From assembly GCA_027483895.1 (NCBI GenBank), contig JAIXTP010000002.1, positions 62,001 to 126,000 of the forward strand: DNA of 64,000 nucleotides, in the 5' to 3' direction. This document shows, piece by piece, positions 1 to 64,000 of this stretch; the stretch's first letter is position 1, and each line of letters begins with the position of its first letter. The stretch is from Hyphomicrobiales bacterium. GTDB taxonomy: Bacteria; Pseudomonadota; Alphaproteobacteria; Rhizobiales; Beijerinckiaceae. Both the position numbers and the translations under genes were made by a program. The notes beneath the pieces are model-generated. The model was not told where the DNA came from and made no database searches. It saw nothing but the letters and a program-made list of their open reading frames with translations.

Positions 1-336
1 GACGTCGCCCGTCAGGAAGAGCCGAAGGCGCCGCAGGTCTTCATCAATCCGGAGATCACCTGGGCGTCCCCGGAGATGTCGGTCTACGAGGAAGGCTGCC
101 TTTCGATCCCGCAATATTACGAGGAAGTCGAGCGGCCGGCCCGCGTCCGCGTCCGCTATCTCGATGTCGACGGCAAGACTCAGGAGATCGAGGCCGAGGG
201 CCTGCTCGCCACCTGCCTGCAGCACGAGATCGACCATCTCGACGGCAGGCTCTTCATCGACCATCTGTCGAAACTCAAGCGCGACCGGGTGATGAAGAAG
301 TTCAGCAAGGTCGCTCGCCGCGACGGCGCGGCATGA
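1..336 (+). CDS. def: Peptide deformylase, 5'-truncated by window edge
   Basis: Removes the N-terminal formyl group from nascent proteins. The reading frame is open from base 1, so the N-terminal part (about 60 residues) lies outside the window. Two metal-binding motifs are visible: EEGCLSIP (the EGCLS cysteine ligand) and QHEIDHLDG (the HExxH histidine ligands and catalytic Glu). The C-terminus ends with a basic tail. The stop overlaps the fmt start by 4 bases (ATGA), the usual def-fmt coupling, as the two enzymes act at opposite ends of the formyl-Met cycle. Confidence 0.97.
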
Positions 337-1265
337 GCCTGCGCATCGTCTTCATGGGCACCCCGGATTTCGCGGTGCCCGTCCTCACCGGCATCATCGG
401 TCACGGCCACGAGGTCGTCGCGGTCTACACGCGCGAGCCCGCCCCCGCGGGCCGCGGCATGGACCTGCGCAAATCGCCCGTCCACGCGACCGCCGAGCGT
501 TTCGGCATCCCGGTCCTGACGCCGAAGACGCTGCGCACGGAGGAGGCCGCCGAGACCTTCCGCGCGCACGGCGCCGACGTCGCGGTCGTCGTGGCCTACG
601 GCATGATCCTGCCGAAGCCGATCCTCGACGCGCCGGAGCTCGGTTGCCTCAATCTGCACGCCTCCCTGCTGCCGCGCTGGCGCGGCGCCGCGCCGATCCA
701 GCGCGCGATCATGGCCGGAGACGCGGAAACCGGCGTCGCCGTGATGCGGATGGAAGAGGGTCTCGATACCGGCCCCGTCGGCATGGTCGAGAAGGTCGCG
801 ATCACGCCCGACATGACCGCGGGCGAACTGCATGACCGCCTCGCCGCGATCGGCGGCGACCTGATGGTGCGCGCGCTCGCGGCGCTGTCACGCGGCGGCC
901 TCGCCTTCACGCCCCAGCCGGAGGACGGCGTCACCTACGCCAAGAAGATCGGCAACGAGGACGCCCGCATCGACTGGTCGGCGGACGCCGCCGCCGTCCA
1001 TGATCTCGTGCGCGGCCTCTCGCCCTTTCCCGGGGCCTTCACGAGCGTCGACTGCGGCAAGGGGCCCGAACGTCTCAAAGTGCTTCGCACGCTCCGCGCG
1101 GACGGCGCGGGCACCGCGGGCACGGCGCTCGACGACGCGCTGACCGTGGCCTGCGGCTCCGGCGCGGTGCGCCTCGCGGAGGTGCAACGCGCGGGCTCCC
1201 GGCCCATGCGGGCGGAGGATTTCCTGCGCGGCACGCGCATCCCGGCCGGAACGAGGTTCGGCTGA
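333..1265 (+). CDS. fmt: Methionyl-tRNA formyltransferase
   Basis: Transfers a formyl group from 10-formyl-THF to initiator Met-tRNA. The 310-aa length is normal. The N-terminus has the Rossmann-like start [12 protein letters not shown]. The catalytic region [17 protein letters not shown] carries the conserved SLLPxxRGxAPIQ signature, with the Asn and His of the formyl-transfer site. The C-terminal domain (about 205-310) is the tRNA-binding OB-like part. The start is fixed by the ATGA overlap with def, and its stop overlaps the truA start by one base (TGATG), so the three genes are translationally coupled. Confidence 0.98.
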
Positions 1266-2002
1266 TGCCGCGCTTCAAGCTCGTCGTCGAATATGACGGC
1301 ACGCCCTTCTGCGGCTGGCAGTTCCAGACGACGGACCGCTCGGTCCAGCAGGCGATCGAAGAGGCCGTGCTGAAATTCTCCGGGCAGGCCCTGCGCGTGC
1401 AGGCCGCGGGCCGCACGGATGCGGGCGTCCACGCCACGCATCAGGTCGTCCATCTCGACCTCGACAAGGAATGGCGCCCGGACACTGTGCGCGACGCGAT
1501 CAACGCGCATCTGAAGCCCGAGCCGGTCTCGATCCTTTCGGCGACGCGGGTGCCCGACGATTTCAACGCGCGCATGTCGGCGCGCAAGCGGCATTACCTC
1601 TACCGCATCGTGAACCGGCGCCCGCCCGTGGCGCTCGACATGAACCGTGTCTGGCAGGTGCCTTGGCCGCTGGATTCGGACGCGATGCACGAAGCCGCGC
1701 AGGTGCTCGTCGGCAAGCATGATTTCTCGACCTTCCGCGCCGCGGAATGTCAGGCGGCGAGCCCGGTCAAGACGCTCGACCGGTTGGACGTCGAGCGGAT
1801 CGGCGACGAGATCCGCCTCTTCGCCTCCGCGCGGTCCTTCCTGCACCATCAGGTCCGCTCGATGACCGGCTCGCTGGTGCATGTCGGCTCGGGCAAATGG
1901 ACCAAGGCGGATCTCCGCGACGCGCTCGACTCGCGCGACCGCGCACGCTGCGGGCCCATGGCGCCGCCGAGCGGGCTCTATCTGATCGGCGTGGATTACT
2001 GA
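1265..2002 (+). CDS. truA: tRNA pseudouridine(38-40) synthase
   Basis: Isomerises uridines 38-40 in the tRNA anticodon arm. At 245 aa it is a full-length TruA. The catalytic motif [15 protein letters not shown] contains the nucleophilic Asp. The late motif [17 protein letters not shown] matches the family core. The ATG overlaps the fmt stop. The gene ends directly against the convergent LysR gene with no spacer, so no room exists for an independent terminator. Placement after fmt is common in alphaproteobacteria. Confidence 0.98.
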
Positions 2003-2929
2003 TCAGGCCGCCGCCGCCGGGGTCTCGAAGCCGAGGCCGAGATCCCAAGGCGGGACCGGACCGTAGAGTTCGGCCAACCGGTCGATGAACACCCGGACCT
2101 TGCGGGCGAGATGCCGCCGCGACGGATAGACCGCGAAGACGCCGACGCTGCGCGAGCCCGCATGGTCCGGCAGCACCCTTTCGAGCGTGCCCGCGCGCAG
2201 TTCCGGCCCCACGTCCCATGTCGAGCGCAACGCGATGCCGAGCCCGGCGATCACCGCCTCGCGCACCACCTCGCTCGAATTCGTACGCAACGGCCCGTCG
2301 ACCCGCACGGTCACGGGGCCGTCCGGCCCTTCGAGGCGCCATTGATCGGTATTGTGCGCGAGCAGCGGATGGCGGGACAGATCGGCCAGCGTGCGCGGCC
2401 GGCCGCAGGCTTCGAGATGCGCGGGAGAGGCGCAGAGCACGCGATGGCTGGGCGCGAGGCGCTTCGCCACGAGGCTCGAATTCTCGAGTTCGCCGATCCT
2501 CACCGCCAGATCGAAGCCGTCGGCCACGAGATCCACATAGGCGTCCGACAATTCCAGATCGATCGTGAGTTCCGGATGCTCCTTCAGGAAGGCCGGCAGA
2601 TGCGGCGCGATGTGGAGACGCCCGAAGGAGGTCGGCGCCGTCACTCTCAACACGCCCCGCACGGCCGAAGACCCGCTCGAGGCCCAGCTTTCGGCTTCCT
2701 CGATGCCGGAGAGAATGGCGACCACGCGCTCGTAGAATCCCTGCCCCACCTCGGTCAGCGCGATCTGGCGCGTCGTCCGCTGCAGCAGGCGCGTCCCCAG
2801 CCGCTCCTCGAGCCGCCGGATGCGCTTCGACACCACGGCCGGCGAACACCCGGCCTCGCGTGCGGCATTGGACATCGAGCCCGACGTCACGACGCGGGCG
2901 AAGATCTCGAAATCGGAAAACCCGTCCAT
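2003..2929 (-). CDS. LysR-family transcriptional regulator
   Basis: A 308-aa LysR protein: winged HTH at about 1-60 (FEIFARVVTSGSMSNAAREA, then VSKRIRRLEERLGTRLLQRT) and a periplasmic-binding-like effector domain at about 90-295. The ATG giving MDGFSDFEIF was chosen because the HTH begins there in the family; the longer open frame upstream runs antisense into glcD and is not credible. It is divergent from glcDEF (124 bp between starts), so regulation of the glycolate oxidase operon is a reasonable inference. The DNA-binding half resembles the CrgA/AaeR group. The effector is unknown. Confidence 0.93.
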   Translation of the reverse strand: MDGFSDFEIFARVVTSGSMSNAAREAGCSPAVVSKRIRRLEERLGTRLLQRTTRQIALTEVGQGFYERVVAILSGIEEAESWASSGSSAVRGVLRVTAPTSFGRLHIAPHLPAFLKEHPELTIDLELSDAYVDLVADGFDLAVRIGELENSSLVAKRLAPSHRVLCASPAHLEACGRPRTLADLSRHPLLAHNTDQWRLEGPDGPVTVRVDGPLRTNSSEVVREAVIAGLGIALRSTWDVGPELRAGTLERVLPDHAGSRSVGVFAVYPSRRHLARKVRVFIDRLAELYGPVPPWDLGLGFETPAAAA

Positions 2930-2949
2930 CCGGCCATTTTTTCTCTGGA

Positions 2950-3003
2950 TGCAACAATTCTGCACATTTTGCCGCGATACCGCTCCGCCGTCGAGTGCGG
3001 TAT
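2950..3003. promoter_or_regulatory. Divergent LysR/glcD control region with two dyads
   Basis: The 123-bp space between the LysR and glcD starts holds two dyads: TGCA-N7-TGCA at 2950-2964, and ATACCGC at 2977-2983 repeated inverted as GCGGTAT at 2997-3003. LysR proteins typically bind partial dyads in such divergent regions, so these are candidate operators. Binding is inferred only. Confidence 0.4.
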
Positions 3004-3052
3004 GTTGCGAGAAGGTTCGCGGGACCCGGCGGACCTTTCCGGAGGAGACGAC

Positions 3053-4486
3053 ATGGGAATCGCCTTTCCGACCCCCGATGCCGACATTCTGGCGCGCCGC
3101 GAGGCGATCGTGGCGGGGCTCGCGCGCCTGCTGCCGCCGGGCGGGCTCGTGACCTCGGAAGACGAGCGCCGCGCCTTCGAGACCGACGCCTTCACCGCCT
3201 ATCGGCGTATGCCGCTGGCGGTCGCGCTGCCCTCGTCCACCGAAGAGGCGGCGGCGGTGATGCGGTTCTGCCACGAGAACAGCGTGAAGGTGGTGCCGCG
3301 GGGTGCCGGCACCTCGCTCGCCGGCGGCGCAATCCCGCAGGAGGACGCCGTCGTGATCGGCGTCTCCAAGATGAACCGGGTGCTCGACGTGAACTTCAAG
3401 GACCGCACGATGCGGGTCGAGGCCGGGATCACCAATCTCGCGATCTCCAACGCCGTGATGCACGAGGGCTTCTTCTACGCGCCCGATCCGTCGTCTCAGC
3501 TCGCCTGCACGATCGCGGGCAATATCGGGATGAATTCCGGGGGCGCGCACTGCCTGAAATACGGCGTCACCACCAACAACATCCTCGGCGTGAAGATGGT
3601 GCTGGTCGACGGCACGGTGGTCGAGATCGGCGGCGACGCGCTCGACGCACCCGGCTACGACCTGCTCGGCCTCGTCGTCGGCTCGGAAGGGCAGCTCGGC
3701 ATCGTGACGGAAGCCACCGTGCGCATCCTGCGCGCGGCCGAAGGGGCCCGACCGGTCCTGTTCGGCTTCGAGACGAGCGAGCAGGCCGGCGCCGCCGTCG
3801 CCGCCATCATCGGGGCGGGCATCATCCCCGTCGCGATGGAATTCATGGACAAGCCCGCGATCGAGATCTGCGAGGCCTTCGCCCATGCCGGCTATCCGCT
3901 CGACGTCGAGGCGCTCCTGATCATCGAGGTCGAAGGCTCCGACGAGGAGATGGACTTCACCCTCGCCCGCATCGTCGAGATCGCGCGCAAGCACGGCGTG
4001 AAGACCGTCAAGGAGAGCAAGTCGGCCATGGAGACGGCGGCGATCTGGAAGGGCCGCAAATCGGCCTTCGGCGCCACCGGCCGCGTCGCCGACTATATCT
4101 GCATGGACGGCACCATCCCCACCGGCCGCCTGCCGGAAGTGCTCCGCCGGATCGACGAGATCGTGAAGGGCTACGGCCTGCGCGTCGCCAACGTGTTCCA
4201 TGCGGGCGACGGCAATCTGCATCCGTTGGTGCTCTACGACGTCAACGACCCCGAAGAGGCGCACAAGGCCGAGGAAGCGGGCAACGACATTCTCCGCCTC
4301 TGCGTCGAAGTCGGCGGCTGCCTCACGGGCGAGCACGGCGTCGGGATCGAGAAGCGGGATCTCATGAACGTGCAGTTCGACCCCGTCGATCTCGACCAGC
4401 AGATGCGCGTGCGCGGCGTGTTCGACCGCGGTTGGCTCTTGAACCCCGCCAAGGTCTTCCCGCTCGACCGCCGCATCACCGCCTGA
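3053..4486 (+). CDS. glcD: Glycolate oxidase subunit GlcD (FAD-binding)
   Basis: FAD-dependent subunit of the membrane-associated glycolate oxidase, which oxidises glycolate to glyoxylate. It has 477 aa; the ATG at 3053 follows a strong GGAGGAG. The FAD_binding_4 domain covers about 40-220, with VVPRGAGTSLAGG (pyrophosphate loop) and GNIGMNSGGAHCLKYG. The C-terminal FAD-oxidase domain carries NVFHAGDGNLHPL and the late GEHGVGIEK motif. It is followed by glcE and glcF in the canonical order. D-lactate dehydrogenase is the nearest alternative, but the E and F partners favour glycolate oxidase. Confidence 0.95.
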   Translation: MGIAFPTPDADILARREAIVAGLARLLPPGGLVTSEDERRAFETDAFTAYRRMPLAVALPSSTEEAAAVMRFCHENSVKVVPRGAGTSLAGGAIPQEDAVVIGVSKMNRVLDVNFKDRTMRVEAGITNLAISNAVMHEGFFYAPDPSSQLACTIAGNIGMNSGGAHCLKYGVTTNNILGVKMVLVDGTVVEIGGDALDAPGYDLLGLVVGSEGQLGIVTEATVRILRAAEGARPVLFGFETSEQAGAAVAAIIGAGIIPVAMEFMDKPAIEICEAFAHAGYPLDVEALLIIEVEGSDEEMDFTLARIVEIARKHGVKTVKESKSAMETAAIWKGRKSAFGATGRVADYICMDGTIPTGRLPEVLRRIDEIVKGYGLRVANVFHAGDGNLHPLVLYDVNDPEEAHKAEEAGNDILRLCVEVGGCLTGEHGVGIEKRDLMNVQFDPVDLDQQMRVRGVFDRGWLLNPAKVFPLDRRITA

Positions 4487-4521
4487 CCGCCTCGCTTCCC
4501 TCCGCAGGACATCGCCTCCGC

Positions 4522-5709
4522 ATGACCGCCGTTTCCGAGCCGACTTCCGAGAGCGAACTGGCCGAAGCCGTCGCCGAAGCCCGTGCAGCCCGCATGCCGC
4601 TGGCCGTGCAGGGACGCGGCACCAAGAGCGGCATCGGCCGGCCCGCGCAGACGGCCGCCACGCTGTCGACGGTGCGCATGTCGGGCATCACGCTCTACGA
4701 GCCCGCCGAACTCGTCATCGGCGCCAAGGCGGGCACACCCGTCGCGGAGATCGAGGCCGCGCTGGCGGCGCGCGGCCAGATGCTGCCCTTCGAGCCCATC
4801 GATTATCGTCCGCTGCTGGGCAGCGAGGGCGGCCCCACCGTCGGCGGCATCGCGGCCGGCAATCTTTCGGGACCGCGCCGAATCTCGGCGGGCGCCTGTC
4901 GCGACTCGCTGATCGGCGTGCGCTTCGTCAACGGCCGCGGCGAGATCGTGAAGAACGGCGGCCGCGTGATGAAGAACGTCACCGGCCTCGATCTCGTGAA
5001 GCTGATGGCCGGGTCCTGGGGCACGCTCGGCGTCATGTCCGAAGTGATCTTCAAGGTCCTGCCCGTCGCCGAGACGACCGCGACGCTGGTCCTTCACGGC
5101 CTCGACGACGCGCGCGCGATCGAGGCCTTGTCCACGGCGCTCGGCTCGCCTTTCGAGGTCACCGGCGCGGCGCATCTGCCGCTCGGCATCGATCGCGTGC
5201 CGACGACGCTCGTCCGCATCGAAGGCTTCGCGCCCTCCGTCGCCTACCGGTCGGGCCGGCTCCGCGCGCTTCTGAAGCCCTTCGGCACCGGCGACGTTCT
5301 GGAAGGCGCTCCGGCGGCCGATCTGTGGCGCCGCGTGCGCGACGCGTCCTTCCTCGCCGAGCCTCGCGACCGCGCCGTCTGGCGCGTATCCGTCGCGCCG
5401 TCCAAGGCGGCCGCCGCGTTGGCGCGTCTGCGCGGCGAAGGCGAGATCCGCCATTTCTACGACTGGGGCGGGGGCCTCGTCTGGATCGCCCTTCCGGCCG
5501 CGGGCGACGCCGGCGCCGCGGCGATCCGCGGCGCTCTCGCGGGCACGGGCGGCCATGCGACGCTCGTCCGCGCGCCGGCGGAAATACGCGCCGCCGTCGA
5601 CGTGTTCGAGCCGCAATCGCCCGCGCTCATGACGATCACCGAGGGCGTGAAGGCCTCGCTCGATCCCGACCGCCTGTTCAACCCCGGCCGCCTGTACGCG
5701 GGACTCTGA
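4522..5709 (+). CDS. glcE: Glycolate oxidase subunit GlcE
   Basis: Second FAD-binding subunit of glycolate oxidase, 395 aa. The N-terminal FAD_binding_4 fold spans about 10-180, with PLAVQGRGTKSGIG and GGIAAGNLSGPRRISAGACR. The ATG at 4522 begins at the expected family N-terminus, 35 bp after the glcD stop; the upstream open frame is the antisense-free shadow of glcD. The C-terminus LDPDRLFNPGRLYAGL is the standard GlcE ending. It lies 3 bp before glcF. Confidence 0.95.
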   Translation: MTAVSEPTSESELAEAVAEARAARMPLAVQGRGTKSGIGRPAQTAATLSTVRMSGITLYEPAELVIGAKAGTPVAEIEAALAARGQMLPFEPIDYRPLLGSEGGPTVGGIAAGNLSGPRRISAGACRDSLIGVRFVNGRGEIVKNGGRVMKNVTGLDLVKLMAGSWGTLGVMSEVIFKVLPVAETTATLVLHGLDDARAIEALSTALGSPFEVTGAAHLPLGIDRVPTTLVRIEGFAPSVAYRSGRLRALLKPFGTGDVLEGAPAADLWRRVRDASFLAEPRDRAVWRVSVAPSKAAAALARLRGEGEIRHFYDWGGGLVWIALPAAGDAGAAAIRGALAGTGGHATLVRAPAEIRAAVDVFEPQSPALMTITEGVKASLDPDRLFNPGRLYAGL

Positions 5710-5712
5710 TCG

Positions 5713-7044
5713 ATGCAGACGAATTTCGCCCCCGAACGCCTCGCCGATCCCGCCATGCAGGCGTCCGAAAAGATCCTGCGCACCTGCGTGCATTGCGGGT
5801 TCTGCACGGCGACATGCCCCACTTATCTCCTGCTGGGCGACGAGCTCGATTCCCCGCGCGGGCGCATCTATCTCATCAAGGACATGTTCGAGAACGGTCG
5901 CCCCGCGACCAAGGAAGTGGTGCAGCATGTCGACCGCTGCCTGTCCTGCCTCTCCTGCATGACCACCTGCCCCTCCGGCGTGCATTACATGCACCTGGTC
6001 GACCACGCCCGCGCCCATATCGAGGCCACCTACGAGCGCCCCTTCGCGGACCGCCTGTTCCGCAACGTTCTGAGCGCCGTGCTGCCCCATCCCGGCCGCT
6101 TCCGGCTGGCCCTGCTCGGCGCGTCGATCGGCAAGCTCGCGGCGCCCGTGCTCCGTCGCCTCCCCGTGGTGGGCAAACGGCTCGGCGCGATGCTGGACCT
6201 CGCGCCCCGGGCTCTGCCGCCCCGCTCGCATCTGCAGGACCCGCAGACCGTCCCGGCCGCCGCCGCCGCGGCGCGCAAGGGACGCGTCGCGATCCTCACC
6301 GGCTGCGCGCAGCCCGTGCTCGATCCCGGCATCAACGAGGCGGCCGTACGCCTTCTGACCCGGATGGGTCTCGACGTGGTGGTGCCCGCGGGCGAGGGCT
6401 GCTGCGGCGCGCTCGTCCATCACATGGGGCGCGACGCCGAAAGCCACGCCTTCGCCAAGCGCAACATCGACGCCTGGATCCGCGAGATGGACGGCGACGG
6501 CCTCGACGCGATCGTGATCACCGCCTCGGGCTGCGGCACCACGATCAAGGATTACGGCTTCATGTTCCGCGAAGATCCCGCCTACGCCGAAAAGGCGGCC
6601 CGGGTCTCCGCGCTCGCCAAGGACGTGACGGAGGTCGTGGCCATGTTCGGCCTGCCCGAAATCGTCGAAAAGTCGGGCCGCGTGGTCGCCTATCATTCGG
6701 CCTGCTCCATGCAGCACGGCCAGAAGATCACCGACCTGCCCAAGACGCTCCTCAAGCAGGCGGGCTTCGTCGTGAAGGACGTACCCGAAGGCCATATCTG
6801 CTGCGGCTCGGCCGGGACCTACAACATTCTTCAGCCCGAAATCTCGGCGCGGCTGCGTGACCGGAAGGTCGCGAACATCGAGCGGATGCGTCCCGAGATC
6901 GTCGCGACCGGCAATATCGGCTGCATGACCCAGATCGCGAAAGGATTCGCGGACAAGGCGTCGACCACGCGGATCGTGCATACGGTCGCGTTGCTGGATT
7001 GGGCCACCGGCGGCCCGGTTCCGGCCGAACTCGACACCTTCTGA
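5713..7044 (+). CDS. glcF: Glycolate oxidase iron-sulfur subunit GlcF
   Basis: Electron-transfer subunit of glycolate oxidase, 443 aa. Two 4Fe-4S ferredoxin motifs lie near the N-terminus (CVHCGFCTATCP and CLSCLSCMTTCP). Two CCG (heterodisulfide-reductase-like) domains follow, with the motifs GEGCCGALVHHMG and HICCGSAGTYN. Its reductant acceptor is presumably quinone at the inner membrane face. The gene closes the glcDEF operon; a short GC hairpin (CCCCG-TTT-CGGGG, 7099-7111) lies 54 bp after the stop but lacks a T-run. Confidence 0.96.
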   Translation: MQTNFAPERLADPAMQASEKILRTCVHCGFCTATCPTYLLLGDELDSPRGRIYLIKDMFENGRPATKEVVQHVDRCLSCLSCMTTCPSGVHYMHLVDHARAHIEATYERPFADRLFRNVLSAVLPHPGRFRLALLGASIGKLAAPVLRRLPVVGKRLGAMLDLAPRALPPRSHLQDPQTVPAAAAAARKGRVAILTGCAQPVLDPGINEAAVRLLTRMGLDVVVPAGEGCCGALVHHMGRDAESHAFAKRNIDAWIREMDGDGLDAIVITASGCGTTIKDYGFMFREDPAYAEKAARVSALAKDVTEVVAMFGLPEIVEKSGRVVAYHSACSMQHGQKITDLPKTLLKQAGFVVKDVPEGHICCGSAGTYNILQPEISARLRDRKVANIERMRPEIVATGNIGCMTQIAKGFADKASTTRIVHTVALLDWATGGPVPAELDTF

Positions 7045-7089
7045 TCGACGGACGCCTTTGCATCTTCTGGACAGAAGCTCGATCACAAC

Positions 7090-7097
7090 TGTATACA
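7090..7097. promoter_or_regulatory. TGTATACA palindrome, possible operator
   Basis: A perfect 8-bp palindrome between glcF and the small winged-helix gene. GTATAC-centred palindromes are typical operators of FadR-type GntR regulators, which often control glycolate or lactate genes, but no GntR gene is in the window. Weak, short site. Confidence 0.25.
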
Positions 7098-7143
7098 ACC
7101 CCGTTTCGGGGTGATATATCTCGCTGCAGCGGAGTATTCGCCC

Positions 7144-7497
7144 ATGCACCAAGCAGCCAAGGTCATGCAGTTGTCGCGGGATGTCGGCCATCTGGTCGAA
7201 GCCTTCTCCCGTAATCGGGGCGAACTCGCCTTGGACTACGAGCAGTCGGTCCTTTTTCTCGCCCTCGGCAATCTGAACGTCGGTCTCGGCGGCACGGATC
7301 TGCTGACCATCCAGTCCGTGAGCATCACGGCGCTCAGCGCCGCGGCACGGCTTCCGCGCGAGACGGTGCGCCGGAAGCTGCTTCAGCTCGAAGCCAAGCA
7401 GCTCGTCCGGCGGTCGGGCCAAGGCTACATCCTGCGCGATCTCGATCGCTGGATGGAATTCGCCTCGGCCGTCGTCCATCCGCGCGCCGCGGAATGA
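7144..7497 (+). CDS. Small winged-helix DNA-binding protein
   Basis: A 117-aa protein with a predicted winged helix in its C-terminal half: ALSAAARLPRETVRRKLLQ reads as a HTH, and VRRSGQGYIL as the wing. The N-terminal half is helical (about 1-45) and may dimerise. The ATG at 7144 is preceded by GGAG with a 9-base spacer; an upstream GTG at 7111 would overlap the GC hairpin and has a poorer site. The family was not identified beyond a MarR/Crp-like wing. It lies 99 bp behind glcF with its own possible operator, and ends in a strong terminator. Confidence 0.75.
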   Translation: MHQAAKVMQLSRDVGHLVEAFSRNRGELALDYEQSVLFLALGNLNVGLGGTDLLTIQSVSITALSAAARLPRETVRRKLLQLEAKQLVRRSGQGYILRDLDRWMEFASAVVHPRAAE

Positions 7498-7526
7498 AAA
7501 AAGGGCGGGTAAGACCCGCCCTTTTT
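7498..7526. terminator. Bidirectional rho-independent terminator
   Basis: A perfect 13-bp stem (arms 7498-7510 and 7514-7526) with a 3-base loop. A-run on the left and T-run on the right let it stop transcription from both sides. It sits between the convergent winged-helix gene and the TTT receptor gene. Confidence 0.93.
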
Positions 7527-7551
7527 CATTGGGAGCCTCGACGGCCGACGC

Positions 7552-8514
7552 TTACTTCGCGGCCTTGAGCACCGGCGTCCAGCGCGCCACTTCCTTCGCC
7601 ACGAAGTCCCCGAGCCAAGCCGAGGTCTGTTCGTTCTTCTCGGGCAGGACCGCGCCGAGGTCGAGCAGGCGCTTGCGCGTGCCTTCGTCGGCGAGCGCCT
7701 TGACCAGCGCGTCATTGAGCTTGGTCACGACCTCGGCCGGGGTGCCCTTCGGCGCGAAGATCGCGTTCCAGGCGCTCACTTCATACTGCGGCAGGCCCGC
7801 TTCCTTGGTGGTCGGGACATCCGGCAGCGCGGGCGAACGCGAGGGCGTCGCGATCGCATAGGCGCGGATGGTGCCCGCGCGGATCTGTTCGGCGACATTG
7901 ACGATCTGGTCGGTCATGAAGTCGACCTGTCCGGAAACGAGGTCGTTCAGCGCCGGACCCGTGCCGGTATAGGGCACCTGCGTGGTCTTCGTGCCGACCT
8001 GCGACGTCAGCAGGATGCCGGTCGAATGGGAGACCGAGCCGACGCCCGCATGAGCCTGATTCACCTTGTCGCCGTTGGCCTTCAGGTAATCGACGAAGCC
8101 CTTCAGGTCCTGCGCCGGGAAGGCCTTCTTCGCGACGATCAGGATGGGCGTGCCGGCCGCGAGGCCCACGGGCTCGAAGTCCTTGGACGGATCGTATTTG
8201 AGGTTCGGATAGAGCGCGGGCGCCGCACCATGGGTGCCCATATGGCCCATCATGATCGTGTAGCCGTCATTGCCGGCCTGCGACGCGCGGGTCGTCCCCG
8301 TCGTCCCGCCGGCGCCGCCGACGTTCTCGATCACGATCTGCTGGCCGAGGGTACGCGACATATGCTCGGTCACGATGCGCGCCACGACGTCCGTCGGGCC
8401 GCCGGCCGCGAAGGGCACGATCATCGTGATCGGCTTCGCCGGATAGGTCTGCGCGGCGGCGGAGCCCGCCACGAGCGCGGCGGCCGCGAAGGCCAGTTTC
8501 GCCAGAATCTTCAT
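7552..8514 (-). CDS. TTT (Bug/TctC-family) periplasmic solute-binding protein
   Basis: A 320-aa extracytoplasmic receptor of a tripartite tricarboxylate-type uptake system. It has a clear signal peptide (MKILAKLAFAAAALVAGSAA, cleavage after AAA/QT). The mature start YPAKPITMIVPFAAGGPTD is the typical Bug N-terminus, with ligand loops at about 35-45 and GGAGGTTGTR at about 85. The ligand is a carboxylate or similar small acid and cannot be read from the sequence. It lies 96 bp downstream of tctA on the same strand, so it belongs to this B-A-C operon. Confidence 0.95.
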   Translation of the reverse strand: MKILAKLAFAAAALVAGSAAAQTYPAKPITMIVPFAAGGPTDVVARIVTEHMSRTLGQQIVIENVGGAGGTTGTTRASQAGNDGYTIMMGHMGTHGAAPALYPNLKYDPSKDFEPVGLAAGTPILIVAKKAFPAQDLKGFVDYLKANGDKVNQAHAGVGSVSHSTGILLTSQVGTKTTQVPYTGTGPALNDLVSGQVDFMTDQIVNVAEQIRAGTIRAYAIATPSRSPALPDVPTTKEAGLPQYEVSAWNAIFAPKGTPAEVVTKLNDALVKALADEGTRKRLLDLGAVLPEKNEQTSAWLGDFVAKEVARWTPVLKAAK

Positions 8515-8610
8515 GTGGTCATACTCCCCTGTAGTCGGCCGATTTTCAGGACCTTGTTATGAAGGATTTGTGGAGCGGCACCCCTCGCGCGCCAATCCCC
8601 TGCGACTCCG

Positions 8611-10113
8611 TTACTCGGTGAACACTTCGTCGCGGCTCTTCCGGATGGCGGGCAGAAGCGCCACGACGATCAGCACGGCGGCGACGACCAGCAGACCGAG
8701 CGAGACGGGCCGCTCGACGAAGGTCATGAAGCTGCCGCGCGACAGGATCAGCGCCTGCCTCAGCTTCTCTTCCATCAGCTTGCCCAGCACGAAGCCGAGC
8801 AGGAGCGGGGCGGGTTCGAAGCCGAATTTGAGCAGCGCATAGCCGAACAGGCCGAACACGGCCGTGAAGATCACGTCGGTCTCGGAGCTGTTGATCGAAT
8901 AGATGCCGATGCAGCAGAACAGCAGGATCGCCGGGAACAGCAGCCGGTACGGCACCTTGAGCAGGCGGACCCAGAGCCCGACCATCGGCAGGTTGATGAT
9001 CAGCAGCATCAGATTGCCGATCCACATCGACGCCACCATGCCCCAGAAGAGCGACGGAGCCTTGGTCATCACCTGCGGGCCGGGGATGATGCCGTGGATC
9101 GTCATCGCGCCGACCATCAGCGCCATCACGGCGTTCGGCGGGATGCCGAGCGTCAGCAGCGGAATGAAGGCCGTCTGAGCCCCCGCATTGTTGGCGGCCT
9201 CGGGCCCCGCGACGCCTTCGATCGCGCCGCGGCCGAAGCGCCGCGGATCCTTCGCGAGCTTCTTCTCGACCGAATAGGATGCGAACGGGCCGAGCACGGC
9301 GCCGTTGCCCGGCAGGATGCCGAGAAGCGCGCCGAGGAACGTCCCGCGCGCGATCGGCATGGCGGATTGCCTGAATTCCTCGCGCGTCGGCAGCAAAGGG
9401 CCGATCGAGCCGCGCACCACGTCGCGCGCCTCGGGATTTTCGAGGTTCCGGATGATTTCCGCGAAACCGAAGACGCCCATCGCGAGAACGACGAATTCGA
9501 GACCGTCCGAGAGGCGCTCGATCCCGAAGGTCAGGCGTTCTTCGCCCGTTTCGAGATCGGTTCCGATCGTCGAGAGAACCAGGCCGAGAACGATCATCGC
9601 GAAGGCGCGCAGCAGCGATCCGCGTGCGAGCACCATGGCGAAGACGAGGCCCATGATCATCAGCGAGAAATATTCGGCCGGTCCGAAGAGCTGGGCGAGC
9701 TTCGTCAGCGGAAGACCCAGCGCCGCGATGACGAGGGTGGAGACCGTTCCGGCGATGAAGGAGCCGATGGCGGCGATGCCGAGCGCCGCGCCCGCGCGCC
9801 CCTGCTTGGCCATTTCATGGCCGTCGAGCACGGTGACGACGGAGGTCGCCTCGCCGGGGATGTTGACGAGGATCGCGGTGGTCGAACCGCCGTATTGAGC
9901 CCCGTAGTAGATTCCGGCCAGCATGATCAGCGCCCCCGTCGGGTCGAGCCCGAAGGTGATCGGCAGCAGCATGGCGATGGTGGCGATGGGCCCCACGCCC
10001 GGCAGAACGCCGATGAGCGTCCCGATCAGGCAGCCGACGAAGCAGAGCGCGAGGTTCTGGAAGGTGAGCGCGGTCGAGAAGCCGAGCGCGAGATTGGAGA
10101 TGATCGAGTCCAT
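8611..10113 (-). CDS. TTT large permease subunit (TctA family)
   Basis: A 500-aa, 11-12 helix membrane subunit of the tripartite tricarboxylate transporter. It has the two TctA signatures GVLPGVGPIATIAMLLPITF and GILPGNGAVLGPFASYSVEK, plus [20 protein letters not shown], which form the two inverted-repeat hairpins. [21 protein letters not shown] is also diagnostic. It lies 13 bp after the small subunit gene. Confidence 0.97.
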   Translation of the reverse strand: MDSIISNLALGFSTALTFQNLALCFVGCLIGTLIGVLPGVGPIATIAMLLPITFGLDPTGALIMLAGIYYGAQYGGSTTAILVNIPGEATSVVTVLDGHEMAKQGRAGAALGIAAIGSFIAGTVSTLVIAALGLPLTKLAQLFGPAEYFSLMIMGLVFAMVLARGSLLRAFAMIVLGLVLSTIGTDLETGEERLTFGIERLSDGLEFVVLAMGVFGFAEIIRNLENPEARDVVRGSIGPLLPTREEFRQSAMPIARGTFLGALLGILPGNGAVLGPFASYSVEKKLAKDPRRFGRGAIEGVAGPEAANNAGAQTAFIPLLTLGIPPNAVMALMVGAMTIHGIIPGPQVMTKAPSLFWGMVASMWIGNLMLLIINLPMVGLWVRLLKVPYRLLFPAILLFCCIGIYSINSSETDVIFTAVFGLFGYALLKFGFEPAPLLLGFVLGKLMEEKLRQALILSRGSFMTFVERPVSLGLLVVAAVLIVVALLPAIRKSRDEVFTE

Positions 10114-10126
10114 CGGGCGCTCCGCC

Positions 10127-10618
10127 TCACGGCATCTTGAGGATCGGGATCGACAGCCCGAGAACGTATCGGAACAGCACGACGCAGACGGCGGTGAGAA
10201 CCACCGAAAAGATCAAGGTCTCCTTCAGCCGGGCGTCGGGATCGGCATAGGCGCCTACCACCATCGCCAGAGGACCGGCGACGGCCAGACCGAAAACGCG
10301 GATCGTGAAGGCGAAGGCCAGGACGCTGCCCAAGATGAAGAACGGGCCGCGGATCGACCAGCGCTCCAGCACCGAGCCGTCCCGCCGGAAGACGGACATC
10401 AAGACCAAGGCGATGCCGGACGCCCCGAGAATGACCGCGAGCCCGCGCGGAAGCATCGCCGGACCGAAGGACCGGAGAGACCCCGCATCGAGGCCTCGGA
10501 TCTGATGAAGGACGACGGCGGCCAGACAGATCAGGAACAGACCCGCGGCCGCATCGAGCGGCGACCGGATGAAGGCGGCAGGGCCGGCCGCGCGCGCCGG
10601 ATCGGACGACTCGGTCAT
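10127..10618 (-). CDS. TTT small permease subunit (TctB family)
   Basis: A 163-aa membrane protein with four predicted helices (about 22-40, 55-72, 90-125, 140-158), the size and shape of TctB. The ATG at 10618 was chosen because GGGAGA lies upstream at good spacing; the longer frame adds a non-conserved basic stretch. As the first gene of the B-A-C operon it is followed by tctA after 13 bp. The sequence itself is poorly conserved, so the call rests partly on position. Confidence 0.9.
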   Translation of the reverse strand: MTESSDPARAAGPAAFIRSPLDAAAGLFLICLAAVVLHQIRGLDAGSLRSFGPAMLPRGLAVILGASGIALVLMSVFRRDGSVLERWSIRGPFFILGSVLAFAFTIRVFGLAVAGPLAMVVGAYADPDARLKETLIFSVVLTAVCVVLFRYVLGLSIPILKMP

Positions 10619-10726
10619 GAGCCATCTCCCGAAAGGGGTTTGAGACGAGCCTCTATACGACACTCTACGCCGAAAGCCTAAGGCCGGCGCCACGTTTCTG
10701 CCTCTTTCGACGTAGGTCGAGGCCGT

Positions 10727-11704
10727 TCAGCCCGCAATGAGCGACGCGGCCGAAATATAGAGCGGGATGCCGACGGAGAGATTGAAGGGGAAGGTCAGGC
10801 CGAGCGACAGCGTGAGCGCGGGCGCGGGATCGACCTCCGGCAGGGCGAGCCGCATCGCGGCCGGCACGGCGATGTAGGAGGACGAAGCGGCCAAGGTGAT
10901 GAACACCGCCGTGCCGCCGGTCGTCAGGCCGAGAAGCGCGGCGAAGGGCACTGCCACGGCGGCGCTCACCAGCGGCATCACGAAGGCGAAGGCGATCGCC
11001 GCAGGCGTCAGATCCTTGCGTCCCTTCGCCCAGCCCTTGCCGGCGACGAGGCCCATTTCCAGCATGAAGAGACAGAGGAAGCCCGCGAAGGGGTCGGTGA
11101 GGAACGGCTTCAACACCGTCATGCCGCGCTCGCCCGTCACCGCGCCGATCGCGAAGGCGCCGACCAGCATGACGACCGAGCCGTTGAACGCGACCTCGCG
11201 CACCAGCGCGCTCTTCTCGTCCGAGCTCATGGCCGGGCGGCCGCGCCGCGCGAGAAGCAGGGCGGAGACGATGGCGGGCGTCTCCATCGCCGCAGCGACG
11301 GCGACGAGATAACCCTCGAAGGGAATGCCGAAGCGGTCGAGCGCGGCCGTCACCGCGACGAAGGTGACGGCGGAGATCGAGCCGTAATGCCCCGCGATGG
11401 CGGCGGCCTGTGCCGTTCCGAAGCGCGTGACCTTCTTCAGGATCGCATAGGCGAGAACCGGAATGCCGAAGGACAGGATCACGCCTGCGAGGATCGCACC
11501 GCCCGCGGACAGCGTCAGCCCGTAATGCGAGAGTTCCGCGCCGCCGCGGAAGCCGATCGACATCAGCAGATAGAGCGACAGGAAGCGGGCCACCGCTTCG
11601 GGGACCAGAAGGTCGGATCGGACCAGCGCCGCCAAGAGGCCCAGAACGAAGAACAGAACCATCGGCGAGGTCAGGTTCTGAGCGGCGAGGTCGAGTACGG
11701 ACAC
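10727..11704 (-). CDS. Sodium-dependent bicarbonate transporter family permease (SbtA-like)
   Basis: A 325-aa membrane protein with about ten hydrophobic segments and the pseudo-repeat architecture of the SbtA/PF05982 family. Diagnostic stretches are GHYGSISAVTFVAVTAALD, followed by AAAMETPAIVSALLLAR, and SSSYIAVPAAMRLALPE near the C-terminus. Cyanobacterial members are Na+/HCO3- symporters; the substrate here is unproven. A GTG start at 11704 (GGAG nine bases upstream) gives the family N-terminus, as no ATG is available. It is transcribed divergently from the TerC gene. Confidence 0.88.
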   Translation of the reverse strand: MSVLDLAAQNLTSPMVLFFVLGLLAALVRSDLLVPEAVARFLSLYLLMSIGFRGGAELSHYGLTLSAGGAILAGVILSFGIPVLAYAILKKVTRFGTAQAAAIAGHYGSISAVTFVAVTAALDRFGIPFEGYLVAVAAAMETPAIVSALLLARRGRPAMSSDEKSALVREVAFNGSVVMLVGAFAIGAVTGERGMTVLKPFLTDPFAGFLCLFMLEMGLVAGKGWAKGRKDLTPAAIAFAFVMPLVSAAVAVPFAALLGLTTGGTAVFITLAASSSYIAVPAAMRLALPEVDPAPALTLSLGLTFPFNLSVGIPLYISAASLIAG

Positions 11705-11773
11705 GGCGAGCGGCTCCGGGGAAGGCGGGCAAACGGGACGAGAAATGGGAACGCGGACGCGGCTGTGAAGGGG

Positions 11774-11811
11774 TGGGTACCCATTTTTTCGCTGCGGTGC
11801 AGCAAAAAAAT
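11774..11811. promoter_or_regulatory. Dyad-rich SbtA/TerC intergenic region with TGC-N3-GCA site
   Basis: Contains a perfect 10-bp palindrome TGGGTACCCA (11774-11783) and, partly overlapping, a 13-bp stem (11783-11795 with 11799-11811, one mismatch) centred on CTGC-GGT-GCAG and flanked by T and A runs. As DNA it looks like an operator of the TGC-N3-GCA type seen upstream of the phasin gene; as RNA it would resemble a terminator on either strand. A yybP-ykoY riboswitch, common before TerC genes, was not recognised. Confidence 0.45.
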
Positions 11812-11881
11812 TCGGCACCCTGCGTAGTCCGAACCCTGCGGATCGGTTGCGATGGGCACCCGAAAAGGCTACGGCCGAAGA

Positions 11882-12568
11882 ATGGAATTCGGCGCGCCTC
11901 TTCTCCTCGCGGTCCTGCAGATCATCTGGATCGACATTCTGCTGTCCGGCGACAACGCGGTCGTGATCGCGCTCGCCTGCCGCTCGCTGCCGCCGAAGCA
12001 GAAGCGCATCGGCATCGTGCTGGGCGCCGGTGCCGCCGTCGTGCTGCGCATCATCTTCGCGCTCATCATCAGCTATCTGCTCGAAGTGCCCTTCCTCCGC
12101 CTCGCGGGCGGCCTTCTCCTGCTCTGGATCGCGGTGAAGCTCATCGTGGGCGAGGACGAGGGGGAGCAGGAGATCTCGGAGAGCGAGAACCTCTGGCACG
12201 CCGTCCGCACCATCATCATCGCGGATGCGGTGATGAGCTTCGACAACGTCATCGCCATCGCGGCCGCATCGCACGGCAATCCGTGGCTCTTCGTGTTCGG
12301 CCTCGTGCTTTCGGTCCCGCTCGTGGTGCTCGGCTCGACGCTGATCATGGCGCTGGTCGCGCGTTTCCCCCTCTTCGTCTGGGCGGGCGCGGCGCTGCTC
12401 GGCTTCGTGGCGGGCGAAGTGCTGGTGTCCGACCCGTGGCTCGTCGGGCAGGTCGGGGCGGAGTTCGCCAAGAGCCTCAAATATCCTTCGGCCTTCGTCG
12501 GGGCGGCGCTCGTCCTTGCGGTCGGTTTCGTTCTGGCCCGGATGCGGCCCAAGCAGGATCGGGTCTGA
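11882..12568 (+). CDS. TerC/YjbE-family integral membrane protein
   Basis: A 228-aa membrane protein with about seven helices. The TerC motifs IDILLSGDNAVVIALACR and ADAVMSFDNVIAIAA carry the acidic/Asn residues that probably coordinate metal in the membrane. The family exports or handles metals (Mn2+ and others) during protein secretion. The start at 11882 (MEFGAPLLL) matches the family N-terminus; an in-frame ATG at 11852 would add ten basic residues and cannot be excluded. It is followed by azlCD after 3 bp, possibly by read-through only. Confidence 0.93.
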   Translation: MEFGAPLLLAVLQIIWIDILLSGDNAVVIALACRSLPPKQKRIGIVLGAGAAVVLRIIFALIISYLLEVPFLRLAGGLLLLWIAVKLIVGEDEGEQEISESENLWHAVRTIIIADAVMSFDNVIAIAAASHGNPWLFVFGLVLSVPLVVLGSTLIMALVARFPLFVWAGAALLGFVAGEVLVSDPWLVGQVGAEFAKSLKYPSAFVGAALVLAVGFVLARMRPKQDRV

Positions 12569-12571
12569 GCC

Positions 12572-13297
12572 ATGTCCGAGGCGGCCGGACGACCGCGACC
12601 CTTCGTGTCGCGCGCCGGCATGATGCTCGGCATACGGTTGAGCGCGCCGTTCCTGCCCGGAATCATCGTTTTCGGCAGCGCCTTCGGCACGTCGGCGGCC
12701 CAGAAGGGACTCACCCTCACCGAAACCGTGCTTTCGAGCGCCCTCGTCTTCGCGGGCGCCTCCCAGCTCGTATCGCTCGAACTGTGGCGGGACGACTGGG
12801 ATTTCGCCTCCGTCGCCGCCATCTCGCTGCTCGTCTTCACGGTCAATGCGCGCATGATCCTCATGGGAGCCTCGCTCCATTCATGGGCCGGGTCGCTGCC
12901 GGGCCGCACGCTGTGGCCGAGCCTCTATCTCCTCACCGATGCGAACTGGATCATTTCCGAGCGCTACCGACGCGAGGGCGGGCTCGATTTCGGGGTGATG
13001 ATCGGCCCCGGCATCCTGTTCTGGTTCATCTGGGTGTTCGTCGCCGTTCCCGGCTATCTGCTCGGCAGCTTCGTCGAGGATCCGAGGCGTTTCGGCTTCG
13101 ATTTCGTCATGCCGATCGTCTTTGCCGGCATGTGCGTACCCATGTGGAAGGGCCGACAGGACCTGTTCCCGTGGCTCGCCGCGGGCGTCGCCTCGGCCCT
13201 CACCGCCGCGCTCTTCTCCGGCTATGCCTTCATCGTGGTCGGGGCGCTCACGGGCGCGCTGACGGCCGCGATCCTGCCGGGGGCCGACGATGCCTGA
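12572..13297 (+). CDS. azlC: AzlC-family branched-chain amino acid exporter, large subunit
   Basis: A 241-aa inner-membrane protein. The AzlC fold is seen in IIVFGSAFGTSAAQKGLT, followed by ETVLSSALVFAGASQLVSLE and NARMILMGASL. Together with AzlD it exports branched-chain amino acids or analogues. An 8-bp overlap with the azlD start marks the usual two-gene unit. The spacing of 3 bp from the terC stop suggests co-transcription with that gene. Confidence 0.95.
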   Translation: MSEAAGRPRPFVSRAGMMLGIRLSAPFLPGIIVFGSAFGTSAAQKGLTLTETVLSSALVFAGASQLVSLELWRDDWDFASVAAISLLVFTVNARMILMGASLHSWAGSLPGRTLWPSLYLLTDANWIISERYRREGGLDFGVMIGPGILFWFIWVFVAVPGYLLGSFVEDPRRFGFDFVMPIVFAGMCVPMWKGRQDLFPWLAAGVASALTAALFSGYAFIVVGALTGALTAAILPGADDA

Positions 13298-13610
13298 CAT
13301 CGATCTGTCCGCCTCGCCCGGCGCGGTGACCGCGCTCGTCTGGATGGCCTTCGCCACCTATCTGTGCCGTGCGGGCGGGTTCTGGCTGATGGCGCATGTG
13401 CCCATCACCGCCCGCGTACGCCGCGCCCTCGCGGCTCTTCCCGGCTCGATCATGATCTCCACGGTGCTGCCGCTCGGCGTGAAGGCGGGTCCGTCCGCCA
13501 TCGCGGCTCTCGTCGTCGCCGTTCTGGTCATGATGCGCTGGCGGAGGGACATCGTGGCCCTTGCGGCCGGCCTCGCGACGCTGTCGGCCCTGCGCGCGCT
13601 CGGCGTCTAA
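13290..13610 (+). CDS. azlD: AzlD-family branched-chain amino acid exporter, small subunit
   Basis: A 106-aa protein with three to four helices. It shows the AzlD signature TYLCRAGGFWLMAH and, near the middle, AALPGSIMISTVLPLG. It pairs with the overlapping azlC. Its stop overlaps by 4 bases with the convergent phosphatase gene, leaving no intergenic terminator. Confidence 0.93.
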   Translation: MPDIDLSASPGAVTALVWMAFATYLCRAGGFWLMAHVPITARVRRALAALPGSIMISTVLPLGVKAGPSAIAALVVAVLVMMRWRRDIVALAAGLATLSALRALGV

Positions 13611-14059
13611 CGCAGCCTTTCCGTGATGCGGTTCGTGAGCATGTCGCGCACGGCGCGATACTGCTGCATCACCTGATCGCGCGAGCCGTGCCCCTGCGCG
13701 GCGGAGGGGTCGGGCGTCGGCCAATATTCCACGTCGGCGGCCGTCGTCCGCGTCAGGTCCAGCGCCTTGTGATGGGCTTCGGGGCTCAGCGTGACGATCA
13801 GGTCGAAATTCAGCCCCTCCCATTCCTCGAGTTCCTCGAAGGTCTTGGGCCGGTGCTTGGAGGCGTCGATGCCGATCTCGTCCAGCACGGCGATCGCGAA
13901 AGCGTCCGTCTCGCCCTTCTTCACCCCGGCGGACATCACATAGATCGACTTGCCGAAGTAATGGCGGGCGATGGCCTCGGCCATGGGGGAGCGGATCGAA
14001 TTCTGGCCGCAGGCGAAAAGCACCGCCTGCACCTTCCGCCCCGCTGCATCCTCGGCCAT
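13607..14059 (-). CDS. Low molecular weight protein-tyrosine-phosphatase-like protein
   Basis: A 150-aa protein of the LMW phosphatase/arsenate reductase superfamily. The P-loop CGQNSIRSP fits CX5R(S/T), and the late motif WPTPDPS supplies the general-acid Asp. It is the last gene of the conserved murA-DUF2948-hisD-UPF0262 block. The second Cys seen in many LMW-PTP P-loops is absent. Its substrate is not known; a role as arsenate reductase is possible but there is no ars context. It begins 4 bp after the UPF0262 stop. Confidence 0.88.
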   Translation of the reverse strand: MAEDAAGRKVQAVLFACGQNSIRSPMAEAIARHYFGKSIYVMSAGVKKGETDAFAIAVLDEIGIDASKHRPKTFEELEEWEGLNFDLIVTLSPEAHHKALDLTRTTAADVEYWPTPDPSAAQGHGSRDQVMQQYRAVRDMLTNRITERLR

Positions 14060-14063
14060 CCGA

Positions 14064-14546
14064 TCAGCCTTTGAAATGCAGGGCGGTGATCAGAGTGAAG
14101 AGCCGCCGGGCCGTATCGAAATCGATCTCGATCTTCCCGGCCAGGCGTTCGAGCAGCAGGTGCGCCGCTTCGTCGTGCAGGCCCCGCCGGCCCATGTCGA
14201 TCGCCTCGATCTGCGAAGCGCTCGCGGTCCGGATCGCGGCGTAATAGCTCTCGCAGACGAGGAAATAGTCCTTCACCACGCCCCGGAACGGCGTCAGCGA
14301 CAGGATATGCGTCACGATCTGCATCCCGCCCTCGTCCTTCACGTCGAGAGCGAGCTTGTTCGAATGCAGCGACACGAAGAGCGAGTAGGGGCCGCCGTCA
14401 TGGCCCAGAGGCGCGAAGCTGTTCGACTCGATCAGGTCATAGATCGCGATCGCACGCTCGTGCTCCTGCTCGGGACCGCCCCGCCCGATCGAGTTCTCGT
14501 CGAGCGTGACCGCGATCAGCTTCTTCCTGGCGTCGCGGGCGGTCAT
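14064..14546 (-). CDS. UPF0262 family protein
   Basis: A 160-aa conserved alphaproteobacterial protein of unknown function. The start [17 protein letters not shown] at 14546 gives the normal family length; the longer open frame would run back into hisD. The strongly conserved middle ([13 protein letters not shown] and [15 protein letters not shown]) is visible. It follows hisD by 11 bp and precedes the phosphatase by 4 bp, so it is part of the operon. Confidence 0.93.
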
Positions 14547-14557
14547 CGGTCCGATCC

Positions 14558-15853
14558 TCAGCCGAGATTGAGCCTGACGGAAACGGATCGCGCATGACCC
14601 GAAAGGCCTTCCGCCTCGCCCAGCGCGATCGCGGCGGGCCCGATCGCGCGCAGCGCATCGGGCGAGCATTTCAGGATCGAGGTCCGCTTCATGAAGTCGA
14701 GCACCCCGAGGCCCGAAGAGAAGCGCGCCGAGCGCGCGGTGGGCAGCACGTGGTTGGAACCGCCGACATAATCGCCGATCGCTTCCGGCGTATGGCTGCC
14801 GAGGAAGATCGCGCCGGCATTGCGCACCGCCGCGGCAAGCTCCTCGGCGTTTTCAGCCTCGATTTCGAGATGCTCCGGCGCCAGCCGGTCGATCAGCGGG
14901 ATCGACGCGGCAAGGTCCGAGACCAGCACGACGGCACCGAAATCGCGCCAGCTCGCGGCCGCGATCTCGCGGCGCGGCAAGGTCGTCAGCCGGCGCTCGA
15001 CGGCGGCCGAGACGGCATCGGCCAACGAGGCCGAGTCCGTCACGAGAACGGCCTGCGCCGCCGTGTCGTGCTCGGCCTGCGCGAGCAGATCCGCCGCGAC
15101 CCAATCCGGATTGGCGGAACCGTCCGCCACCACGACCACTTCCGACGGCCCGGCGATCATGTCGATGCCGACCTGGCCGAACACCCGGCGCTTGGCGGCC
15201 GCCACCCAGGCATTGCCGGGGCCGACGATTTTCGCCACCGGCGCGATGCTCTCGGTGCCGTAGGCGAGCGCGGCCACTGCCTGCGCGCCGCCGATCCGAT
15301 GGATTTCCTCGACGCCCGCGATGCGCGCGGCGGCGAGCACCAGCGGGTTGAGCTTTCCGTCCGGGGTCGGCACGGCCATGACGATGCGCGGCACGCCCGC
15401 CACCTTGGCGGGCACCGCATTCATCAGCACCGACGAAGGATAGCTCGCGGTGCCGCCCGGCACATAGAGCCCGACCGCCTCGATCGCCGTCCAGCGATGC
15501 CCGAGTTCCACGCCGACCGCATCCGTGTAGCGGTCGTCGGAAGGCTTCTGCCGCGCGTGATGCGCGGCGATGCGGTCATGGGCGAGGCGCAAGGCGTCGA
15601 GCGTGGCGGGGTCGCAGGCCGCCACCGCGGAATCGATCTCGGCGGGCGTCACGCGCAGGCCCGCGGCGGTCGTCTCCACCCGGTCGAAGCGGCGCGTATA
15701 GTCGACCAGCGCCGCGTCCCCGCGCGCGATCACGTCGGCGATGATGTCGCGCACCGTGCGGTCGACGTCCTCCGACACCTCGCGCTTCATCGCGAGCAGG
15801 GCACGGAAGTCGGCCTCGAAGGTCGGGGCACGCGTGTCGAGACGAAGGGCCAT
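14558..15853 (-). CDS. hisD: Histidinol dehydrogenase
   Basis: Catalyses the last two steps of histidine synthesis (histidinol to histidine) with NAD+ and Zn2+. The 431-aa length is normal. Visible motifs are [36 protein letters not shown], the [11 protein letters not shown] Zn-site segment and [19 protein letters not shown] with the catalytic His. The gene starts directly after the DUF2948 stop (adjacent bases). Confidence 0.98.
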
Positions 15854-16294
15854 TCAGGCGGGATCCTTGTCGAGGGGATGGTCCGGACGGTGTTCCGTCG
15901 ACCACATCGGGCCGAGATCGGACATCGCGGCTTCGAGGCATTCCACGTCGAGCCTTACGGCGCGGTCGCCGGAAAAGACCAGCGTCACCACGCCCGCGGG
16001 CGCGTCGGTCTCCTCGAAGGTCACGGCGAGCAGGTTCAGCACGGCATCGGCATCGGCGGCTTCGATGCGGAGCCGCCTGGCGCCGCGCACCCGGTCGAAA
16101 TGCAGGCCGGTCCGGCGGCGGCGGTTCTCGCCCGCGGCGGCGCCTTCCCAGTCGAAGCGGTTGACGACGAGGGCGAAGCGGCCTTCGCGGGGCAGGAAGG
16201 TCATGTCGGCGAGCTTCACCACCGCATCCTGCAGATGCGCGGACATGACGGCGAGGTCGTCGGCGTCGAAGGCGAGGAGCTTCAGTCGGTCCAT
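15854..16294 (-). CDS. DUF2948 family protein
   Basis: A 146-aa conserved alphaproteobacterial protein of unknown function, always found between murA and hisD in many genomes. It begins MDRLKLLAFDADDLAVMSA, with a central RFALVVNRFDWE and a C-terminal segment NLLAVTFEETD. There is no signal peptide or membrane segment. It sits 70 bp after murA and abuts hisD. Confidence 0.92.
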   Translation of the reverse strand: MDRLKLLAFDADDLAVMSAHLQDAVVKLADMTFLPREGRFALVVNRFDWEGAAAGENRRRRTGLHFDRVRGARRLRIEAADADAVLNLLAVTFEETDAPAGVVTLVFSGDRAVRLDVECLEAAMSDLGPMWSTEHRPDHPLDKDPA

Positions 16295-16364
16295 GGCGAT
16301 CGCGGCTCGGGGCTCGGTTGTCCCCTGTTAACGGCCCCGCCGGGGCCGCGCAACCGGATGCCCC

Positions 16365-17660
16365 TCAGCGCTCGCCGCTGATGCGTTCGATCTCGGCGCC
16401 GCAACGCACGAGCTTCTTCTCCAGCGCCTCGAAGCCGCGGTCGAGATGATAGACGCGGTTGACCATCGTCTCGCCTTCCGCGGCGAGCCCGCCGATCACG
16501 AGCGAGACGGAGGCGCGCAGATCCGTCGCCATCACCGGCGCGCCCTTGAGCGCGCGTGCGCCCTCGACGACCGCCGTATCGCCGTCGAGCCGGATCCGCG
16601 CGCCCAGACGCGCGAGTTCCTGCACATGCATGAAGCGGTTCTCGAAGATCGTCTCGCGGATGTGCGACGTGCCGTCGGCGCGCGTCATCAGCGCCATGAA
16701 CTGCGCCTGCAGGTCCGTGGGGAATCCCGGGAAGGGCTCCGTGGTCACGTCCACCGGCGCGATGCCGCCGCCGTTGCGGCGGATGCGGACGCCGTCGCGG
16801 TTCTCGGAGATCTCGACGCCGACGCGGGCCAGCACGTCGAAGGCGCTCTGCAGCAGATCCGCCCGCGCGCCCTGCAGCAGCACGTCGCCGCCGGTCATGG
16901 CCGCAGCCATCGCATAAGTGCCCGTCTCGATCCGGTCGGGCAGCACGGTGTGATGCGCGCCGCCCAGCCGCGACACGCCCTCGACCACGATGCGCGACGT
17001 GCCCGCTCCCGTGATGCGTGCGCCCATCTTGATGAGGCAGTCGGCGAGGTCGGTGACCTCCGGCTCCTGCGCCGCATTGTCGATGACCGTGGTGCCATCG
17101 GCCAGCGTCGCGGCCATCAGCGCGGTATGCGTGCCGCCCACCGTCACCTTCGGGAAGACGATCTCGCCCCCGCGCAATCCGTTCTTCGTCTTGGCGACCA
17201 CGTAGCCGCCCTCGATCTCGATCTCGGCCCCGAGCTTCTCCAGCGCCATGATGAGAAGGTCGACCGGCCGCGTGCCGATCGCGCAACCGCCGGGCAGCGA
17301 GACGCGCGCCTCGCCCATGCGGGCGAGCAGCGGGGCGACGACCCAGAAGCTCGCGCGCATCTTGGAGACGAGCTCGTAGGGAGCTGTGGTGTCGACGATG
17401 TCGCGCGCGGACAGCGTGATCGTGTCGCCCGCATCCTCGGCCTGGCCGAGGCGCTTGCCGCTGATCGCGGCGTCGACGCCGTGATTGCCGAGAATGCGCA
17501 TCAGCGAACGCACGTCCGAGAGGCGCGGCACGTTGTGCAGCGTCACCGTCTCGCGGGTGAGCAGGCTCGCGATCATCAGGGGCAGCGCGGCATTCTTGGC
17601 GCCGCCGATGGGAATGACGCCTTCGAGCGGTCGACCCCCGACGATCCTGATGCGGTCCAT
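16365..17660 (-). CDS. murA: UDP-N-acetylglucosamine 1-carboxyvinyltransferase
   Basis: First committed step of peptidoglycan synthesis: transfers enolpyruvate from PEP to UDP-GlcNAc. It has 431 aa, with the [12 protein letters not shown] substrate loop and [14 protein letters not shown], which holds the fosfomycin-reactive Cys. Late motifs [17 protein letters not shown] and [10 protein letters not shown] are also typical. It is preceded by a conserved 51-aa gene 80 bp upstream. Confidence 0.98.
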
Positions 17661-17740
17661 GCCTTCAACCTCTTCGGGCCGCCCCGTCGGACGGCGGAAA
17701 TCCGTATCTGCCGGAGCGCCGGGCGGCCTCCGTCTTGCGG

Positions 17741-17896
17741 TCAGGACGGTTTTTCGTCCGGACCCGGGCCGGGCCGAGGGGCCTCTCCGCCCTTGTCCGC
17801 GGGCGGGCGGCGGCCTCGGTCCTGCGCCTTGCGCCGTTTCAGGTTCTCCCGGAGGGCGGCGGCAAGGCGTTTCCTGCGTTCGTCCGCGTCGCTCAT
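17741..17896 (-). CDS. Small basic protein encoded upstream of murA
   Basis: A 51-aa ORF starting [20 protein letters not shown] and continuing [10 protein letters not shown], then a Pro/Gly-rich acidic end. The start is an ATG at 17896. Short proteins with this DxxRRxRLxxxLRxNLxRRKxQ pattern are common in alphaproteobacteria next to murA, to my recollection. The helical, arginine-rich N-terminus could bind nucleic acid or another anionic partner, but no function is known. It lies 80 bp ahead of murA on the same strand and is probably the first gene of that operon. Confidence 0.75.
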
Positions 17897-18094
17897 GGCC
17901 CGATTCGCTCGTCGCAAAGGCTTCGGCGCGGGAGCACTAGGACGTTATATCGCGCCACACAACCCTTGAGCTCGGCGTCGTCCGGAGTCATGCGTCCGAC
18001 GTCCGACATCGTGCGTATGGTGTTCACGGTGCCGTCATGGGAAAAAGGGCGTATCGGCGTCCGGCCCCGAACGGCATCGGCGAGAAGAAGAACA

Positions 18095-19324
18095 ATGGAT
18101 TATCAGTCCTATTTCAGCGACGCGCTGTCGGCGCTGCACTCGGAACGGCGCTATCGCGTCTTCGCGGACATCGAACGCGTCGTGGGTCGCTACCCGCATG
18201 CGATCCGCCACACGCCCGCGGGCCCGCAGGACATCGTCCTGTGGTGCTCGAACGACTATCTCGGCATGGGCCACCATCCGAAGGTCGTCGAGGCGATGGT
18301 CGAGACGGCCCGCAGCATGGGCGCGGGCGCGGGCGGCACGCGCAACATTTCCGGCACGCACCATCCGATGGTGGAGCTCGAACACGAGCTCGCCGACCTG
18401 CACGGCAAGGAAGCCGCACTCGTCTTCACGTCCGGCTACGTCTCGAACCAGACCGGCATCTCGACGATCGCCAAGCTGATCCCGGACGTGCTGATCCTGT
18501 CGGACGCGCTGAACCACAATTCGATGATCGAGGGCGTCCGCCAGTCGGGCGCCGAGCGGCGCATCTTCCGCCACAACGATCTCGACCATCTCGAAGACCT
18601 GCTGAAGGCCGCGGGCAAGGAGCGCCCGAAGCTGATCGTCTTCGAGAGCGTCTATTCGATGGACGGCGACATCGGCCCGATCGGCCGCATCTGCGATCTC
18701 GCCGAGCGTTACGGCGCGATGACCTATATCGACGAAGTGCATGCGGTGGGCCTCTACGGCCCTCGCGGCGCGGGCGTCGCGGAGCGCGACGGCGAGATGG
18801 GCCGCATCGACGTGATCGAGGGCACGCTGGGCAAGGCCTTCGGATGCCTCGGCGGCTACATCGCCTCGACCCTTCCGGTCGTCGACGCGGTGCGCTCCTA
18901 TGCGCCGGGCTTCATCTTCACCACCGCGCTGCCGCCGGCGATCGCCGCCGCGGCCTGCGCCTCCGTCCGTCACCTGAAATCCTCCGGCGAGGAACGCGCC
19001 CGTCATCAGGAGCGCGTCGCGCGCACCAAGGCGAAGATCGCCGCCGCGGGCCTGCCGCAGCTCGAGACGCCGACGCATATCGTGCCGGTGATGGTCGGCG
19101 ACGCCGAACTGTGCAAGGCGGCGTCGGACCGTCTGCTGGAGAAGCACGGCATCTACATCCAGCCGATCAACTATCCCACGGTTCCGCGCGGCACCGAGCG
19201 TCTGCGCATCACGCCGAGCCCGCATCACGACGACGGCCTGATCGACGCGCTGGTCACGGCGCTCGACGAAGTGTGGACCCATCTCGGGATCCGGCGCGCG
19301 GGCCGGCTCATCGCCGCCGAGTGA
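18095..19324 (+). CDS. hemA: 5-aminolevulinate synthase
   Basis: Condenses glycine and succinyl-CoA to 5-aminolevulinate, the C4 route of tetrapyrrole synthesis found in alphaproteobacteria and mitochondria. It has 409 aa. The PLP enzyme motifs are visible: [16 protein letters not shown] (substrate loop), [12 protein letters not shown] (Asp/His cofactor contacts) and [17 protein letters not shown] with the Schiff-base Lys. The start [11 protein letters not shown] at 18095 matches the family. The long open frame upstream is non-coding leader. The product feeds haem for the cytochromes and haemoglobin in the window. Confidence 0.98.
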
Positions 19325-19472
19325 CGCTTCGGCCCGCGGCGGCGGGATCTCCGGTCCCGCCCCGTCCTTTATCGTTCCGCCCCGGCTTTCGAGGGTTGCG
19401 CCCCCGCACCCTCTGTGGCATTGAAGCGCCGCTTCGAGGACCCGCCCGCTTCCAGCGGGATCGGCGCGTCCT

Positions 19473-19547
<75 letters not shown>

Positions 19548-19594
19548 TTTCCCGAAGCCCTCCAGCCTCGCCTCCGATCCGCGCCGCGGGACCG

Positions 19595-19631
19595 CAAAAA
19601 CGAAAAACCCGGCGACCTTTCGATCGCCGGG
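19595..19631 (-). terminator. Rho-independent terminator of the autotransporter gene
   Basis: 8-bp perfect stem CCCGGCGA (19608-19615) and TCGCCGGG (19624-19631). Read on the minus strand it is followed by a T-rich tract (two T5 runs within 19596-19607), 25 bp beyond the stop of the minus-strand gene. Confidence 0.88.
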
Positions 19632-19656
19632 CTCGTCGTCTTCGCCGAAGGCGGGA

Positions 19657-21657
19657 TCAGAACGAGATCTGGTAGCCCGCCATCGCGGACAGCGAGGGCT
19701 CCGCCGAATAGGCTTGGCTGCGGATGCCGACATTGCCGGTCAGTCGCTGGTTCTTCTCGACCTGATAGTGAAGGCCGACCGAGCCGAAGCCGCGGGTGCG
19801 GCTTCCGGAGCCGCCCGTCGAGACCGAGAAGGTCTCGAGTCCCGAGATCGAGGACGTGCCGCTCTGATCGTTCGCGTCGCGGCGGACGTCGTATTCGACG
19901 CCGGCGCCCAGCTGGTAGCCGATCCTTTCGGTGAGCATTCCCCCGAGGCGCATTCCCGTCACGGCCGTCGTGAGGCGCTGGTGATGGGCCTTGAAGGAGA
20001 GAGGATAATCGACCGATCCGCTGACCGTGGACTCGTCATAGGCGCCGCGCGAGGCATCGGCATGACGCAGGCCGACATAAGGCGTCGCGAGCATCCCGCC
20101 CGACAGCGCGAAGCCGTAGCCCAGCTCGCCCGAGACGAGATAGGCGCTGAGGCCGGCCTTCCCCGAACCCGACTCCGTATTCAGCGAAGTGCTGCCGCTC
20201 CGCGTGATCGTCGCATCTCCGTTCTGAAACGCCCCGATCACCTTGCCCTGCAGTCCCGTGCCGTCGCGGTTACTGGAATAGCCGACGAAGCCGCCGAACA
20301 TCGGGCGTTCGTCCGAGAAGCTGATGCCGGTCGGCTCCCGCTCGCCGACGCGATGATCGATGAAGCCGCCGACGCGGATTTCGTCGGTCAGCCGATAGGC
20401 CGCGGTCAGCAGGCCCCCGCCCTCGTTCATCCCGTCGGAGGCCGTGTAGCGGGCCTGAAAGGACACGCAGTAGCCGAGGCGATCGAAGGTCCGGCAATCA
20501 TGACCGGAGGCGTTCGCGAGGCCGGTGAGACGGCGGTTGAGAACGCCGACGACGCGTTCGGCGACGGCTTTGACCGCGTCCAGGGTATAATCCGCGTCGG
20601 GGCCGTTCGAGGTGACGACGAGATCCCAGATCCAGTTCACCGAGTCGACCAGTTCGAGCGACCAGCTGTATCCGAGGGTCGTGCCGGTCACCCGATCGTT
20701 GACGACGCCCGTCAGATAGGTGCGCTCGATGCCCTGCAGGACCGACGAATAGGTCGCTCCGGTCAACGTCGAAGCCGCGACGCCCGTGACCCCGCCCGCA
20801 TAGATGCCGAAGGTCATCTGCCCCGGAGCCGAGGCCCAGCCGGAGTCGAGCGTGTAGACCAGCTGTCCGTAGCTCGAGGTGCTGCGGATGATCACATTGT
20901 AGTTCGTCGGCAGGAAGCCCGTATATTTGACGGCCGATCCTCCCGCCCCCTGCGCGTTGTTCAGCGTCGTGATCGTTCCGCCGTTCGCGATGTCGTATAC
21001 GGTTCCGCTGAGCGTCCCCTCGTTGGTGATCGTATCGATCACATAGCCCGAGAGCGGCGTATTGCGGGTTCCCGTCTGCCAGCCGTTGCCGATCGCCGCG
21101 TCGCTCGCGTCGCCGTTGGCCGGGCCGCTGATCTGGCCGCCGGAATAGTTGATGAAGGCGACGTCCGATGCGCCCCAGTTCGCGACGCCGAAGTCGCCGC
21201 CCGAATAAAGGGCCCGGATGATCGCGTAGTTATAGAGGGTCACCCCGACGCCGGAATTGACGCCGACGCCGTACCAGGCCGCCTCGATCACCGCCGTCCG
21301 GTTCGTCGAGGAACCGTTGTAGATGGTGAGATTGTCGGCATCGCCGTTGATGCCGTAGCCCTGCGGATAGCCGCCGCTGATGGTCCCGAAATTGTAGATC
21401 GTGACGGGCCCGCCGCTCGAAGTCGTCGCGCGCACGCCGTTCGAATACCCGGTCGTGACGGAAATCGTCCCGTCGTTCGTCAGAATGTCGCCGTCCGACA
21501 GATTGACCGTGTTGGTCTCCGTCGACGAGGAGGAGACCGTGACGTCCGCGGCCCGCGCCGCCTGAATGCCCAGCGCCAGAAACGACGTGATCAAAGCTGC
21601 GGCGGAGACAGAAGTCGTCACCTTTTTTCTACGACGACCCAAGTTGAAATCCGCCAT
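19657..21657 (-). CDS. Autotransporter-type outer-membrane beta-barrel protein
   Basis: A 666-aa protein. Signal sequence at about 1-37 (basic RRRKK, hydrophobic AALITSFLALGI, cleavage after ARA). A Gly/Asn/Thr-rich passenger (about 38-370) has short beta-strand repeats of the NDGTISVTT and IYNFGTISGG type, as in beta-helix autotransporters. The C-terminal barrel (about 410-666) ends in the aromatic signature GYQISF for outer-membrane assembly. Two Cys (DCRTFDRLGYC) sit at the junction and could form a disulfide loop. The start at 21657 places the signal peptide correctly. It is divergent from a two-component system that may control it. Ligand unknown. Confidence 0.85.
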   Translation of the reverse strand: MADFNLGRRRKKVTTSVSAAALITSFLALGIQAARAADVTVSSSSTETNTVNLSDGDILTNDGTISVTTGYSNGVRATTSSGGPVTIYNFGTISGGYPQGYGINGDADNLTIYNGSSTNRTAVIEAAWYGVGVNSGVGVTLYNYAIIRALYSGGDFGVANWGASDVAFINYSGGQISGPANGDASDAAIGNGWQTGTRNTPLSGYVIDTITNEGTLSGTVYDIANGGTITTLNNAQGAGGSAVKYTGFLPTNYNVIIRSTSSYGQLVYTLDSGWASAPGQMTFGIYAGGVTGVAASTLTGATYSSVLQGIERTYLTGVVNDRVTGTTLGYSWSLELVDSVNWIWDLVVTSNGPDADYTLDAVKAVAERVVGVLNRRLTGLANASGHDCRTFDRLGYCVSFQARYTASDGMNEGGGLLTAAYRLTDEIRVGGFIDHRVGEREPTGISFSDERPMFGGFVGYSSNRDGTGLQGKVIGAFQNGDATITRSGSTSLNTESGSGKAGLSAYLVSGELGYGFALSGGMLATPYVGLRHADASRGAYDESTVSGSVDYPLSFKAHHQRLTTAVTGMRLGGMLTERIGYQLGAGVEYDVRRDANDQSGTSSISGLETFSVSTGGSGSRTRGFGSVGLHYQVEKNQRLTGNVGIRSQAYSAEPSLSAMAGYQISF

Positions 21658-21762
21658 GATCGTCACCCGTACTTCTGAACGCGGCTGAATGATGGAAACA
21701 CTCACTGGAACGGCCTTCACAAGCCGTGTTAACCGATTATAAATTGATCGAACGAGGCCCAA

Positions 21763-21782
21763 CTACGTACCTGAGTACGTAG
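21763..21782. promoter_or_regulatory. FixJ-like inverted repeat between autotransporter and kinase genes
   Basis: A perfect dyad of CTACGTAC and GTACGTAG separated by CTGA, in the 178-bp divergent region. Each arm reads GTACGTAG on one strand, close to half-sites described for FixJ-type LuxR-fold response regulators (GTAMGTAG). The downstream operon encodes exactly such a regulator, so auto- and cross-regulation is a good inference. Confidence 0.6.
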
Positions 21783-21835
21783 CTACTGTTGCTCCTTTTT
21801 GTTTTCATCGAACAATCAGAGCAGGCGACCGAGTC

Positions 21836-23269
21836 ATGAAAATCGACGCCTTTGCGGCCGTTCTGATGGTTTATTCACTCCTCACCATGGGGAGCATAGT
21901 TACGCTATACGTCTCATTTCGAAACGGCATGGATACGTCGGGACGTCTGTTTTTCTATTCTGAAATTCTGAAATTACCGATGATCGGCCTGATCGTGTCG
22001 GGCTCCGTATTTCCAGAATACAGAACTCTACTCGTCTTCGTTCTCGGCAACGCCGCCTATGTTCTGTCGGAAACTCTGGTGGGGCTGAGCCTTTACGTCC
22101 TCACGCGACCGATCGGCAGGGGCAGGATCCTCGGCGTGTCGGCTTGCGGTCTCGCGGTCTCGTTGTTCATCGAGTCCTTCCGATCCTCGCATCCGGACTG
22201 GCCGGTCTTGTTCTATCCGATCGTCTTTCTGGGCATCTCGAGCGCGGCCTACGCGATCTGCCGCTTCTGCAGAGACGCCGATCTGTCGAAAAACGTCTTC
22301 TGGGTCCTGCTGACCCGTCTCGAGACGATCCTGATGGTCATATGGTCCATGCGGATCGTCGCCTCTCTCATGGGCGCGCCGGTCACGCCCACGCGGGACG
22401 GCGCGCTCAACGTGGCGCTCGTCGCGGTCATGGCCGCCATCAACGTCTTCCGTTACATCTTCTACCAGTCGGTCCGGATGACATGGGTGCCCGCCGACGT
22501 CGTGCAGGAGAACATCCTCAATCGTCAGCTGGTCCGCTCGTACCGGGAGAAGAACGCCCTCCTGCACAAGCTGATGGCGGCAAACCGGGTGCTCGGCGTC
22601 AGTTCGCTCGCGAGTTCCCTTGCGCATCAGCTGAGCCAGCCGCTCACGGGCATCGCGCTGCAGACCGAAGTCGTCCGGCGCGATCTGGTCCGCGCGAAAG
22701 GCGACGAGGCGAGCATCGCGCGGCTGGACCGGATCGCCTTCGAACTGGGGAAAGTGTCGGCTCTGGTGCACAGCCTGCGCCGCCTCTTCGCCGCACCGGA
22801 CGAGCCCAAGGGCGCGTTCGACCTGAAGACCGCCTGCTCCCAGATCGTCGAACTCGCTCGTGCCTCGGAAAAGGGGAAGGGCGTCGCTCTGGCGGAGCGC
22901 TACGAGGGCGATCTGCGGATCTGCGGGGACGAGCTGCAGATCCAGCAGGTTCTCGTCAACGTGATCGACAATGCCTTGGACTCGGTGGCTTACGGCGCTC
23001 GCGGGACGCCCTCGATCGGCGTCGCGATCACGCGGTCCGACGATTCCGTCACGGTCACGGTGGAGGATTCGGGCGGAGGCATCGCTCCCGAACTCCTGCC
23101 CCGCATCTTCGAGCTTTACGAGACCACGAAATCCGACGGCCTCGGGATCGGTCTATGGCTCTGCCGGGAGATCGTCCGCAGGCACGGCGGCGAGATCACG
23201 GCGGGCGACCGGCCCGCGGGCGGCGCCGTCTTCCTCATCCGTCTTCCTGCCGGGAGGCCCGCCGCATGA
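21836..23269 (+). CDS. Membrane-bound sensor histidine kinase
   Basis: A 477-aa kinase. The N-terminal half (about 1-215) has seven or so hydrophobic segments with no large periplasmic domain, so it may sense a membrane or intramembrane signal. A helix (220-250) leads to the H-box SLASSLAHQLSQPLTGIAL with phospho-accepting His264, similar to the HExxQPL boxes of FixL/DctB kinases. N-box NVIDNALDSV, G1 VEDSGGGIAPE and G2 DGLGIGLWLCREI complete the ATPase domain. The stop overlaps the response-regulator start (ATGA). Confidence 0.93.
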   Translation: MKIDAFAAVLMVYSLLTMGSIVTLYVSFRNGMDTSGRLFFYSEILKLPMIGLIVSGSVFPEYRTLLVFVLGNAAYVLSETLVGLSLYVLTRPIGRGRILGVSACGLAVSLFIESFRSSHPDWPVLFYPIVFLGISSAAYAICRFCRDADLSKNVFWVLLTRLETILMVIWSMRIVASLMGAPVTPTRDGALNVALVAVMAAINVFRYIFYQSVRMTWVPADVVQENILNRQLVRSYREKNALLHKLMAANRVLGVSSLASSLAHQLSQPLTGIALQTEVVRRDLVRAKGDEASIARLDRIAFELGKVSALVHSLRRLFAAPDEPKGAFDLKTACSQIVELARASEKGKGVALAERYEGDLRICGDELQIQQVLVNVIDNALDSVAYGARGTPSIGVAITRSDDSVTVTVEDSGGGIAPELLPRIFELYETTKSDGLGIGLWLCREIVRRHGGEITAGDRPAGGAVFLIRLPAGRPAA

Positions 23270-23886
23270 CGAGGCCGCGGATCGCCGTCGTCGACGACGA
23301 AGAGATCATCCGGGACGGGATCGCCGCGGTCCTCTCGGACCGGCATGACGTCGCGGCGTTTCCGTCCGCCGATCTCTTCCTCGATCATCTGGATCAGGGC
23401 GCCGCGACGGATTGCCTGCTGCTCGATCTCCGGATGCCGGAGCGCGACGGAGCGTGGCTGCAGGACCGCCTGCAACAGCGGAAATTCCACGCTCCCGTGA
23501 TCTTCATGAGCGGGGACGCCCTCAAGACGGACATCATCGACGCCTGGCGCGGAGGCGCCGCGGATTTCCTCCTGAAGCCGTTCACGCCGTCGGAATTGAC
23601 CGAACTGGTCGAAAAGCACCTCGCGATGGATCGAGGAAGGGACGGCGGCACGAGCGGTCCGACGGACGCAGCCGTCCTTCCGATCACACGGCGCGAAGCG
23701 CAGGTCCTGGCGTTGATCGCCGCAGGTCTTCAGCAACATGAAATCGCGCGGGAACTCGGGCTGTCGCTGCGCACCGTGAAAATGTATCGCGCCTTTCTGA
23801 AGAACAAATTGAATTTGAATTCCATCGTGGAAGTCGCACGTTTTTATGATCGAAACAGGAACAATATTCAAAAATTGATCAGGTGA
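23266..23886 (+). CDS. FixJ/LuxR-type response regulator
   Basis: A 206-aa regulator. The REC domain (about 4-118) has acidic DDEE (10-13), phospho-acceptor Asp54 in LLLDLRMPE, Thr/Ser at MSGD and Lys in FLLKPF. The LuxR-type HTH (about 138-195) contains ITRREAQVLALIAAGLQQHE, followed by IARELGLSLRTVKMYRAFLK. It is translationally coupled to the kinase and probably binds the dyad at 21763-21782 to control the autotransporter gene and/or its own operon. Confidence 0.94.
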   Translation: MTRPRIAVVDDEEIIRDGIAAVLSDRHDVAAFPSADLFLDHLDQGAATDCLLLDLRMPERDGAWLQDRLQQRKFHAPVIFMSGDALKTDIIDAWRGGAADFLLKPFTPSELTELVEKHLAMDRGRDGGTSGPTDAAVLPITRREAQVLALIAAGLQQHEIARELGLSLRTVKMYRAFLKNKLNLNSIVEVARFYDRNRNNIQKLIR

Positions 23887-23908
23887 ACCAAAGCACGCCC
23901 GCGAATTA

Positions 23909-25162
23909 TCACGCCGTCGTCGTTCCGGTCTCTTCGGCGACCTGCTTGCCGGCCACGTAGCCGCCCGCCTGAATGCCGGAGACCACCTCGGAGACCGTCA
24001 CGCGGCCGTCGCCGTCCACGTCCCACCAGCCGACGATCCCCGCGGCGTCGGTCTGCGTATCGCCGGAAGCCTCGAGGGCCGCCTTGATGTCGGCTTCGTC
24101 GAACCAGCCCTTGTTCGCGAGGTCGTAGTCCGAAACGATCGTGCGGGCGCGGGAGACCAGTTCTATCCCGCTCGTCAGTTCGGTGACGGAGACGGACCCG
24201 TCGCCGTTCTCGTCCCAAGCGGCGAAGGCCTCGGCCCCGACGGCGGACCCGTCGGCCGCGGCCATCGCCGCGAATTCCTGCGCGTCGAGACCCGCGGATC
24301 CGTCCGCGTCGTGGCGCGCCATCAAGGCGGCCGCGAGGGCCGCCGGGTCGTCGGCCGCGGCGGTCTTCGTCTTCAGGCCCTGCAGGATTTCCGTCCGGCC
24401 GACGAGACCGTCGCCGTCGAAGTCCCATCCCGCGAGCCTCGTCCGCTCGATCCCGACCGCATCGAGCGCCTCATCCGAAAGCGTCGAAAGGTCGATCGCG
24501 CCGGTCCCCTCCGGCGCGAGCACCGCGAGCAGGGCATCGGCGAGGTCCATCTGTTCGAAGCCCGTGACCAGTTCGTCGCGGGCGACGAGGCCGTCGCCGT
24601 CGCGGTCCCACGCTTCGATGGCGGCGGCAGCGGCCGCGGGATCGCCGAGGCTCGGATCATCCGTCCAAGCCTGCGCGATGTCGGCGAGATCGATCCAACC
24701 CTTGCCGTCGCGGTCGTAGCGCGCCAGCAGTTCGTCGGCGCGCGCGCCGGCATCGAGTTGCGGCGGCGTGGGCGGCTCGGGATCGCCTTCGGGCATGTCG
24801 GGAGGCAGAGGCGCGCGCGGAACGAGATCCGCGGCCGTGACGGAGCCGCCGCGATCGACGTCCAGTTCGGCCATCATCCGGACCGCCTGATAGAGGCCGA
24901 CCGAGCGGGCCCGCGAAAAGGACGGGACCGCGGCGACTTCGAACACCGAACGTTCCACCGGAAAGGACGAGACCGGAGGATAGCCGTCGAGGCCGCCGCC
25001 CGCTTCCTGCGCCGCACGCGCGAAGACGCTCGCGAATTCCTCCGTCGCGATCGCGCCGTCATGGTCGCGGTCGAACAGTCCGAACGTGTTCCGCAGCACG
25101 GCGGGTCGATCGGTCGAGGAACTCGACATCAGATCGCGCACTGCGGAGGTCAGGAGGCTCAT
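23909..25162 (-). CDS. Multi-EF-hand protein (nine EF-hand-like loops)
   Basis: A 417-aa acidic protein with nine 12-residue EF-hand-like loops at about 31, 101, 150, 186, 247, 285, 317, 347 and 381. Most are canonical (DRDGDGLVARDE, DFDGDGLVGRTE, DENGDGSVSVTE, DVDGDGRVTVSE). Loops at 101 (DVDRGGSVTAAD), 285 (DADGSAGLDAQE) and 347 (DLANKGWFDEAD) are degenerate. No signal peptide or membrane segment is seen, so it may be cytoplasmic or exported by another route. A Pro-rich linker spans about 113-137. The start at 25162 could instead be 25186 (eight more residues). It is divergent from the cupredoxin-NirK gene, 102 bp apart. Function unknown beyond likely Ca2+ binding. Confidence 0.88.
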   Translation of the reverse strand: MSLLTSAVRDLMSSSSTDRPAVLRNTFGLFDRDHDGAIATEEFASVFARAAQEAGGGLDGYPPVSSFPVERSVFEVAAVPSFSRARSVGLYQAVRMMAELDVDRGGSVTAADLVPRAPLPPDMPEGDPEPPTPPQLDAGARADELLARYDRDGKGWIDLADIAQAWTDDPSLGDPAAAAAAIEAWDRDGDGLVARDELVTGFEQMDLADALLAVLAPEGTGAIDLSTLSDEALDAVGIERTRLAGWDFDGDGLVGRTEILQGLKTKTAAADDPAALAAALMARHDADGSAGLDAQEFAAMAAADGSAVGAEAFAAWDENGDGSVSVTELTSGIELVSRARTIVSDYDLANKGWFDEADIKAALEASGDTQTDAAGIVGWWDVDGDGRVTVSEVVSGIQAGGYVAGKQVAEETGTTTA

Positions 25163-25264
25163 GGCCCGAAAAGCAGCAAAGGCCATGCCGGCCGCAACGC
25201 CGCCGGAACCGTCGCGCCCGAACCTTCGTTCGAGGAAGGACGTCACGTTTCTCGGGAGACGGCC

Positions 25265-26650
25265 ATGGTCCTCGTCCTTCGCCTCGTCGCGCTGCTGGTT
25301 CTCGCAGGCTTCGTCCCCGAGGCGCGCGCGCAGGGTCCCGGCGATCCTTCGGCCTCCTCCCGCGTCGCGGTCCACCCGACGACGGTCTTCACGCTCCGCT
25401 CGGGCATCGCACAGGGCCGAATGGTCTATATCGGCGTGGGCGGCGACATCGAGGGCCGGGTCAATCCCGAGCTGATGGTCCATGAGGGCGAGACCGTCCA
25501 GATCAATCTGATCAACGGCGAGGGGGCGGAACACGACATGGTCGTGGACCAATACGGGGCCCGCTCGGAGCGCGTCGTCCGCCCCGGCGCCGGCACCACA
25601 TTCGCCTTCGTCGCCGACCGGACGGGGGAGTTCGTCTATTTCTGCTCCGTCGCCGGCCATCGCGAGGCCGGCATGGAAGGCCGCATCAGGGTGATGCCCG
25701 GCGGGCGGGCGGCCATGCAGTCGTCCGCGCCCGACATCGTGCGTGATCCGACGAATCTGCCGCCCCCCATCCGGGCACGCCCGCCGCAGACCGTCCGGAT
25801 CGATCTCGAGACGGTGGAGTTGCGCGGCCGGCTCGCCGACAGGACGACCTACAGCTACTGGACCTTCGACCGCACGGTGCCCGGGCCGTTCCTGCGGGTG
25901 CGCGTCGGCGACACGGTCGAAGTCCGCCTGAAGAACGCGACCGACAGCGCGACGCTTCACTCCGTCGATTTCCACGCGGCCACCGGCCCGGGCGGAGGTG
26001 CGGAATTCACGCAGACCGAGCCGGGCAAGGAGAGCACGGTGACGTTCAAGGCCTTGATTCCGGGCCTCTACGTCTATCACTGCGCGACCCCGATGGTGGC
26101 CCACCACATCACGAACGGCATGTACGGGCTCATTCTCGTCGAGCCCGAAGGCGGCCTGCCGCAGGTCGACCGCGAATTCTACGTGATGCAGGGCGAGATC
26201 TACTCGACCCGGCCCTTCGGCACGCAGGGCGACCAGGAAATGGACTACGAGAAGCTCGTCTCGGAACGGCCGGAATATTTCCTGTTCAACGGTTCGGTCG
26301 GCGCGCTCACCCGCAGCCATCCGCTCAGGGCACGGGTCGGGGAGACCATCCGGATCTTCTTCGGCGTCGGAGGCCCCAATTTCACCTCCTCCTTCCACGT
26401 CATCGGGGAGATCTTCGATCGCGTGTACCGCGACGCGAGCCTCGGCGTGCCGCCTGCGACCGGGGTGCAGACCGTCTCCGTCCCGCCCGGAGGCGCGACC
26501 ATCGTCGAGATGAAGCTCGACCGGCCGGGCCATTACACCCTCGTCGATCACGCGCTTTCACGCGCCGAGCGCGGTCTGGCGGGTCATCTCATCGTGGAAG
26601 GGCCGGACAACGACGAGGTCATGCATCCGGGCCCCGCGGGACGGCCGTAA
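25265..26650 (+). CDS. nirK: Copper nitrite reductase with extra N-terminal cupredoxin domain
   Basis: Reduces nitrite to NO in the periplasm. It has 461 aa: signal peptide 1-22 (ends ARA), an extra cupredoxin (about 35-145) with type-1 Cu ligands His90, Cys127, His132, Met137, and a two-domain NirK (about 160-450). NirK type-1 ligands are His232, Cys273, His281, Met286; type-2 ligands are His237, His272, His429; catalytic Asp235 and His378 are present. This layout is known from the Hyphomicrobium denitrificans enzyme, where the added domain is an electron entry site. The start at 25265 follows GGGAGA. No TTG-N8-CAA site was seen upstream, unlike the second nirK. Confidence 0.93.
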   Translation: MVLVLRLVALLVLAGFVPEARAQGPGDPSASSRVAVHPTTVFTLRSGIAQGRMVYIGVGGDIEGRVNPELMVHEGETVQINLINGEGAEHDMVVDQYGARSERVVRPGAGTTFAFVADRTGEFVYFCSVAGHREAGMEGRIRVMPGGRAAMQSSAPDIVRDPTNLPPPIRARPPQTVRIDLETVELRGRLADRTTYSYWTFDRTVPGPFLRVRVGDTVEVRLKNATDSATLHSVDFHAATGPGGGAEFTQTEPGKESTVTFKALIPGLYVYHCATPMVAHHITNGMYGLILVEPEGGLPQVDREFYVMQGEIYSTRPFGTQGDQEMDYEKLVSERPEYFLFNGSVGALTRSHPLRARVGETIRIFFGVGGPNFTSSFHVIGEIFDRVYRDASLGVPPATGVQTVSVPPGGATIVEMKLDRPGHYTLVDHALSRAERGLAGHLIVEGPDNDEVMHPGPAGRP

Positions 26651-26677
26651 GCCGCCGCCCCGCGTGCCGGAAGGCGG

Positions 26678-27685
26678 TCAGTTCTTGCCGGCCGCCTTGT
26701 CGGACAGGTCCTTGAGGCTCCGGCGGATCGGATCGAAGGGGCCGAATTTGTGCTGGTCCGCCGGATGATCGTCCGCAAAGGGCGGGAAGGGCATGTCCGC
26801 GGGCTTCTTCAGCCGGTCCGGGAAATCCTTGTCGAGATTCGCCTTGTGCGGACGCGGCCGGCTGTTGATGAAGGCGGCGACGTCATAGGCGTCCTCGTCG
26901 CCGATCGCGGGCCGGTCATGCGTGGTGCCGAGCGGCATGTTGTGCTTCACGAAAGCCGCGGCCGTGAGCAGCCGGTACATGCCGGCGCCGTCATTGTAGC
27001 TGTCCGGACCCCACAGCGGGGGGAACTGATAGCCGAGGCGATCGCCCTTCGTGCCGTTGCGGACGCCTTGGCCGTCGTCGCCGTGACAGGAGGCGCAGAC
27101 CTCCGCATAGACGCGCGCGCCGCGCTCGGGATCGGCCGGGCGGTTCGGCTCCTTGATCGGCTTGGTGCCCGCACCCGCCACGGAGGCGCCGACCGGCACC
27201 GCGGCCGAGGCCCATTTCATGTAGCCGAGCATCGCCTTCATCTCGACGGAGTCGAGCGGCAGCGGGCGGCCGTTCATCGAACGCTCCATGCAGCCGTTCA
27301 CCCGCTCTTCGAGCGTTGAGACCTCGTTCTCGCGGGCGCGATATTGCGGGAAAACGGCCCAGACACCGGTATAGGGCATGGCGAAAGGCTGCGTTCCCGC
27401 CTGCAGATGACAGCTCTGACAGGCGAGATTGTTGCCCGCATAGCGTTTGGCCGGGTCGGCCGCCTCCGGTCCGATATGCGCATAGGTCTGCGTGACGAGC
27501 TCGTGCCCCCGCTTGATCAGCCGCCCCTCGGGCGTATCCGCCACCGTCGAGACGTCCGGCACCGGCCATGCATCGAGATCGATCTTGGCGGGTCGAGCCG
27601 GTGCGGGAGCGTTCTGGGCATGCAACGCGACCGATCCCGCAGCCAAGGCGGCAGCCGCCGCGGCCGTGATGACGCTTCTTCTCAT
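26678..27685 (-). CDS. Dihaem cytochrome c, thiosulfate dehydrogenase (TsdA)-like
   Basis: A 335-aa periplasmic protein with signal peptide 1-23 and two haem motifs: CQSCH (89-93) and CASCH (197-201). The first domain matches TsdA: AGNNLACQSCHLQAGTQPF, then VFPQYRARENEVSTLEERVN and GCMERSMNG with Cys132 at the position of the unusual axial Cys ligand of haem 1. Met250 in KHNMPLG may ligate haem 2. TsdA converts thiosulfate to tetrathionate. Start at 27685 with GGGAG upstream. It converges with nirK across 27 bp. A different dihaem electron-transfer role remains possible. Confidence 0.82.
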   Translation of the reverse strand: MRRSVITAAAAAALAAGSVALHAQNAPAPARPAKIDLDAWPVPDVSTVADTPEGRLIKRGHELVTQTYAHIGPEAADPAKRYAGNNLACQSCHLQAGTQPFAMPYTGVWAVFPQYRARENEVSTLEERVNGCMERSMNGRPLPLDSVEMKAMLGYMKWASAAVPVGASVAGAGTKPIKEPNRPADPERGARVYAEVCASCHGDDGQGVRNGTKGDRLGYQFPPLWGPDSYNDGAGMYRLLTAAAFVKHNMPLGTTHDRPAIGDEDAYDVAAFINSRPRPHKANLDKDFPDRLKKPADMPFPPFADDHPADQHKFGPFDPIRRSLKDLSDKAAGKN

Positions 27686-27821
27686 GACGCTGAACTCCCG
27701 TTTTCGAAACCGCACCATCGGAACGAGGGACTCTCCGGCGGAGGGCACAGCCCCGCCATGATATAAATCAGCTTTATCTAATATTGTTCCCCTGGGGGCC
27801 GGGCCCGCGACGATGCTCGGG

Positions 27822-27995
27822 TCAGGGGCCCTCACGAGCGGCCTTTTCGGCTTCGATCGCGGCTTCGAGGGAACCGAGCGCCGCTTCGAGCTCCTCCAAT
27901 TCTTCGAGCGTGATTTCCGCCGATCGGCCCCGCGTGCCGAGCTTCGAGAGCAGGTCGCGGGTTTCGGCCAGAAGCCGGGTGAGGCTTTCGTTCAT
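27822..27995 (-). CDS. Small coiled-coil protein of unknown function
   Basis: A 57-aa ORF starting MNESLTRLLAETRDLLSKLG, with a second half rich in Leu/Glu heptads (LEELEELEAALGSLEAAI), so it is probably all-helical. GGGAG stands before the ATG at 27995. It lies upstream of the cytochrome gene on the same strand but 136 bp away, with an AT-rich stretch between (27760-27790) that looks like the promoter for the cytochrome. Family not recognised. Confidence 0.55.
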   Translation of the reverse strand: MNESLTRLLAETRDLLSKLGTRGRSAEITLEELEELEAALGSLEAAIEAEKAAREGP

Positions 27996-28080
27996 GGGGC
28001 GCTCCCTTCGAAACGGTTCGAGGAAGAACGCGGAGATCGTGCGGGCGTTGCCGGCCGGACGGAGGCGGCGCCATACGCAG

Positions 28081-28097
28081 TTTGGAAGTCCTCCAAA
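28081..28097. promoter_or_regulatory. Irr-type iron control element-like palindrome upstream of bfd-bfr
   Basis: A 17-bp dyad TTTGGA-N5-TCCAAA. It matches the layout of the rhizobial iron control element (TTTAGAA-N3-TTCTAAA) in arm length and spacing, with one symmetrical A-to-G/T-to-C change plus a flank change. It is 183 bp upstream of the bfd start, the right neighbourhood for iron-storage control by Irr or a Fur-like protein. Confidence 0.5.
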
Positions 28098-28279
28098 CAT
28101 CGGGAAGTACTTACGAATTTCCTTGACCCCGCCGTTCGGACGGGCTTGGTGGGGGGCATGCTCCGAGCCCGGGCCTTGAACCCGGCGGTCAGAGGAAAGC
28201 CGATGCCTTCTTCGAACCCGCGCCGCGTGCCGCCACGGCCGCCGGCGTCAGGCGCGCCTGCATGCATGCGGGGCGCCTC

Positions 28280-28537
28280 ATGATCGTCTGTCAGTGCAAC
28301 GCGCTCTCCGACAAGGCGATCAAGGCCTGTCTCGCGCCCGGCCCGGCCTGCCCGCGCACGCCCGCTCAGGTGCATCGCTGCTTCGGCTGCAGCGCGCAAT
28401 GCGGCGGCTGCGCGAAGACGCTGCGTAAATTGCTGGACGAGGCCGCCGCGACGGGCTGCGGCGCCTGCCCGGCGGCCTGCCCCTCTGCCGGAACCACGGC
28501 CGCGCCCGCGCTTGAAGACCTACATTCCGCTACGTAA
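28280..28537 (+). CDS. bfd: Bacterioferritin-associated ferredoxin
   Basis: An 85-aa [2Fe-2S] protein that reduces bacterioferritin to release iron. N-terminal [18 protein letters not shown] has the CxC pair; [15 protein letters not shown] has the second CxxC pair. A Cys/Ala-rich tail ([10 protein letters not shown]) extends beyond the usual ~64 residues and is unusual. The start at 28280 gives the conserved M(I/Y)VCxCN N-terminus; an ATG six codons earlier is less likely. It is followed by bfr after 31 bp, the standard pair. Confidence 0.92.
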
Positions 28538-28568
28538 GCTCACTTTCCCGAAACCGGAGGAGCCTGCG

Positions 28569-29048
28569 ATGAAGGGCGACGCACGCGTCATCGAATATCT
28601 CAACCGCGGTCTTCGCAGCGAGCTGACCGCGGTCAGCCAATACTGGCTGCATTACCGGATGCTGGAGGATTGGGGCTATCGCGATCTCGCGGCGGTCTGG
28701 CGGAAGGAAAGCATCGAGGAAATGGGCCATGCCGACCGTTTCGTCGCGCGGATCCTCTTCCTCGAAGGACACCCGAACCTGCAGACGCTCGACCCGCTGC
28801 GGATCGGCGAGAACGTGGAGGAGGTGATCTCCGCCGATCTCGCCGCCGAGCATGACGCCCTCGCGCTCTATCGCGAAGCGGCCGGCCATGCCGAGTCGGT
28901 CGGCGACCGGGTCTCGAAGACGCTGTTCGAAGAGCTGATGGCCGACGAGGAGCACCATATCGACTTCCTCGAAACCCAGCTCGGACTGATCGAACGGCTC
29001 GGTCTTCCGCTCTACGCGCAGAAGCACGTCGGATCCCCGGGGGGCTGA
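28569..29048 (+). CDS. bfr: Bacterioferritin
   Basis: A 159-aa haem-containing iron-storage subunit that forms a 24-mer. All ferroxidase ligands are in place: Glu18, Glu51, His54, Glu94, Glu127, His130; Met52 is the haem ligand. The start [15 protein letters not shown] at 28569 has CGGAGGAG upstream; the longer frame into bfd is not credible. Co-transcribed with bfd and possibly iron controlled through the dyad at 28081. Confidence 0.97.
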
Positions 29049-29102
29049 CGGAACCATCGCGAGGCCGCCGCCGTTCGGGGGGATTCCTCGAAGGAGGCGG
29101 CC

Positions 29103-30833
29103 ATGATCATCATCGGAACGACGGGCGACGACGAACTGTCCGGCACCGACCTCGCGGACTCGATCGCGGGGCTGGCGGGCAGCGACATTCTCGACGGGCG
29201 AGACGGGCGCGACACGTTGCGCGGAGGCGACGGAGACGACCTTCTCGCAGGCGTCACGGACTCGCGCGATCTCGCCTATGCCGATGCCGGAAACGACAGG
29301 GTCGAGTTGCTGTACCTCCCGGGCGAGGATCTCGGCGCGGGCTTCGTCGACGGCGGCGCGGGCGTGGACGTGCTGGCGATCCGGACGACCTACGCCGACA
29401 TCGACCTCGACGTGACGTCATACCGACCCGAGGTAGCGGCCCGAGAGAACGACGCGCTCTTCCGAACCCCGTTCCGGCACTTCGAGCGGATCGACTTCCG
29501 GGCCGATCAGAACGCGGGCGCGAACGATTTCGTCCGCGCCGGGGATCTGGCCGACACGCTTCAGGGCGGAAGCGGCTCCGACACCTTCCATGGCGGGGCG
29601 GGAGACGACCTGCTCTTCGCGAGCGCTCCCGGGGCAGGCTCGGCCGACGATACGCTGACGGGAGATGCGGGAAACGACGTTCTCCGCGGTTCGAGCGGAA
29701 ATGATCTGATGGCGGGCGGCACCGGAGACGACACGCTGATTCAGGGCGGCGAGCGTTCGCTCGAGAGAAGCGGGGTGGGGACCGGGCTCGACACGATGGA
29801 CGGCGGCCCCGGTGACGACCTCTTCGTCGATCTCGGTATCGGAGAGACGGGCGACGGCTATTCCGGAGGAGCTTCCGTGACGGGCGGCTCCGGCCGCGAC
29901 GTCTTCGAAGTGGACGTGGCGAATCCCGACGGCGCCTTCTTCGACATCATGATCGGCGACTACGATCCTGCGGAGGATCGGCTTCTGTTCCCGTCGGACG
30001 CATTGCGCGCTTGGCTCATCGGTTCCGTTTCGGCCGAACAACGCGGAGACGATGCCGTGTTCATGACGTTCAGCCGGGGGAGTCTCGCGTCCGGCTTCGT
30101 CTATGAGGGCTTCTTCGACAAGATCGTGCTGCGCGGCGTCGATCTCGACGACGTTCTCGCGCAGCTCGGTTGGCCTCTGCCCTCCGCCCGTGCGGATACG
30201 CTGCGCGGAACGAGCGGGGACGACGTCCTGTCCGGCGGATTCGGACCGGACGTCCTGGGCGGGCTCGGCGGCGCGGACACCCTGCAGGGCGGGCAAGGCG
30301 ACGACACGCTCTTCGGCGGCGCAGACCGCGACATCGTCGCGGGCGGCTTCGGAGACGATCTCGCCTTCGGGGGTGCGGGAAACGACCGTCTGGACGGCGC
30401 CTACGGGAACGATCGGCTGTGGGGAGAGGCGGGGAACGATACGCTGATCGGCGGGCCGGGTTTCGACCGGCTTTGGGGCGGCGACGGAGACGACCTGCTG
30501 CGCGGCGACGGCGTGCTTCGCGGTCAGGCCGGCAACGATACGCTCTCGGGAAGCGGCACGATGGTCGGCGGGGAGGGGTTCGACGTCTTCCGGTTTCCGG
30601 CCCGCGGAACCGACGCGATCAGCGCGACGATCCTGGATTTCGACCCCGGTACGGACCTTCTGGACGTAACCTCATGGGGCGATCCCGACTTCGCCTCCTT
30701 CGTCGCGAACCACGTCCTGACGAGTCCCGACGGCTCCGTGTATCTCTGGCACGACATCTACCACAATGCCGACCGGATCGCGTTGCCCGGCGTGACGCCG
30801 GAGCAACTCACGCCGGACAACGTGCTCGTCTGA
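29103..30833 (+). CDS. RTX (haemolysin-type calcium-binding repeat) protein
   Basis: A 576-aa glycine/aspartate-rich protein. RTX nonapeptide blocks (GGxGxDxLx) occur at about 7-50, 150-215 and 370-490, with units such as GGDGDDLLAG, GGAGNDRLDG and GGDGDDLLRG. They fold into Ca2+-binding beta-rolls. The C-terminus (FDVFRF, then ILDFDPGTDLLDVTSW) resembles the last module of type I secretion substrates. No catalytic domain is recognised. The ATG follows AAGGAGG. No type I ABC/MFP/TolC genes are adjacent, so secretion would need genes elsewhere. Confidence 0.9.
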   Translation: MIIIGTTGDDELSGTDLADSIAGLAGSDILDGRDGRDTLRGGDGDDLLAGVTDSRDLAYADAGNDRVELLYLPGEDLGAGFVDGGAGVDVLAIRTTYADIDLDVTSYRPEVAARENDALFRTPFRHFERIDFRADQNAGANDFVRAGDLADTLQGGSGSDTFHGGAGDDLLFASAPGAGSADDTLTGDAGNDVLRGSSGNDLMAGGTGDDTLIQGGERSLERSGVGTGLDTMDGGPGDDLFVDLGIGETGDGYSGGASVTGGSGRDVFEVDVANPDGAFFDIMIGDYDPAEDRLLFPSDALRAWLIGSVSAEQRGDDAVFMTFSRGSLASGFVYEGFFDKIVLRGVDLDDVLAQLGWPLPSARADTLRGTSGDDVLSGGFGPDVLGGLGGADTLQGGQGDDTLFGGADRDIVAGGFGDDLAFGGAGNDRLDGAYGNDRLWGEAGNDTLIGGPGFDRLWGGDGDDLLRGDGVLRGQAGNDTLSGSGTMVGGEGFDVFRFPARGTDAISATILDFDPGTDLLDVTSWGDPDFASFVANHVLTSPDGSVYLWHDIYHNADRIALPGVTPEQLTPDNVLV

Positions 30834-30845
30834 ACGAGCCTCGGC

Positions 30846-31148
30846 TCAGTCGAAGTCGAAGAGTTCGCCCAGGAGCGACTTCCGCTTCTTGTAGCGGGGG
30901 TCGTAATGGCCGTGCTTGGGGTAATGGCCGGGATAGGGCGCGCTCTGCGGCGGCGGGGCGTAGTTCGGCTGCGGTGCGGGGGCAGGCGCCGGGGCGGCCC
31001 GCGGGGCCTCGTCGGCCGCCGCACGCTCGATGATCTTGTCCAGCTCCCCGCGGTCGAGCCACACGCCGCGGCATTTCGGGCAATAGTCGATCTCGATCCC
31101 TTGACGCTCGGCCATCACGAGATCGGAGCCGTCGATCGGACATTTCAT
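30846..31148 (-). CDS. TFIIB-type zinc-ribbon protein
   Basis: A 100-aa protein. The zf-TFIIB ribbon (about 1-45) has two Cys pairs, MKCP...D and YCPKCRGVWLDRGELDKII, with the conserved GVWLDRGEL. A Pro/Ala/His/Tyr-rich linker (about 50-85) follows, then a basic-to-acidic end KKRKSLLGELFDFD. Proteins of this type are widespread; function unknown. It converges with the RTX gene across 12 bp. Confidence 0.85.
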   Translation of the reverse strand: MKCPIDGSDLVMAERQGIEIDYCPKCRGVWLDRGELDKIIERAAADEAPRAAPAPAPAPQPNYAPPPQSAPYPGHYPKHGHYDPRYKKRKSLLGELFDFD

Positions 31149-31324
31149 CGAGAAGATCCTTTTCAGCCATCGTTCCTCCCGTTCGACATCGTGACGCGCC
31201 GGCGGCGTCGCAAGGCCCGGGGGTGCGGCGCAAAGCTGCAGGCGGAGGCGGGCCCCGACGTCGCCCCCCTACACGCGACGGGCTTTCCGTGCGACAAGCC
31301 GGTTCTCTCCCATCGAGCGTATCG

Positions 31325-32542
31325 ATGTCGTCTTCCGGTTGGGCCGCCCTGCGCGTCCGTGATTTCAGGCTCTTCGTGCTCGGCCGCCTTCTGGCGGGCG
31401 CCGGGCTGCAGTTCCTCGTGCTCGCGCTGGGCTGGACGATCTACGAGCGGACGAAAAGCGCTTGGGCGCTCGGCATGATCGGCCTCGCCTCCTTCCTGCC
31501 GACGCTGGTGCTCGCGCTCGTCGCGGGCCAGCTCGCGGACAGGATCGACCGGCGGCTCATCATCTGCGTCTGCTTCGGCGGTCAGGCGCTCGCGGGCGCG
31601 GGTCTCGCGGCCTGCGTCCTGCTGCTGCCGGACGGCGTGGTCTGGCCGATCTATGCGCTCACCATGATGATCGGCGCCGGCCGCGCCTTCTACGGCCCCG
31701 CCACGCAGGCGCTGCTTCCCGGCCTCGTGCCGCGCGAGATCTTTCCCGGTGCCGTCGGGCTCAACGCCTCGGTCTGGCAGATCGCGAGCGTCACGGGCCC
31801 CGCCATCGCGGGCTTCCTTCTGATCTTCGGCCCCTCGATCGCCTTCGCCGCCGCGGCCGTGCTTTCGGGGCTGGCCTCGCTCGCCTTCTTCGCCATCCGC
31901 ACCCGGCCGCAACTGCCCCCGCGCGAGCCCGTCACCGCCGCCACGGTCTTCGCCGGGATCCGGTTCATCCGCTCGCGCCCCGTCATTCTCGGCGCGATCT
32001 CGCTCGATCTCTTCGCGGTGCTGCTGGGCGGCGCGACGGCGCTGCTGCCGATCTATGCGCAGGACATCCTGAAGGTCGGCCCGGAAGGACTCGGAATCCT
32101 GCGCAGCATGCCGGCGCTCGGCGCCGTCAGCATGGCGATGATCCTCGCCCAATGGCCGCTGCGGCGCCGTACCGGGCCGACGATGCTCAGCTGCGTCGGG
32201 CTGTTCGGGCTCGCCACCGTGATCTTCGGCCTGTCGACCGACTTCACGCTGTCGCTCGCCTGTCTCGTGATCCTCGGTGCGGCCGACATGGTGAGCGTCT
32301 ATGTCCGGCAGAGCCTCGTGCAGGGCGAAACGCCCGACGACATGCGCGGGCGCGTGGCCGCCGTGAACTTCGTCTTCGTCGGCGCCTCCAACGAACTCGG
32401 CGAATTCGAATCCGGCGTATTGGCCGCGCTGATCGGCGTGGTCCCGGCCGTCGTCGTCGGCGGGGTCGGCACCATGATCGTCGCCGCGCTCTGGGCCAGG
32501 CTGTTCCCGGAACTCCGCAACCGGGACCGCCTGCTGACCTAG
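31325..32542 (+). CDS. MFS transporter (EntS/MFS_3-type)
   Basis: A 405-aa major facilitator with about twelve helices. The conserved loop GQLADRIDRRLIIC is motif A (G-x-L-A-D-R). DDMRGRVAAVNFVFVGASNE, late in the protein, is typical of the MFS_3 group that includes enterobactin exporter EntS. Start at 31325 (MSSSGWAALRVRDFRLF) matches the family. Substrate unknown. Its stop overlaps a convergent low-complexity gene by 4 bases. Confidence 0.9.
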   Translation: MSSSGWAALRVRDFRLFVLGRLLAGAGLQFLVLALGWTIYERTKSAWALGMIGLASFLPTLVLALVAGQLADRIDRRLIICVCFGGQALAGAGLAACVLLLPDGVVWPIYALTMMIGAGRAFYGPATQALLPGLVPREIFPGAVGLNASVWQIASVTGPAIAGFLLIFGPSIAFAAAAVLSGLASLAFFAIRTRPQLPPREPVTAATVFAGIRFIRSRPVILGAISLDLFAVLLGGATALLPIYAQDILKVGPEGLGILRSMPALGAVSMAMILAQWPLRRRTGPTMLSCVGLFGLATVIFGLSTDFTLSLACLVILGAADMVSVYVRQSLVQGETPDDMRGRVAAVNFVFVGASNELGEFESGVLAALIGVVPAVVVGGVGTMIVAALWARLFPELRNRDRLLT

Positions 32543-32967
32543 CCGGTTCCGGTCGGATCGTCCGAGGGGCCGCCGCCCTTTCCGGCGTCGTGCGGATCCC
32601 CGCCTTCCGAGATCACCGGCTCTTCCGGCCTCTCCTCGTCGCGGATCGGCGGACCCGTGATCGCGCCCGCGCCCATATAGGCGGGCGGGTCGCTGGCCGG
32701 GAACGAGAGTTCCGAGCCGAGATCGACCGCTTCCTGATCCGCCTGCGTGGCTTCGTCGGGCACGTCATCGGCCGAGGGCCCCGTCGCGGGCACCTCGTCG
32801 CCGCCGCCCGGACCGCGGGGTCCGCCCGCGATCGAAGGGCCGCGACCGCCTGTCGGCCCCGAGCCCGTTCCGGTGCCCGTCCCGCCCGTATTGCCGGGCC
32901 CGCCCTGCGCGGCTGCGCCGGGGCCTGCGATCGGCCCGCCTTCCGGTTTCTCGTCCTGCCCGCTCAT
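32539..32967 (-). CDS. Low-complexity Gly/Pro-rich protein
   Basis: A 142-aa acidic, Gly/Pro-rich and probably disordered protein. The only conserved-looking segment is LSFPASDPPAYMGAGAITG in the C-terminal half; SFPASDPP-containing short proteins occur widely in proteobacteria without known function. Two parallel facts support it as coding: an ATG start at 32967 and a Pro/Asp bias unlike the other frames. It converges with the MFS gene. Confidence 0.6.
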   Translation of the reverse strand: MSGQDEKPEGGPIAGPGAAAQGGPGNTGGTGTGTGSGPTGGRGPSIAGGPRGPGGGDEVPATGPSADDVPDEATQADQEAVDLGSELSFPASDPPAYMGAGAITGPPIRDEERPEEPVISEGGDPHDAGKGGGPSDDPTGTG

Positions 32968-33019
32968 ACCGTCCTCCCCGTCGTTCGCGGGAGAGGAACG
33001 CCTCGACGGCGGCCGCGGT

Positions 33020-35755
33020 TCAGTCGGCGAGAACGCGCGTGGTGGGGAAGGTCACTTCGACCATTGTGCCCTGGTCGCGCGCGCTGCGGATGTCGAGCGC
33101 GGCGCGGTTGGCTTCGACCAGCGCCTTGGTGAGCGGCAGGCCGAGGCCCGTGCCGCCGGCCTTGCGGCCCGTCCGCGTCTGGCGGAAGGGTTCGAGCGCG
33201 GCCCGGATCTCTTCGGGATCCATGCCCTGCCCCGTATCGCGGACGCGGATGACGACCTCGCCCTCCTCGGTGAGCGTGGTCGAAACGATCACCTGCCCCC
33301 CGGGATCGGTGAACTTCACCGCGTTCGAGAGCAGGTTCAGTACGATCTGGCGCAGCGAACGCTCGTCGGCGACGATCATCGGCAGCGTGGGCGCGAGGCC
33401 GGAGCGCAGCACGACCTTGCCCCGCTGGGCCTGCGGCTGCAGCAGACCGACCGCGCCGGCGACCACCGCGTTCGCATCCACCGCCCGGAAATCGAGATCG
33501 AATTTCCCGGCCTCGATCTTGGCGAGATCCAGAAGGTCGTTCACGAGGCTCAGGAGATGGGCGCCCGAGCCGTGGATGTCGCGCAGATATTCCTTGTAGC
33601 GTTCGTTGCCGACGGGCCCGAACCGCTCCTCGATCATCACCTCGGCGAAGCCCATGATGGCCGACAGCGGCGTGCGCAGCTCATGGCTGATCTTGGCGAG
33701 GATGTCAGATTTCTGCGCGCTGGCCTGTTCGGCCTGCTGCTTCGAGGCGAGAAGATCGGCCTCGGCCTGCTTCCAAGCCGTCATGTCCCGCAGCACGGCA
33801 CAGAAGCGCGGCTGCGGGCCGTCGCCGATCCGGCCGAGCGTCATGAAGAGCGGGATGGTCCCGCCGCGGCGCGCCCGCCCCTTCACTTCGCGGCCGTCGT
33901 TGAGCAGGCTCGCGACGCCGTTCGATTTCAGCCCGTCGAAATAGTCGAGCGCGATATTGTGGTCCTCGGGCGACAGAAGCGCGAGGAAGGTCTCGCCGCG
34001 GATCTTGTCGGCGTCGTAGCCGAACAGCGCTTCCGCCGTCCGATTGACGGCGACGACGCGCCCGTCCTCTTCCAGCACCAGCACGCCGTCGGTCGCGATG
34101 TCGAGCACGGCCCGCATTTCGGCGAGTTCGCGATCGACGTCCGCCCCGCGCATCACGACAGGGTCATGCTGCGCTTCGGCCTCGACCGGCCGGAAGCACA
34201 TCAAGGTAGCGGGCAGCCCGCTCCAGGTGATCGCGTTCATCCGAACCTGCACCGCGACCTCATGGCCGTCGCGCCGCTCGACGCCGACGCCGCGGCCGTT
34301 CTCTTCGGGCGCGGGCCCGCGGAACAAGCGGTGCATGCCGCCTTCCGCATGGAACACGTCGGCATCGGGGTAGCCGAGCAGATCGAGCAGCGCCCGGTTC
34401 ATCAGAATCGGCACGTCGCCGCGGCTCACGAGGACGCCGAGGCTGAGACGGTCGATCACGTCGAGCGCCTCGCCCAGAAGCTCCTCGCGGCCCGCATCCT
34501 GCGGCGGCGGCAGATGAGCCGCCTCTTCGGCGACCGGATGCGGCGCGGCCGCGGGCTCGTTCGCGGCGGGGGGCGGCGGCGGCGCGGCCTCGACCCGGCG
34601 GGAGAAGAACGCAGGGCGGTCCGGGACTGCATCCTGCGGGGGCACGGGCTCGGCGGGCCGCTTCGGGTCCGGGGCGGGCGCCGCACCGAGCGCGCGGGCG
34701 ATCTCCCGGAAGGCCGCGCGTTCCTCGGGCGTCAGACCCGGGCGCGACGGCGTCTCGGCCCGGCTTTCGGGCGCACGGACGGGTGGGGGTTCGGCCGCGG
34801 CCTTCGGGGCGGCGGGCTTGCGGGTCCGCGCGGGCGGCGTGTCGGCGGATGCGGGCGCGCGGGTCGGTTCCACGGCATGCGGCACGACGTCGTCGACCGG
34901 CAGCATGCGGGTGAGGTCGACGAGTGCGAAACCGCGAAAGCCTTCGAAAGCGCCGTCGGGCCCGTGCAGCGGCGTTCCGCCGATCCGGACCGCGCGCCAA
35001 TGTCCGGCATCGAAGCGCCAGAGCGTCTCGGCGCCGGTCACGGTTTCTCGCCAGCCGAGTGCGGCGGTCATCGCGCCGCTCGGGTCGGAGATCAGGCGTC
35101 CCTCGATCTCGTGCAGCCGACGGCCGAGAATGTCGGCCGAAGCGCCCAGAACCGCCGACGCCTCGTCGTCGAAAGGCAGAAACCGGCCGTCCGCATCGGT
35201 GCGCCAGGTGATGCGCAGGGATCGACGCTCTTCGGGCACCTTCGCCCGCGCCGCAGGAGCGGCGGGCGGGACGGCGGGCGACGCTTCCGGAACGACCGGT
35301 GCGACGGGCCGCATCGGCTCGGGCGCGAGCCCCGGTGCCGGTTCGGGCGCGAAGATCCATTCGGGCAGGGCGGGCGCGGGACCCGTGGGCTCGGGCGACA
35401 CGGCGACGAGCGCCGGCGAGCCGTCCGCGAGACGGACGCGGCGGAACGCCATGGTCACGGCTTCATAGCCGCGGCCCGGCATCCGGATGCGTTCGAGATG
35501 ATAGCCGGAGACGGGCGCGGCGCCCGCGGCCAGGACCAGCAGGCGCTCGAGGGGGAGGCGGGAATCGAGCTGCGCGGGGCCGACGGATCCGGCGCCGAGG
35601 CCGAACAAGGACGCGCCCGCAGGCGTCGCCCAGACGAGGCGACGCATGTCGGCGGCGAGCACCGCGACGGCTTCGCCGCGGCGCGCGGCGGCGGCCGGTT
35701 CGCTTCCGGCGGTGAGGACGTCCGCCCGACCGTGGTCAGGCCCCTCGACGCTCAT
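33020..35755 (-). CDS. Large PAS-domain sensor histidine kinase (PleC/DivJ-like)
   Basis: A 911-aa soluble kinase without obvious membrane helices. Several PAS-like regions (around 20-110, 175-290, 415-530 and 540-665) alternate with Pro/Ala-rich linkers (about 115-185, 300-415). The C-terminus has HisKA with ISHELRTPLSAIMGFAEVM (His691), N-box NLLSNAVKFT, G1 RDTGQGMDPEE and G2 TGLGLPLTKALVE. The kinase core is like that of PleC, DivJ and PdhS of the alphaproteobacterial cell-cycle pathway. No regulator gene is next to it. Divergent from the phasin gene across 219 bp. Confidence 0.9.
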   Translation of the reverse strand: MSVEGPDHGRADVLTAGSEPAAAARRGEAVAVLAADMRRLVWATPAGASLFGLGAGSVGPAQLDSRLPLERLLVLAAGAAPVSGYHLERIRMPGRGYEAVTMAFRRVRLADGSPALVAVSPEPTGPAPALPEWIFAPEPAPGLAPEPMRPVAPVVPEASPAVPPAAPAARAKVPEERRSLRITWRTDADGRFLPFDDEASAVLGASADILGRRLHEIEGRLISDPSGAMTAALGWRETVTGAETLWRFDAGHWRAVRIGGTPLHGPDGAFEGFRGFALVDLTRMLPVDDVVPHAVEPTRAPASADTPPARTRKPAAPKAAAEPPPVRAPESRAETPSRPGLTPEERAAFREIARALGAAPAPDPKRPAEPVPPQDAVPDRPAFFSRRVEAAPPPPPAANEPAAAPHPVAEEAAHLPPPQDAGREELLGEALDVIDRLSLGVLVSRGDVPILMNRALLDLLGYPDADVFHAEGGMHRLFRGPAPEENGRGVGVERRDGHEVAVQVRMNAITWSGLPATLMCFRPVEAEAQHDPVVMRGADVDRELAEMRAVLDIATDGVLVLEEDGRVVAVNRTAEALFGYDADKIRGETFLALLSPEDHNIALDYFDGLKSNGVASLLNDGREVKGRARRGGTIPLFMTLGRIGDGPQPRFCAVLRDMTAWKQAEADLLASKQQAEQASAQKSDILAKISHELRTPLSAIMGFAEVMIEERFGPVGNERYKEYLRDIHGSGAHLLSLVNDLLDLAKIEAGKFDLDFRAVDANAVVAGAVGLLQPQAQRGKVVLRSGLAPTLPMIVADERSLRQIVLNLLSNAVKFTDPGGQVIVSTTLTEEGEVVIRVRDTGQGMDPEEIRAALEPFRQTRTGRKAGGTGLGLPLTKALVEANRAALDIRSARDQGTMVEVTFPTTRVLAD

Positions 35756-35891
35756 CGACCTTCCTCCGCCCGCAGGAACGCGCGGGCCACCTCATCCGGT
35801 TACACGCCGGCCGAAAGATCGTCCACGCGCACGCCACGGATTCGTCCGATTATGTTGTCCCTTCGTTAACGACCCATCACGCTTGACTATT

Positions 35892-35922
35892 GTGCATCGC
35901 ACCATTATGTTGCACCGCACAA
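35892..35922. promoter_or_regulatory. Paired TGC-N3-GCA operators upstream of phasin
   Basis: GTGC-ATC-GCAC (35892-35902) and TTGC-ACC-GCACAA (35910-35922) lie tandemly 53-83 bp ahead of the phasin ATG. TGC-rich palindromes of this kind are the sites of PhaR, the repressor that controls phasins in alphaproteobacteria. A related CTGC-GGT-GCAG occurs at 11792-11802. Confidence 0.6.
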
Positions 35923-35974
35923 TGAAACACCCTCCGGCGGGGATCGCCGGATCCGACACCCGAAGGAGGCCGCG

Positions 35975-36418
35975 ATGGCCAAGAACCAGATCAACTATGA
36001 AGTCCCCGCCGAAATGCGCGATTTCGCCGAAAAGAGCGTCGAGCAGGCCCGCAAGGCTTTCGACGGCTTCCTGACCGCCGCGAACAAGGCCGTCTCCGCC
36101 GCCGAGACGCAGGCCGCGGGCGTGCAGGCCAACGGCCGCGACATGGCGCAGAAGGCGATCGGCTATGCCGAGCAGAACATCGCGGCGAGCTTCGACTTCG
36201 CCCAGAAGATGGTCCGCGTGAAGGACGTGCAGGAACTCATGCAGCTCCAGACGGAGTTCATGAAGACCCAGATGTCCGCGCTGCAGAACCAGATGCAGGA
36301 AGTCGGCACCGTCGTTCAGGCTTCGGTCCAGAAGGCCGCCGCCGACGCGAAGACGACGGTCGAGAAGGCCACCGCCGAAGTGCAGAAGGCCGCGGCCGAA
36401 GCGACCCGCCGCAAGTAA
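35975..36418 (+). CDS. phaP: Phasin family protein (PHA granule-associated)
   Basis: A 147-aa all-helical protein that coats polyhydroxyalkanoate granules. It begins MAKNQINYEVPAEMRDFAEK, followed by VEQARKAFDGFLTAANKA, the Phasin_2 signature. An amphipathic middle (FDFAQKMVRVKDVQELMQLQ, then TEFMKTQMSAL) and an Ala/Lys tail complete it. RBS GAAGGAGG is strong. It is preceded by two PhaR-like sites and followed by a terminator. No phaC is in the window. Confidence 0.95.
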   Translation: MAKNQINYEVPAEMRDFAEKSVEQARKAFDGFLTAANKAVSAAETQAAGVQANGRDMAQKAIGYAEQNIAASFDFAQKMVRVKDVQELMQLQTEFMKTQMSALQNQMQEVGTVVQASVQKAAADAKTTVEKATAEVQKAAAEATRRK

Positions 36419-36425
36419 GCGGCGC

Positions 36426-36445
36426 AGGGCCGCTGCGGCCCTTTG
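36426..36445 (+). terminator. Rho-independent terminator of phasin gene
   Basis: Perfect 7-bp stem AGGGCCG (36426-36432) and CGGCCCT (36436-36442) with CTG loop, then TTTGATTT; it starts 8 bases after the phasin stop. Confidence 0.85.
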
Positions 36446-36578
36446 ATTTCGCGATGCGACGCTGCGGCGCCGCATCGCACGGACTTCGAGTGCCTTCGGC
36501 CGCCGTTTCGGGCGGCAACGCGTTTTCGTCAAGGAGCCCCGGCCCTTCGAAGCGACCGCGGGCGAAGGAGACCTTCCG

Positions 36579-37610
36579 ATGAACGACAAGTCCGACGACA
36601 AGACCAAAGCCGTCACCCAGACCGTCTCGAACGCGAAACTCCCCGGCGTCGAGGCGAAGATCCCCGCGGTCGAACCGGCAGCGCCGGCCGTTCCCGCGCA
36701 ATCGGTTCCCCTCAAAGCCAAGCCGACGACGCCCGTGGTGCCCATGGACCGCGTGCGCCCCGCGCCGAGCCTCGTGGCGCCGAAGCCGGCGGTTCCGATG
36801 ACGGGTCCCCTCGCGAACCCGCCCCCGGCGGTTCCGGCAAAGCCGACGGCCGCCGTTGCGAAGCCGCCCGTCGTCGCCGCCCCGCCCGCGAAGAAGCCCG
36901 CTTCCGTCAAGAAGCGCCCGCAGACGATCGCCGCAAAGCCCGTTCCGGTGATCGAGGCGAAGCCGACCCCTGCACCGGTCGCCGCCGTCGCGAAGCCCGA
37001 GGCGCTCGAGCCCGTGGCTGAAAAGAAAATCACGACCGCAGCGCCCGCTCTGGCCGCTCCGAAAAAAGTGCCGGCCCGAGCGCCCGTCCGCAAAGCTGCC
37101 GCTCCGCAGCGGATCGCGACTCCTGCCGCGGCTCTGCCTGAAAAGGCGACGAAGGCCGTCGCCGCGCCTGCGCCCGGGTCCCGTCCGGGACCGGCCCGCA
37201 AGCCTTCGGCGCCCGCCCCCGAACTCCCCGAGACCTTCGCTCGGGCCGCTACGGCGGGCCTCGACCGTTCGCGGGAAACCTTCGAGATGATGCGCGGATC
37301 GGCGGAGCGCGTCGCGGCCGGGCTCGAAAGCGGAGCCGAAACCGCCTCCCGCGGCCTGCACGAGATGCGCGAGCGCATGATCGAGGCGTGGCGCGAGCAG
37401 GCGGAAGCGACGCTCGACTTCATCCGCGCGGCGGGGTCCGTCCGGTCCGTCTCCGAGGCGGTCGAGCTCAACGCCGTCCATGCCCGCCGCCGTTTCGAGA
37501 CCGCCTCGGCCGGCTTCCGGGACATCGCGGGCGTCGCCGGCCGTACGTTGACCGAGACCGGCGAGACGGTGCGCAAGGCGATGACCGAGGGCCTGTCGCT
37601 CCGCCGCTGA
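36579..37610 (+). CDS. Lys/Pro/Ala-rich protein with C-terminal phasin-like domain
   Basis: A 343-aa protein in two parts. Residues about 1-210 are low-complexity Pro/Ala/Lys/Val (many AKP and KPA units, for example PPAKKPASVKKRPQ), strongly basic and disordered like histone-H1 tails. Residues about 215-343 form a helical phasin-like domain: TFARAATAGLDRSRETFEMM, then SGAETASRGLHEMRERMIEA and FIRAAGSVRSVSEAVELNAV. The order is the reverse of PhaF, where the AAKP tail is C-terminal. It may link PHA granules to DNA, by analogy only. It follows the phasin gene by 160 bp with a GAAGGAGA ribosome site. Confidence 0.8.
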   Translation: MNDKSDDKTKAVTQTVSNAKLPGVEAKIPAVEPAAPAVPAQSVPLKAKPTTPVVPMDRVRPAPSLVAPKPAVPMTGPLANPPPAVPAKPTAAVAKPPVVAAPPAKKPASVKKRPQTIAAKPVPVIEAKPTPAPVAAVAKPEALEPVAEKKITTAAPALAAPKKVPARAPVRKAAAPQRIATPAAALPEKATKAVAAPAPGSRPGPARKPSAPAPELPETFARAATAGLDRSRETFEMMRGSAERVAAGLESGAETASRGLHEMRERMIEAWREQAEATLDFIRAAGSVRSVSEAVELNAVHARRRFETASAGFRDIAGVAGRTLTETGETVRKAMTEGLSLRR

Positions 37611-37732
37611 ACGCGGTCGCGGCGACGGCCGGGCGGCGGGGCGCGGCACGGATCCGCGGAACTGCGCCGCCCCGCGCCTTTCGGCTTGAATTCCTGTCGC
37701 GGCGGGACTAGGTTCCCGCCGCGCTCGCAAGG

Positions 37733-37809
37733 GCAGCTGTAGCTCAGTTGGTTAGAGCACCAGATTGTGGATCTGGGGGTCCCCCGTTCGAGCCGGGGCA
37801 GCTGTACCA
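37733..37809 (+). tRNA. tRNA-His (anticodon GTG), A73, no G-1
   Basis: Full cloverleaf: acceptor GCAGCTG pairs with CAGCTGT (G1:U72 wobble at the end), D-arm GCTC/GAGC, anticodon stem CCAGA/TCTGG around TTGTGGA, and T-arm CCCCG-TTCGAGC-CGGGG. CCA is encoded. The base at 73 is A, not the C that pairs with an added G-1 in most bacteria. This is the known alphaproteobacterial variant form. Confidence 0.96.
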
Positions 37810-37922
37810 CTCACGCAAGACGTGATCCCACGGCGCGTCGTCGTTCGAAGCGACCGCGTCCTTTTACCGGACATCCGAAATCTTCGTCGCTCGTCTCGTG
37901 CGACCCTTCTTCTCCGCTCGAT

Positions 37923-37936
37923 TTGCCGGCGCGCAA
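37923..37936 (+). promoter_or_regulatory. FNR/NnrR-type box upstream of the DUF1858 gene
   Basis: TTG-CCGGCGCG-CAA, a perfect TTG-N8-CAA dyad in the extended form TTTGCCGGCGCGCAAA, 34 bp before the DUF1858 start codon. Same class as the two boxes at 40224 and 40274. Confidence 0.65.
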
Positions 37937-37970
37937 AGACCGGCGGGGCGGGCGCGGCTAGGAAGGGGGC

Positions 37971-38216
37971 ATGACCGAAGCCGCATCGAACCTCTCGAAA
38001 CGGACGCTCTCCACCACGCCGGTGGACGAGATCCTGCGCAGCTGCCCGCGCTCGGCGGAAGTGTTCATCCACCGCCGGATGCATTGCGTGGGCTGCCCCA
38101 TCGCGTCCTTCCATTCCGTGGAGGACGCGTGCAGCGAACACGGGCAGGAACTCGAGGACTTCGTGGCGGATCTGTGGGCGGCCATGGCCGAGCCCCTGCC
38201 GCGGAACGAGGGCTGA
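37971..38216 (+). CDS. DUF1858 domain protein
   Basis: An 81-aa protein with a DUF1858 (ScdA-N-like) fold: STTPVDEILRSCPRSAEVFI, then HRRMHCVGCPIASFHSVEDA. Paired Cys (CVGC) and the earlier Cys may bind a metal or form a disulfide; the domain is often linked to hybrid-cluster or nitrosative-stress proteins and to electron-transfer partners. It has its own FNR-type box. Its stop is adjacent to the Crp/Fnr gene on the other strand. Confidence 0.85.
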   Translation: MTEAASNLSKRTLSTTPVDEILRSCPRSAEVFIHRRMHCVGCPIASFHSVEDACSEHGQELEDFVADLWAAMAEPLPRNEG

Positions 38217-38912
38217 TCAGGCCTCGCGGCCTTCGGCGAGCATGAACAGCCCGTGCGCGTCGACGACCAGCAGCTTCTGGCGGCCGGCCCGCACATAGCC
38301 CGCCGTTTCCCATGCGCTGATCAGCCGGCTCACGGTGTAGAGGGTCGTGCCGGTCATTTCGGCGATGTCCTGCCGCGACAGGGGCAGGTCGATCAGAATG
38401 CCGTCTTCCGTCTTCCGACCCGCCCGCCCCGCCAGCCGCAGGACGGCATGCGCGACGCGGCGTTCGACCTGCTGGGTCGACATCTCGACGACGCGGGTAT
38501 GGCTGTCCTCGAGCCGCTTGCCGATGGTCTTCATCATCACCGCGGAGAGGGCCGGGACCTTCTCGGCAAGGCTTTCCCATGCCCCGTTCGGCCAGACGAG
38601 GACGACGCTGTCTTCCACCGCCGCCGCGGTCGCGGGATAGGTCTCATGCCCCATCGTGATCGCGATCCCGAACAATTCGCCGGGCGTGACGAAGCGGATG
38701 ACGACCTGCCGTCCGTCGGGCGTCAGCTTGAAGACGCGCAGATGGCCGTGCAGCAGCAGGAAGAAGGAGGTCGAGGGCGCGCCCTGCTCGAAGACCGCGG
38801 CATCCTTCGGGAAACGGACGGAGCGCGCCTCGCGCATCACGGTGGAGAGCGCGTCGTCGTCCAGCCCGGCGAATTGCGGGAGCGAGGCGATCAGGGAGCG
38901 GTCGAGCGGCAT
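38217..38912 (-). CDS. Crp/Fnr-family transcriptional regulator (NnrR/Dnr-like)
   Basis: A 231-aa regulator. The cyclic-nucleotide-binding-like domain (about 10-125) has FLLLHGHLRVFKLTPDGRQV. The C-terminal HTH (about 150-220) has LPLSRQDIAEMTGTTLYTVS, followed by RLISAWETAGYV. The recognition helix contains the E-x-x-S-R type contact set (TxYTVSR) that fits TTG-N8-CAA sites. The protein has no Cys, so it cannot carry the FNR 4Fe-4S cluster; NnrR/Dnr haem-type sensing of NO is the best guess. GATCCCCC lies before the ATG. Nearby targets would be nirK, pseudoazurin and the DUF1858 gene. Confidence 0.88.
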   Translation of the reverse strand: MPLDRSLIASLPQFAGLDDDALSTVMREARSVRFPKDAAVFEQGAPSTSFFLLLHGHLRVFKLTPDGRQVVIRFVTPGELFGIAITMGHETYPATAAAVEDSVVLVWPNGAWESLAEKVPALSAVMMKTIGKRLEDSHTRVVEMSTQQVERRVAHAVLRLAGRAGRKTEDGILIDLPLSRQDIAEMTGTTLYTVSRLISAWETAGYVRAGRQKLLVVDAHGLFMLAEGREA

Positions 38913-38995
38913 CGGGGGATCTCCGCCGGTAAGAGGCCGGACCGTAGCCGTTCGGACGCGTTGCGGAAACTTCGGGACAGTCCCGATACGCGGAA

Positions 38996-39018
38996 GGGCC
39001 CGGGGAGTTCCCGGGCCC
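38996..39018. terminator. GC-rich hairpin behind nirK
   Basis: Perfect 9-bp stem GGGCCCGGG (38996-39004) and CCCGGGCCC (39010-39018), loop GAGTT, 23 bp beyond the nirK stop on the minus strand. No clear T-run follows, so it may be a weak terminator or an RNA-stabilising hairpin. Confidence 0.55.
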
Positions 39019-39041
39019 TGTCCTGCGCCTTACGGATGTCC

Positions 39042-40154
39042 TCAATGACCGACGGCCTGGGCCGACCGGGTGGGGTTGTGATCCTTGAAGACGACCGGGT
39101 TGTCCGGACCGTCGACCTGAAGGATGCCCGCCAGCCCCTTTTCGACCCGGCTCAGCGCATGGTCGACGAGGATGTAGTTGCCGGGAACCTCGACCTTGAA
39201 GTCCACGAAGGTGGCGCCGCCGGGAGGCACGGTCACCGTCTGCACGTCCTTCACCACGCCCGAGGTCGCAGACCCCATCGGATAGACCTTGTCGAAGATC
39301 TCGCCGATCACGTGGAACGAGGAGGTGAAGTTCGGGCCACCGACGCCGAAGAAGATCCGGACGGTCTCGCCCGTCTTGGCCTTCAGCGGCTTGTTCTTGG
39401 CGATGGCGCCGACGGCGCCGTTGAAGACGAAGAATTCCGGCCGCTCGTTGACGAGCTTGTCGTAGCTCTCGGTCAGTTCGCCCTTCGCGCCGATCTTCTC
39501 CTCCGTGTAGATCTCGCCCTGCATCACGTAGAACTCGCGATCCACCTTCGGCAGGCCGCCTTCGGGCTCGACGAGGATCAGGCCGTACATCCCGTTGGAG
39601 ATGTGCTGGGCCACCATCGGCGTCGCGCAGTGATAGACGTAGAGGCCCGGGTTCATCGCCTTGAACTCGAAGCCGCGACCCTCGCCGGGCGCCGCCTCCG
39701 TCGCCTTCGCACCGCCGCCGGGGCCGGTGACCGCGTGGAAGTCGACATTGTGCATCATCACGCTGTCGTCCTTGTTCTTCAGCGAGACCTCCACGGTGTC
39801 GCCGACCTTCACGCGGACGAAGGGACCCGGGACCTTGTCGTTGAAGGTCCAATATTTGTAGGTCGCGCCGTCGGCCAACTGGCCGGTCACTTCGGTCGTC
39901 TCGAAGTCGACCTTCACCCGGCGGGGGCCGCGGGCGCCGATCGGCCCGGGCAGATCCGTCGGATCGCGCACCACGTCCACGATGCTCGCCACGGTCTTGG
40001 CCGCTTCGGCATGGCCGGTCGCGGCGGACGCCATATGGACCTTGCCCTCCATGGCCGACGCGCCGAGCGTCGCTGCCGCAAGCAGAGCCGCCGCGGCGAC
40101 GCCTGCGAAGAGCGGATTGCGGGGAAGGGCGGAACGGGCGGGTTTCATCTTCAT
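39042..40154 (-). CDS. nirK: Copper nitrite reductase (class II type)
   Basis: A 370-aa periplasmic NirK, two cupredoxin domains. Signal peptide about 1-34 (hydrophobic AGVAAAALLAAATLGASA). Type-1 ligands His135, Cys176, His184, Met189; type-2 ligands His140, His175, His332; catalytic Asp138 and His281. The linker of eight residues between Cys176 and His184 is the class II (AniA-like) form. It resembles the C-terminal part of the other NirK in this window, without the extra cupredoxin. FNR-type box at 40224-40237 lies 70 bp upstream. The probable electron donor pseudoazurin is encoded divergently. Confidence 0.96.
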   Translation of the reverse strand: MKMKPARSALPRNPLFAGVAAAALLAAATLGASAMEGKVHMASAATGHAEAAKTVASIVDVVRDPTDLPGPIGARGPRRVKVDFETTEVTGQLADGATYKYWTFNDKVPGPFVRVKVGDTVEVSLKNKDDSVMMHNVDFHAVTGPGGGAKATEAAPGEGRGFEFKAMNPGLYVYHCATPMVAQHISNGMYGLILVEPEGGLPKVDREFYVMQGEIYTEEKIGAKGELTESYDKLVNERPEFFVFNGAVGAIAKNKPLKAKTGETVRIFFGVGGPNFTSSFHVIGEIFDKVYPMGSATSGVVKDVQTVTVPPGGATFVDFKVEVPGNYILVDHALSRVEKGLAGILQVDGPDNPVVFKDHNPTRSAQAVGH

Positions 40155-40223
40155 CTCCTTCGTCGGGCGCCGCCTCGGGCGCCTCGAATGACCGGACCAT
40201 AAGAAGGGCCCGGCTCACGCTCT

Positions 40224-40237
40224 TTGCTTTTGCGCAA
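40224..40237. promoter_or_regulatory. FNR/NnrR-type box (nirK side)
   Basis: TTG-CTTTTGCG-CAA; perfect TTG-N8-CAA dyad 70 bp upstream of the nirK start. Confidence 0.7.
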
Positions 40238-40273
40238 GGAAGGCCCCGGGTTCGGCAGAGGGCTTCATTCTGT

Positions 40274-40287
40274 TTGTTCCGGCGCAA
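40274..40287. promoter_or_regulatory. FNR/NnrR-type box (pseudoazurin side)
   Basis: TTG-TTCCGGCG-CAA; perfect TTG-N8-CAA dyad, flanked as TTTGTTCCGGCGCAAA, 57 bp upstream of the pseudoazurin start. Two separate boxes serve the divergent pair. Confidence 0.72.
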
Positions 40288-40344
40288 ACAGGGGCGTCCG
40301 CCGCGCGGCTAGGAACGAGGCATCACTTCAAGAGGAGAAGAGCG

Positions 40345-40800
40345 ATGTCTCTCGCCCGCCTGTCCCTGCCGATCGCCGCCGCAGCCTTCGCCTTCGCGGC
40401 CGGTTCGGCCTCCGCCGCCGAGATCGAGGTGCGCATGCTCAACCGGGGCGCCGATGGCCCGATGGTGTTCGAGCCCGCTTTCGTGAAGGCCGCGCCGGGC
40501 GACGTGATCCGCTTCGTCCCGACCGACAAGGGGCACAATGCCGAGACCATCGAGGGCATGCTTCCCGAAGGCACCGCCGTCGTGGTCGGCAAGATGAACG
40601 AGGAGCTGACCCTCAAGGTCGAGAAATCCGGCGTCTACGGCCTCAAATGCAAGCCGCATTACGCCATGGGCATGGTCGCGCTGGTCGTGGTCGGCGAGCC
40701 CGGTTCCGTCGACGCGGCCAAGGCCGTCCAGCATCCGGGCAAGGCGAAGACCGTCTTCGCGCAGCTCTTCGAACGCGCGGGCGCCGCGGCGTCCCGCTGA
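40345..40800 (+). CDS. Pseudoazurin (periplasmic blue copper protein)
   Basis: A 151-aa type-1 copper protein, signal peptide 1-24 (ends SASA/A). Cu ligands are His64 (KGHNAET), Cys102, His105 and Met110 (LKCKPHYAMGM), exactly the pseudoazurin pattern. It would carry electrons to NirK. The ATG follows AGAGGAG. Divergent from nirK and followed by ccoG after 43 bp. The C-terminal tail (115-151) is longer than in most pseudoazurins. Confidence 0.95.
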   Translation: MSLARLSLPIAAAAFAFAAGSASAAEIEVRMLNRGADGPMVFEPAFVKAAPGDVIRFVPTDKGHNAETIEGMLPEGTAVVVGKMNEELTLKVEKSGVYGLKCKPHYAMGMVALVVVGEPGSVDAAKAVQHPGKAKTVFAQLFERAGAAASR

Positions 40801-40843
40801 TCCGTCCGCATCCCCGTCCGGCACTTGCGAGAGGCCTTCCCCC

Positions 40844-42259
40844 ATGGTCGCCCTCGACGTTTCCCACTCCCGCCGCCGCCGCGTGTCCGACGCGGCGGTT
40901 CCCCAAAGCGTGAAGGGACGGTTCCGCCGGCTCAAGACGCGGATCGCCGTCGCGGGCTCCGCGGTGTTCTTCCTGCTGCCCTGGATCCCGTGGAACCGGG
41001 GCGAAGGCCGGCCCTACGGCGCCGTGACGTTCGATCTCGCCGCGGGCCGCTTCCATCTCTTCGGCCTCGAGCTGCGGACGCAGGAACTCTATTTCCTCAC
41101 GGGCTTCCTGCTCTTCGCCGCTCTCGGCCTCATCCTCGCCAATGCGATCGCGGGGCGGGTCTGGTGCGGCTTCGCCTGCCCGCACACGGTGTGGAGCGAC
41201 GCCTTCCTGTTCATCGAGCGGCTCGTGGAGGGCGACCGGCGCGAGCGGCTGAAGAAACGAGAGGCGAGGCTCTCGGGCCGCCGCATCGCCGAGATCGCGA
41301 CGAAGCACGCGCTCTGGATCGCGCTGTCGGCTGCGGTCGGCATCGGCACCGTGCTTTATTTCGGCGACGCGCGCGTCCTGCTCGCGGATCTCGTGGGCGG
41401 ACGCGCGGATCCGATCGCCTACGGCCTCGCGGCCTCCGTCGCGGTCACCGTTTACGCGCTGGGCGGCTTCTTCCGCGAGACGATGTGCAAATTCATGTGC
41501 CCGTGGCCGCGGCTGCAGGGCGCCATCTGGGATCCCGAGGCGCTCTCGGTCACCTATCGCGACATGCGCGGCGAGCCCCGCACCTCGCCCAAGAAGGCGG
41601 TCGAACTCCGCGCGGCCGGAAAGCCCGCGGGCGATTGCGTGGATTGCGACCTCTGCGTCGCGGTGTGCCCGATGGGCATCGATATCCGGCAGGGGCCGAG
41701 CATCGCCTGCATCAATTGCGGCCTGTGCGTCGACGCCTGCGACGGCGTGATGGGCAAGCTGTCCCGCGCCCGTGGGCTCATCGACTTCGTCGCATGGACC
41801 GAGATCGAGGCGCTCCGGCGCGGCGAGAAGCCGCTCGCTCCGCGCATCGTGCGGCCGAAGACGGCGGCGCTCGCGGCGGCATTGTTCGGGCTCGTCTTCG
41901 CGGCGGGGCTGACGCTCGAATTGCGCGTCGAGACCGCGATGAGCGTGCAGCACGACCGCAATCCGTTGTCCGTGCGCCTCTCCGACGGCCGCGTGCGGAA
42001 CGGATACACCCTTCGCGTGTCGAACAAGACCGATCAGGAACGCCGCCTGAAGCTCGAAGTGCTGGCGGCGGCCCCGGTCGAAGTCGCGGTGATCGGCGGG
42101 GAGACCGCGGCCGGCGAGATCCTGCTGCCGCCCGATGCGGACCGCGAGATCCGCGTCACCGTCGCCGCCCGGCCCGAAGCGGCCGGACCGTTGACCTTCG
42201 TCGGCGTCGACCCCGCCACGGGGCAGGACGTCCGCATCTCCGACACCTTCATCCGCTAG
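40844..42259 (+). CDS. ccoG: Cytochrome c oxidase accessory protein CcoG/FixG/RdxA
   Basis: A 471-aa membrane-bound polyferredoxin. The N-terminal membrane region carries GRVWCGFACPHTVWSD and CKFMCPWPRLQG, and two 4Fe-4S motifs follow: CVDCDLCVAVCPMGID and CINCGLCVDAC. The C-terminal Ig-like FixG domain is periplasmic. CcoG acts in copper delivery to cbb3 oxidase by reducing Cu(II). No cco structural genes are here; its place after pseudoazurin suggests service to the copper enzymes of this cluster. Confidence 0.94.
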   Translation: MVALDVSHSRRRRVSDAAVPQSVKGRFRRLKTRIAVAGSAVFFLLPWIPWNRGEGRPYGAVTFDLAAGRFHLFGLELRTQELYFLTGFLLFAALGLILANAIAGRVWCGFACPHTVWSDAFLFIERLVEGDRRERLKKREARLSGRRIAEIATKHALWIALSAAVGIGTVLYFGDARVLLADLVGGRADPIAYGLAASVAVTVYALGGFFRETMCKFMCPWPRLQGAIWDPEALSVTYRDMRGEPRTSPKKAVELRAAGKPAGDCVDCDLCVAVCPMGIDIRQGPSIACINCGLCVDACDGVMGKLSRARGLIDFVAWTEIEALRRGEKPLAPRIVRPKTAALAAALFGLVFAAGLTLELRVETAMSVQHDRNPLSVRLSDGRVRNGYTLRVSNKTDQERRLKLEVLAAAPVEVAVIGGETAAGEILLPPDADREIRVTVAARPEAAGPLTFVGVDPATGQDVRISDTFIR

Positions 42260-42268
42260 AGGCGCATC

Positions 42269-43456
42269 ATGTCACCGGTTCCGCGCTACAAACCCTTCGC
42301 CGGCCCCGCGGTGTTCACCCAAGGCTTCAGGCCGTTCTTCCTGCTCGCGGGGGTTCACGCCGCCGTGGCGGTGCCCGTCTGGCTCGCGCTTCGCGCCGGC
42401 GCCTTCGACCTGCCGACGCTGTGGTCGCCGCAGCATCTGCATGCGCATGAAATGCTGTTCGGCTATCTCGGCGCGGTGGTCGCGGGCTTCCTGCTCACCG
42501 CGGTTCCGAATTGGACGGGGCGTCTGCCGCTCCAAGGCCCGCCCCTCATCGGCCTCGTGGCGCTCTGGGTGCTGGCGCGGACGGCGGCGCCCTTTTCCGG
42601 CCTTCTGGGTCCGGTCGCATGGGCCGCGGCGGATCTCGCCTTCCCGCTCGCGCTGCTCGCCGCCATCGCCCGCGAGATCGTCGCGGGCAAGAACTGGCGC
42701 AATCTGAAGGTTCTGGTGCTGCTCACGCTGCTGCTGGCCGCAAATCTGGGCTACCACCTCGAAATCGCGTTCCACGGCCATCCGCTTTATGCCGAGCGCG
42801 CCGCCATGGCCGCCATGGTGATGCTGGTCGGGCTGATCGGCGGGCGCATCGTGCCGAGCTTCACGCTCAATCGGTTGCGCCCGCGCGGCGGGCGCCTGCC
42901 CGCCTCCTTCGGGACGCCGGATAAAGCCGCGATGATCGCGGGCGGCGTCGCGCTCGTCGCATGGACGCTGCGCCCCGACTCGCGCATCACGGCGGCGCTC
43001 GCGGCGCTCGCCGGGGTGCTGCATGTGATCCGCTGGGCCCGCTGGGCGGGCGACCGGACGGTGCGCGAGCCGATCCTGCTGGTCCTGCATCTCGCTTATC
43101 TCTTCATCCCGATCGGCTTTCTGCTCGTCGCGGCGGAGGTCCTGACCGCGTCCGTCGGTCCCGTCGCCGCCGTTCATGCATGGGGCGTCGGTGCGTTCGG
43201 ACTGATGCCGCTCGCGGTGATGACGCGCGCCTCGCTGGGGCATACGGGCCACGCTCTTTCGGCCGGCGTCGTCACGGTGGCCGGTTATGCGGCCATGTTC
43301 GCGGCCGGTCTGCTCCGCATCGGCGCGGCGACCTCGGCACCTTGGGCCGAGCCGCTGCTCCTCGCCTCGGCGGCGGCGTGGTGTGCGGCTTTCGCGGCCT
43401 TTCTGATAGGCTTCGGGCCGATCCTCACGCGCCCCGCCTTCCGTCGGCCCGCCTGA
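42269..43456 (+). CDS. nnrS: NnrS family protein (haem-copper NO-stress protein)
   Basis: A 395-aa protein with about twelve helices. The family motif SPQHLHAHEMLFGYLGAVVA leads into GFLLTAVPNWTG; further HMxxxx His residues occur at GHTGHALSAGV. NnrS members carry haem and copper and relieve nitrosative stress in denitrifiers. It starts 9 bp after ccoG and is followed by the DUF411 gene after 16 bp. Confidence 0.94.
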   Translation: MSPVPRYKPFAGPAVFTQGFRPFFLLAGVHAAVAVPVWLALRAGAFDLPTLWSPQHLHAHEMLFGYLGAVVAGFLLTAVPNWTGRLPLQGPPLIGLVALWVLARTAAPFSGLLGPVAWAAADLAFPLALLAAIAREIVAGKNWRNLKVLVLLTLLLAANLGYHLEIAFHGHPLYAERAAMAAMVMLVGLIGGRIVPSFTLNRLRPRGGRLPASFGTPDKAAMIAGGVALVAWTLRPDSRITAALAALAGVLHVIRWARWAGDRTVREPILLVLHLAYLFIPIGFLLVAAEVLTASVGPVAAVHAWGVGAFGLMPLAVMTRASLGHTGHALSAGVVTVAGYAAMFAAGLLRIGAATSAPWAEPLLLASAAAWCAAFAAFLIGFGPILTRPAFRRPA

Positions 43457-43472
43457 TTTCCGGGAGAATGCG

Positions 43473-43937
43473 ATGATCGACCGCCGTTCCTTCCTCGCCG
43501 CCGGCACCGCGCTGCTCGTCGCGGCGCCCCTGCGCGCGCAATCGGTTCCGCCGATCCGCGTCTTCAAGGATCCGGATTGCGGTTGCTGCGGTACATGGGC
43601 CGCGCGCCTGAGGGCGGCGGGTCTTCAGGTCCGCGTCGAGGAGACGCGCGATCTCGCGACCGTGCGGGCGCGGCTCGGCGTGCCCGACGCGATGGCGTCC
43701 TGTCACACGGCTGAGTTCGGCGACTACGTGCTGGAAGGCCATGTGCCGCCGGCGGAAATCCGCCGGCTCGTCGCCGAACGGCCCGTCTGCCGCGGACTGG
43801 CCGTGCCCGGAATGCCCGTCGGGTCTCCGGGCATGGAGACGCCGGGCGCCGTTCCCGACGTCTATGACGTGATGCTGTTCGGCGGTTGCGGCGGCCCCGA
43901 GGTCTTCGCGCGGTATCGCGGGACGGAGCGGATCTGA
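43473..43937 (+). CDS. DUF411 (CopG-like) periplasmic metal-binding protein
   Basis: A 154-aa exported protein with a Tat/Sec-like leader MIDRRSFLAAGTALLVAAP. The DUF411 core has FKDPDCGCCGTWAARL (Cys36, Cys38, Cys39) and MASCHTAEFGDYVLEGHVPP, with GMPVGSPGME containing a Met-rich loop. DUF411 proteins bind copper or reduce oxidised metal sites in the periplasm. Its position at the end of the pseudoazurin-ccoG-nnrS unit suggests copper supply to NirK or pseudoazurin. It converges with the rhodanese gene across 4 bp. Confidence 0.87.
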   Translation: MIDRRSFLAAGTALLVAAPLRAQSVPPIRVFKDPDCGCCGTWAARLRAAGLQVRVEETRDLATVRARLGVPDAMASCHTAEFGDYVLEGHVPPAEIRRLVAERPVCRGLAVPGMPVGSPGMETPGAVPDVYDVMLFGGCGGPEVFARYRGTERI

Positions 43938-43941
43938 CCGC

Positions 43942-44286
43942 TCAGGCCTCGATCGCGCCGCCTCGGGCGATCCAGCCGCCCGTGCCCGGCGCGTAATGCA
44001 CGGCCTCGCGGCCCGCCGCGCGGACCTCGCGCAGAGCGCGGAGGGAGCGCCCTCCGGCCTGACAGACGAGGATCACCGGCCCGTCATGAGGCGGGAGGTC
44101 GGCGGGCGAGAAGCGCGAGAGCGGCAGGTTGACCGCGCCCGGAATGTGCCCATTGGCGAACTCGTTCGGCTCGCGCACGTCGATGATCGGCGTGCCCGCA
44201 TCCACGGCCCGCAGCATCGCCTCGTGATCGACGGTCAGGTCGGCGCCGCCGCCGCCGAGCAGCCCTTTGAGGAAGCCCAGCATCAC
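43942..44286 (-). CDS. Rhodanese-domain sulfurtransferase
   Basis: A 114-aa single rhodanese domain. Motifs TPIIDVREPNEFANGHIPGA and ILVCQAGGRSLRA, with catalytic Cys75 in a six-residue CQAGGR loop. A Gly-rich N-terminus precedes the domain. The last gene of the BigR-like operon; the start overlaps the AhpD-like stop (ATGA). Proposed role: persulfide transfer or sulfide detoxification, as in YgaP. Confidence 0.92.
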   Translation of the reverse strand: MMLGFLKGLLGGGGADLTVDHEAMLRAVDAGTPIIDVREPNEFANGHIPGAVNLPLSRFSPADLPPHDGPVILVCQAGGRSLRALREVRAAGREAVHYAPGTGGWIARGGAIEA

Positions 44287-44642
44287 GCGGTCGCGTTCTT
44301 CGCGGCGAACTGATCGAAGGCTTCGACGGCGTGGCTCGCATACATGACCGACGGGCCAGCGCCCATATAGATCGCGAGGCCGAGGGTCTCGAGCACCTCC
44401 TCGCGCGTCGCGCCATGAGTTACCGCCGCCTTCGCATGGAAGGCGATGCAGTCGTCGCAGCGGATGGCGACGCCGATCGCCAGCGCGATCAGCTCCTTGG
44501 TCTTCGTGTCGAGCGCCTCGGGCTTCAGCGCCGACTGCGCGATGGCGGAGAAATTCTTCATCACCTCGGGGGCACCGCCGCGCAGGTCGCGCAGCGGGCC
44601 GGAGGACAGCGTTTCGGCGAAGGCGGCCCAGTCACGGAGCAT
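44283..44642 (-). CDS. AhpD-like carboxymuconolactone decarboxylase family protein
   Basis: A 119-aa CMD-domain protein with the redox motif RCDDCIAFHAKAAV (Cys62, Cys65, His69) of AhpD-type peroxidase partners rather than true decarboxylases. The central TKTKELIALAIGVAI helix is typical. It follows the haemoglobin gene by 15 bp and overlaps the rhodanese start by 4. Likely a thiol oxidoreductase acting on peroxide or persulfide stress. Confidence 0.9.
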   Translation of the reverse strand: MLRDWAAFAETLSSGPLRDLRGGAPEVMKNFSAIAQSALKPEALDTKTKELIALAIGVAIRCDDCIAFHAKAAVTHGATREEVLETLGLAIYMGAGPSVMYASHAVEAFDQFAAKNATA

Positions 44643-44657
44643 CGGGAAATCCTTTCG

Positions 44658-45068
44658 TCAGTCGCGGTTGCGCATATGCGCCGCAAGGGATTCGACCCGC
44701 GGCATCAGGAAGGCGGTGAGTTCCGGCTTGTCGACGACCGTTTCGGCCCATGCCCTGCGGAAGCAGAGCAGCCAGCCGTCGATCTCCGCCGTTCCGATGG
44801 GCGCATGCAGATGCCGCGCCCGCAGCATCGGCGGTCCGCGTCGCTCGACGAAGAGCGGCGGCCCGCCGAGCCAGCCGGTGAGATATTCGAACAGTTTCTC
44901 GCGGCTCTCGCTCATGTCGGCCGGGTGGATCGCGCGGCAGGCGGCGGCTTCCGGCAATTCGTCCATGAGGTCGTAGAACCGGTCCACGAGGCGTCGGATC
45001 CCGGCTTCGCCGCCGCAGACCTCGTAGAGCGTCTTCGCGGGAACGGCGCTTTCGGAGGCTTCTGTCAC
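44658..45068 (-). CDS. Group II truncated haemoglobin
   Basis: A 136-aa 2-on-2 globin. Proximal His86 in LRARHLHAPI, Trp99 at G8 (IDGWLLCFRRA) and Phe31-Tyr32 at B9-B10 identify group II, which binds O2 tightly and can scavenge NO or peroxide. The start codon is GTG at 45066-45068 and overlaps the stop of the preceding 39-codon gene (GTGA), so coupling fixes the start. Role in this operon: likely protection from sulfide/NO/oxygen stress. Confidence 0.93.
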   Translation of the reverse strand: MTEASESAVPAKTLYEVCGGEAGIRRLVDRFYDLMDELPEAAACRAIHPADMSESREKLFEYLTGWLGGPPLFVERRGPPMLRARHLHAPIGTAEIDGWLLCFRRAWAETVVDKPELTAFLMPRVESLAAHMRNRD

Positions 45069-45184
45069 GTCGTCGCTCCGGGTCCGGCGATCCGGCGCGC
45101 GATCGGCAGGGCGACGGGAACCGCGGCCGCGAAACCGATCACGAAGCTCAGGACGAACGGCATGGCGACGCGCAGCACCGTCAC
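45065..45184 (-). CDS. Small membrane peptide (DUF2798-like end)
   Basis: A 39-aa single-helix protein read from GTG at 45184. The hydrophobic run MPFVLSFVIGFAAAVPVALP is followed by basic IARRIAG, resembling the C-terminal half of DUF2798 membrane proteins. Coding support: 4 bp after the DUF2892 stop, a 4-base overlap (GTGA) with the haemoglobin start, and a clean transmembrane pattern. Function unknown; may be a remnant of a longer DUF2798 gene or a small regulator. Confidence 0.55.
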   Translation of the reverse strand: MTVLRVAMPFVLSFVIGFAAAVPVALPIARRIAGPGATT

Positions 45185-45188
45185 GTGA

Positions 45189-45392
45189 TCACTCGAAGGC
45201 GCAGCCGGCGCGTACGCCGAGCTTCTTGAAGATCATCGCCGCAGGGCAGAAACCCGTGAACGAGGCCTGCAGCAGGTTCAGGCCGACGAAGCCCGTCAGC
45301 AGCAGCCAGGCGGGGCTGACCAGCCAAGCGAGCGCCGCGCTCGCCAGAACCATCGTGCCCGCGAGGGCCATCACCATCCGATCGATCGTCAT
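45189..45392 (-). CDS. DUF2892 (YgaP-like membrane anchor) protein
   Basis: A 67-aa protein with two helices and the signature SFTGFCPAAMIFKKLGV. This is the membrane part of YgaP rhodanese proteins, here on its own; the rhodanese domain is encoded four genes downstream. The start overlaps the ArsR-family gene by 4 bases (ATGA). Confidence 0.92.
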   Translation of the reverse strand: MTIDRMVMALAGTMVLASAALAWLVSPAWLLLTGFVGLNLLQASFTGFCPAAMIFKKLGVRAGCAFE

Positions 45393-45718
45393 GCTTCATC
45401 CTTTCCGGCAGAGGGGGCACAGGCGGGGGAGCAGTAGAGTTCGTGGAGCAGCGCGATGATGCGGACGACCTCGGCGCTCGCCAGCGAATAGAAGATGGTC
45501 TGCGCTTCGCGGCGGGTCGTGACGAGGTCGTCTTCGCGCAGACGCGCGAGATGCTGCGACAGGGCCGACTGGCCGAGGCCGACGACCGCCTGCAACTGCG
45601 TCACGGAGCGTTCGCCCATATGCAGTTCGCACAGGATCATCAGCCGCCAACGATTGGCCAAGGCCTTGAGCAGCGCCTCCGCGGCGCCCGCCCGCGATTG
45701 GAGCAGTTCGATGTTCAT
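45389..45718 (-). CDS. ArsR-family regulator, BigR/SqrR-like persulfide sensor
   Basis: A 109-aa winged-helix repressor. HTH LGQSALSQHLARLREDDLV; conserved Cys30 (LMILCELHMG) and Cys96/Cys100 (LYCSPAC). Two Cys in these places are the dithiol that BigR and SqrR oxidise to a tri- or tetrasulfide in response to reactive sulfur. The start is the ATG at 45718 (MNIELLQSR); a TTG nine bases earlier is also open. It leads the minus-strand operon and probably represses it and perhaps the divergent RND genes. Confidence 0.88.
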   Translation of the reverse strand: MNIELLQSRAGAAEALLKALANRWRLMILCELHMGERSVTQLQAVVGLGQSALSQHLARLREDDLVTTRREAQTIFYSLASAEVVRIIALLHELYCSPACAPSAGKDEA

Positions 45719-45738
45719 GACTTGCAAATTAGAAGACC

Positions 45739-45748
45739 CTTATATAAG
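45739..45748. promoter_or_regulatory. CTTATATAAG palindrome in the BigR/RND divergent promoter
   Basis: A perfect 10-bp AT-rich palindrome in the 62-bp space between the ArsR-family and the RND genes, next to promoter-like TTGCAA (45722-45727). Likely operator or -10 overlap for both transcripts. The only AT-rich segment in the neighbourhood. Confidence 0.45.
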
Positions 45749-45780
45749 TGTCAACTGAAATAACGCTCGGAGGGGCTTCC

Positions 45781-46743
45781 ATGCGCGTCCCGGTCTTCGT
45801 CCTGCTCATGCTCGCCGGCCTGCCGGCCGCCGCGGAAGAACTCGTGGTGAAGACCCGTTCGGTCGAAGACCGGAAGGCGGTCGTCGCCACGGTCGAACCC
45901 GCGCGGAAACTGGTAGCACGCGCGCGGATCGGCGGCACCATCGCCGAACTCCGCACGCGCGAAGGGCAGGCGGTGGAGGCCGGCGCGACGCTGGCCGTCG
46001 TCGTCGACGAGAAGCTCGGCCTGCAGCTGCGCGGCCTCGACGCCCGTATCCGTTCGCAGGAAGCGGCGCGCGATCAGGCGCGGACCGATTACGAGCGCGC
46101 GCAGGAACTGATGCGGCGGGGCGTCGGCACGCAGACGCAGCTCGACCAGACCCGCACCGCCGCGGAGATCGCCGAACGGGTGCTCACGGCGCTCAAGGCC
46201 GACCGCGACGTCGTCGCGCGTCAGGCCGAGGAAGGCGCGGTTCCCGCGCCGGCCGCGGGCCGCGTGCTGACCGTTCCGGTCGTCGAAGGGGGCGTGGTCA
46301 TGCCCGGCGAGACCGTCGCGACGGTCGCCGTCGACGGCTACATCCTGCGTCTCGATCTTCCCGAGCGCCATGCCCGCTTCATGAAGCCGGGGGACCCCGT
46401 GACGATCGGCGGGCGTGCCTCGCCGGAGGGCCGCGAGGTCGAACGGGCGGGCACCGTCAGGATCGTCTATCCGGAAATCCAGGGCGGCCGCGTCGTGGCC
46501 GATGTCGAGGTCGCCGATCTCGGCGGCTATTTCGTGGGCGAGCGCCTCCGCGTCTCGGTCTCGACCGGCAAGCGGGACACGATCGTCCTGCCGCGCGCCT
46601 TCGTGATCCGCCGCGGGGGCGTCGATCTCGTGCGGCTGAAGTCCGGCATCGAGGTTCCCGTGCAGATCGGCCCCGAGATCGGGGCCGCGGACATCGAGAT
46701 CCTCGCGGGCCTGCGCGACGGCGACGTGGTGGTGCGGCCATGA
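45781..46743 (+). CDS. RND efflux membrane fusion protein
   Basis: A 320-aa periplasmic adaptor with signal peptide 1-18 (ends PAAA). Lipoyl/beta-barrel segments are seen at GTIAELRTREGQAVEAGATL and APAAGRVLTVPVVEGGVVMP, with a short helical hairpin between (about 75-130). The ATG at 45781 follows GGAGG; an ATG at 45748 would lack a signal peptide start. The overlap with the pump start (ATGA) is standard. No outer-membrane factor is encoded next to it. Confidence 0.92.
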   Translation: MRVPVFVLLMLAGLPAAAEELVVKTRSVEDRKAVVATVEPARKLVARARIGGTIAELRTREGQAVEAGATLAVVVDEKLGLQLRGLDARIRSQEAARDQARTDYERAQELMRRGVGTQTQLDQTRTAAEIAERVLTALKADRDVVARQAEEGAVPAPAAGRVLTVPVVEGGVVMPGETVATVAVDGYILRLDLPERHARFMKPGDPVTIGGRASPEGREVERAGTVRIVYPEIQGGRVVADVEVADLGGYFVGERLRVSVSTGKRDTIVLPRAFVIRRGGVDLVRLKSGIEVPVQIGPEIGAADIEILAGLRDGDVVVRP

Positions 46744-49700
46744 AGATCGGCCTTTCCGGGGCGCTGACGCGCACCTTCATCACCTCCCCGCTCACCCCGC
46801 TCCTGCTGCTGGCGGCGCTGGCCGTGGGCACCATCGCCCTCGTCGCCCTGCCCCGCGAGGAGGAGCCGCAGATCAGCGTGCCGATGGTCGACATCATCGT
46901 CGCCGCGAACGGCTATCGCGCGGACGACGCGGTGGAACTCGTCACGCGGCCGCTCGAGGACATCGTCAAGGCGATCGACGGGGTGGAGCACGTCTATTCC
47001 CAGTCGCAGGACGACCGCGTGGTCGTGACCGCGCGCTTCTTCGTGGGCACCGACGCCGATGCCGCCATCCTGCGCGTGCATGAGAAGATCCGCGCCAACA
47101 TCGTCGGCCTGCCGAAGGGCATCCCCGAGCCGCTTATCGTCGGCCGCGGCATCGACGACGTCGCCATCGTGGTGCTGACCCTCTCCGCCGCCCCGGACCA
47201 CGCGGATCGCTGGACGGACAACGACATCCACCGGGTCGCGCAGGAATTGCGGCACGAACTCACCCGCGTCCGGAATGTCGGGTCCGCCTACATCGTCGGG
47301 GGGCGTCCGGACCAGATCCGCGTCGAGCCCGATCCCGAGCGCCTCGCGCTTTACGGGATCACGCTGAACCAGATCGTCGACAAGCTCTCGAACGCGAACC
47401 GCTCCTTTCAGGTCGGCACCGTCCGCGACCGCGACCGTGCGGTGCCCGTGCTCGCGGGGCAGACGCTGCAGGGCGTGCCGGATATCGGGCTGCTGCTGCT
47501 CACCTCCCGCGACGGCCGCCCGGTCTATCTGAAGGACGTGGCCGAGGTGGTCGTCGGCGCCGCCGAACCCGACCGCCGCGTCTGGTCGATGCGGCCGGGC
47601 GCGGAGGGGCTCGACATGCGCCCCGCCGTCAGCGTCGCCGTCTCGAAGCGCAAGGGCGCGAACGCCGTGGACGTGGCGCGCTCCGTGACGACCGCCGTCG
47701 AGGCGGCCCGCGGGCGCATCCTGCCCGAGGGGCTGCAGGTCGAGGTCACCCGCAATTACGGCGAGACGGCCGCGGAGAAGGCGGACGAGCTGCTCTTCCA
47801 TCTCGCGCTCGCGACCGTCTCCATCGTGCTGCTGATCACCTTCGCGATCGGTAGGCACGAGGGGCTGGTGGTTCTGGTCGTGATCCCGACCACGATCCTG
47901 CTGACGCTCTTCGCCTCATGGCTGATGGGCTACACGATCAACCGCGTGAGCCTCTTCGCGCTGATCTTCTCCATCGGCATCCTCGTGGACGATGCGATCG
48001 TGGTGGTCGAGAACATCGTCCGCCATTGGGGCATGCGGGGCGAGCGGGGCCTGATCGAGACGGCCGTCGAGGCCGTGGCCGAGGTGGGCAATCCCACGAT
48101 CGTGGCCACGCTCACGATCGTGGCGGCGCTGCTGCCGATGATGTTCGTGAGCGGCCTGATGGGCCCCTATATGAGCCCGATCCCCGCGAACGCCTCCATC
48201 GCGATGATCCTCTCCTTCTTCGTCGCGGTGACGATCACGCCGTGGCTGTTGCTGAAGATCGCGGGCCGGCGCTTCGCCGCGGGCGGAGGCGCGCATGCTC
48301 ACCACGGCGAAGACGCCTTCGCACGCTTCTATCGCCGCATCGCGACGCCGCTCCTCGTCGGCCGCCGCCGCTCGGCGCTGCTGCTGGCGGGCGTCGCCGT
48401 CGCCACGCTGGCCTCGCTCGCGCTGTTCGCGACCAAGAGCGTGCGGGTGAAGCTGCTGCCCTTCGACGACAAGTCCGAGATCCGCGTCGTCGTCGACCTG
48501 CCGCGCGGCTCGTCGCTCGAAGCGACCGAGCGCGTGCTGCGGCTCGCGGCCGAACGGCTGCGCGACCTGCCGGAGCTCGTCTCCTTGCAGGCCTATGCGG
48601 GCACGGCGGCGCCCTTCGACTTCAACGGGCTCGTCCGCCACTATTATCTGCGCGAGGCTCCCGAACTCGGCGAACTCACCGTCAACCTCAAGCCGAAGCA
48701 CGACCGCGGCCGGGCGAGCCACGCCGTCGCGCTCGACATCCGCAAGCGCCTCGCCGGCCTGCCGGCGCCCGAGCGCACGGCGCTGAAGGTGGTGGAAGTC
48801 CCGCCCGGCCCGCCGGTGCTCTCGACGCTGATGGTCGAGGTCTACGGCCCCGACGCCGAGACGCGGCGGGCGACCGCCGCCCGCGTGAAGGAGGCCTTCC
48901 GCGCCGTCGATTTCGTCGTCGACGTCGACGATTCCTTCGGCACCCGCGGCCCGCGTTTGCGCTTCGAGATCGACCAGGAGGCGCTCGAATTCCACGGCGT
49001 CGAGGAGCGCAGCGTCTACGACACCATCGCAGCCGTCTTCGGCGGCGTGAAGGTCGGCTATTCGCAGCGCGGGGGCGGCATCAAGCCGATGGAGATCGCC
49101 GTGGCTCTGCCGCGCGCGGGGCTGCGCGCCGACGAGCGGGTGCTGTCGACGCCGGTTCCGGCGGGCGGCACGACGCGTCAGGGCAAGAACGTCGAACTCG
49201 GCGACGTGGTGCGCATGGTCGTCGAGACGTCTTCCTATCCCGTCTTCCGCCGCAACGGCCGCCCCGCCGAAATGGTGACGGCCGAAACCGCGGGCCGGTT
49301 CGAAGCGCCGGTCTACGGCATGCCGGCCGTCGAAGACGTGCTGGCGAAGCAGGATTGGGGGCCGGGCGGGCCGCCCGCTCTCCGCTATGCGGGGCAGCCC
49401 GACGTCACGACCGGGCCGGTCCTTCTCTGGGAGGGCGAGTGGGAAGTGACCTATGTCACCTTCCGCGACATGGGCGCCGCCTTCGCGATCGCGTTGCTCG
49501 GCATCTATCTGCTGGTCGTCGCGCAGTTCGGATCGTTCCGCCTGCCGCTCGTGATCCTCGTGCCGATTCCGCTGACGCTGATCGGCATCATGATCGGCCA
49601 CCGCCTGTTCGACGCCGCCTTCACCGCGACCTCGATGATCGGTTTCATCGCGCTGGCGGGCATCATCGTCCGCAATTCGATCCTGCTGGTCGATTTCATC

Positions 49701-49946
49701 CGGCATGCGCGGCAAGGCATGGCATTGCGCGCCGCGCTGATCGAGGCCGGGGCGACGCGCTTCAAGCCGATCCTGCTGACCGCGGCCGCGGCCGTAATCG
49801 GTGCGGCCTTCATCCTCACCGACCCGATCTTCCAAGGGCTCGCGATTTCGATGGTGTTCGGCCTCGCCTCGTCGACGGCGCTCACCCTGCTCGTGATCCC
49901 GGCGATCTACGTGCTGATGCGGGACGACGGCGTGCCGCTCGCCTGA
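46740..49946 (+). CDS. RND-family efflux pump, inner-membrane transporter
   Basis: A 1068-aa AcrB-type transporter with twelve membrane helices and two large periplasmic loops. Proton-relay acidic pair in SIGILVDDAIVVVENI; other family motifs are RPLEDIVKAIDGVEHVYS and IGFIALAGIIVRNSILLVDF. A His-rich loop (GAHAHHGEDA) lies between the halves. The substrate is not readable from the sequence; the group is the HAE1-like branch without substrate-defining residues I can name. Divergent from the thiol sensor, so it may be induced by reactive sulfur, electrophiles or metals. Confidence 0.95.
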   Translation: MKIGLSGALTRTFITSPLTPLLLLAALAVGTIALVALPREEEPQISVPMVDIIVAANGYRADDAVELVTRPLEDIVKAIDGVEHVYSQSQDDRVVVTARFFVGTDADAAILRVHEKIRANIVGLPKGIPEPLIVGRGIDDVAIVVLTLSAAPDHADRWTDNDIHRVAQELRHELTRVRNVGSAYIVGGRPDQIRVEPDPERLALYGITLNQIVDKLSNANRSFQVGTVRDRDRAVPVLAGQTLQGVPDIGLLLLTSRDGRPVYLKDVAEVVVGAAEPDRRVWSMRPGAEGLDMRPAVSVAVSKRKGANAVDVARSVTTAVEAARGRILPEGLQVEVTRNYGETAAEKADELLFHLALATVSIVLLITFAIGRHEGLVVLVVIPTTILLTLFASWLMGYTINRVSLFALIFSIGILVDDAIVVVENIVRHWGMRGERGLIETAVEAVAEVGNPTIVATLTIVAALLPMMFVSGLMGPYMSPIPANASIAMILSFFVAVTITPWLLLKIAGRRFAAGGGAHAHHGEDAFARFYRRIATPLLVGRRRSALLLAGVAVATLASLALFATKSVRVKLLPFDDKSEIRVVVDLPRGSSLEATERVLRLAAERLRDLPELVSLQAYAGTAAPFDFNGLVRHYYLREAPELGELTVNLKPKHDRGRASHAVALDIRKRLAGLPAPERTALKVVEVPPGPPVLSTLMVEVYGPDAETRRATAARVKEAFRAVDFVVDVDDSFGTRGPRLRFEIDQEALEFHGVEERSVYDTIAAVFGGVKVGYSQRGGGIKPMEIAVALPRAGLRADERVLSTPVPAGGTTRQGKNVELGDVVRMVVETSSYPVFRRNGRPAEMVTAETAGRFEAPVYGMPAVEDVLAKQDWGPGGPPALRYAGQPDVTTGPVLLWEGEWEVTYVTFRDMGAAFAIALLGIYLLVVAQFGSFRLPLVILVPIPLTLIGIMIGHRLFDAAFTATSMIGFIALAGIIVRNSILLVDFIRHARQGMALRAALIEAGATRFKPILLTAAAAVIGAAFILTDPIFQGLAISMVFGLASSTALTLLVIPAIYVLMRDDGVPLA

Positions 49947-49964
49947 GCGGCACGCCTTCTCGTC

Positions 49965-50921
49965 TCAGCCTTCGTGGGAGGCCCGGCGCGAGGCCCAGTG
50001 CCGCAGCTCGCCGACGATGCCGCGGCGGAACAGGAGCACGCAGACCACGAAGATGATGCCGGTGATGACCGGCACGGGGAAGTTCACGGTGGCGAGATAG
50101 TTCTGCATCGCCACCACGATGATCGCGCCCACGACCGGGCCCAGCAGCGTTCCGATGCCGCCCAGAAGCGTGATCAGGACCACCTCGCCCGACATCTGCC
50201 AGGTGATGTCCGTGAGCGAGGCGAGCTGGAAGACGAGCGACTTCACGCCGCCCGCCGCGCCCGCGAGGGCCGCGGAGATCACGAAGGCGGTGAGCTTGTA
50301 GCGGTCGACGTCGTAGCCCAGCGAGATCGCGCGCGCCTCGTTGTCGCGGATCGCGGTGAGGATCTGGCCGAACGGCGAGTGCACCACCCGCCAGACGGCG
50401 AACATGCCGAGCAGGAAGATCGCGCTGACGAAGGCGTACATCATCAGCGGCTTGTCGAGATCGAACACCCCGAACAGCATGCCGCGCGGCACGCCCTGAA
50501 TGCCGTCCTCGCCGCCGGTGAACGGGGCCTGCAGGGCCACGAAGAACACCATCTGCGAGAGCGCGAGCGTGATCATGGAGAAGTAGATGCCCTTGCGCCG
50601 GATCGCGAGCGCGCCGACGACGAGGCCCGTCACCGTGGCGCCGAAGGCCGCGAACAGGACGGAGAGCAGCGGATCGAGGCCCCAGACCTTCGCGGCATGC
50701 GCGGCGAGATAGCCGCCGGTGCCGAAAAAGGCCGCATGGCCGAAGGACAGAAGCCCGCCGTAGCCGATCAGAAGATTGAAGGCCGCCGCGAAGAGGGCGA
50801 AGCACATCAGCTTCATCACGAAGACGGGATAGAGCACGAAGGGTGCCGCGACGAGCGCGACGAGGCCCACGGCGATGCCGATCCGTTCGATGCGGTCGGC
50901 GGCGTCGGATGCGGTCGACAT
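49965..50921 (-). CDS. livM: Branched-chain amino acid ABC transporter permease LivM
   Basis: A 318-aa inner-membrane permease with eight to ten helices. The LivM pattern NLLIGYGGLLSFGHAAFFGTG and late DLTWQMSGEVVLITLLGGIG-type segment (DITWQMSGEVVL) are visible. It follows livH by 4 bp and ends the five-gene operon. Related permeases also take urea or aromatic acids, so the amino-acid substrate is by family. Confidence 0.95.
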   Translation of the reverse strand: MSTASDAADRIERIGIAVGLVALVAAPFVLYPVFVMKLMCFALFAAAFNLLIGYGGLLSFGHAAFFGTGGYLAAHAAKVWGLDPLLSVLFAAFGATVTGLVVGALAIRRKGIYFSMITLALSQMVFFVALQAPFTGGEDGIQGVPRGMLFGVFDLDKPLMMYAFVSAIFLLGMFAVWRVVHSPFGQILTAIRDNEARAISLGYDVDRYKLTAFVISAALAGAAGGVKSLVFQLASLTDITWQMSGEVVLITLLGGIGTLLGPVVGAIIVVAMQNYLATVNFPVPVITGIIFVVCVLLFRRGIVGELRHWASRRASHEG

Positions 50922-50925
50922 GCGT

Positions 50926-51804
50926 TCAATCCCCCCGACCGAACAGGCCCGCCGGGCGGGCGAGCAGGACCACCGCCATGATCACGAAGATCACGATGGA
51001 GGAGGCCTGCGGATAGAACACCTTGGTGAGCCCTTCGAGCACGCCCAACATGTAGCCGGTGACGATGGAGCCCATGATCGAGCCCATGCCGCCCACCACG
51101 ACCACGGCGAAGACGACGATGATGAGGTTCGTGCCCATCAGCGGGCTGACCTGATAGATCGGTGCGGCCAACACGCCCGCGAAGCCCGCCAGCGCGACGC
51201 CGCCCGCATAGGTCAGCGTGATCATCAGCGGCACGTTGATGCCGAAGGCCTGCACCAGCTTCGGGTTCTCGGTGGCGGCACGCAGATAGGCGCCGAGCCG
51301 CGTCTTCTCGATGATGAACCAGGTCGCGAAGCAGACGATCAGAGAAGCGATGACCACCCAGCCGCGGTATTTCGGCATGATCATGAAGCCGAGATTGACC
51401 GCGCCGCGCAGTTCCTCCGGCGTGCCGTAGGCCTGCCCGGACGAGCCGTAGACGTGCCGGAAGCCGCCTTCGATGATCAGCGCGAGACCGAAGGTGAGCA
51501 GCAGGCCGTAGAGGTGGTCGAGATTCTTGATCCGCGCCAGGAAGACGCGCTCGATCACCGCGCCGACGAGGCCTACGACCAGCGGCGCCAGCAGCAGCGA
51601 CCACCAGTAGTCGATGCCGAACAGGTTCAGCGCGAACCATGCCGCGAAGGCGCCGAGCATGTAGAGGGCGCCGTGCGCGAAATTGATGACGTTGAGCATG
51701 CCGAAGATCACGGCGAGGCCGAGCGACAGCAGCGCATAGAACGAGCCGTTGATCAGCCCGAGCAGGATCTGCCCGTACAGGGCTTGTGCGGGAACGCCGA
51801 ACAT
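50926..51804 (-). CDS. livH: Branched-chain amino acid ABC transporter permease LivH
   Basis: A 292-aa permease. N-terminal GLINGSFYALLSLGLAVIFG and MLNVINFAHGALYMLGAF are the LivH signature. The late GGMGSIMGSIVTGYMLGVLE matches the EAA-like coupling region. It lies 6 bp after livF and 4 bp before livM. Confidence 0.96.
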   Translation of the reverse strand: MFGVPAQALYGQILLGLINGSFYALLSLGLAVIFGMLNVINFAHGALYMLGAFAAWFALNLFGIDYWWSLLLAPLVVGLVGAVIERVFLARIKNLDHLYGLLLTFGLALIIEGGFRHVYGSSGQAYGTPEELRGAVNLGFMIMPKYRGWVVIASLIVCFATWFIIEKTRLGAYLRAATENPKLVQAFGINVPLMITLTYAGGVALAGFAGVLAAPIYQVSPLMGTNLIIVVFAVVVVGGMGSIMGSIVTGYMLGVLEGLTKVFYPQASSIVIFVIMAVVLLARPAGLFGRGD

Positions 51805-51810
51805 CGCGCC

Positions 51811-52515
51811 TTACACTCCCAGGAATTTGTGGAGCGCCTCGGATTTCTCCTCCAGCGCGCTGTTCGGGAAGGTATCGACGACGTGCCCGTCCTCCATCAC
51901 GTAGTGACGGTCGGCGAGCTTGGCGGCGAACCTGAAATTCTGCTCCACGAGGATGATCGTGAAGCCCTTGCCGCGCAGCATGGCGATGACCTCGCCGATG
52001 CGCTGCACGATGACGGGGGCGAGGCCTTCGGTAGGCTCGTCGAGCAGGAGAAGCCGGGCGCCGGTGCGCAGCACGCGCGCCATGGCGAGCATCTGCTGTT
52101 CGCCGCCCGAGAGCTTCGTGCCGGGGCTCGAGCGCCGCTCCTCGAGATTGGGGAAGAGCTCGAAGATCTCCGCCACGCTCATGCCGCCGTCGGCGACGCG
52201 CGGGGGCAGCAACAGGTTTTCGTCCACCGTGAGCGAGGCGAAGATGCCGCGCTCTTCGGGAACATAGCCGATCCCGGCCCGGCCGATCTTGTGGCTCGGG
52301 AGACCGACGAGTTCCTGCCCGCGGAAGCGGATGGATCCGCGGCGATCGTCGAGAATGCCGATGATGGAGCGGAGCGTGGTGGTCTTGCCGGCGCCGTTCC
52401 GGCCCAGCAGCGTCACCGTCTCGCCTTCGTTGACCTCCAGCGAGACCCCCTGCAGCGCATGGGATTCGCCGTAATAGGCGTGAAGGTTCTCGATCTTGAG
52501 AAGCGGCTCGGCCAT
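51811..52515 (-). CDS. livF: Branched-chain amino acid ABC transporter ATP-binding protein LivF
   Basis: A 234-aa ATPase. Walker A LLGRNGAGKTTTLRS, signature LSGGEQQMLAMARVL, Walker B RLLLLDEPTEGLAP. Length and GYVPEERGIF between Walker A and signature identify LivF. The start overlaps the livG stop by one base. Confidence 0.96.
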   Translation of the reverse strand: MAEPLLKIENLHAYYGESHALQGVSLEVNEGETVTLLGRNGAGKTTTLRSIIGILDDRRGSIRFRGQELVGLPSHKIGRAGIGYVPEERGIFASLTVDENLLLPPRVADGGMSVAEIFELFPNLEERRSSPGTKLSGGEQQMLAMARVLRTGARLLLLDEPTEGLAPVIVQRIGEVIAMLRGKGFTIILVEQNFRFAAKLADRHYVMEDGHVVDTFPNSALEEKSEALHKFLGV

Positions 52516-53270
52516 CAGGCGGCCTCCTTGCCCATATAGGCCTCGCGGACCCGGGGATCCTCGGAAACCGTGGCGTAGTCGCCCTCTGCCAGGATCTCGC
52601 CCCGCTGCAGCACCGTGATGCGGTCGCAGAGCTTCGAGACGACCGAGAGATTGTGCTCGACCATCAGGACCGTGCGGCCCTGCGCGGCCTTGCGGATGAG
52701 TTCGACGACGTGGTCGATGTCCTCGTGGCCGAGACCGGCCATCGGCTCGTCGAGCAGCATCATCCGGGGCTCGAGGGCGAGCGTGGTCGCGAGTTCGAGC
52801 GCACGCTTGCGGCCGTAGGAGAGATTGGTCGCGGGCTCGCGGAGCCAGGGCATCAGCTTGAAATCCTCGATCAGCGCGATCGCGCGCTCGTCGAGCTGCT
52901 TCAGCACGTCGGAGGAACGCCAGAACTGAGCGGCGAGACCCGCCGGCCGCTGCAGCGCGACGCGGACGTTTTCGAGCACCGTGAGATGCGGGAAAGTCGC
53001 GGAGATCTGGAACGAACGCACGAGGCCGCGCCGGGCGGTGGCAGCGGGCTTCTCATGCGTGATGTCCTCGCCGTCGAACATGATCGTGCCGGCGGTCGGG
53101 ATGTGGAATTTCGTGAGCAGGTTGAAGACGGTCGTCTTCCCCGCGCCGTTGGGGCCGATCAGGGCATGGATCGCGCCGCGCCGGACCGAGAGGTCGACGT
53201 CGCGGACCGCGTAGAAGCCCCGGAACTGCTTCGTCAGCTGCGTGGCCTTGAGGATGATGTCGGCGTCCAT
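52515..53270 (-). CDS. livG: Branched-chain amino acid ABC transporter ATP-binding protein LivG
   Basis: A 251-aa ATPase. Walker A IGPNGAGKTTVFNLLTKF, signature LSYGRKRALELATTLAL, Walker B RMMLLDEPMAGLG, and the C-terminal MVEHNLSVVSKLCDRITVL. The segment RSFQISATFPHLTVLENVRV is LivG-specific. It is separated from livK by 111 bp with a strong hairpin. Confidence 0.96.
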   Translation of the reverse strand: MDADIILKATQLTKQFRGFYAVRDVDLSVRRGAIHALIGPNGAGKTTVFNLLTKFHIPTAGTIMFDGEDITHEKPAATARRGLVRSFQISATFPHLTVLENVRVALQRPAGLAAQFWRSSDVLKQLDERAIALIEDFKLMPWLREPATNLSYGRKRALELATTLALEPRMMLLDEPMAGLGHEDIDHVVELIRKAAQGRTVLMVEHNLSVVSKLCDRITVLQRGEILAEGDYATVSEDPRVREAYMGKEAA

Positions 53271-53333
53271 CGCGTTGCTACCCGGGCGATGCGGGCGCCC
53301 GGAAAGGGACGCCGCGCCGTTGCGGAAAAGAAG

Positions 53334-53371
53334 AACCGGGGCGGAAGGCCGAAAGACCTCCCGCCCCGGTT
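53334..53371 (-). terminator. Hairpin between livK and livGFHM
   Basis: An 11-bp stem AACCGGGGCGG (53334-53344) and CCGCCCCGGTT (53361-53371). Read on the minus strand it follows the livK stop by 10 bp and runs into CTTCTTTTCC, so partial termination is likely and would give more receptor than ATPase transcript. Confidence 0.75.
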
Positions 53372-53381
53372 CCCGAATGCG

Positions 53382-54572
53382 TCAGAGCTTGCAGCCGCTC
53401 TGTTCGAGCGTGAAGAAGGCCTGCTCGCCGGGGATCTTGGAGATCAGCTTGTAGTAGTCCCACGGCTTCTTGCTTTCGGCCGGGGTCTTGACCTCGAGCA
53501 GGTACATCTCGTGGACCATGCGGCCGTTGGCCAGCACCTTGCCGCCCTTGCCGAAGAAGTCGTCCACGGCCGTTTCCTTCATCTTCTTGGCGACGGCGTC
53601 GGCGTCCTTCGTGCCCGCGGCCTTGACGGCCTTCAGATAGTGCATGACGCCCGAATAGGTGCCCGCATGCACCATGTTCGGCATGCGGCCGGTGCGCTTC
53701 AGGAAGCGCTCGCCGAACTCGCGCGACTGGTCGTCGAGATCCCAGTAGTAGCCTTCCGTCACCACGAGGCCCTGAGCGGCCTTGAGGCCGAGGCCGTGAA
53801 CCTCGGCGAGCGTGGTCAGCAGGCCCGCGAGCTTCTGGCCGCCCGTGGTGATGCCGAAATCGGCGGCCTGCTTGATGGTGTTGGTGGTGTCGAGACCCGC
53901 ATTGGCGAGGCCGATGACCTTCGCCTTGGAGGTCTGCGCCTGCAGCAGGAAGGACGAGAAGTCGGCATTGTTGAGCGGGTGCTTGACCGCGCCGAGCACC
54001 TTGCCGCCGTTGTCCTTCACGGCCTTGGCGGTGTCTTCCTCGAGCTGATAGCCGAAGGCGTAGTCGGCGGTCAGGAAGAACCAGCTGTCGCCGCCCGACT
54101 TGGTGAGCGCGCCGCCGGTCCCGACCGCGAGCGCGCGGGTGTCGTAGGCCCAGTGGAAGCCGTAGGGGGTGCACATGTCGCCGGTGAGGCGCGAGGTGGC
54201 GGCGCCGACGACGATGTTGATCTTCTTCTTCTGCTTGGTCAGTTCCTGAACCGCCAGCGCCACCGAGGAGGTGGTGAGCTCGGCGATCATGTCGACGCCG
54301 TCGACGTCATACCACTGCCGGGCGATGTTGGAGCCGACGTCCGGCTTGTTCTGGTGGTCGGCGGTGACCAGCTCGATCTTGCCGTTCAGGACGGAGCCGC
54401 CGAAATCCTCGATGGCCATCTTGGCGGCCTCGACGGACCACTTGCCGCCGAAGTCGGCATAGACGCCGGACTGATCGTTCAGGATGCCGATCTTGACCTG
54501 GGCGGAAGCCCCGGCGACCGAAGCGAGGGCGACGGACGAGGCCATCGCGAGCGTGAGAACATGGCGTTTCAA
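53382..54572 (-). CDS. livK: ABC transporter periplasmic substrate-binding protein (LivK family)
   Basis: A 396-aa receptor, signal peptide 1-24 (ends ASAQ). Mature start KIGILNDQSGVYADFGG is the Peripla_BP_6 N-terminus. Characteristic domain segments are ADHQNKPDVGSNIARQWYD and WFFLTADYAFGYQLEED; the Cys pairs CTP and SGCKL at the end may form a disulfide. The ligand could be an amino acid, amide or urea. First gene of the liv operon, divergent from the MBL-fold gene. Confidence 0.95.
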   Translation of the reverse strand: MKRHVLTLAMASSVALASVAGASAQVKIGILNDQSGVYADFGGKWSVEAAKMAIEDFGGSVLNGKIELVTADHQNKPDVGSNIARQWYDVDGVDMIAELTTSSVALAVQELTKQKKKINIVVGAATSRLTGDMCTPYGFHWAYDTRALAVGTGGALTKSGGDSWFFLTADYAFGYQLEEDTAKAVKDNGGKVLGAVKHPLNNADFSSFLLQAQTSKAKVIGLANAGLDTTNTIKQAADFGITTGGQKLAGLLTTLAEVHGLGLKAAQGLVVTEGYYWDLDDQSREFGERFLKRTGRMPNMVHAGTYSGVMHYLKAVKAAGTKDADAVAKKMKETAVDDFFGKGGKVLANGRMVHEMYLLEVKTPAESKKPWDYYKLISKIPGEQAFFTLEQSGCKL

Positions 54573-54694
54573 GGCAACCTCCTTGTGACTTCCCCGGGAC
54601 CGATCATCGCGGCGCCTCGGCGGCGAAACGCGATCGGCCCTTATTCGAGCTCTTATGCGCGCCTAAGCTAGAGAGTTGCATGGCGCGGGCAAGA

Positions 54695-54740
54695 TGCGCC
54701 CTTCGGCGCACGGTTTTGCAGAAATAGGCACATGCGCCTA
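54695..54740. promoter_or_regulatory. Dyads in the livK/MBL divergent region
   Basis: The 248-bp gap (54573-54820) holds a hairpin TGCGCC-CTTC-GGCGCA (54695-54710) and a near-perfect 16-bp palindrome TAGGCACATGCGCCTA (54725-54740, one symmetrical mismatch pair). The second looks like a regulator site, as it sits 81 bp from the MBL start and 152 bp from livK. Nothing else was recognised in this gap. Confidence 0.4.
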
Positions 54741-54820
54741 CGACCGCACGCACCGCGTTGCCCTTCGGCGCGCGGACGCCATAAACAGGGCTCGTCGTGC
54801 CACCCAGACGGGAAAACGCA

Positions 54821-55780
54821 ATGACCCTCGACCGCCGTACAGTCCTGACCGGAGCCGCCATGACCGCCGCCGCTTCCACCCTCGGAACTCCCGCCGCCGC
54901 CCAGAACGCCGCCTCGCCCGCGCGTCAGGCGCCGGGCTTCTATCGTTACAAGGTCGGCGACATCGTCGTGACCGCGATCAATGACGGCTACGGCGAGCGC
55001 CCGCTCGAAGGCTTCATCCGCAACGCGGAGCTCGCCGACGTGCGCAAGGCCGCCGAAGCGGAATTCTTCCCCAAGGACAAGGTCCGCATCACCTTCACCT
55101 CGCTGGTGCTGCAGACGGGCGGCAAGACCGTGCTGATCGACGTGGGCAACGGCGATCTCGGCGCGCCGACCACCGGCACCTGGATGTCGAACTTCCGCGC
55201 GGCGGGCTTCGACCCCGCCAAGGTCGACAAGGTCGTCATCAGCCACTTCCACGGCGACCACATCAACGGCCTGCGCATGAAGGACGGAACGGAATCCTTC
55301 CCGAACGCCGAGGTCGTCGTCGGCACGCAGGAGTGGAATTTCTGGATGGACGACGGGCAGATGTCCCGCGCGCCCGAGGCCATGAAGGGCGCCTTCCAGA
55401 ACGTCCGCCGCGTCTTCTCGCCCATGGGGTCGAAGATCGGCCGCTACGAAGGCGACAAGGAAGTCGCCCCGGGCGTCACCGCGATCTCGGCCTTCGGCCA
55501 CTCGCCGGGCCATTCCGCCTTCGTGATCGCTTCGGGCAACGACCGGCTCATCATGATGTCGGACGTGACCAACCACCCCGGCCTGTTCGTGCGCAATCCG
55601 GACTGGTCGGCGATCTTCGACATGGATCCCGACGCGGCGCGCGCGACCCGTCGCCGGATGCTCGACATGGCCGCGACCGAGCGCCTGCAGACCGCGTTCT
55701 ACCACGCCCCCTTCCCCGCCACGGGTCACATCGTGAAGGACGGCAACGGGTTCCGCCTCATCCCGGTTCAGTGGTCCTGA
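54821..55780 (+). CDS. Exported MBL-fold metallo-hydrolase
   Basis: A 319-aa protein with a Tat-like leader (DRRTVLTGAAMTAAASTLG, cleavage near AAAQ) and the metallo-beta-lactamase motif SHFHGDHINGL (HxHxDH). Other metal-site residues are H in FGHSPGHSAF and D in MMSDVTNHPG. Such proteins include lactonases and sulfatases; substrate not known. The ATG at 54821 follows GACGGGAAA; an ATG at 54797 is non-conserved. A strong hairpin follows (55810-55839). Confidence 0.87.
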   Translation: MTLDRRTVLTGAAMTAAASTLGTPAAAQNAASPARQAPGFYRYKVGDIVVTAINDGYGERPLEGFIRNAELADVRKAAEAEFFPKDKVRITFTSLVLQTGGKTVLIDVGNGDLGAPTTGTWMSNFRAAGFDPAKVDKVVISHFHGDHINGLRMKDGTESFPNAEVVVGTQEWNFWMDDGQMSRAPEAMKGAFQNVRRVFSPMGSKIGRYEGDKEVAPGVTAISAFGHSPGHSAFVIASGNDRLIMMSDVTNHPGLFVRNPDWSAIFDMDPDAARATRRRMLDMAATERLQTAFYHAPFPATGHIVKDGNGFRLIPVQWS

Positions 55781-55809
55781 CCGACGCTTGCCTCATCGGA
55801 TAAACCTGC

Positions 55810-55839
55810 ACCGCCCCGTCGGGATCCCGGCGGGGCGGT
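55810..55839 (+). terminator. Hairpin terminator after MBL gene
   Basis: Long stem ACCGCCCCG (55810-55818) with CGGGGCGGT (55831-55839), continued inward through GGGATCCC; a short T-run (CGCGTTTG) follows. Also lies ahead of the second TTT operon. Confidence 0.72.
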
Positions 55840-55905
55840 CGCGTTTGCGCCGCATTCGAAGTCGGCTAGTCTCGCCCGAAACAAACGTCAGGGAGGACCC
55901 GTCCG

Positions 55906-56871
55906 ATGACCTTCTTCAATCGTTTCGCCCGCGCGGCCGTCGTCGCCGGTGCGGTGCTCGCCTCCACCGGCGCGGTCTTCGCGCAGGCCGAGCTGAAGAT
56001 CATGGCGCCTGCGGCACCCGGCGGCGGCTGGGACCAGACCGCGCGCTCCATGCAGCAGGCACTCGTCGCGAGCGGCGCGGCCAAGAGCGCGCAGGTGACG
56101 AACGTTCCCGGCGCGGGCGGCACCATCGGCATCGCCCAATTCGTCAACGGCGCGAAGGGCGATCCTAACGCCCTGATGGTCGGCGGCTTCGTGATGATGG
56201 GGGCGATCCTCACCAACAAGTCGCCCGTCGGCCTCGACCGCGTGACGCCGATCGCCCGCCTCACCGGCGAATACGAGGCGATCGTCGTGCCCGCCAATTC
56301 GCCCATCAAGACGGCGAAGGACCTCGTGGCGGCGCTGAAGGCGGACCCGGCCAAGGTCACTTGGGCCGGCGGCTCGGCGGGCGGCGTCGACCACATCACC
56401 GCGGGCCTCATCGCGAAGGCCGCGGGCGTCGATGCGACCAAGATCAACTACGTGCCCTTCTCGGGCGGCGGCGAGGCTCTCGCGGCCATTCTGAGCGGGC
56501 AGGTCACCGCCGGCATTTCGGGCTACGGCGAGTTCGAAGGGCAGATCAAGAGCGGCAAGCTGCGCCTGATCGGCATGACCTCGCCCGAGCGGCTGCCCGA
56601 CGTGGACGGACCCACGCTGAAGGAGCAGGGCGTCGACGTGGTCATCGCCAATTGGCGCGCGATCTTCGCGGCCCCGGACCTTTCGGCCGACCAGCGCAAG
56701 GCGCTGCTCGCCACCATCGAGAAGATGGCCAAGAGCAAGGAATGGCAGGACATCCTGAAGCAGAAGGGCTGGGCCGACACCTATCTCTCGGGCGACGCCT
56801 TCGCCGCCTATCTGAAGACCGAGAACGACGTCGTCGCGGACATGCTCCGCTCGATCGGCCTCGTGAAGTAA
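55906..56871 (+). CDS. TTT (Bug/TctC-family) periplasmic solute-binding protein, second system
   Basis: A 321-aa receptor with signal peptide 1-26 (ends VFAQ). Mature [20 protein letters not shown] and [18 protein letters not shown] are the ligand-loop segments of TctC; the GGGWDQTAR form is typical of the tricarboxylate/citrate subgroup rather than the FAAGGPTD form of the first system. First gene of the C-B-A operon. Confidence 0.95.
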
Positions 56872-56878
56872 GAACGCG

Positions 56879-56904
56879 CGCGGGGCGCGCCGGCGCGCCC
56901 CGCG
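56879..56904. repeat. 26-nt perfect palindrome between tctC and tctB
   Basis: The half CGCGGGGCGCGCC is followed directly by its inverse complement. As RNA it makes a 13-bp GC-only stem with no loop beyond a tight turn. It lies 8 bp after the receptor stop and 24 bp before the next gene. Probably an mRNA stabiliser or partial terminator that favours receptor expression. Confidence 0.8.
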
Positions 56905-56927
56905 GCCTCTCCCCGCGGAGACGACCG

Positions 56928-57422
56928 ATGTCCGACACCGAGACCGGCCTGCGGACCGGCCGTTCCTCCCCCGATCTCGGCGTGATCGCCGTCGGGATCG
57001 CGCTCATCACCGCCGCGGCGGTGATCTATGCCGACGCGGCGCAGATGAGCATGGCGCCGCTCTACGCGAAGATCGGCCCGAAGGTGGTCCCGCAGATCGT
57101 GGCGGGCGGTCTCGCGCTGTTCGGCCTCCTCACCGTCTTCGGCGCCTTCCGCGGCTGGTTTCCGGCGCGCGAGGAGGAAGACGCGGCCGGCGCCGTCTGG
57201 GTCGCGGCGGGCCTCGGCTTCACGATCCTGTCGCTGATCCTGCATTTCGGCTTCGTCGCGGCGATGACCGCGCTGTTCGCCTGCACCTCGCGCGCGATGG
57301 GCCGACGGGCCTTCCTCGTCGATGCCGCCATCGGCGCCGCGATCGGGCTGTCCGTCTATCTCGTCTTCACCAAGCTGCTGTCGCTCTCGCTGCCGCAGGG
57401 GCCCCTCGAAAGCCTGCTCTGA
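56928..57422 (+). CDS. TTT small permease subunit (TctB family), second system
   Basis: A 164-aa membrane protein with four helices (about 17-35, 55-75, 88-118, 128-148), the TctB shape. The ATG at 56928 follows CGGAG at normal spacing; the upstream open frame is a shadow of tctC. It ends 8 bp before tctA. Confidence 0.9.
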
Positions 57423-57430
57423 GATCCCCC

Positions 57431-58933
<1,503 letters not shown>

Positions 58934-58993
58934 GACGGAGCGGAACCTCGTGCGGAGCCGGACGTTCCGGACCGAGAACCGCCTCGGTGGGAT

Positions 58994-60301
58994 ATGTCCT
59001 CAGTCGCGTTCGGGGTCGAGCCGCAAGTCGGCTGGCGCCGCTTCATGGGCCGTTCCGGCTTCGCCGTCGGGACCGTGCTCGCCTGTTTCGCGGTGCTCTT
59101 CTTCACCGCGGAGGCTTTCGTGCGCGCCACCGCGGACGTCGAGGAGACGCATCGGCTGCAGGCCGCGCTCGCCCGCACGCAACAGGGCCTTACCGATGCG
59201 GAAACCGCGCAGCGCGGCTATTTCCTCACCGGACGGATCGAGTTTCTCGCGCCCTCCGGCGCCGGCAGGAAGGCCGCACTCGACGGCCTGACCGAGTTCG
59301 AACGGGTCGCCGCCGAGCGCGAGCTTCACGACGACCGCCTGACGCAGTTCCGGCCGCTCGTGGAAGCCAAGCTGGCGGAACTCGAGGAGACGCTTCGCCT
59401 CGAACGTGAACGCGGCCTCGCGGCCGCGTTGGAGGTGGTGCATAGCGGGCATGGCAACGAGGCGATGCGCCGGATCCGTATGCTGGTGTCCTCGCTGCAG
59501 GAGCGCGAGGCCGGCCTGCGGGCGGCGCGCGAGCGGCGGGCCCGCACCGCATCCGTTCTCCTGTTCCTCATCACGTCGGCGGCCGCCGTGGTCCTGGCGT
59601 GGCTTCTGTGGACGGTCCTGTCGCGGCTCGAACGCGAGATCGAGGCCGAGGCGGCGCAGGTCCGGGCGCTCGAACGCGTCGCGGAAGAACAGCGGCTCGC
59701 GCGGGAGGAGCGCGAATGGCTGCTCGGCGAGCTTCATCACCGGGTGAAGAACTCCCTGCAGCAGATCGAGGGCATTCTGCGCCTTCAGATCCGGGAAGAG
59801 ATCTCGGACGTCACGCGCGACTCGCTCACCAATGCGCTGCATCGGATCATGGCCATCGGCAGGGTGCATGAACGTCTCTATGCGGGCGATCGCCCCGACG
59901 ACGTGGACGTGGCCGCCGTGCTCGGCACGCTCTGCGAAGAATTGTCGGACGTGTTCCGGGCCTTTCTGGACGGCCCGATCACGTCCCGGTCCGAGACGAT
60001 CTCCATGCCGATCGAGACCAGCATCCCGCTGATGCTGATCGCGAACGAACTGATCACGAATGCGTGCCGCCACGGCTCCGGACCCGGCAAGCTCGCTCGG
60101 GTGGCCGCCGTGCTCCGGCAGGACGAAGGAAGCTGGATCCTCGAAGTGTCGGACGAAGGAGGAGGCAGGCCGGAGATGGCTGACCGCTTGGGCATGACGC
60201 TGGTCCGCCGGCTCGCACAACGGATCGGAGGCAGCGTCGTCATGGAGAAGCGGAGCCCGGGCCTGAGCGCGCGCGTGCTGATACCCCGCGAGGCCGCATG
60301 A
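58994..60301 (+). CDS. CHASE3-like sensor histidine kinase of the HisKA_2 type
   Basis: A 435-aa kinase. Helix at about 20-45, a helical CHASE3-type periplasmic domain (about 46-185, with GLTDAETAQRGYFLTGRIEF), second helix 187-210, then the HisKA_2 box LLGELHHRVKNSLQQIEGIL and ATPase motifs NELITNACRHGSG and VSDEGGGRPEM. HisKA_2/HWE kinases are common in alphaproteobacteria and often act in general stress signalling. The stop overlaps the response regulator (ATGA). Confidence 0.93.
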   Translation: MSSVAFGVEPQVGWRRFMGRSGFAVGTVLACFAVLFFTAEAFVRATADVEETHRLQAALARTQQGLTDAETAQRGYFLTGRIEFLAPSGAGRKAALDGLTEFERVAAERELHDDRLTQFRPLVEAKLAELEETLRLERERGLAAALEVVHSGHGNEAMRRIRMLVSSLQEREAGLRAARERRARTASVLLFLITSAAAVVLAWLLWTVLSRLEREIEAEAAQVRALERVAEEQRLAREEREWLLGELHHRVKNSLQQIEGILRLQIREEISDVTRDSLTNALHRIMAIGRVHERLYAGDRPDDVDVAAVLGTLCEELSDVFRAFLDGPITSRSETISMPIETSIPLMLIANELITNACRHGSGPGKLARVAAVLRQDEGSWILEVSDEGGGRPEMADRLGMTLVRRLAQRIGGSVVMEKRSPGLSARVLIPREAA

Positions 60302-60678
60302 TCCTGCGCATCCTGATCGTCGAGGACGATGCGCTGATCGCGCTGGACCTCGCGATGACCGTCGAGGAATTGGGCCATGAAGTCGTCGGCGAGGCGGCCG
60401 AAGCGAAGGAGGCCGTCGGCGCGGCGGGGCGTCTCCGGCCGGATCTGGTGCTGATGGACGTGAAGCTCCTGCGCGGCTCGAGCGGCTTCGAGGCCGCGCG
60501 CGAGATCCATGAACGCTTCGGAATCCGCTCGCTCTTCTGCAGCGGCAATATCGACGAGGACCTCAAGGCGCGGGCGAGCGGCGTGAACCCCGTCGGCTGG
60601 CTCGCGAAGCCCATCTCCCCGAACGCGCTTTCGCGGGTGCTCGACGCCTTGTCCGGAGCCTCGGCCGCCGCCATTTGA
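60298..60678 (+). CDS. Single-domain response regulator (REC only)
   Basis: A 126-aa receiver without output domain. Acidic EDD (9-11), phospho-acceptor Asp54 in LVLMDVKL, and LAKPISPN with the conserved Lys. Typical partner of HisKA_2 kinases; may act as phosphate sink or by protein contact. 4-base overlap with the kinase gene. Confidence 0.93.
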   Translation: MILRILIVEDDALIALDLAMTVEELGHEVVGEAAEAKEAVGAAGRLRPDLVLMDVKLLRGSSGFEAAREIHERFGIRSLFCSGNIDEDLKARASGVNPVGWLAKPISPNALSRVLDALSGASAAAI

Positions 60679-60721
60679 CGGCGCCATGGGAACCGGGCAC
60701 TTGGATCCCGCGAGAGGCACG

Positions 60722-63493
60722 ATGTCGATGACGGCCACGATGATGACCGCGGCTCCGGTCGCGATGGAGAAGGAAGCGGCCTTCGTCGCCCGTTGCGTCG
60801 CGACGGCACGCGACGCCCGCGGCCATACCGAGGCGCGGCGCGCGGTGGTCGACCTTCTGCGCGAACGTCTCTCGGCCGGGCGCGCGGAGGCCGAAAGGAT
60901 CCTCTTCGAGAAGAAGGACGGCATCGCCTGCGCCGCCTGCCTGTCCTCGGTGATGGACGGCTGCATCCGCGCTCTGTTCGCGGTGGCCTCGCAGGTTCTC
61001 TATCCCGCCGACAATCCCTCCACGAGCGAGCAGATCGCGCTGGCCGCGGTGGGCGGCTACGGGCGCGGCACGCTCGCGCCGGGGTCGGACGTCGATCTTC
61101 TGGTGCTGCTGCCCTACAAGTCCACGCCTTGGACCGAGAGCGTCGTCGAGGTGATCCTCTACGCCCTGTGGGACCTCAAGCTGAAGGTGGGGCATTCGGT
61201 CCGCACGGTCGAGGAATGCGTGCGCGAGGCACGCGCCGACTACACGATCCGCACCGCGCTCCTCGAATCCCGCTTCCTGACGGGCACCGAGCCGCTCTTC
61301 TCGGAATTCCGCCGCCGCTACGACGCCGAGATCGTGCGCGGCACCGCGGCGGAATTCGTGGCCGAAAAGCTCGCCGAGCGCGAGCAGCGCGTCTCGCGCG
61401 CGGGCTCCTCGCGCTATCTCGTCGAGCCCAACGTGAAGGACGGCAAAGGCGGACTGCGCGACCTCAACACGCTGTTCTGGATCGTCAAATACGTCTACGG
61501 CGCGCATGACGTCGCGGCGATGGTCGAGGCGGGCGTCTTCGACCGGAGCGAGGCGGAAATGTTCCGGCGGTCGGAGGAATTCCTCTGGCGGGTCCGCTGC
61601 CACATGCATTTCGCCATGGGCCGCGCGGAAGAGAGGCTCTCCTTCGACCTGCAGCGCATCATCGCCGAACGCCTCGGCTATGCGGGCCATGGCGGGCTTT
61701 CCGCCGTCGAGCGCTTCATGAAGCGCTACTTCCTGACCGCCAAGGACGTGGGCGACCTCACCGCAATCGTCTGCGCGGCGCTGGAGGCCCGCCACAAGAA
61801 GCCGAAGCCGATGCTCGACCGACTGGTCGGCCGCTTCCGGCGCCGCACCGGCACGCTGCGCGAGACCAAGGATTTCGTCGTCGAGGCCGAGCGCATCACC
61901 GTCGCCGACGACGGGGTCTTCGAGAAGGATCCGGTCAATCTCATCCGGCTGTTCTGGTACGCCGACCGGCTGAACCGCGCGATCCACCCCGCCGCCACGC
62001 GCCTCGTCACCCAGTCCCTGCGCCTCGTGGACGCCTCGCTGCGGGAGAGCCCGGAAGCCAACCGGCTGTTCGTGGAGATCCTCGTCTCGCGCAATTCGCC
62101 CGAAGTGGTGCTGCGCCGCATGAACGAGACGGGACTGCTCGGCCGTTTCGTCCCGCAATTCGGCCGCATCGTCGCGATGATGCAGTTCAACATGTACCAC
62201 CACTACACGGTGGACGAGCATCTGCTGCGGTCGGTCGGCCTGCTCTCGGTGATCGAGAAGGGCGAGATGAAGGAGGAGGTCCCCGTCTCGCACGAGGTCC
62301 TGCCCACGATCCGCAATCGCAAGGTGCTCTACGTCGCGCTGTTCCTGCACGACATCGCCAAGGGCCGGCCCGAGGACCATTCGGTCGCCGGCGGCCGCGT
62401 CGCCCGCCGCATCTGTCCGCGGCTGGGGCTCGACGAGGCCGAGACCGAGACGGTCGCCTGGCTCATCGAACATCATCTCGACATGTCGACCGTCGCGCAG
62501 AGCCGCGACCTCTCCGACCCCGCGACCATCGAGAGCTTCGCCGCGACGGTGCAGAGCCTCGAACGGCTCAAGATGCTGCTCGTCCTGACCGTCTGCGACA
62601 TCATGGCCGTCGGCCCGGGCGTCTGGAACGGCTGGAAGGGCCAGCTTCTCCGCACGCTGTTCTGGGAAACCGAGATCGTGCTCGCGGGCGGCCACTCGCA
62701 GATCGACCGCAAGCGGCGGGTCGAATTCGCGCAGGACGAGCTGCGCCGCGCCCTGCCCGGCTGGACGGATGCCGAGCTCGACGCCTATATCGCGCGCCAT
62801 TACCCGGCCTATTGGCTGAAGGTGGATCTCGCGCGGCGCGTCCGGCACGCCCAATTCATGCTCGCCTCCGAACGCGAGATGCGCACGCTCTCGACCGAGG
62901 TCGCCACCGACGCCTTCCGCGGGGTGACGGAACTCACCGTCTCGGCGCCGGACCATCCGCGCCTGCTCGCGATCATCGCGGGCGCCTGCGCCGCGGCGGG
63001 CGCCAACATCGTCGACGCGCAGATCTTCACCACCACCGACGGCATCGCGCTCGACACGATCTTCGTGTCGCGCGCCTTCGACCGCGACGAGGACGAGCTG
63101 CGCCGCGGCGCACGCGTCGCCAAAAGCATCGAGCGTGCGCTCAAGAGCGAGATCCGCATCGCCGAGGCCGTCGCCGAAAAGGCGCCCGCGCGCGGGACGG
63201 CGCGGCCCTTCAACGTGGTCAGCGAAGTCGCGATCGATAACGCGCTGTCGAACCGCTACACGGTGCTCGAAGTGGCCGGACTCGACCGCACCGGCCTGCT
63301 CTACGAGCTGACCACGGCGCTGGCGAAGCTCAATCTCAACATCGCCTCGGCCCATATCGCGACCTTCGGCGAGAAGGTCGTCGACGTGTTCTACGTGACG
63401 GATCTGACGGGCTCGAAGGTGACGCATGCGGGGCGACAGGCCGCGATCCGCCGCACGATCCTCGACGTTCTCGACCGCCGCGACGCCGGGTGA
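60722..63493 (+). CDS. glnD: Bifunctional [protein-PII] uridylyltransferase/uridylyl-removing enzyme
   Basis: Main nitrogen sensor: uridylylates and de-uridylylates PII proteins in response to glutamine. 923 aa. Nucleotidyltransferase GGYGRGTLAPGSDVDLLVLL (about 105), GlnD-specific linker, HD domain ALFLHDIAKGRPEDHS, and two C-terminal ACT domains (LTVSAPDHPRLLAIIAGACA and LEVAGLDRTGLLYELTTALA). The start at 60722 (GAGAGG upstream) was preferred to an ATG at 60686; the N-terminal MSMTATMM offers more than one start. It controls nitrogen assimilation genes elsewhere. Confidence 0.96.
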   Translation: MSMTATMMTAAPVAMEKEAAFVARCVATARDARGHTEARRAVVDLLRERLSAGRAEAERILFEKKDGIACAACLSSVMDGCIRALFAVASQVLYPADNPSTSEQIALAAVGGYGRGTLAPGSDVDLLVLLPYKSTPWTESVVEVILYALWDLKLKVGHSVRTVEECVREARADYTIRTALLESRFLTGTEPLFSEFRRRYDAEIVRGTAAEFVAEKLAEREQRVSRAGSSRYLVEPNVKDGKGGLRDLNTLFWIVKYVYGAHDVAAMVEAGVFDRSEAEMFRRSEEFLWRVRCHMHFAMGRAEERLSFDLQRIIAERLGYAGHGGLSAVERFMKRYFLTAKDVGDLTAIVCAALEARHKKPKPMLDRLVGRFRRRTGTLRETKDFVVEAERITVADDGVFEKDPVNLIRLFWYADRLNRAIHPAATRLVTQSLRLVDASLRESPEANRLFVEILVSRNSPEVVLRRMNETGLLGRFVPQFGRIVAMMQFNMYHHYTVDEHLLRSVGLLSVIEKGEMKEEVPVSHEVLPTIRNRKVLYVALFLHDIAKGRPEDHSVAGGRVARRICPRLGLDEAETETVAWLIEHHLDMSTVAQSRDLSDPATIESFAATVQSLERLKMLLVLTVCDIMAVGPGVWNGWKGQLLRTLFWETEIVLAGGHSQIDRKRRVEFAQDELRRALPGWTDAELDAYIARHYPAYWLKVDLARRVRHAQFMLASEREMRTLSTEVATDAFRGVTELTVSAPDHPRLLAIIAGACAAAGANIVDAQIFTTTDGIALDTIFVSRAFDRDEDELRRGARVAKSIERALKSEIRIAEAVAEKAPARGTARPFNVVSEVAIDNALSNRYTVLEVAGLDRTGLLYELTTALAKLNLNIASAHIATFGEKVVDVFYVTDLTGSKVTHAGRQAAIRRTILDVLDRRDAG

Positions 63494-63595
63494 GTCGGCA
63501 TCCGAGGCGGATCGGAACGTCTTGATTTTCCGCTCTTCGCCCCTGATATCCGCGTCAAGCTGACGCAAAAGAACCCGAAAGGAGCGACCGCGCTC

Positions 63596-64000
63596 ATGTC
63601 CGACCCGACGAAGCCCGCCGACACCGAACAGACCGCGCCCGAAACCGTCGCCGCCGAAGCGCAGGGCACCGCCGAGACGGATCCGGTCGCCGCACTGACG
63701 GCCGAGAACGCCGCGCTCAAGGACAAGGTGCTGCGGACGCTCGCCGAAATGGAAAACCTTCGTCGCCGGACCGAGAAGGAAGTCGCGGATGCGCGCACCT
63801 ATGCGGTCACGGCCTTCGCGCGCGACATGCTCACCGTCGCCGACAATGTCCGCCGTGCCATCGAGAGCGTGCCCGCCGAGGGCCGCGAGGCGGAAGGCGT
63901 GAAGCCGGTCATCGACGGCGTCGAACTCACCGAGCGCGACCTTCTCAACACGCTCGAGCGCCACGGCATCCGCCGCGTCGAGCCGAGGGGCGAGCGCTTC
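63596..64000 (+). CDS. grpE: Nucleotide exchange factor GrpE, 3'-truncated by window edge
   Basis: Exchange factor for DnaK; the first 135 residues are seen. A Glu/Ala-rich disordered N-terminus, a long coiled-coil helix with AEMENLRRRTEKEVADAR, and the start of the head (GVELTERDLLNTLERHGIR). AAAGGAG is the ribosome site. It begins 102 bp after glnD. The remainder is outside the window. Confidence 0.97.
   Translation, partial: MSDPTKPADTEQTAPETVAAEAQGTAETDPVAALTAENAALKDKVLRTLAEMENLRRRTEKEVADARTYAVTAFARDMLTVADNVRRAIESVPAEGREAEGVKPVIDGVELTERDLLNTLERHGIRRVEPRGERF

Follow-up and report, generated by a model that had tools for sequence, protein, structure and literature searches.

A probable NnrR-type denitrification and NO-response regulon that includes a DUF1858 gene in a Hyphomicrobiales bacterium

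Which regulator controls a copper nitrite reductase gene and its neighbours, and does a small DUF1858 protein, a member of a widespread family without assigned function, fall under the same control? These questions are raised by a locus within a window of 64,000 nucleotides, the whole stretch of DNA that was analysed. An earlier note had placed exact TTG-N8-CAA boxes before the DUF1858 gene, nirK and the pseudoazurin gene, and all three were found in the sequence where it had put them. The box of the DUF1858 gene (37923..37936, + strand) reads TTGCCGGCGCGCAA and is followed by AGA, as in relatives. The box of nirK (40224..40237, − strand) reads TTGCTTTTGCGCAA on the + strand and TTGCGCAAAAGCAA, then AGA, on the − strand. 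The box of pseudoazurin (40274..40287, + strand) reads TTGTTCCGGCGCAA and is followed by ACA. The distances from box end to start codon were 34, 69 and 57 bp for DUF1858, nirK and pseudoazurin, respectively; the earlier values of 34 and 57 bp were reproduced, while the 70 bp given for nirK was corrected to 69 bp.

The core alone was not rare. TTG-N8-CAA occurred at 120 sites in the 3.15-Mb genome and four times in the window (shuffling gave an expectation of 3.75), the fourth and last match lying at 4439-4452. Since many other genes carry the bare core, it is insufficient by itself, and bare-core counts were set aside as uninformative evidence. The pattern TTG-N5-GCGCAA showed no excess genome-wide over the reversed pattern, and under the full matrix the cores of its remaining matches reached no more than 7.0 bits, compared with 18.9-21.2 bits for the three boxes. 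The unusual feature is the clustering of boxes in promoters. The two intergenic regions span 350 bp, for which the genome rate predicts about 0.013 cores, and they contain three.

A −10-like hexamer, absent from the earlier note, started exactly 21 bp past each box, reading toward the gene (3/3). The hexamers were CTAGGA for DUF1858 (37958..37963, + strand), where relatives have similar letters at the same place, TTATGG for nirK (40197..40202, − strand, read from 40202 to 40197) and CTAGGA for pseudoazurin (40309..40314, + strand). Such a spacing between box and −10 is expected of class II Crp/Fnr activation from a site centred near −41.5, and the 21 bp at all three boxes fit this putative layout. 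In the DUF1858 gene (37958-37975), the predicted transcription start falls at or beside the ATG, and the message would then lack a leader. Box and domain are equally far apart in relatives, whose translation begins at a later ATG behind a 5' leader, so this gene may have a leaderless mRNA or an unusual start.

A matrix covering box and −10 was trained on 35 distinct boxes of DUF1858 promoters from other genomes, and both strands of the window (about 128,000 positions) were scanned. Because every training promoter had been picked for its core and for a TA near −10, what the matrix adds to the core lies in the flanks (CAA-AGA), the inner bases and the position of the −10. The boxes of nirK, pseudoazurin and DUF1858 took ranks 1, 2 and 3 in the window with 21.2, 20.0 and 18.9 bits, respectively, each oriented toward its gene. 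The next, unrelated site in the window reached 12.4 bits and the best site in 640 kb of simulated sequence 15.2 bits. As to whether many unrelated genes carry equally good boxes, a point raised in the earlier note, this holds for the bare core with its 120 sites, but by box and −10 together the three boxes stand at the top of the window. Elsewhere in the same genome, a site near position 478 (− strand) of locus L004 scored 17.4 bits with this matrix and lacked the strict core (TTGCGCCTCAGGAA). That a short and common core has clustered here by chance, as its genome-wide abundance and its about expected number in the window would allow, is extremely improbable, because 200,000 first-order Markov simulations of both intergenic regions never produced three boxes, the same 21-bp gap to a −10-like hexamer recurs at all three boxes, an independent matrix ranks them as the top three, and they are conserved across dozens of genomes.

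The DUF1858 gene (37971..38216, + strand) encodes an 81-aa protein of the NnrR-linked type with a CVGCP motif, scoring 47.7 bits with PF08984 (cut-off 32.2) and 75.2 bits with TIGR03980 (cut-off 44.95). The regulator gene (38217..38912, − strand) is convergent with it and lies downstream of nirK (39042..40154, − strand; TIGR02376, 332 bits, above cut-off). No box was found before the regulator gene itself, and a strong hairpin (38996..39018, no strand assigned), given by fold prediction and without a T run, separates it from nirK; this hairpin is a possible attenuator or terminator. Divergent from nirK is the gene for pseudoazurin, the electron donor to NirK (40345..40800, + strand; TIGR02375, 155.6 bits, above cut-off). 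It is followed after 43 bp by a gene for a polyferredoxin of the CcoG/RdxA/FixG family (40844..42259, + strand; TIGR02745, 403.5 bits) and, after a further 9 bp, by a gene for NnrS, a haem-copper NO-tolerance family (42269..43456, + strand; PF05940, 342.7 bits). The ccoG-like and nnrS genes, absent from the earlier note, likely share the pseudoazurin transcript as downstream members of the regulon. The last gene of the run encodes a DUF411 protein (43473..43937, + strand; PF04214, 86.8 bits), whose membership in the regulon is uncertain. Next to this run, genes for a rhodanese, an AhpD-like (CMD) protein and a truncated haemoglobin occupy 43942-45068 on the − strand, with genes for an ArsR-like regulator and an RND efflux system coming after them; a strict NnrR box was not seen among the genes of 43942-45068.

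The genome, which is 93% complete, encodes three PF00115 oxidase subunits: aa3, cbb3 and a third that matches no NCBIfam model above cut-off and whose CuA subunit neighbour suggests a ba3 type. None of the three was NorB by NCBIfam, an absence that is provisional at this completeness, and an NO reductase partner among them was rejected on this basis. If the genome is complete in this respect, the organism is possibly a nitrite reducer with NirK and without a classical NO reductase, in which case its NO tolerance genes would matter more.

The regulator contains PF00027 (the cNMP-binding-type sensor fold) and PF13545 (the Crp-type HTH), both above cut-off. Its 231 residues include no Cys, as had been noted earlier, and it is without the FNR-type Cys cluster motif. 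FNR uses a recognition-helix Glu to read the A of TTGAT. The helix TL[H/Y]TVSR, or nearly so, was present in 85 sequences and is TLYTVSR here; the FNR Glu is replaced, in line with the TTGC and TTGT sites of this locus. Close relatives of the regulator were found in 66 of 298 genomes of the order (E <= 1e-40). In the tree, it lay in the same part as the B. diazoefficiens locus L074 and an identical row, L034, and its nearest rows all have DUF1858, its exact placement being unsure as the end branch is long (0.52) and several forks are open. The box before the L034 regulator is TTGCGCTATCGCAA, the same as the published box of nnrR, blr7084 (PMC6710368). A missing FNR-type Cys motif is typical of the NnrR clade, the NnrR consensus is ctTTGcgnnnncgCAAag, and NnrR and Dnr form separate clades, according to a comparative-genomics study (PMC1274295). 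The tree, the recognition helix, the independent matrix and the conservation of the boxes support assignment of the regulator to the NnrR type; of the NnrR/Dnr label used in the earlier note, NnrR is kept and Dnr, a separate clade, is dropped.

Regulons of this kind are known. In the same study, the consensus ctTTGcgnnnncgCAAag is described before nir, nor and nnrS genes of alphaproteobacteria, like the sites here, and its main text has no occurrence of pseudoazurin, unlike the predicted regulon here (PMC1274295). The closest published case is the NnrR regulon of B. diazoefficiens, with blr7084 (nnrR), bsl7085 (DUF1858) and blr7089 (nirK), in which nnrR and DUF1858 are likewise convergent, boxes precede DUF1858 and nirK, and NnrS is nearby (PMC6710368). 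There, bsl7085 lies beside nnrR and has the box TTGCGCTCCAACAA at −62. It was upregulated 133.8-fold in anoxic denitrifying cells and downregulated 29.2-fold in the nnrR mutant (PMC6710368, Table 1), and the corresponding changes for nirK were +161-fold and −21-fold. The two loci differ in that nnrR of B. diazoefficiens has its own box, TTGCGCTATCGCAA, and hemN adjoins DUF1858, whereas here the regulator gene lies after nirK and lacks a box, the divergent partner is pseudoazurin and no norB-type gene is among the PF00115 matches.

An alignment scan of 84,980 species genomes gave 343 DUF1858 relatives, and the best 80 of the 343 loci were fetched. Many of these 80 are from Bradyrhizobium and are not independent; others are from genera including Microvirga, Bosea, Chelatococcus, Mesorhizobium and Pseudaminobacter. 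The 300 bp before the CxGC motif contained a TTG-N8-CAA box in 77 of the best 80, and the regulator, NnrS and NirK were encoded within 8 kb of DUF1858 in 74, 72 and 60 of them, respectively. The box was also conserved in relatives before pseudoazurin (32/32) and nirK (64/65). Membership of DUF1858, called the less expected part in the earlier note, is borne out by the 77 boxes, and it had already been measured for bsl7085 in B. diazoefficiens (PMC6710368); what is new here is the breadth of the link between DUF1858 and NnrR across relatives.

Within the family to which the window belongs, the DUF1858 gene occurred in 13 of 149 genomes, and these were exactly the 13 with the closest regulators (56-64% identity, the genome's own regulator excepted). 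The 20 family genomes with more distant regulators had no DUF1858 gene, and two other genomes of the same genus had neither gene. DUF1858 adjoined the regulator in 12 of the 13 family genomes, and at class level (385 genomes) all 12 DUF1858 loci were beside a regulator homologue. In Microvirga and Bosea loci (L065, L066, L069, L070, L077 and L116), DUF1858 is transcribed divergently from a gene for DUF59 FeS_assembly_P, which is preceded by a TTG-N8-CAA-AGA box of its own and may be a further NnrR target. Some loci had DUF2249, NnrU or an Rrf2-type regulator near DUF1858, and L119:6145-6660 encodes a DUF2249-TusA fusion near DUF59, an Rrf2 regulator, DUF1858 and NnrR. In Microvirga brassicacearum (L065:8950-9540), a nirK remnant lies between the regulator and pseudoazurin genes while boxes and DUF1858 are kept, as if nirK could be lost without the rest of the locus.

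The same promoters could instead be read as FixK sites, with low oxygen alone driving them through FixLJ-FixK and the NnrR-type regulator acting on few of them or indirectly. The genome encodes a FixK-like regulator (helix LTLETVSR) beside a FixJ-like response regulator, and two of the three boxes agree with the FixK2 consensus TTG(A/C)-N6-(T/G)CAA. However, the TTGAT half-site typical of FixK/FNR, which a recognition-helix Glu reads, is in none of the boxes, that of pseudoazurin beginning with TTGT, and the protein encoded beside DUF1858 in the family genomes and class-level loci counted above is of the NnrR type, not FixK. In B. diazoefficiens, nirK is a direct target of FixK2 and NO build-up in the nnrR mutant has indirect effects (PMC5582078), so that NnrR may act indirectly at some boxes here as well; yet bsl7085 fell 29-fold in the nnrR mutant (PMC6710368). 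Control by FixK in place of NnrR is unlikely on this evidence, and some boxes may be shared with FixK or driven by it.

A local NnrR-type denitrification and NO-response regulon that includes DUF1858 is very probably the best account of the locus. In this regulon, a dimer of the Cys-free regulator would bind the TTG-N8-CAA sites, whose centres lie about 41.5 bp upstream of the three transcription starts, and activate, in class II manner, the DUF1858 gene, nirK, and the pseudoazurin, ccoG-like and nnrS genes. Transcription of nirK perhaps reads through into the regulator gene, and low oxygen may prime the same promoters through FixLJ-FixK. We infer that NO is the signal: NO from NirK would raise nirK, its electron donor and the NO-protection genes.

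What the DUF1858 protein does within this regulon was approached through its residues, fold and neighbours. Residues C39, G41, C42, P43, H48, A53 and H57 were invariant in 45 relatives, and the protein is probably a small cytoplasmic helical thiol protein with an invariant C-x-G-C-P. Its AlphaFold model, from an alignment built from loci only, was of fair quality (mean pLDDT 82.5); in a separate alignment, one of 23 sequences had its GTG start region given with M. The best Foldseek matches were the solved DUF1858 structures 2K53, 2K5E and 2FI0, the first two of which were also found by sequence profile. The next were the N-terminal part of YtfE in 5FNY (probability 0.89) and 5FNN (0.80), weak at a Foldseek E-value of about 2; another YtfE chain followed at 0.28 and all others were at or below 0.13. 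In hhalign, DUF1858 matched ScdA_N with P 2.8e-5 and a probability of 74%, weak in E-value terms. By model and profile, DUF1858 is possibly a distant relative of the ScdA_N domain of YtfE/ScdA (RIC).

ScdA_N (PF04405) shares with DUF1858 its small size, helical fold, conserved pair of Cys and NO or nitrite stress context; it differs in having vicinal CC-GG and a fused di-iron domain, while the DUF1858 protein here has C-x-G-C-P and stands alone. In YtfE, nitrite is reduced to NO at a di-iron site that receives electrons from the ScdA_N Cys pair (PMC9052748). ScdA_N occurs in other proteobacteria and was found neither in this genome nor in 101 genomes of the order. Membership of DUF1858 in ScdA_N/RIC proper was rejected, as the 81-aa single-domain protein has no PF04405 match and no fused di-iron hemerythrin-like domain. 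The hybrid cluster protein partnership implied by the TIGR03980 name was also rejected here, since no prismane/Hcp protein (PF03063) was found in the 93% complete genome.

The kinship with ScdA_N in fold and profile, and the DUF59 FeS_assembly_P, DUF2249, NnrU and Rrf2-type neighbours, point to a part in thiol redox or in the upkeep of iron centres under NO as the most likely job of DUF1858, a role we put at about even. In a few cases, DUF59 and DUF1858 occur in one fused protein (PMC4982691). The main alternative, that DUF1858 modulates the regulator as a co-sensor or feedback partner and is not an NO-stress or iron-centre protein, is somewhat unlikely. It would account for a pairing with the regulator that is tighter than with any enzyme gene (a 13/13 match in the family and 12/12 at class level) and that holds while nirK or nnrS neighbours vary, but gene pairing can reflect shared transfer, and the ScdA_N fold kinship and neighbours such as DUF59 FeS_assembly_P point to chemistry. 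A parallel is offered by Thermus DrpB (DUF1858-DUF2249-DUF2249), a DUF1858 protein induced in nitrate respiration under the CRP-like regulator DnrT, on which it depends; it restrains dnr and nar expression (PMC6282519). DrpB is, however, larger and multi-domain, belongs to another phylum and has a negative effect on master regulators of nitrate respiration (PMC6282519), compared with the single 81-aa domain here. In a more specific and rather doubtful form, with DrpB as a distant parallel, single-domain DUF1858 would be a dedicated NnrR partner that, through the thiols of C-x-G-C-P, senses NO or redox state alongside the regulator or modulates it by feedback, acting on it or protecting its activity; if true, this would explain why DUF1858 tracks the regulator more faithfully than any denitrification enzyme.

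The result bears on the DUF1858 family, a subset of which appears as a conserved NnrR partner, with the box and the class II layout kept across many alphaproteobacteria. This partnership, taken with one published expression data set, ties the subset to NO physiology, and the possible kinship with ScdA_N, in an order whose sampled genomes lack ScdA_N, suggests how DUF1858 might work.

Follow-up and report, generated by a model that had tools for sequence, protein, structure and literature searches.

Gene content of the locus

The window (the whole stretch of DNA analysed, 64 kb) carries a copper nitrite reductase gene, nirK (39042–40154, reverse strand; TIGR02376 332.4 bits, cut-off 296.3; lower-scoring TIGR02376 class), that diverges from a run of four forward-strand genes. 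These are paz, encoding the blue copper electron carrier pseudoazurin (40345–40800; TIGR02375 155.6 bits, cut-off 109.85), a ccoG paralogue of 471 aa (40844–42259; TIGR02745 403.5 bits, cut-off 316.7; PF11614 69 bits), nnrS, encoding an NO-response membrane protein (42269–43456; PF05940 342.7 bits, cut-off 28), and a DUF411 gene for a putative CopG/CutG-like periplasmic copper protein (43473–43937; PF04214 86.8 bits, cut-off 27). The intergenic gaps are 43 bp (paz/ccoG), 9 bp (ccoG/nnrS) and 16 bp (nnrS/DUF411), and the nirK–paz spacer is 190 bp. Coordinates and curated models thus agree with an earlier note on this DNA, which had placed the four genes at these positions with 43 bp between paz and ccoG. 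NirK contains the motifs HNVDFH, YHC, MVAQH and FHVIG. Pseudoazurin passes the TIGR02375 equivalog model and contains GHN (at 63) and CKPHYAMGM (at 102), which we take to be the type-1 copper-ligand motifs. NnrS and the DUF411 protein are each the sole copy in the genome. The paz–ccoG–nnrS order is identical in 10/10 genomes of a related genus (g32); the run is therefore beyond chance, and a chance neighbourhood was rejected.

The clustered Cys and Met residues that the earlier note saw in the DUF411 protein are present as C36-G-C38-C39 and M114-x6-M121, matching CxCC and Mx6M, the copper motifs defined for CopG/CutG (PMC8456105). Together with its match to CopG/CutG (PDB 6WIS; 97.5 bits over 123 residues, E 6.6e-27), these motifs make it, judged by sequence, a CopG/CutG homologue rather than a member of an unknown family. 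Its N terminus (RRSFLA) appears twin-arginine-like by eye. Unlike CopG/CutG genes, whose linkage to copper-resistance genes is frequent but not universal, it lies behind nnrS and not with copA, cueO or cus genes; it stands between nnrS and a rhodanese gene, with HlyD/RND genes of unassigned substrate 1.8 kb away. The protein is thus CopG-like in sequence, and its gene lies outside any known copper-resistance operon.

Regulatory sites and the adjoining regulator

The nirK–paz spacer contains two NnrR/FNR-type boxes (TTG-N8-CAA), TTGCTTTTGCGCAA at 40224–40237 (69 bp before nirK) and TTGTTCCGGCGCAA at 40274–40287 (57 bp before paz–ccoG–nnrS–DUF411), compared with four such boxes in the whole window; a sigma-70 scan found no promoter-like site. 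The published NnrR consensus is ctTTGcgnnnncgCAAag (PMC1274295) and, as in the NnrR regulon of alphaproteobacteria, the window boxes have GCGCAA half-sites and precede nirK and paz (PMC1274295, PMC6710368). However, the accessible parts of these two accounts do not name ccoG as a regulon member. A TTG-N8-CAA box also precedes paz in 16/16 related clusters.

Beyond nirK lies a CRP/FNR-family regulator gene (38217–38912, reverse strand; PF00027, PF13545), probably NnrR-like by its neighbourhood. Its product falls below every curated (NCBIfam) model cut-off and is assigned to the CRP/FNR family only. It adjoins a gene for a DUF1858/TIGR03980 redox-disulphide protein (37971–38216, forward strand; TIGR03980 75.2 bits), which has its own box at 37923. 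This pairing resembles the Bradyrhizobium nnrR locus, where nnrR has a DUF1858 neighbour described as dependent on NnrR (PMC6710368). A regulator with 52–64% identity is encoded in 16/29 related loci (L109, L156, L158, L160–L163, L216–L219 and L221–L225).

A ccoG paralogue outside the cbb3 operon

The genome has one ccoN only, followed by ccoO, ccoP, a second ccoG and ccoI in an operon elsewhere (this ccoG at G000:C6). The two CcoG proteins are 45% identical. Queries with ccoN, ccoO, ccoP and ccoI returned no match in the 64-kb window at 1e-5, in line with the earlier note, which had seen no oxidase gene there; its proposed check for a second ccoG with the cbb3 genes led to the copy behind ccoNOP, in the only cbb3 operon of the genome. 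That copy rules out the window ccoG as the sole ccoG serving cbb3 oxidase. Because the cbb3 operon has its own ccoG, and because the ccoNOQP/ccoHIS neighbourhood is absent both from the window and from all 29 related loci fetched, the window gene is a CcoG-family paralogue, neither a displaced cbb3 gene nor a cbb3 assembly gene.

The protein has the family architecture (PF13746 and PF11614): CxxxC motifs in the membrane part at C108/C112 and C215/C219, a pair of 4Fe-4S motifs and a C-terminal FixG/Ig-like domain (FixG_C). The best PDB match of its predicted structure (mean pLDDT 84.5) is 2R39, a FixG-related domain, and concerns the C-terminal Ig-like part only. Family and domain order are shared with the Rhodobacter capsulatus CcoG/FixG/RdxA of ccoGHIS, and the iron–sulphur and membrane cysteines and the Ig-like domain described there are kept in the window clade (PMC7558416, PMC8267372).

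This clade comprises 32 sequences. It is recovered with an SH-aLRT of 100 in two 'quick' trees, one of 84 rows and one of 98, with SH-aLRT as the only branch support; the window sequence sits on a long terminal branch. The 84 rows of the first tree were selected from the window and 137 distinct ccoG rows, leaving out most of those from Azospirillum, many of those from gamma and Bacteroidota, and two that were duplicates or fragments. Before the second tree was built, three rows on long branches were removed. All 12 iron–sulphur and membrane cysteines are kept in 32/32 clade sequences. Positions 224 (L versus I/F) and 343 (L/I versus Y) separate the clade in all rows, and positions 291 and 296 differ in most. 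Among 397 genomes searched across the order, 13 (window included) carry a clade-type ccoG at ≥475 bits, the next best hit reaching 437. When 385 genomes across the class were searched with one clade ccoG as query, the window scored 510 bits and the best cbb3-type in the order 482; no genome outside the order exceeded 440. A scan of genome contigs gave 73 loci, mostly cbb3-type or distant ccoG; 18 were placed in the first tree, all outside the clade, and the remaining 55 are unplaced.

Gene neighbourhoods of the clade

The clade is never found beside ccoN, ccoO, ccoP or ccoI (0/29 fetched loci, compared with 20/26 other ccoG loci), whereas nirK, paz or nnrS lies near ccoG in 23/29 clade loci and 0/26 others, the 26 comparison loci being search hits near the window protein and not a random draw. 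The clade thus differs from the CcoG of ccoGHIS in forming its own branch and in having paz, nnrS, nirK, nos, nor or nar genes as neighbours. Counting narG and nosZ as well (narG adjoins ccoG in L112, and nosZ is near it in L165, L227 and L229), the setting is one of nitrogen-oxide genes in 26/29 loci; none was seen in the other three (L111, L159 and L226). In addition, nosL is near ccoG in L216, and L163 has a PCuAC copper chaperone gene. The fetched loci are at most 20 kb and some stop at contig ends, so nirK is near ccoG in at least the number counted. Across the order sample, nirK occurs in 12/13 genomes with a clade ccoG compared with 86/397 overall, and nnrS in 13/13 compared with 194/397; these co-occurrence and context tests ignore kinship, with 10/29 loci coming from one genus and four from another.

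The nirK–nirV–pseudoazurin genes of Rhodobacter sphaeroides 2.4.3 were reportedly described by Jain and Shapleigh in 2001 (cited in PMC10356946). A similar grouping of nirK, a nirV-like gene (FGE-sulfatase domain) and paz occurs in L156, L158 and L160–L162, with ccoG inside the operon; the window run, unlike that set, has no nirV. Two Pannonibacter plasmids have nnrS, DUF2249, ccoG and norEF-like genes together, and clade genes with no oxidase nearby are annotated as 'cytochrome c oxidase accessory protein'. In the SAR11 nirK–cbb3 region, too, ccoG lies near nirK, pseudoazurin and crp-fnr genes, but this ccoG, as described, is an ordinary ccoGHIS copy with ccoNOQP (PMC12816887).

Two views of the cluster did not survive this comparison. 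DUF411, which the earlier note had included in its copper unit, is absent from the loci of all 29 relatives and was rejected as a conserved part of the unit. Likewise, no NirK above cut-off was found in 6/30 genomes carrying a clade ccoG, so the clade was rejected as a plain nirK factor; in two of these genomes (G021 and G853) ccoG has nar neighbours, and no copper enzyme was seen in its vicinity.

Proposed copper handling for denitrification and alternative functions

The analysis shows that the window ccoG is a paralogue and that it falls in a separate clade, with the gene neighbours and boxes given above. We consider it fairly probable that the gene belongs to an anaerobic, nitrogen-oxide-controlled operon and serves copper proteins of denitrification rather than cbb3 oxidase. 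Support comes from the clade following denitrification genes, from the boxes and from the finding that this ccoG is not a cbb3 gene. CcoG is a presumed copper-preparation factor for a respiratory oxidase; the occurrence of a separate ccoG branch with nitrite, NO and N2O genes suggests that copper handling by this branch is dedicated to denitrification. Of the earlier proposal of a copper-supply unit for NirK, the copper-for-denitrification part is supported, given the tracking of denitrification and NO genes and the NnrR-like boxes. NirK as special client is not, because of the NirK-less genomes and because nnrS, nos, nor or nar genes take the place of nirK as ccoG neighbour in clade loci.

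Judging from the boxes and the neighbourhood, low oxygen and NO would act through the NnrR-like CRP/FNR regulator at the two nirK–paz boxes. By analogy with the characterized cupric reductase CcoG of R. capsulatus (PMC7558416), we infer that the two iron–sulphur clusters of the window CcoG, with 12/12 cysteines kept, would reduce Cu(II) to Cu(I). The gene neighbours suggest that Cu(I) might then pass through a copper export and chaperone route to NirK, pseudoazurin and, in relatives, NosZ; NnrS could be a further client or provide NO protection, and the extra DUF411/CopG protein may buffer periplasmic copper in this species only. Since CopZ and P1B ATPases are the recipients of Cu(I) from CcoG in the published model (PMC8456105), periplasmic delivery would need an exporter outside the paz–ccoG–nnrS–DUF411 run, within which none was found. 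Two published observations count against the copper-supply reading: in R. capsulatus, CutG is dispensable for CutO activity (PMC8456105), and in Campylobacter, loss of ccoG removes about half of the oxidase activity and copper does not rescue it (PMC8267372).

Instead of acting on copper ions, the paralogue could be an iron–sulphur membrane protein that resembles NapH or NosR in function and forms an electron bridge between the quinol pool and pseudoazurin (or NirK/NosZ). One clade CcoG matches the NapH/MauN ferredoxin-type models weakly, at 42 and 39.4 bits, both below cut-off. In addition, paz directly adjoins ccoG in 16/30 clusters (window plus 15/29) and nosZ is near in 3/29 loci. However, 13/29 loci lack paz by context count, the sequence scores above the cut-off of the CcoG equivalog model and retains FixG_C as its periplasmic domain, and a domain search found no FMN-binding domain in it, unlike the NosR-like proteins encoded in L165 and L227; we regard such a bridge as unlikely. 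That the clade gave up copper reduction and became a new quinol-linked iron–sulphur membrane module for electron input to pseudoazurin and copper denitrification enzymes (and, through a change of partner, to NnrS) is quite unlikely.

NnrS, termed a hypothetical haem-copper protein (PMC1274295), might itself be the partner in NO protection, with paz and nirK as mere regulon neighbours. Its gene is the most constant neighbour (23/29 loci, besides all 13 order-sample genomes), and its match begins 3–29 bp after that of ccoG in 12/29 relatives (L110, L216–L225 and L230). Yet most of the 194 order genomes with nnrS lack a clade ccoG, and in L112, L163, L165 and L227 the genes that accompany ccoG are nar, nirK–nirV or nos, with nnrS not directly adjacent, leaving this partnership improbable. 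A role in general copper tolerance, in which CcoG and the CopG-like DUF411 protein would limit periplasmic copper toxicity under anoxia, the condition in which Cu(I) does most harm, and the denitrification link would reflect shared anaerobic control only, has precedents in the influence of R. capsulatus CcoG on copper tolerance (PMC7558416) and in the tie of CopG to anaerobic copper resistance (PMC8456105). We judge it very unlikely: relatives' loci lack DUF411, no copA, cueO or cusCBA was seen by eye beside ccoG in loci with listed genes, and the neighbours are denitrification genes rather than resistance genes.

Implications

A search of titles and abstract beginnings, with subscription papers mostly outside its scope, found no link of CcoG/fixG with NnrS, nirK or a denitrification paralogue. 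To our knowledge, no dedicated maturation factor for NirK copper is known. If the copper-for-denitrification reading is true, the CcoG branch associated with nirK, paz, nnrS and nos would be a candidate for this role, the oxidase-accessory annotation of clade ccoG genes with no oxidase nearby would be explained, and copper shortage would be tied to incomplete denitrification, with release of nitrite or N2O. Should the electron-input module be true instead, some Hyphomicrobiales would feed NirK/NosZ while by-passing cytochrome bc1.

Gene run in the window

On the far side of a 190-bp spacer from the divergent nirK lie genes for pseudoazurin (paz; 40345–40800), CcoG (40844–42259), NnrS (42269–43456) and a DUF411 protein (43473–43937), separated by 43, 9 and 16 bp. 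All four products pass curated models, confirming the identities and places given in the earlier note; its statement that ccoG has no oxidase gene nearby was borne out by a homologue search of the window, which found no ccoN, ccoO, ccoP or ccoI homologue. The DUF411 protein matches CopG (PDB 6WIS, 97.5 bits) and contains CxCC and Mx6M, copper motifs named for CutG/CopG (PMC8456105), which rules out describing it as a protein of unknown function. A rhodanese gene 4 bp past the end of the DUF411 gene converges on it, as do genes for an AhpD-like (CMD family) protein and a truncated haemoglobin, all three lying within 43942–45068 (minus strand); globin-like genes are also close to ccoG in L109, L112, L157 and L228.

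Elsewhere in the window, a second NirK (25265–26650, plus strand; TIGR02376, 363 bits) carries an extra N-terminal cupredoxin domain, shares 62% identity with the first across 324 residues and is adjoined by a gene for a SoxA/TsdA-like dihaem cytochrome c (26678–27835, minus strand). A ferritin-like gene (28512–29048) adjoins a gene (29103–30833, plus strand) for a protein rich in RTX calcium-binding repeats (PF00353, 155.7 bits).

At 3.15 Mb in 37 contigs (93% complete), the assembly holds two ccoG genes and one ccoN, with NnrS and DUF411 in single copy. The earlier note had proposed looking for a second ccoG with cbb3 genes, and there is one. It follows ccoO and ccoP on contig C6 and precedes ccoI, starts 3.4 kb past the ccoN start and is 45% identical to the window copy. 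A PF00115 search of the genome returned only ccoN, one aa3-like subunit and L198 (contig C36, 109347–110702), and therefore no clear norB was identified. L198 is a third haem-copper oxidase subunit I of unassigned type (CtaD model, 96 bits against a cut-off of 670.75).

A separate clade of CcoG

In the order sample (n = 397 genomes), 13 genomes, including that of the window, have a ccoG that matches the window protein with at least 475 bits; the best of the rest reaches 437. The family sample (n = 328) gave 20 past the limit, 19 of them (window included) at at least 468 bits; G034 (450 bits) was excluded because its ccoG lies in a cbb3 operon. Two genomes are common to both samples, making 30 in all, and in the class sample (n = 385) a clade query found nothing outside the order above 440 bits. 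In a tree of 98 proteins, a branch with SH-aLRT support of 100 splits the 30 copies and two Pannonibacter plasmid copies from all the others, and a first tree (84 rows) separated 15 clade proteins in the same way. All 12 cysteines are kept in 32/32 clade proteins, which uniformly have L at position 224 (I or F in other rows) and L or I at position 343 (Y in 66/66 other rows). Position 110, an apparent marker in the first set, failed in the larger one. We conclude that the window ccoG belongs to a CcoG branch linked with denitrification.

L122, L123, L124 and L148 make up a further small clade of additional ccoG genes; ccoNOP do not adjoin ccoG in the first three (fetched context, 14–19 kb). 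Bradyrhizobium blr5778, a second, microoxia-induced CcoG (PMC6515984), may belong to it. For Azospirillum ccoG (L006–L015, L017 and L071), ccoN/O/P or ccoI were not detected in flanks of up to 8 kb. In L006 and L015, the two of these loci examined gene by gene, the gene after ccoG is small, unnamed and similar in both.

Genomic setting of the clade

We compared 29 relatives' loci, picked by ccoG score with context ignored, with 26 loci of other ccoG genes. nirK, paz or nnrS was present in 23/29 clade loci versus 0/26, and ccoN/O/P or ccoI in 0/29 versus 20/26. Among the remaining six clade loci, L112 has narG and L165 and L227 have nosZ, so 26/29 are in a nitrogen-oxide setting; L111, L159 and L226 had none of the nitrogen-oxide genes looked for in the fetched locus. 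The layout nirK–nirV–ccoG–paz–nnrS recurs in L156 and L160–L162, and in L158 with one more gene between nirV and ccoG; nnrS follows ccoG in L109, L110 and L230. The exact window order paz–ccoG–nnrS is found in 10/10 genomes of the related genus g32, nine of which have a CRP/FNR gene (60–64% identical) divergent from paz; in one (L217), norC/norB-like genes and nirK come next. L163 has nirK–nirV–ccoG, and genes for a PCuAC chaperone and a weakly YtkA-like protein lie immediately upstream (13434–14370, minus strand). Neighbouring NirKs score about 520–531 bits against TIGR02376 in L156, L158 and L160–L163, and those of the window, L157 and g32 score 319–338 bits; as they span both score classes, the pairing with ccoG is not bound to one NirK type.

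Across the order sample, nirK was present in 12/13 clade-ccoG genomes versus 86/397 overall (Fisher 6e-8) and nnrS in 13/13 versus 194/397 (Fisher 7e-5), both uncorrected for kinship. The window's two genus mates lack both nirK and clade ccoG, a pattern consistent with the two genes being gained or lost together.

Control regions

TTG-N8-CAA occurs four times in the 64-kb window versus 3.75 expected, and two of these boxes fall within the 190-bp nirK–paz spacer. A third (37923–37936) lies 34 bp ahead of a DUF1858 gene, suggesting that this gene shares a regulon with nirK and paz. In 16/16 related clusters, a box was found no more than 420 bp upstream of the paz match, and one also precedes nirK in all six tested. 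The reported NnrR consensus is ctTTGcgnnnncgCAAag (PMC1274295) and Bradyrhizobium nirK carries TTGTTGCAGCGCAA (PMC6710368), identical to the word before paz in L223; we infer that the boxes are tied to NnrR itself. The genome's own cbb3 operon has TTGACTCTGATCAA, the other half-site type, about 130 bp before ccoN. Of 13 clade loci without paz, five have a box before ccoG and eight have none; in five of these eight (L110, L112, L157, L228 and L230), an Rrf2-like gene lies no more than 1 kb away, its identity being checked by Pfam for two of them.

Proposed function

The earlier note read the run as a copper-supply and NO-defence unit for NirK. This stands in part: clade ccoG does sit among nitrogen-oxide genes, but DUF411 is absent from the relatives' clusters, and is therefore a local addition to the window run, and nirK, present in 24/30 clade-ccoG genomes, was not found in G017, G021, G853, G884, G940 and G953. 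Two less probable rival readings, each compatible with the neighbour data alone, take up one neighbour of ccoG apiece, the protein acting either as an electron bridge to pseudoazurin or as a partner of NnrS. The favoured reading, a role in copper reduction, draws on CcoG of Rhodobacter capsulatus, a Cu(II) reductase with a pair of iron-sulphur clusters and a pair of copper sites that is presumed to supply CopZ and P1B ATPases (PMC7558416, PMC8456105). Judging from homology and the kept cysteines, clade CcoG would perform the same Cu(II)-reducing chemistry, and its gene neighbours point to NirK, pseudoazurin, NosZ and possibly NnrS as its probable clients.
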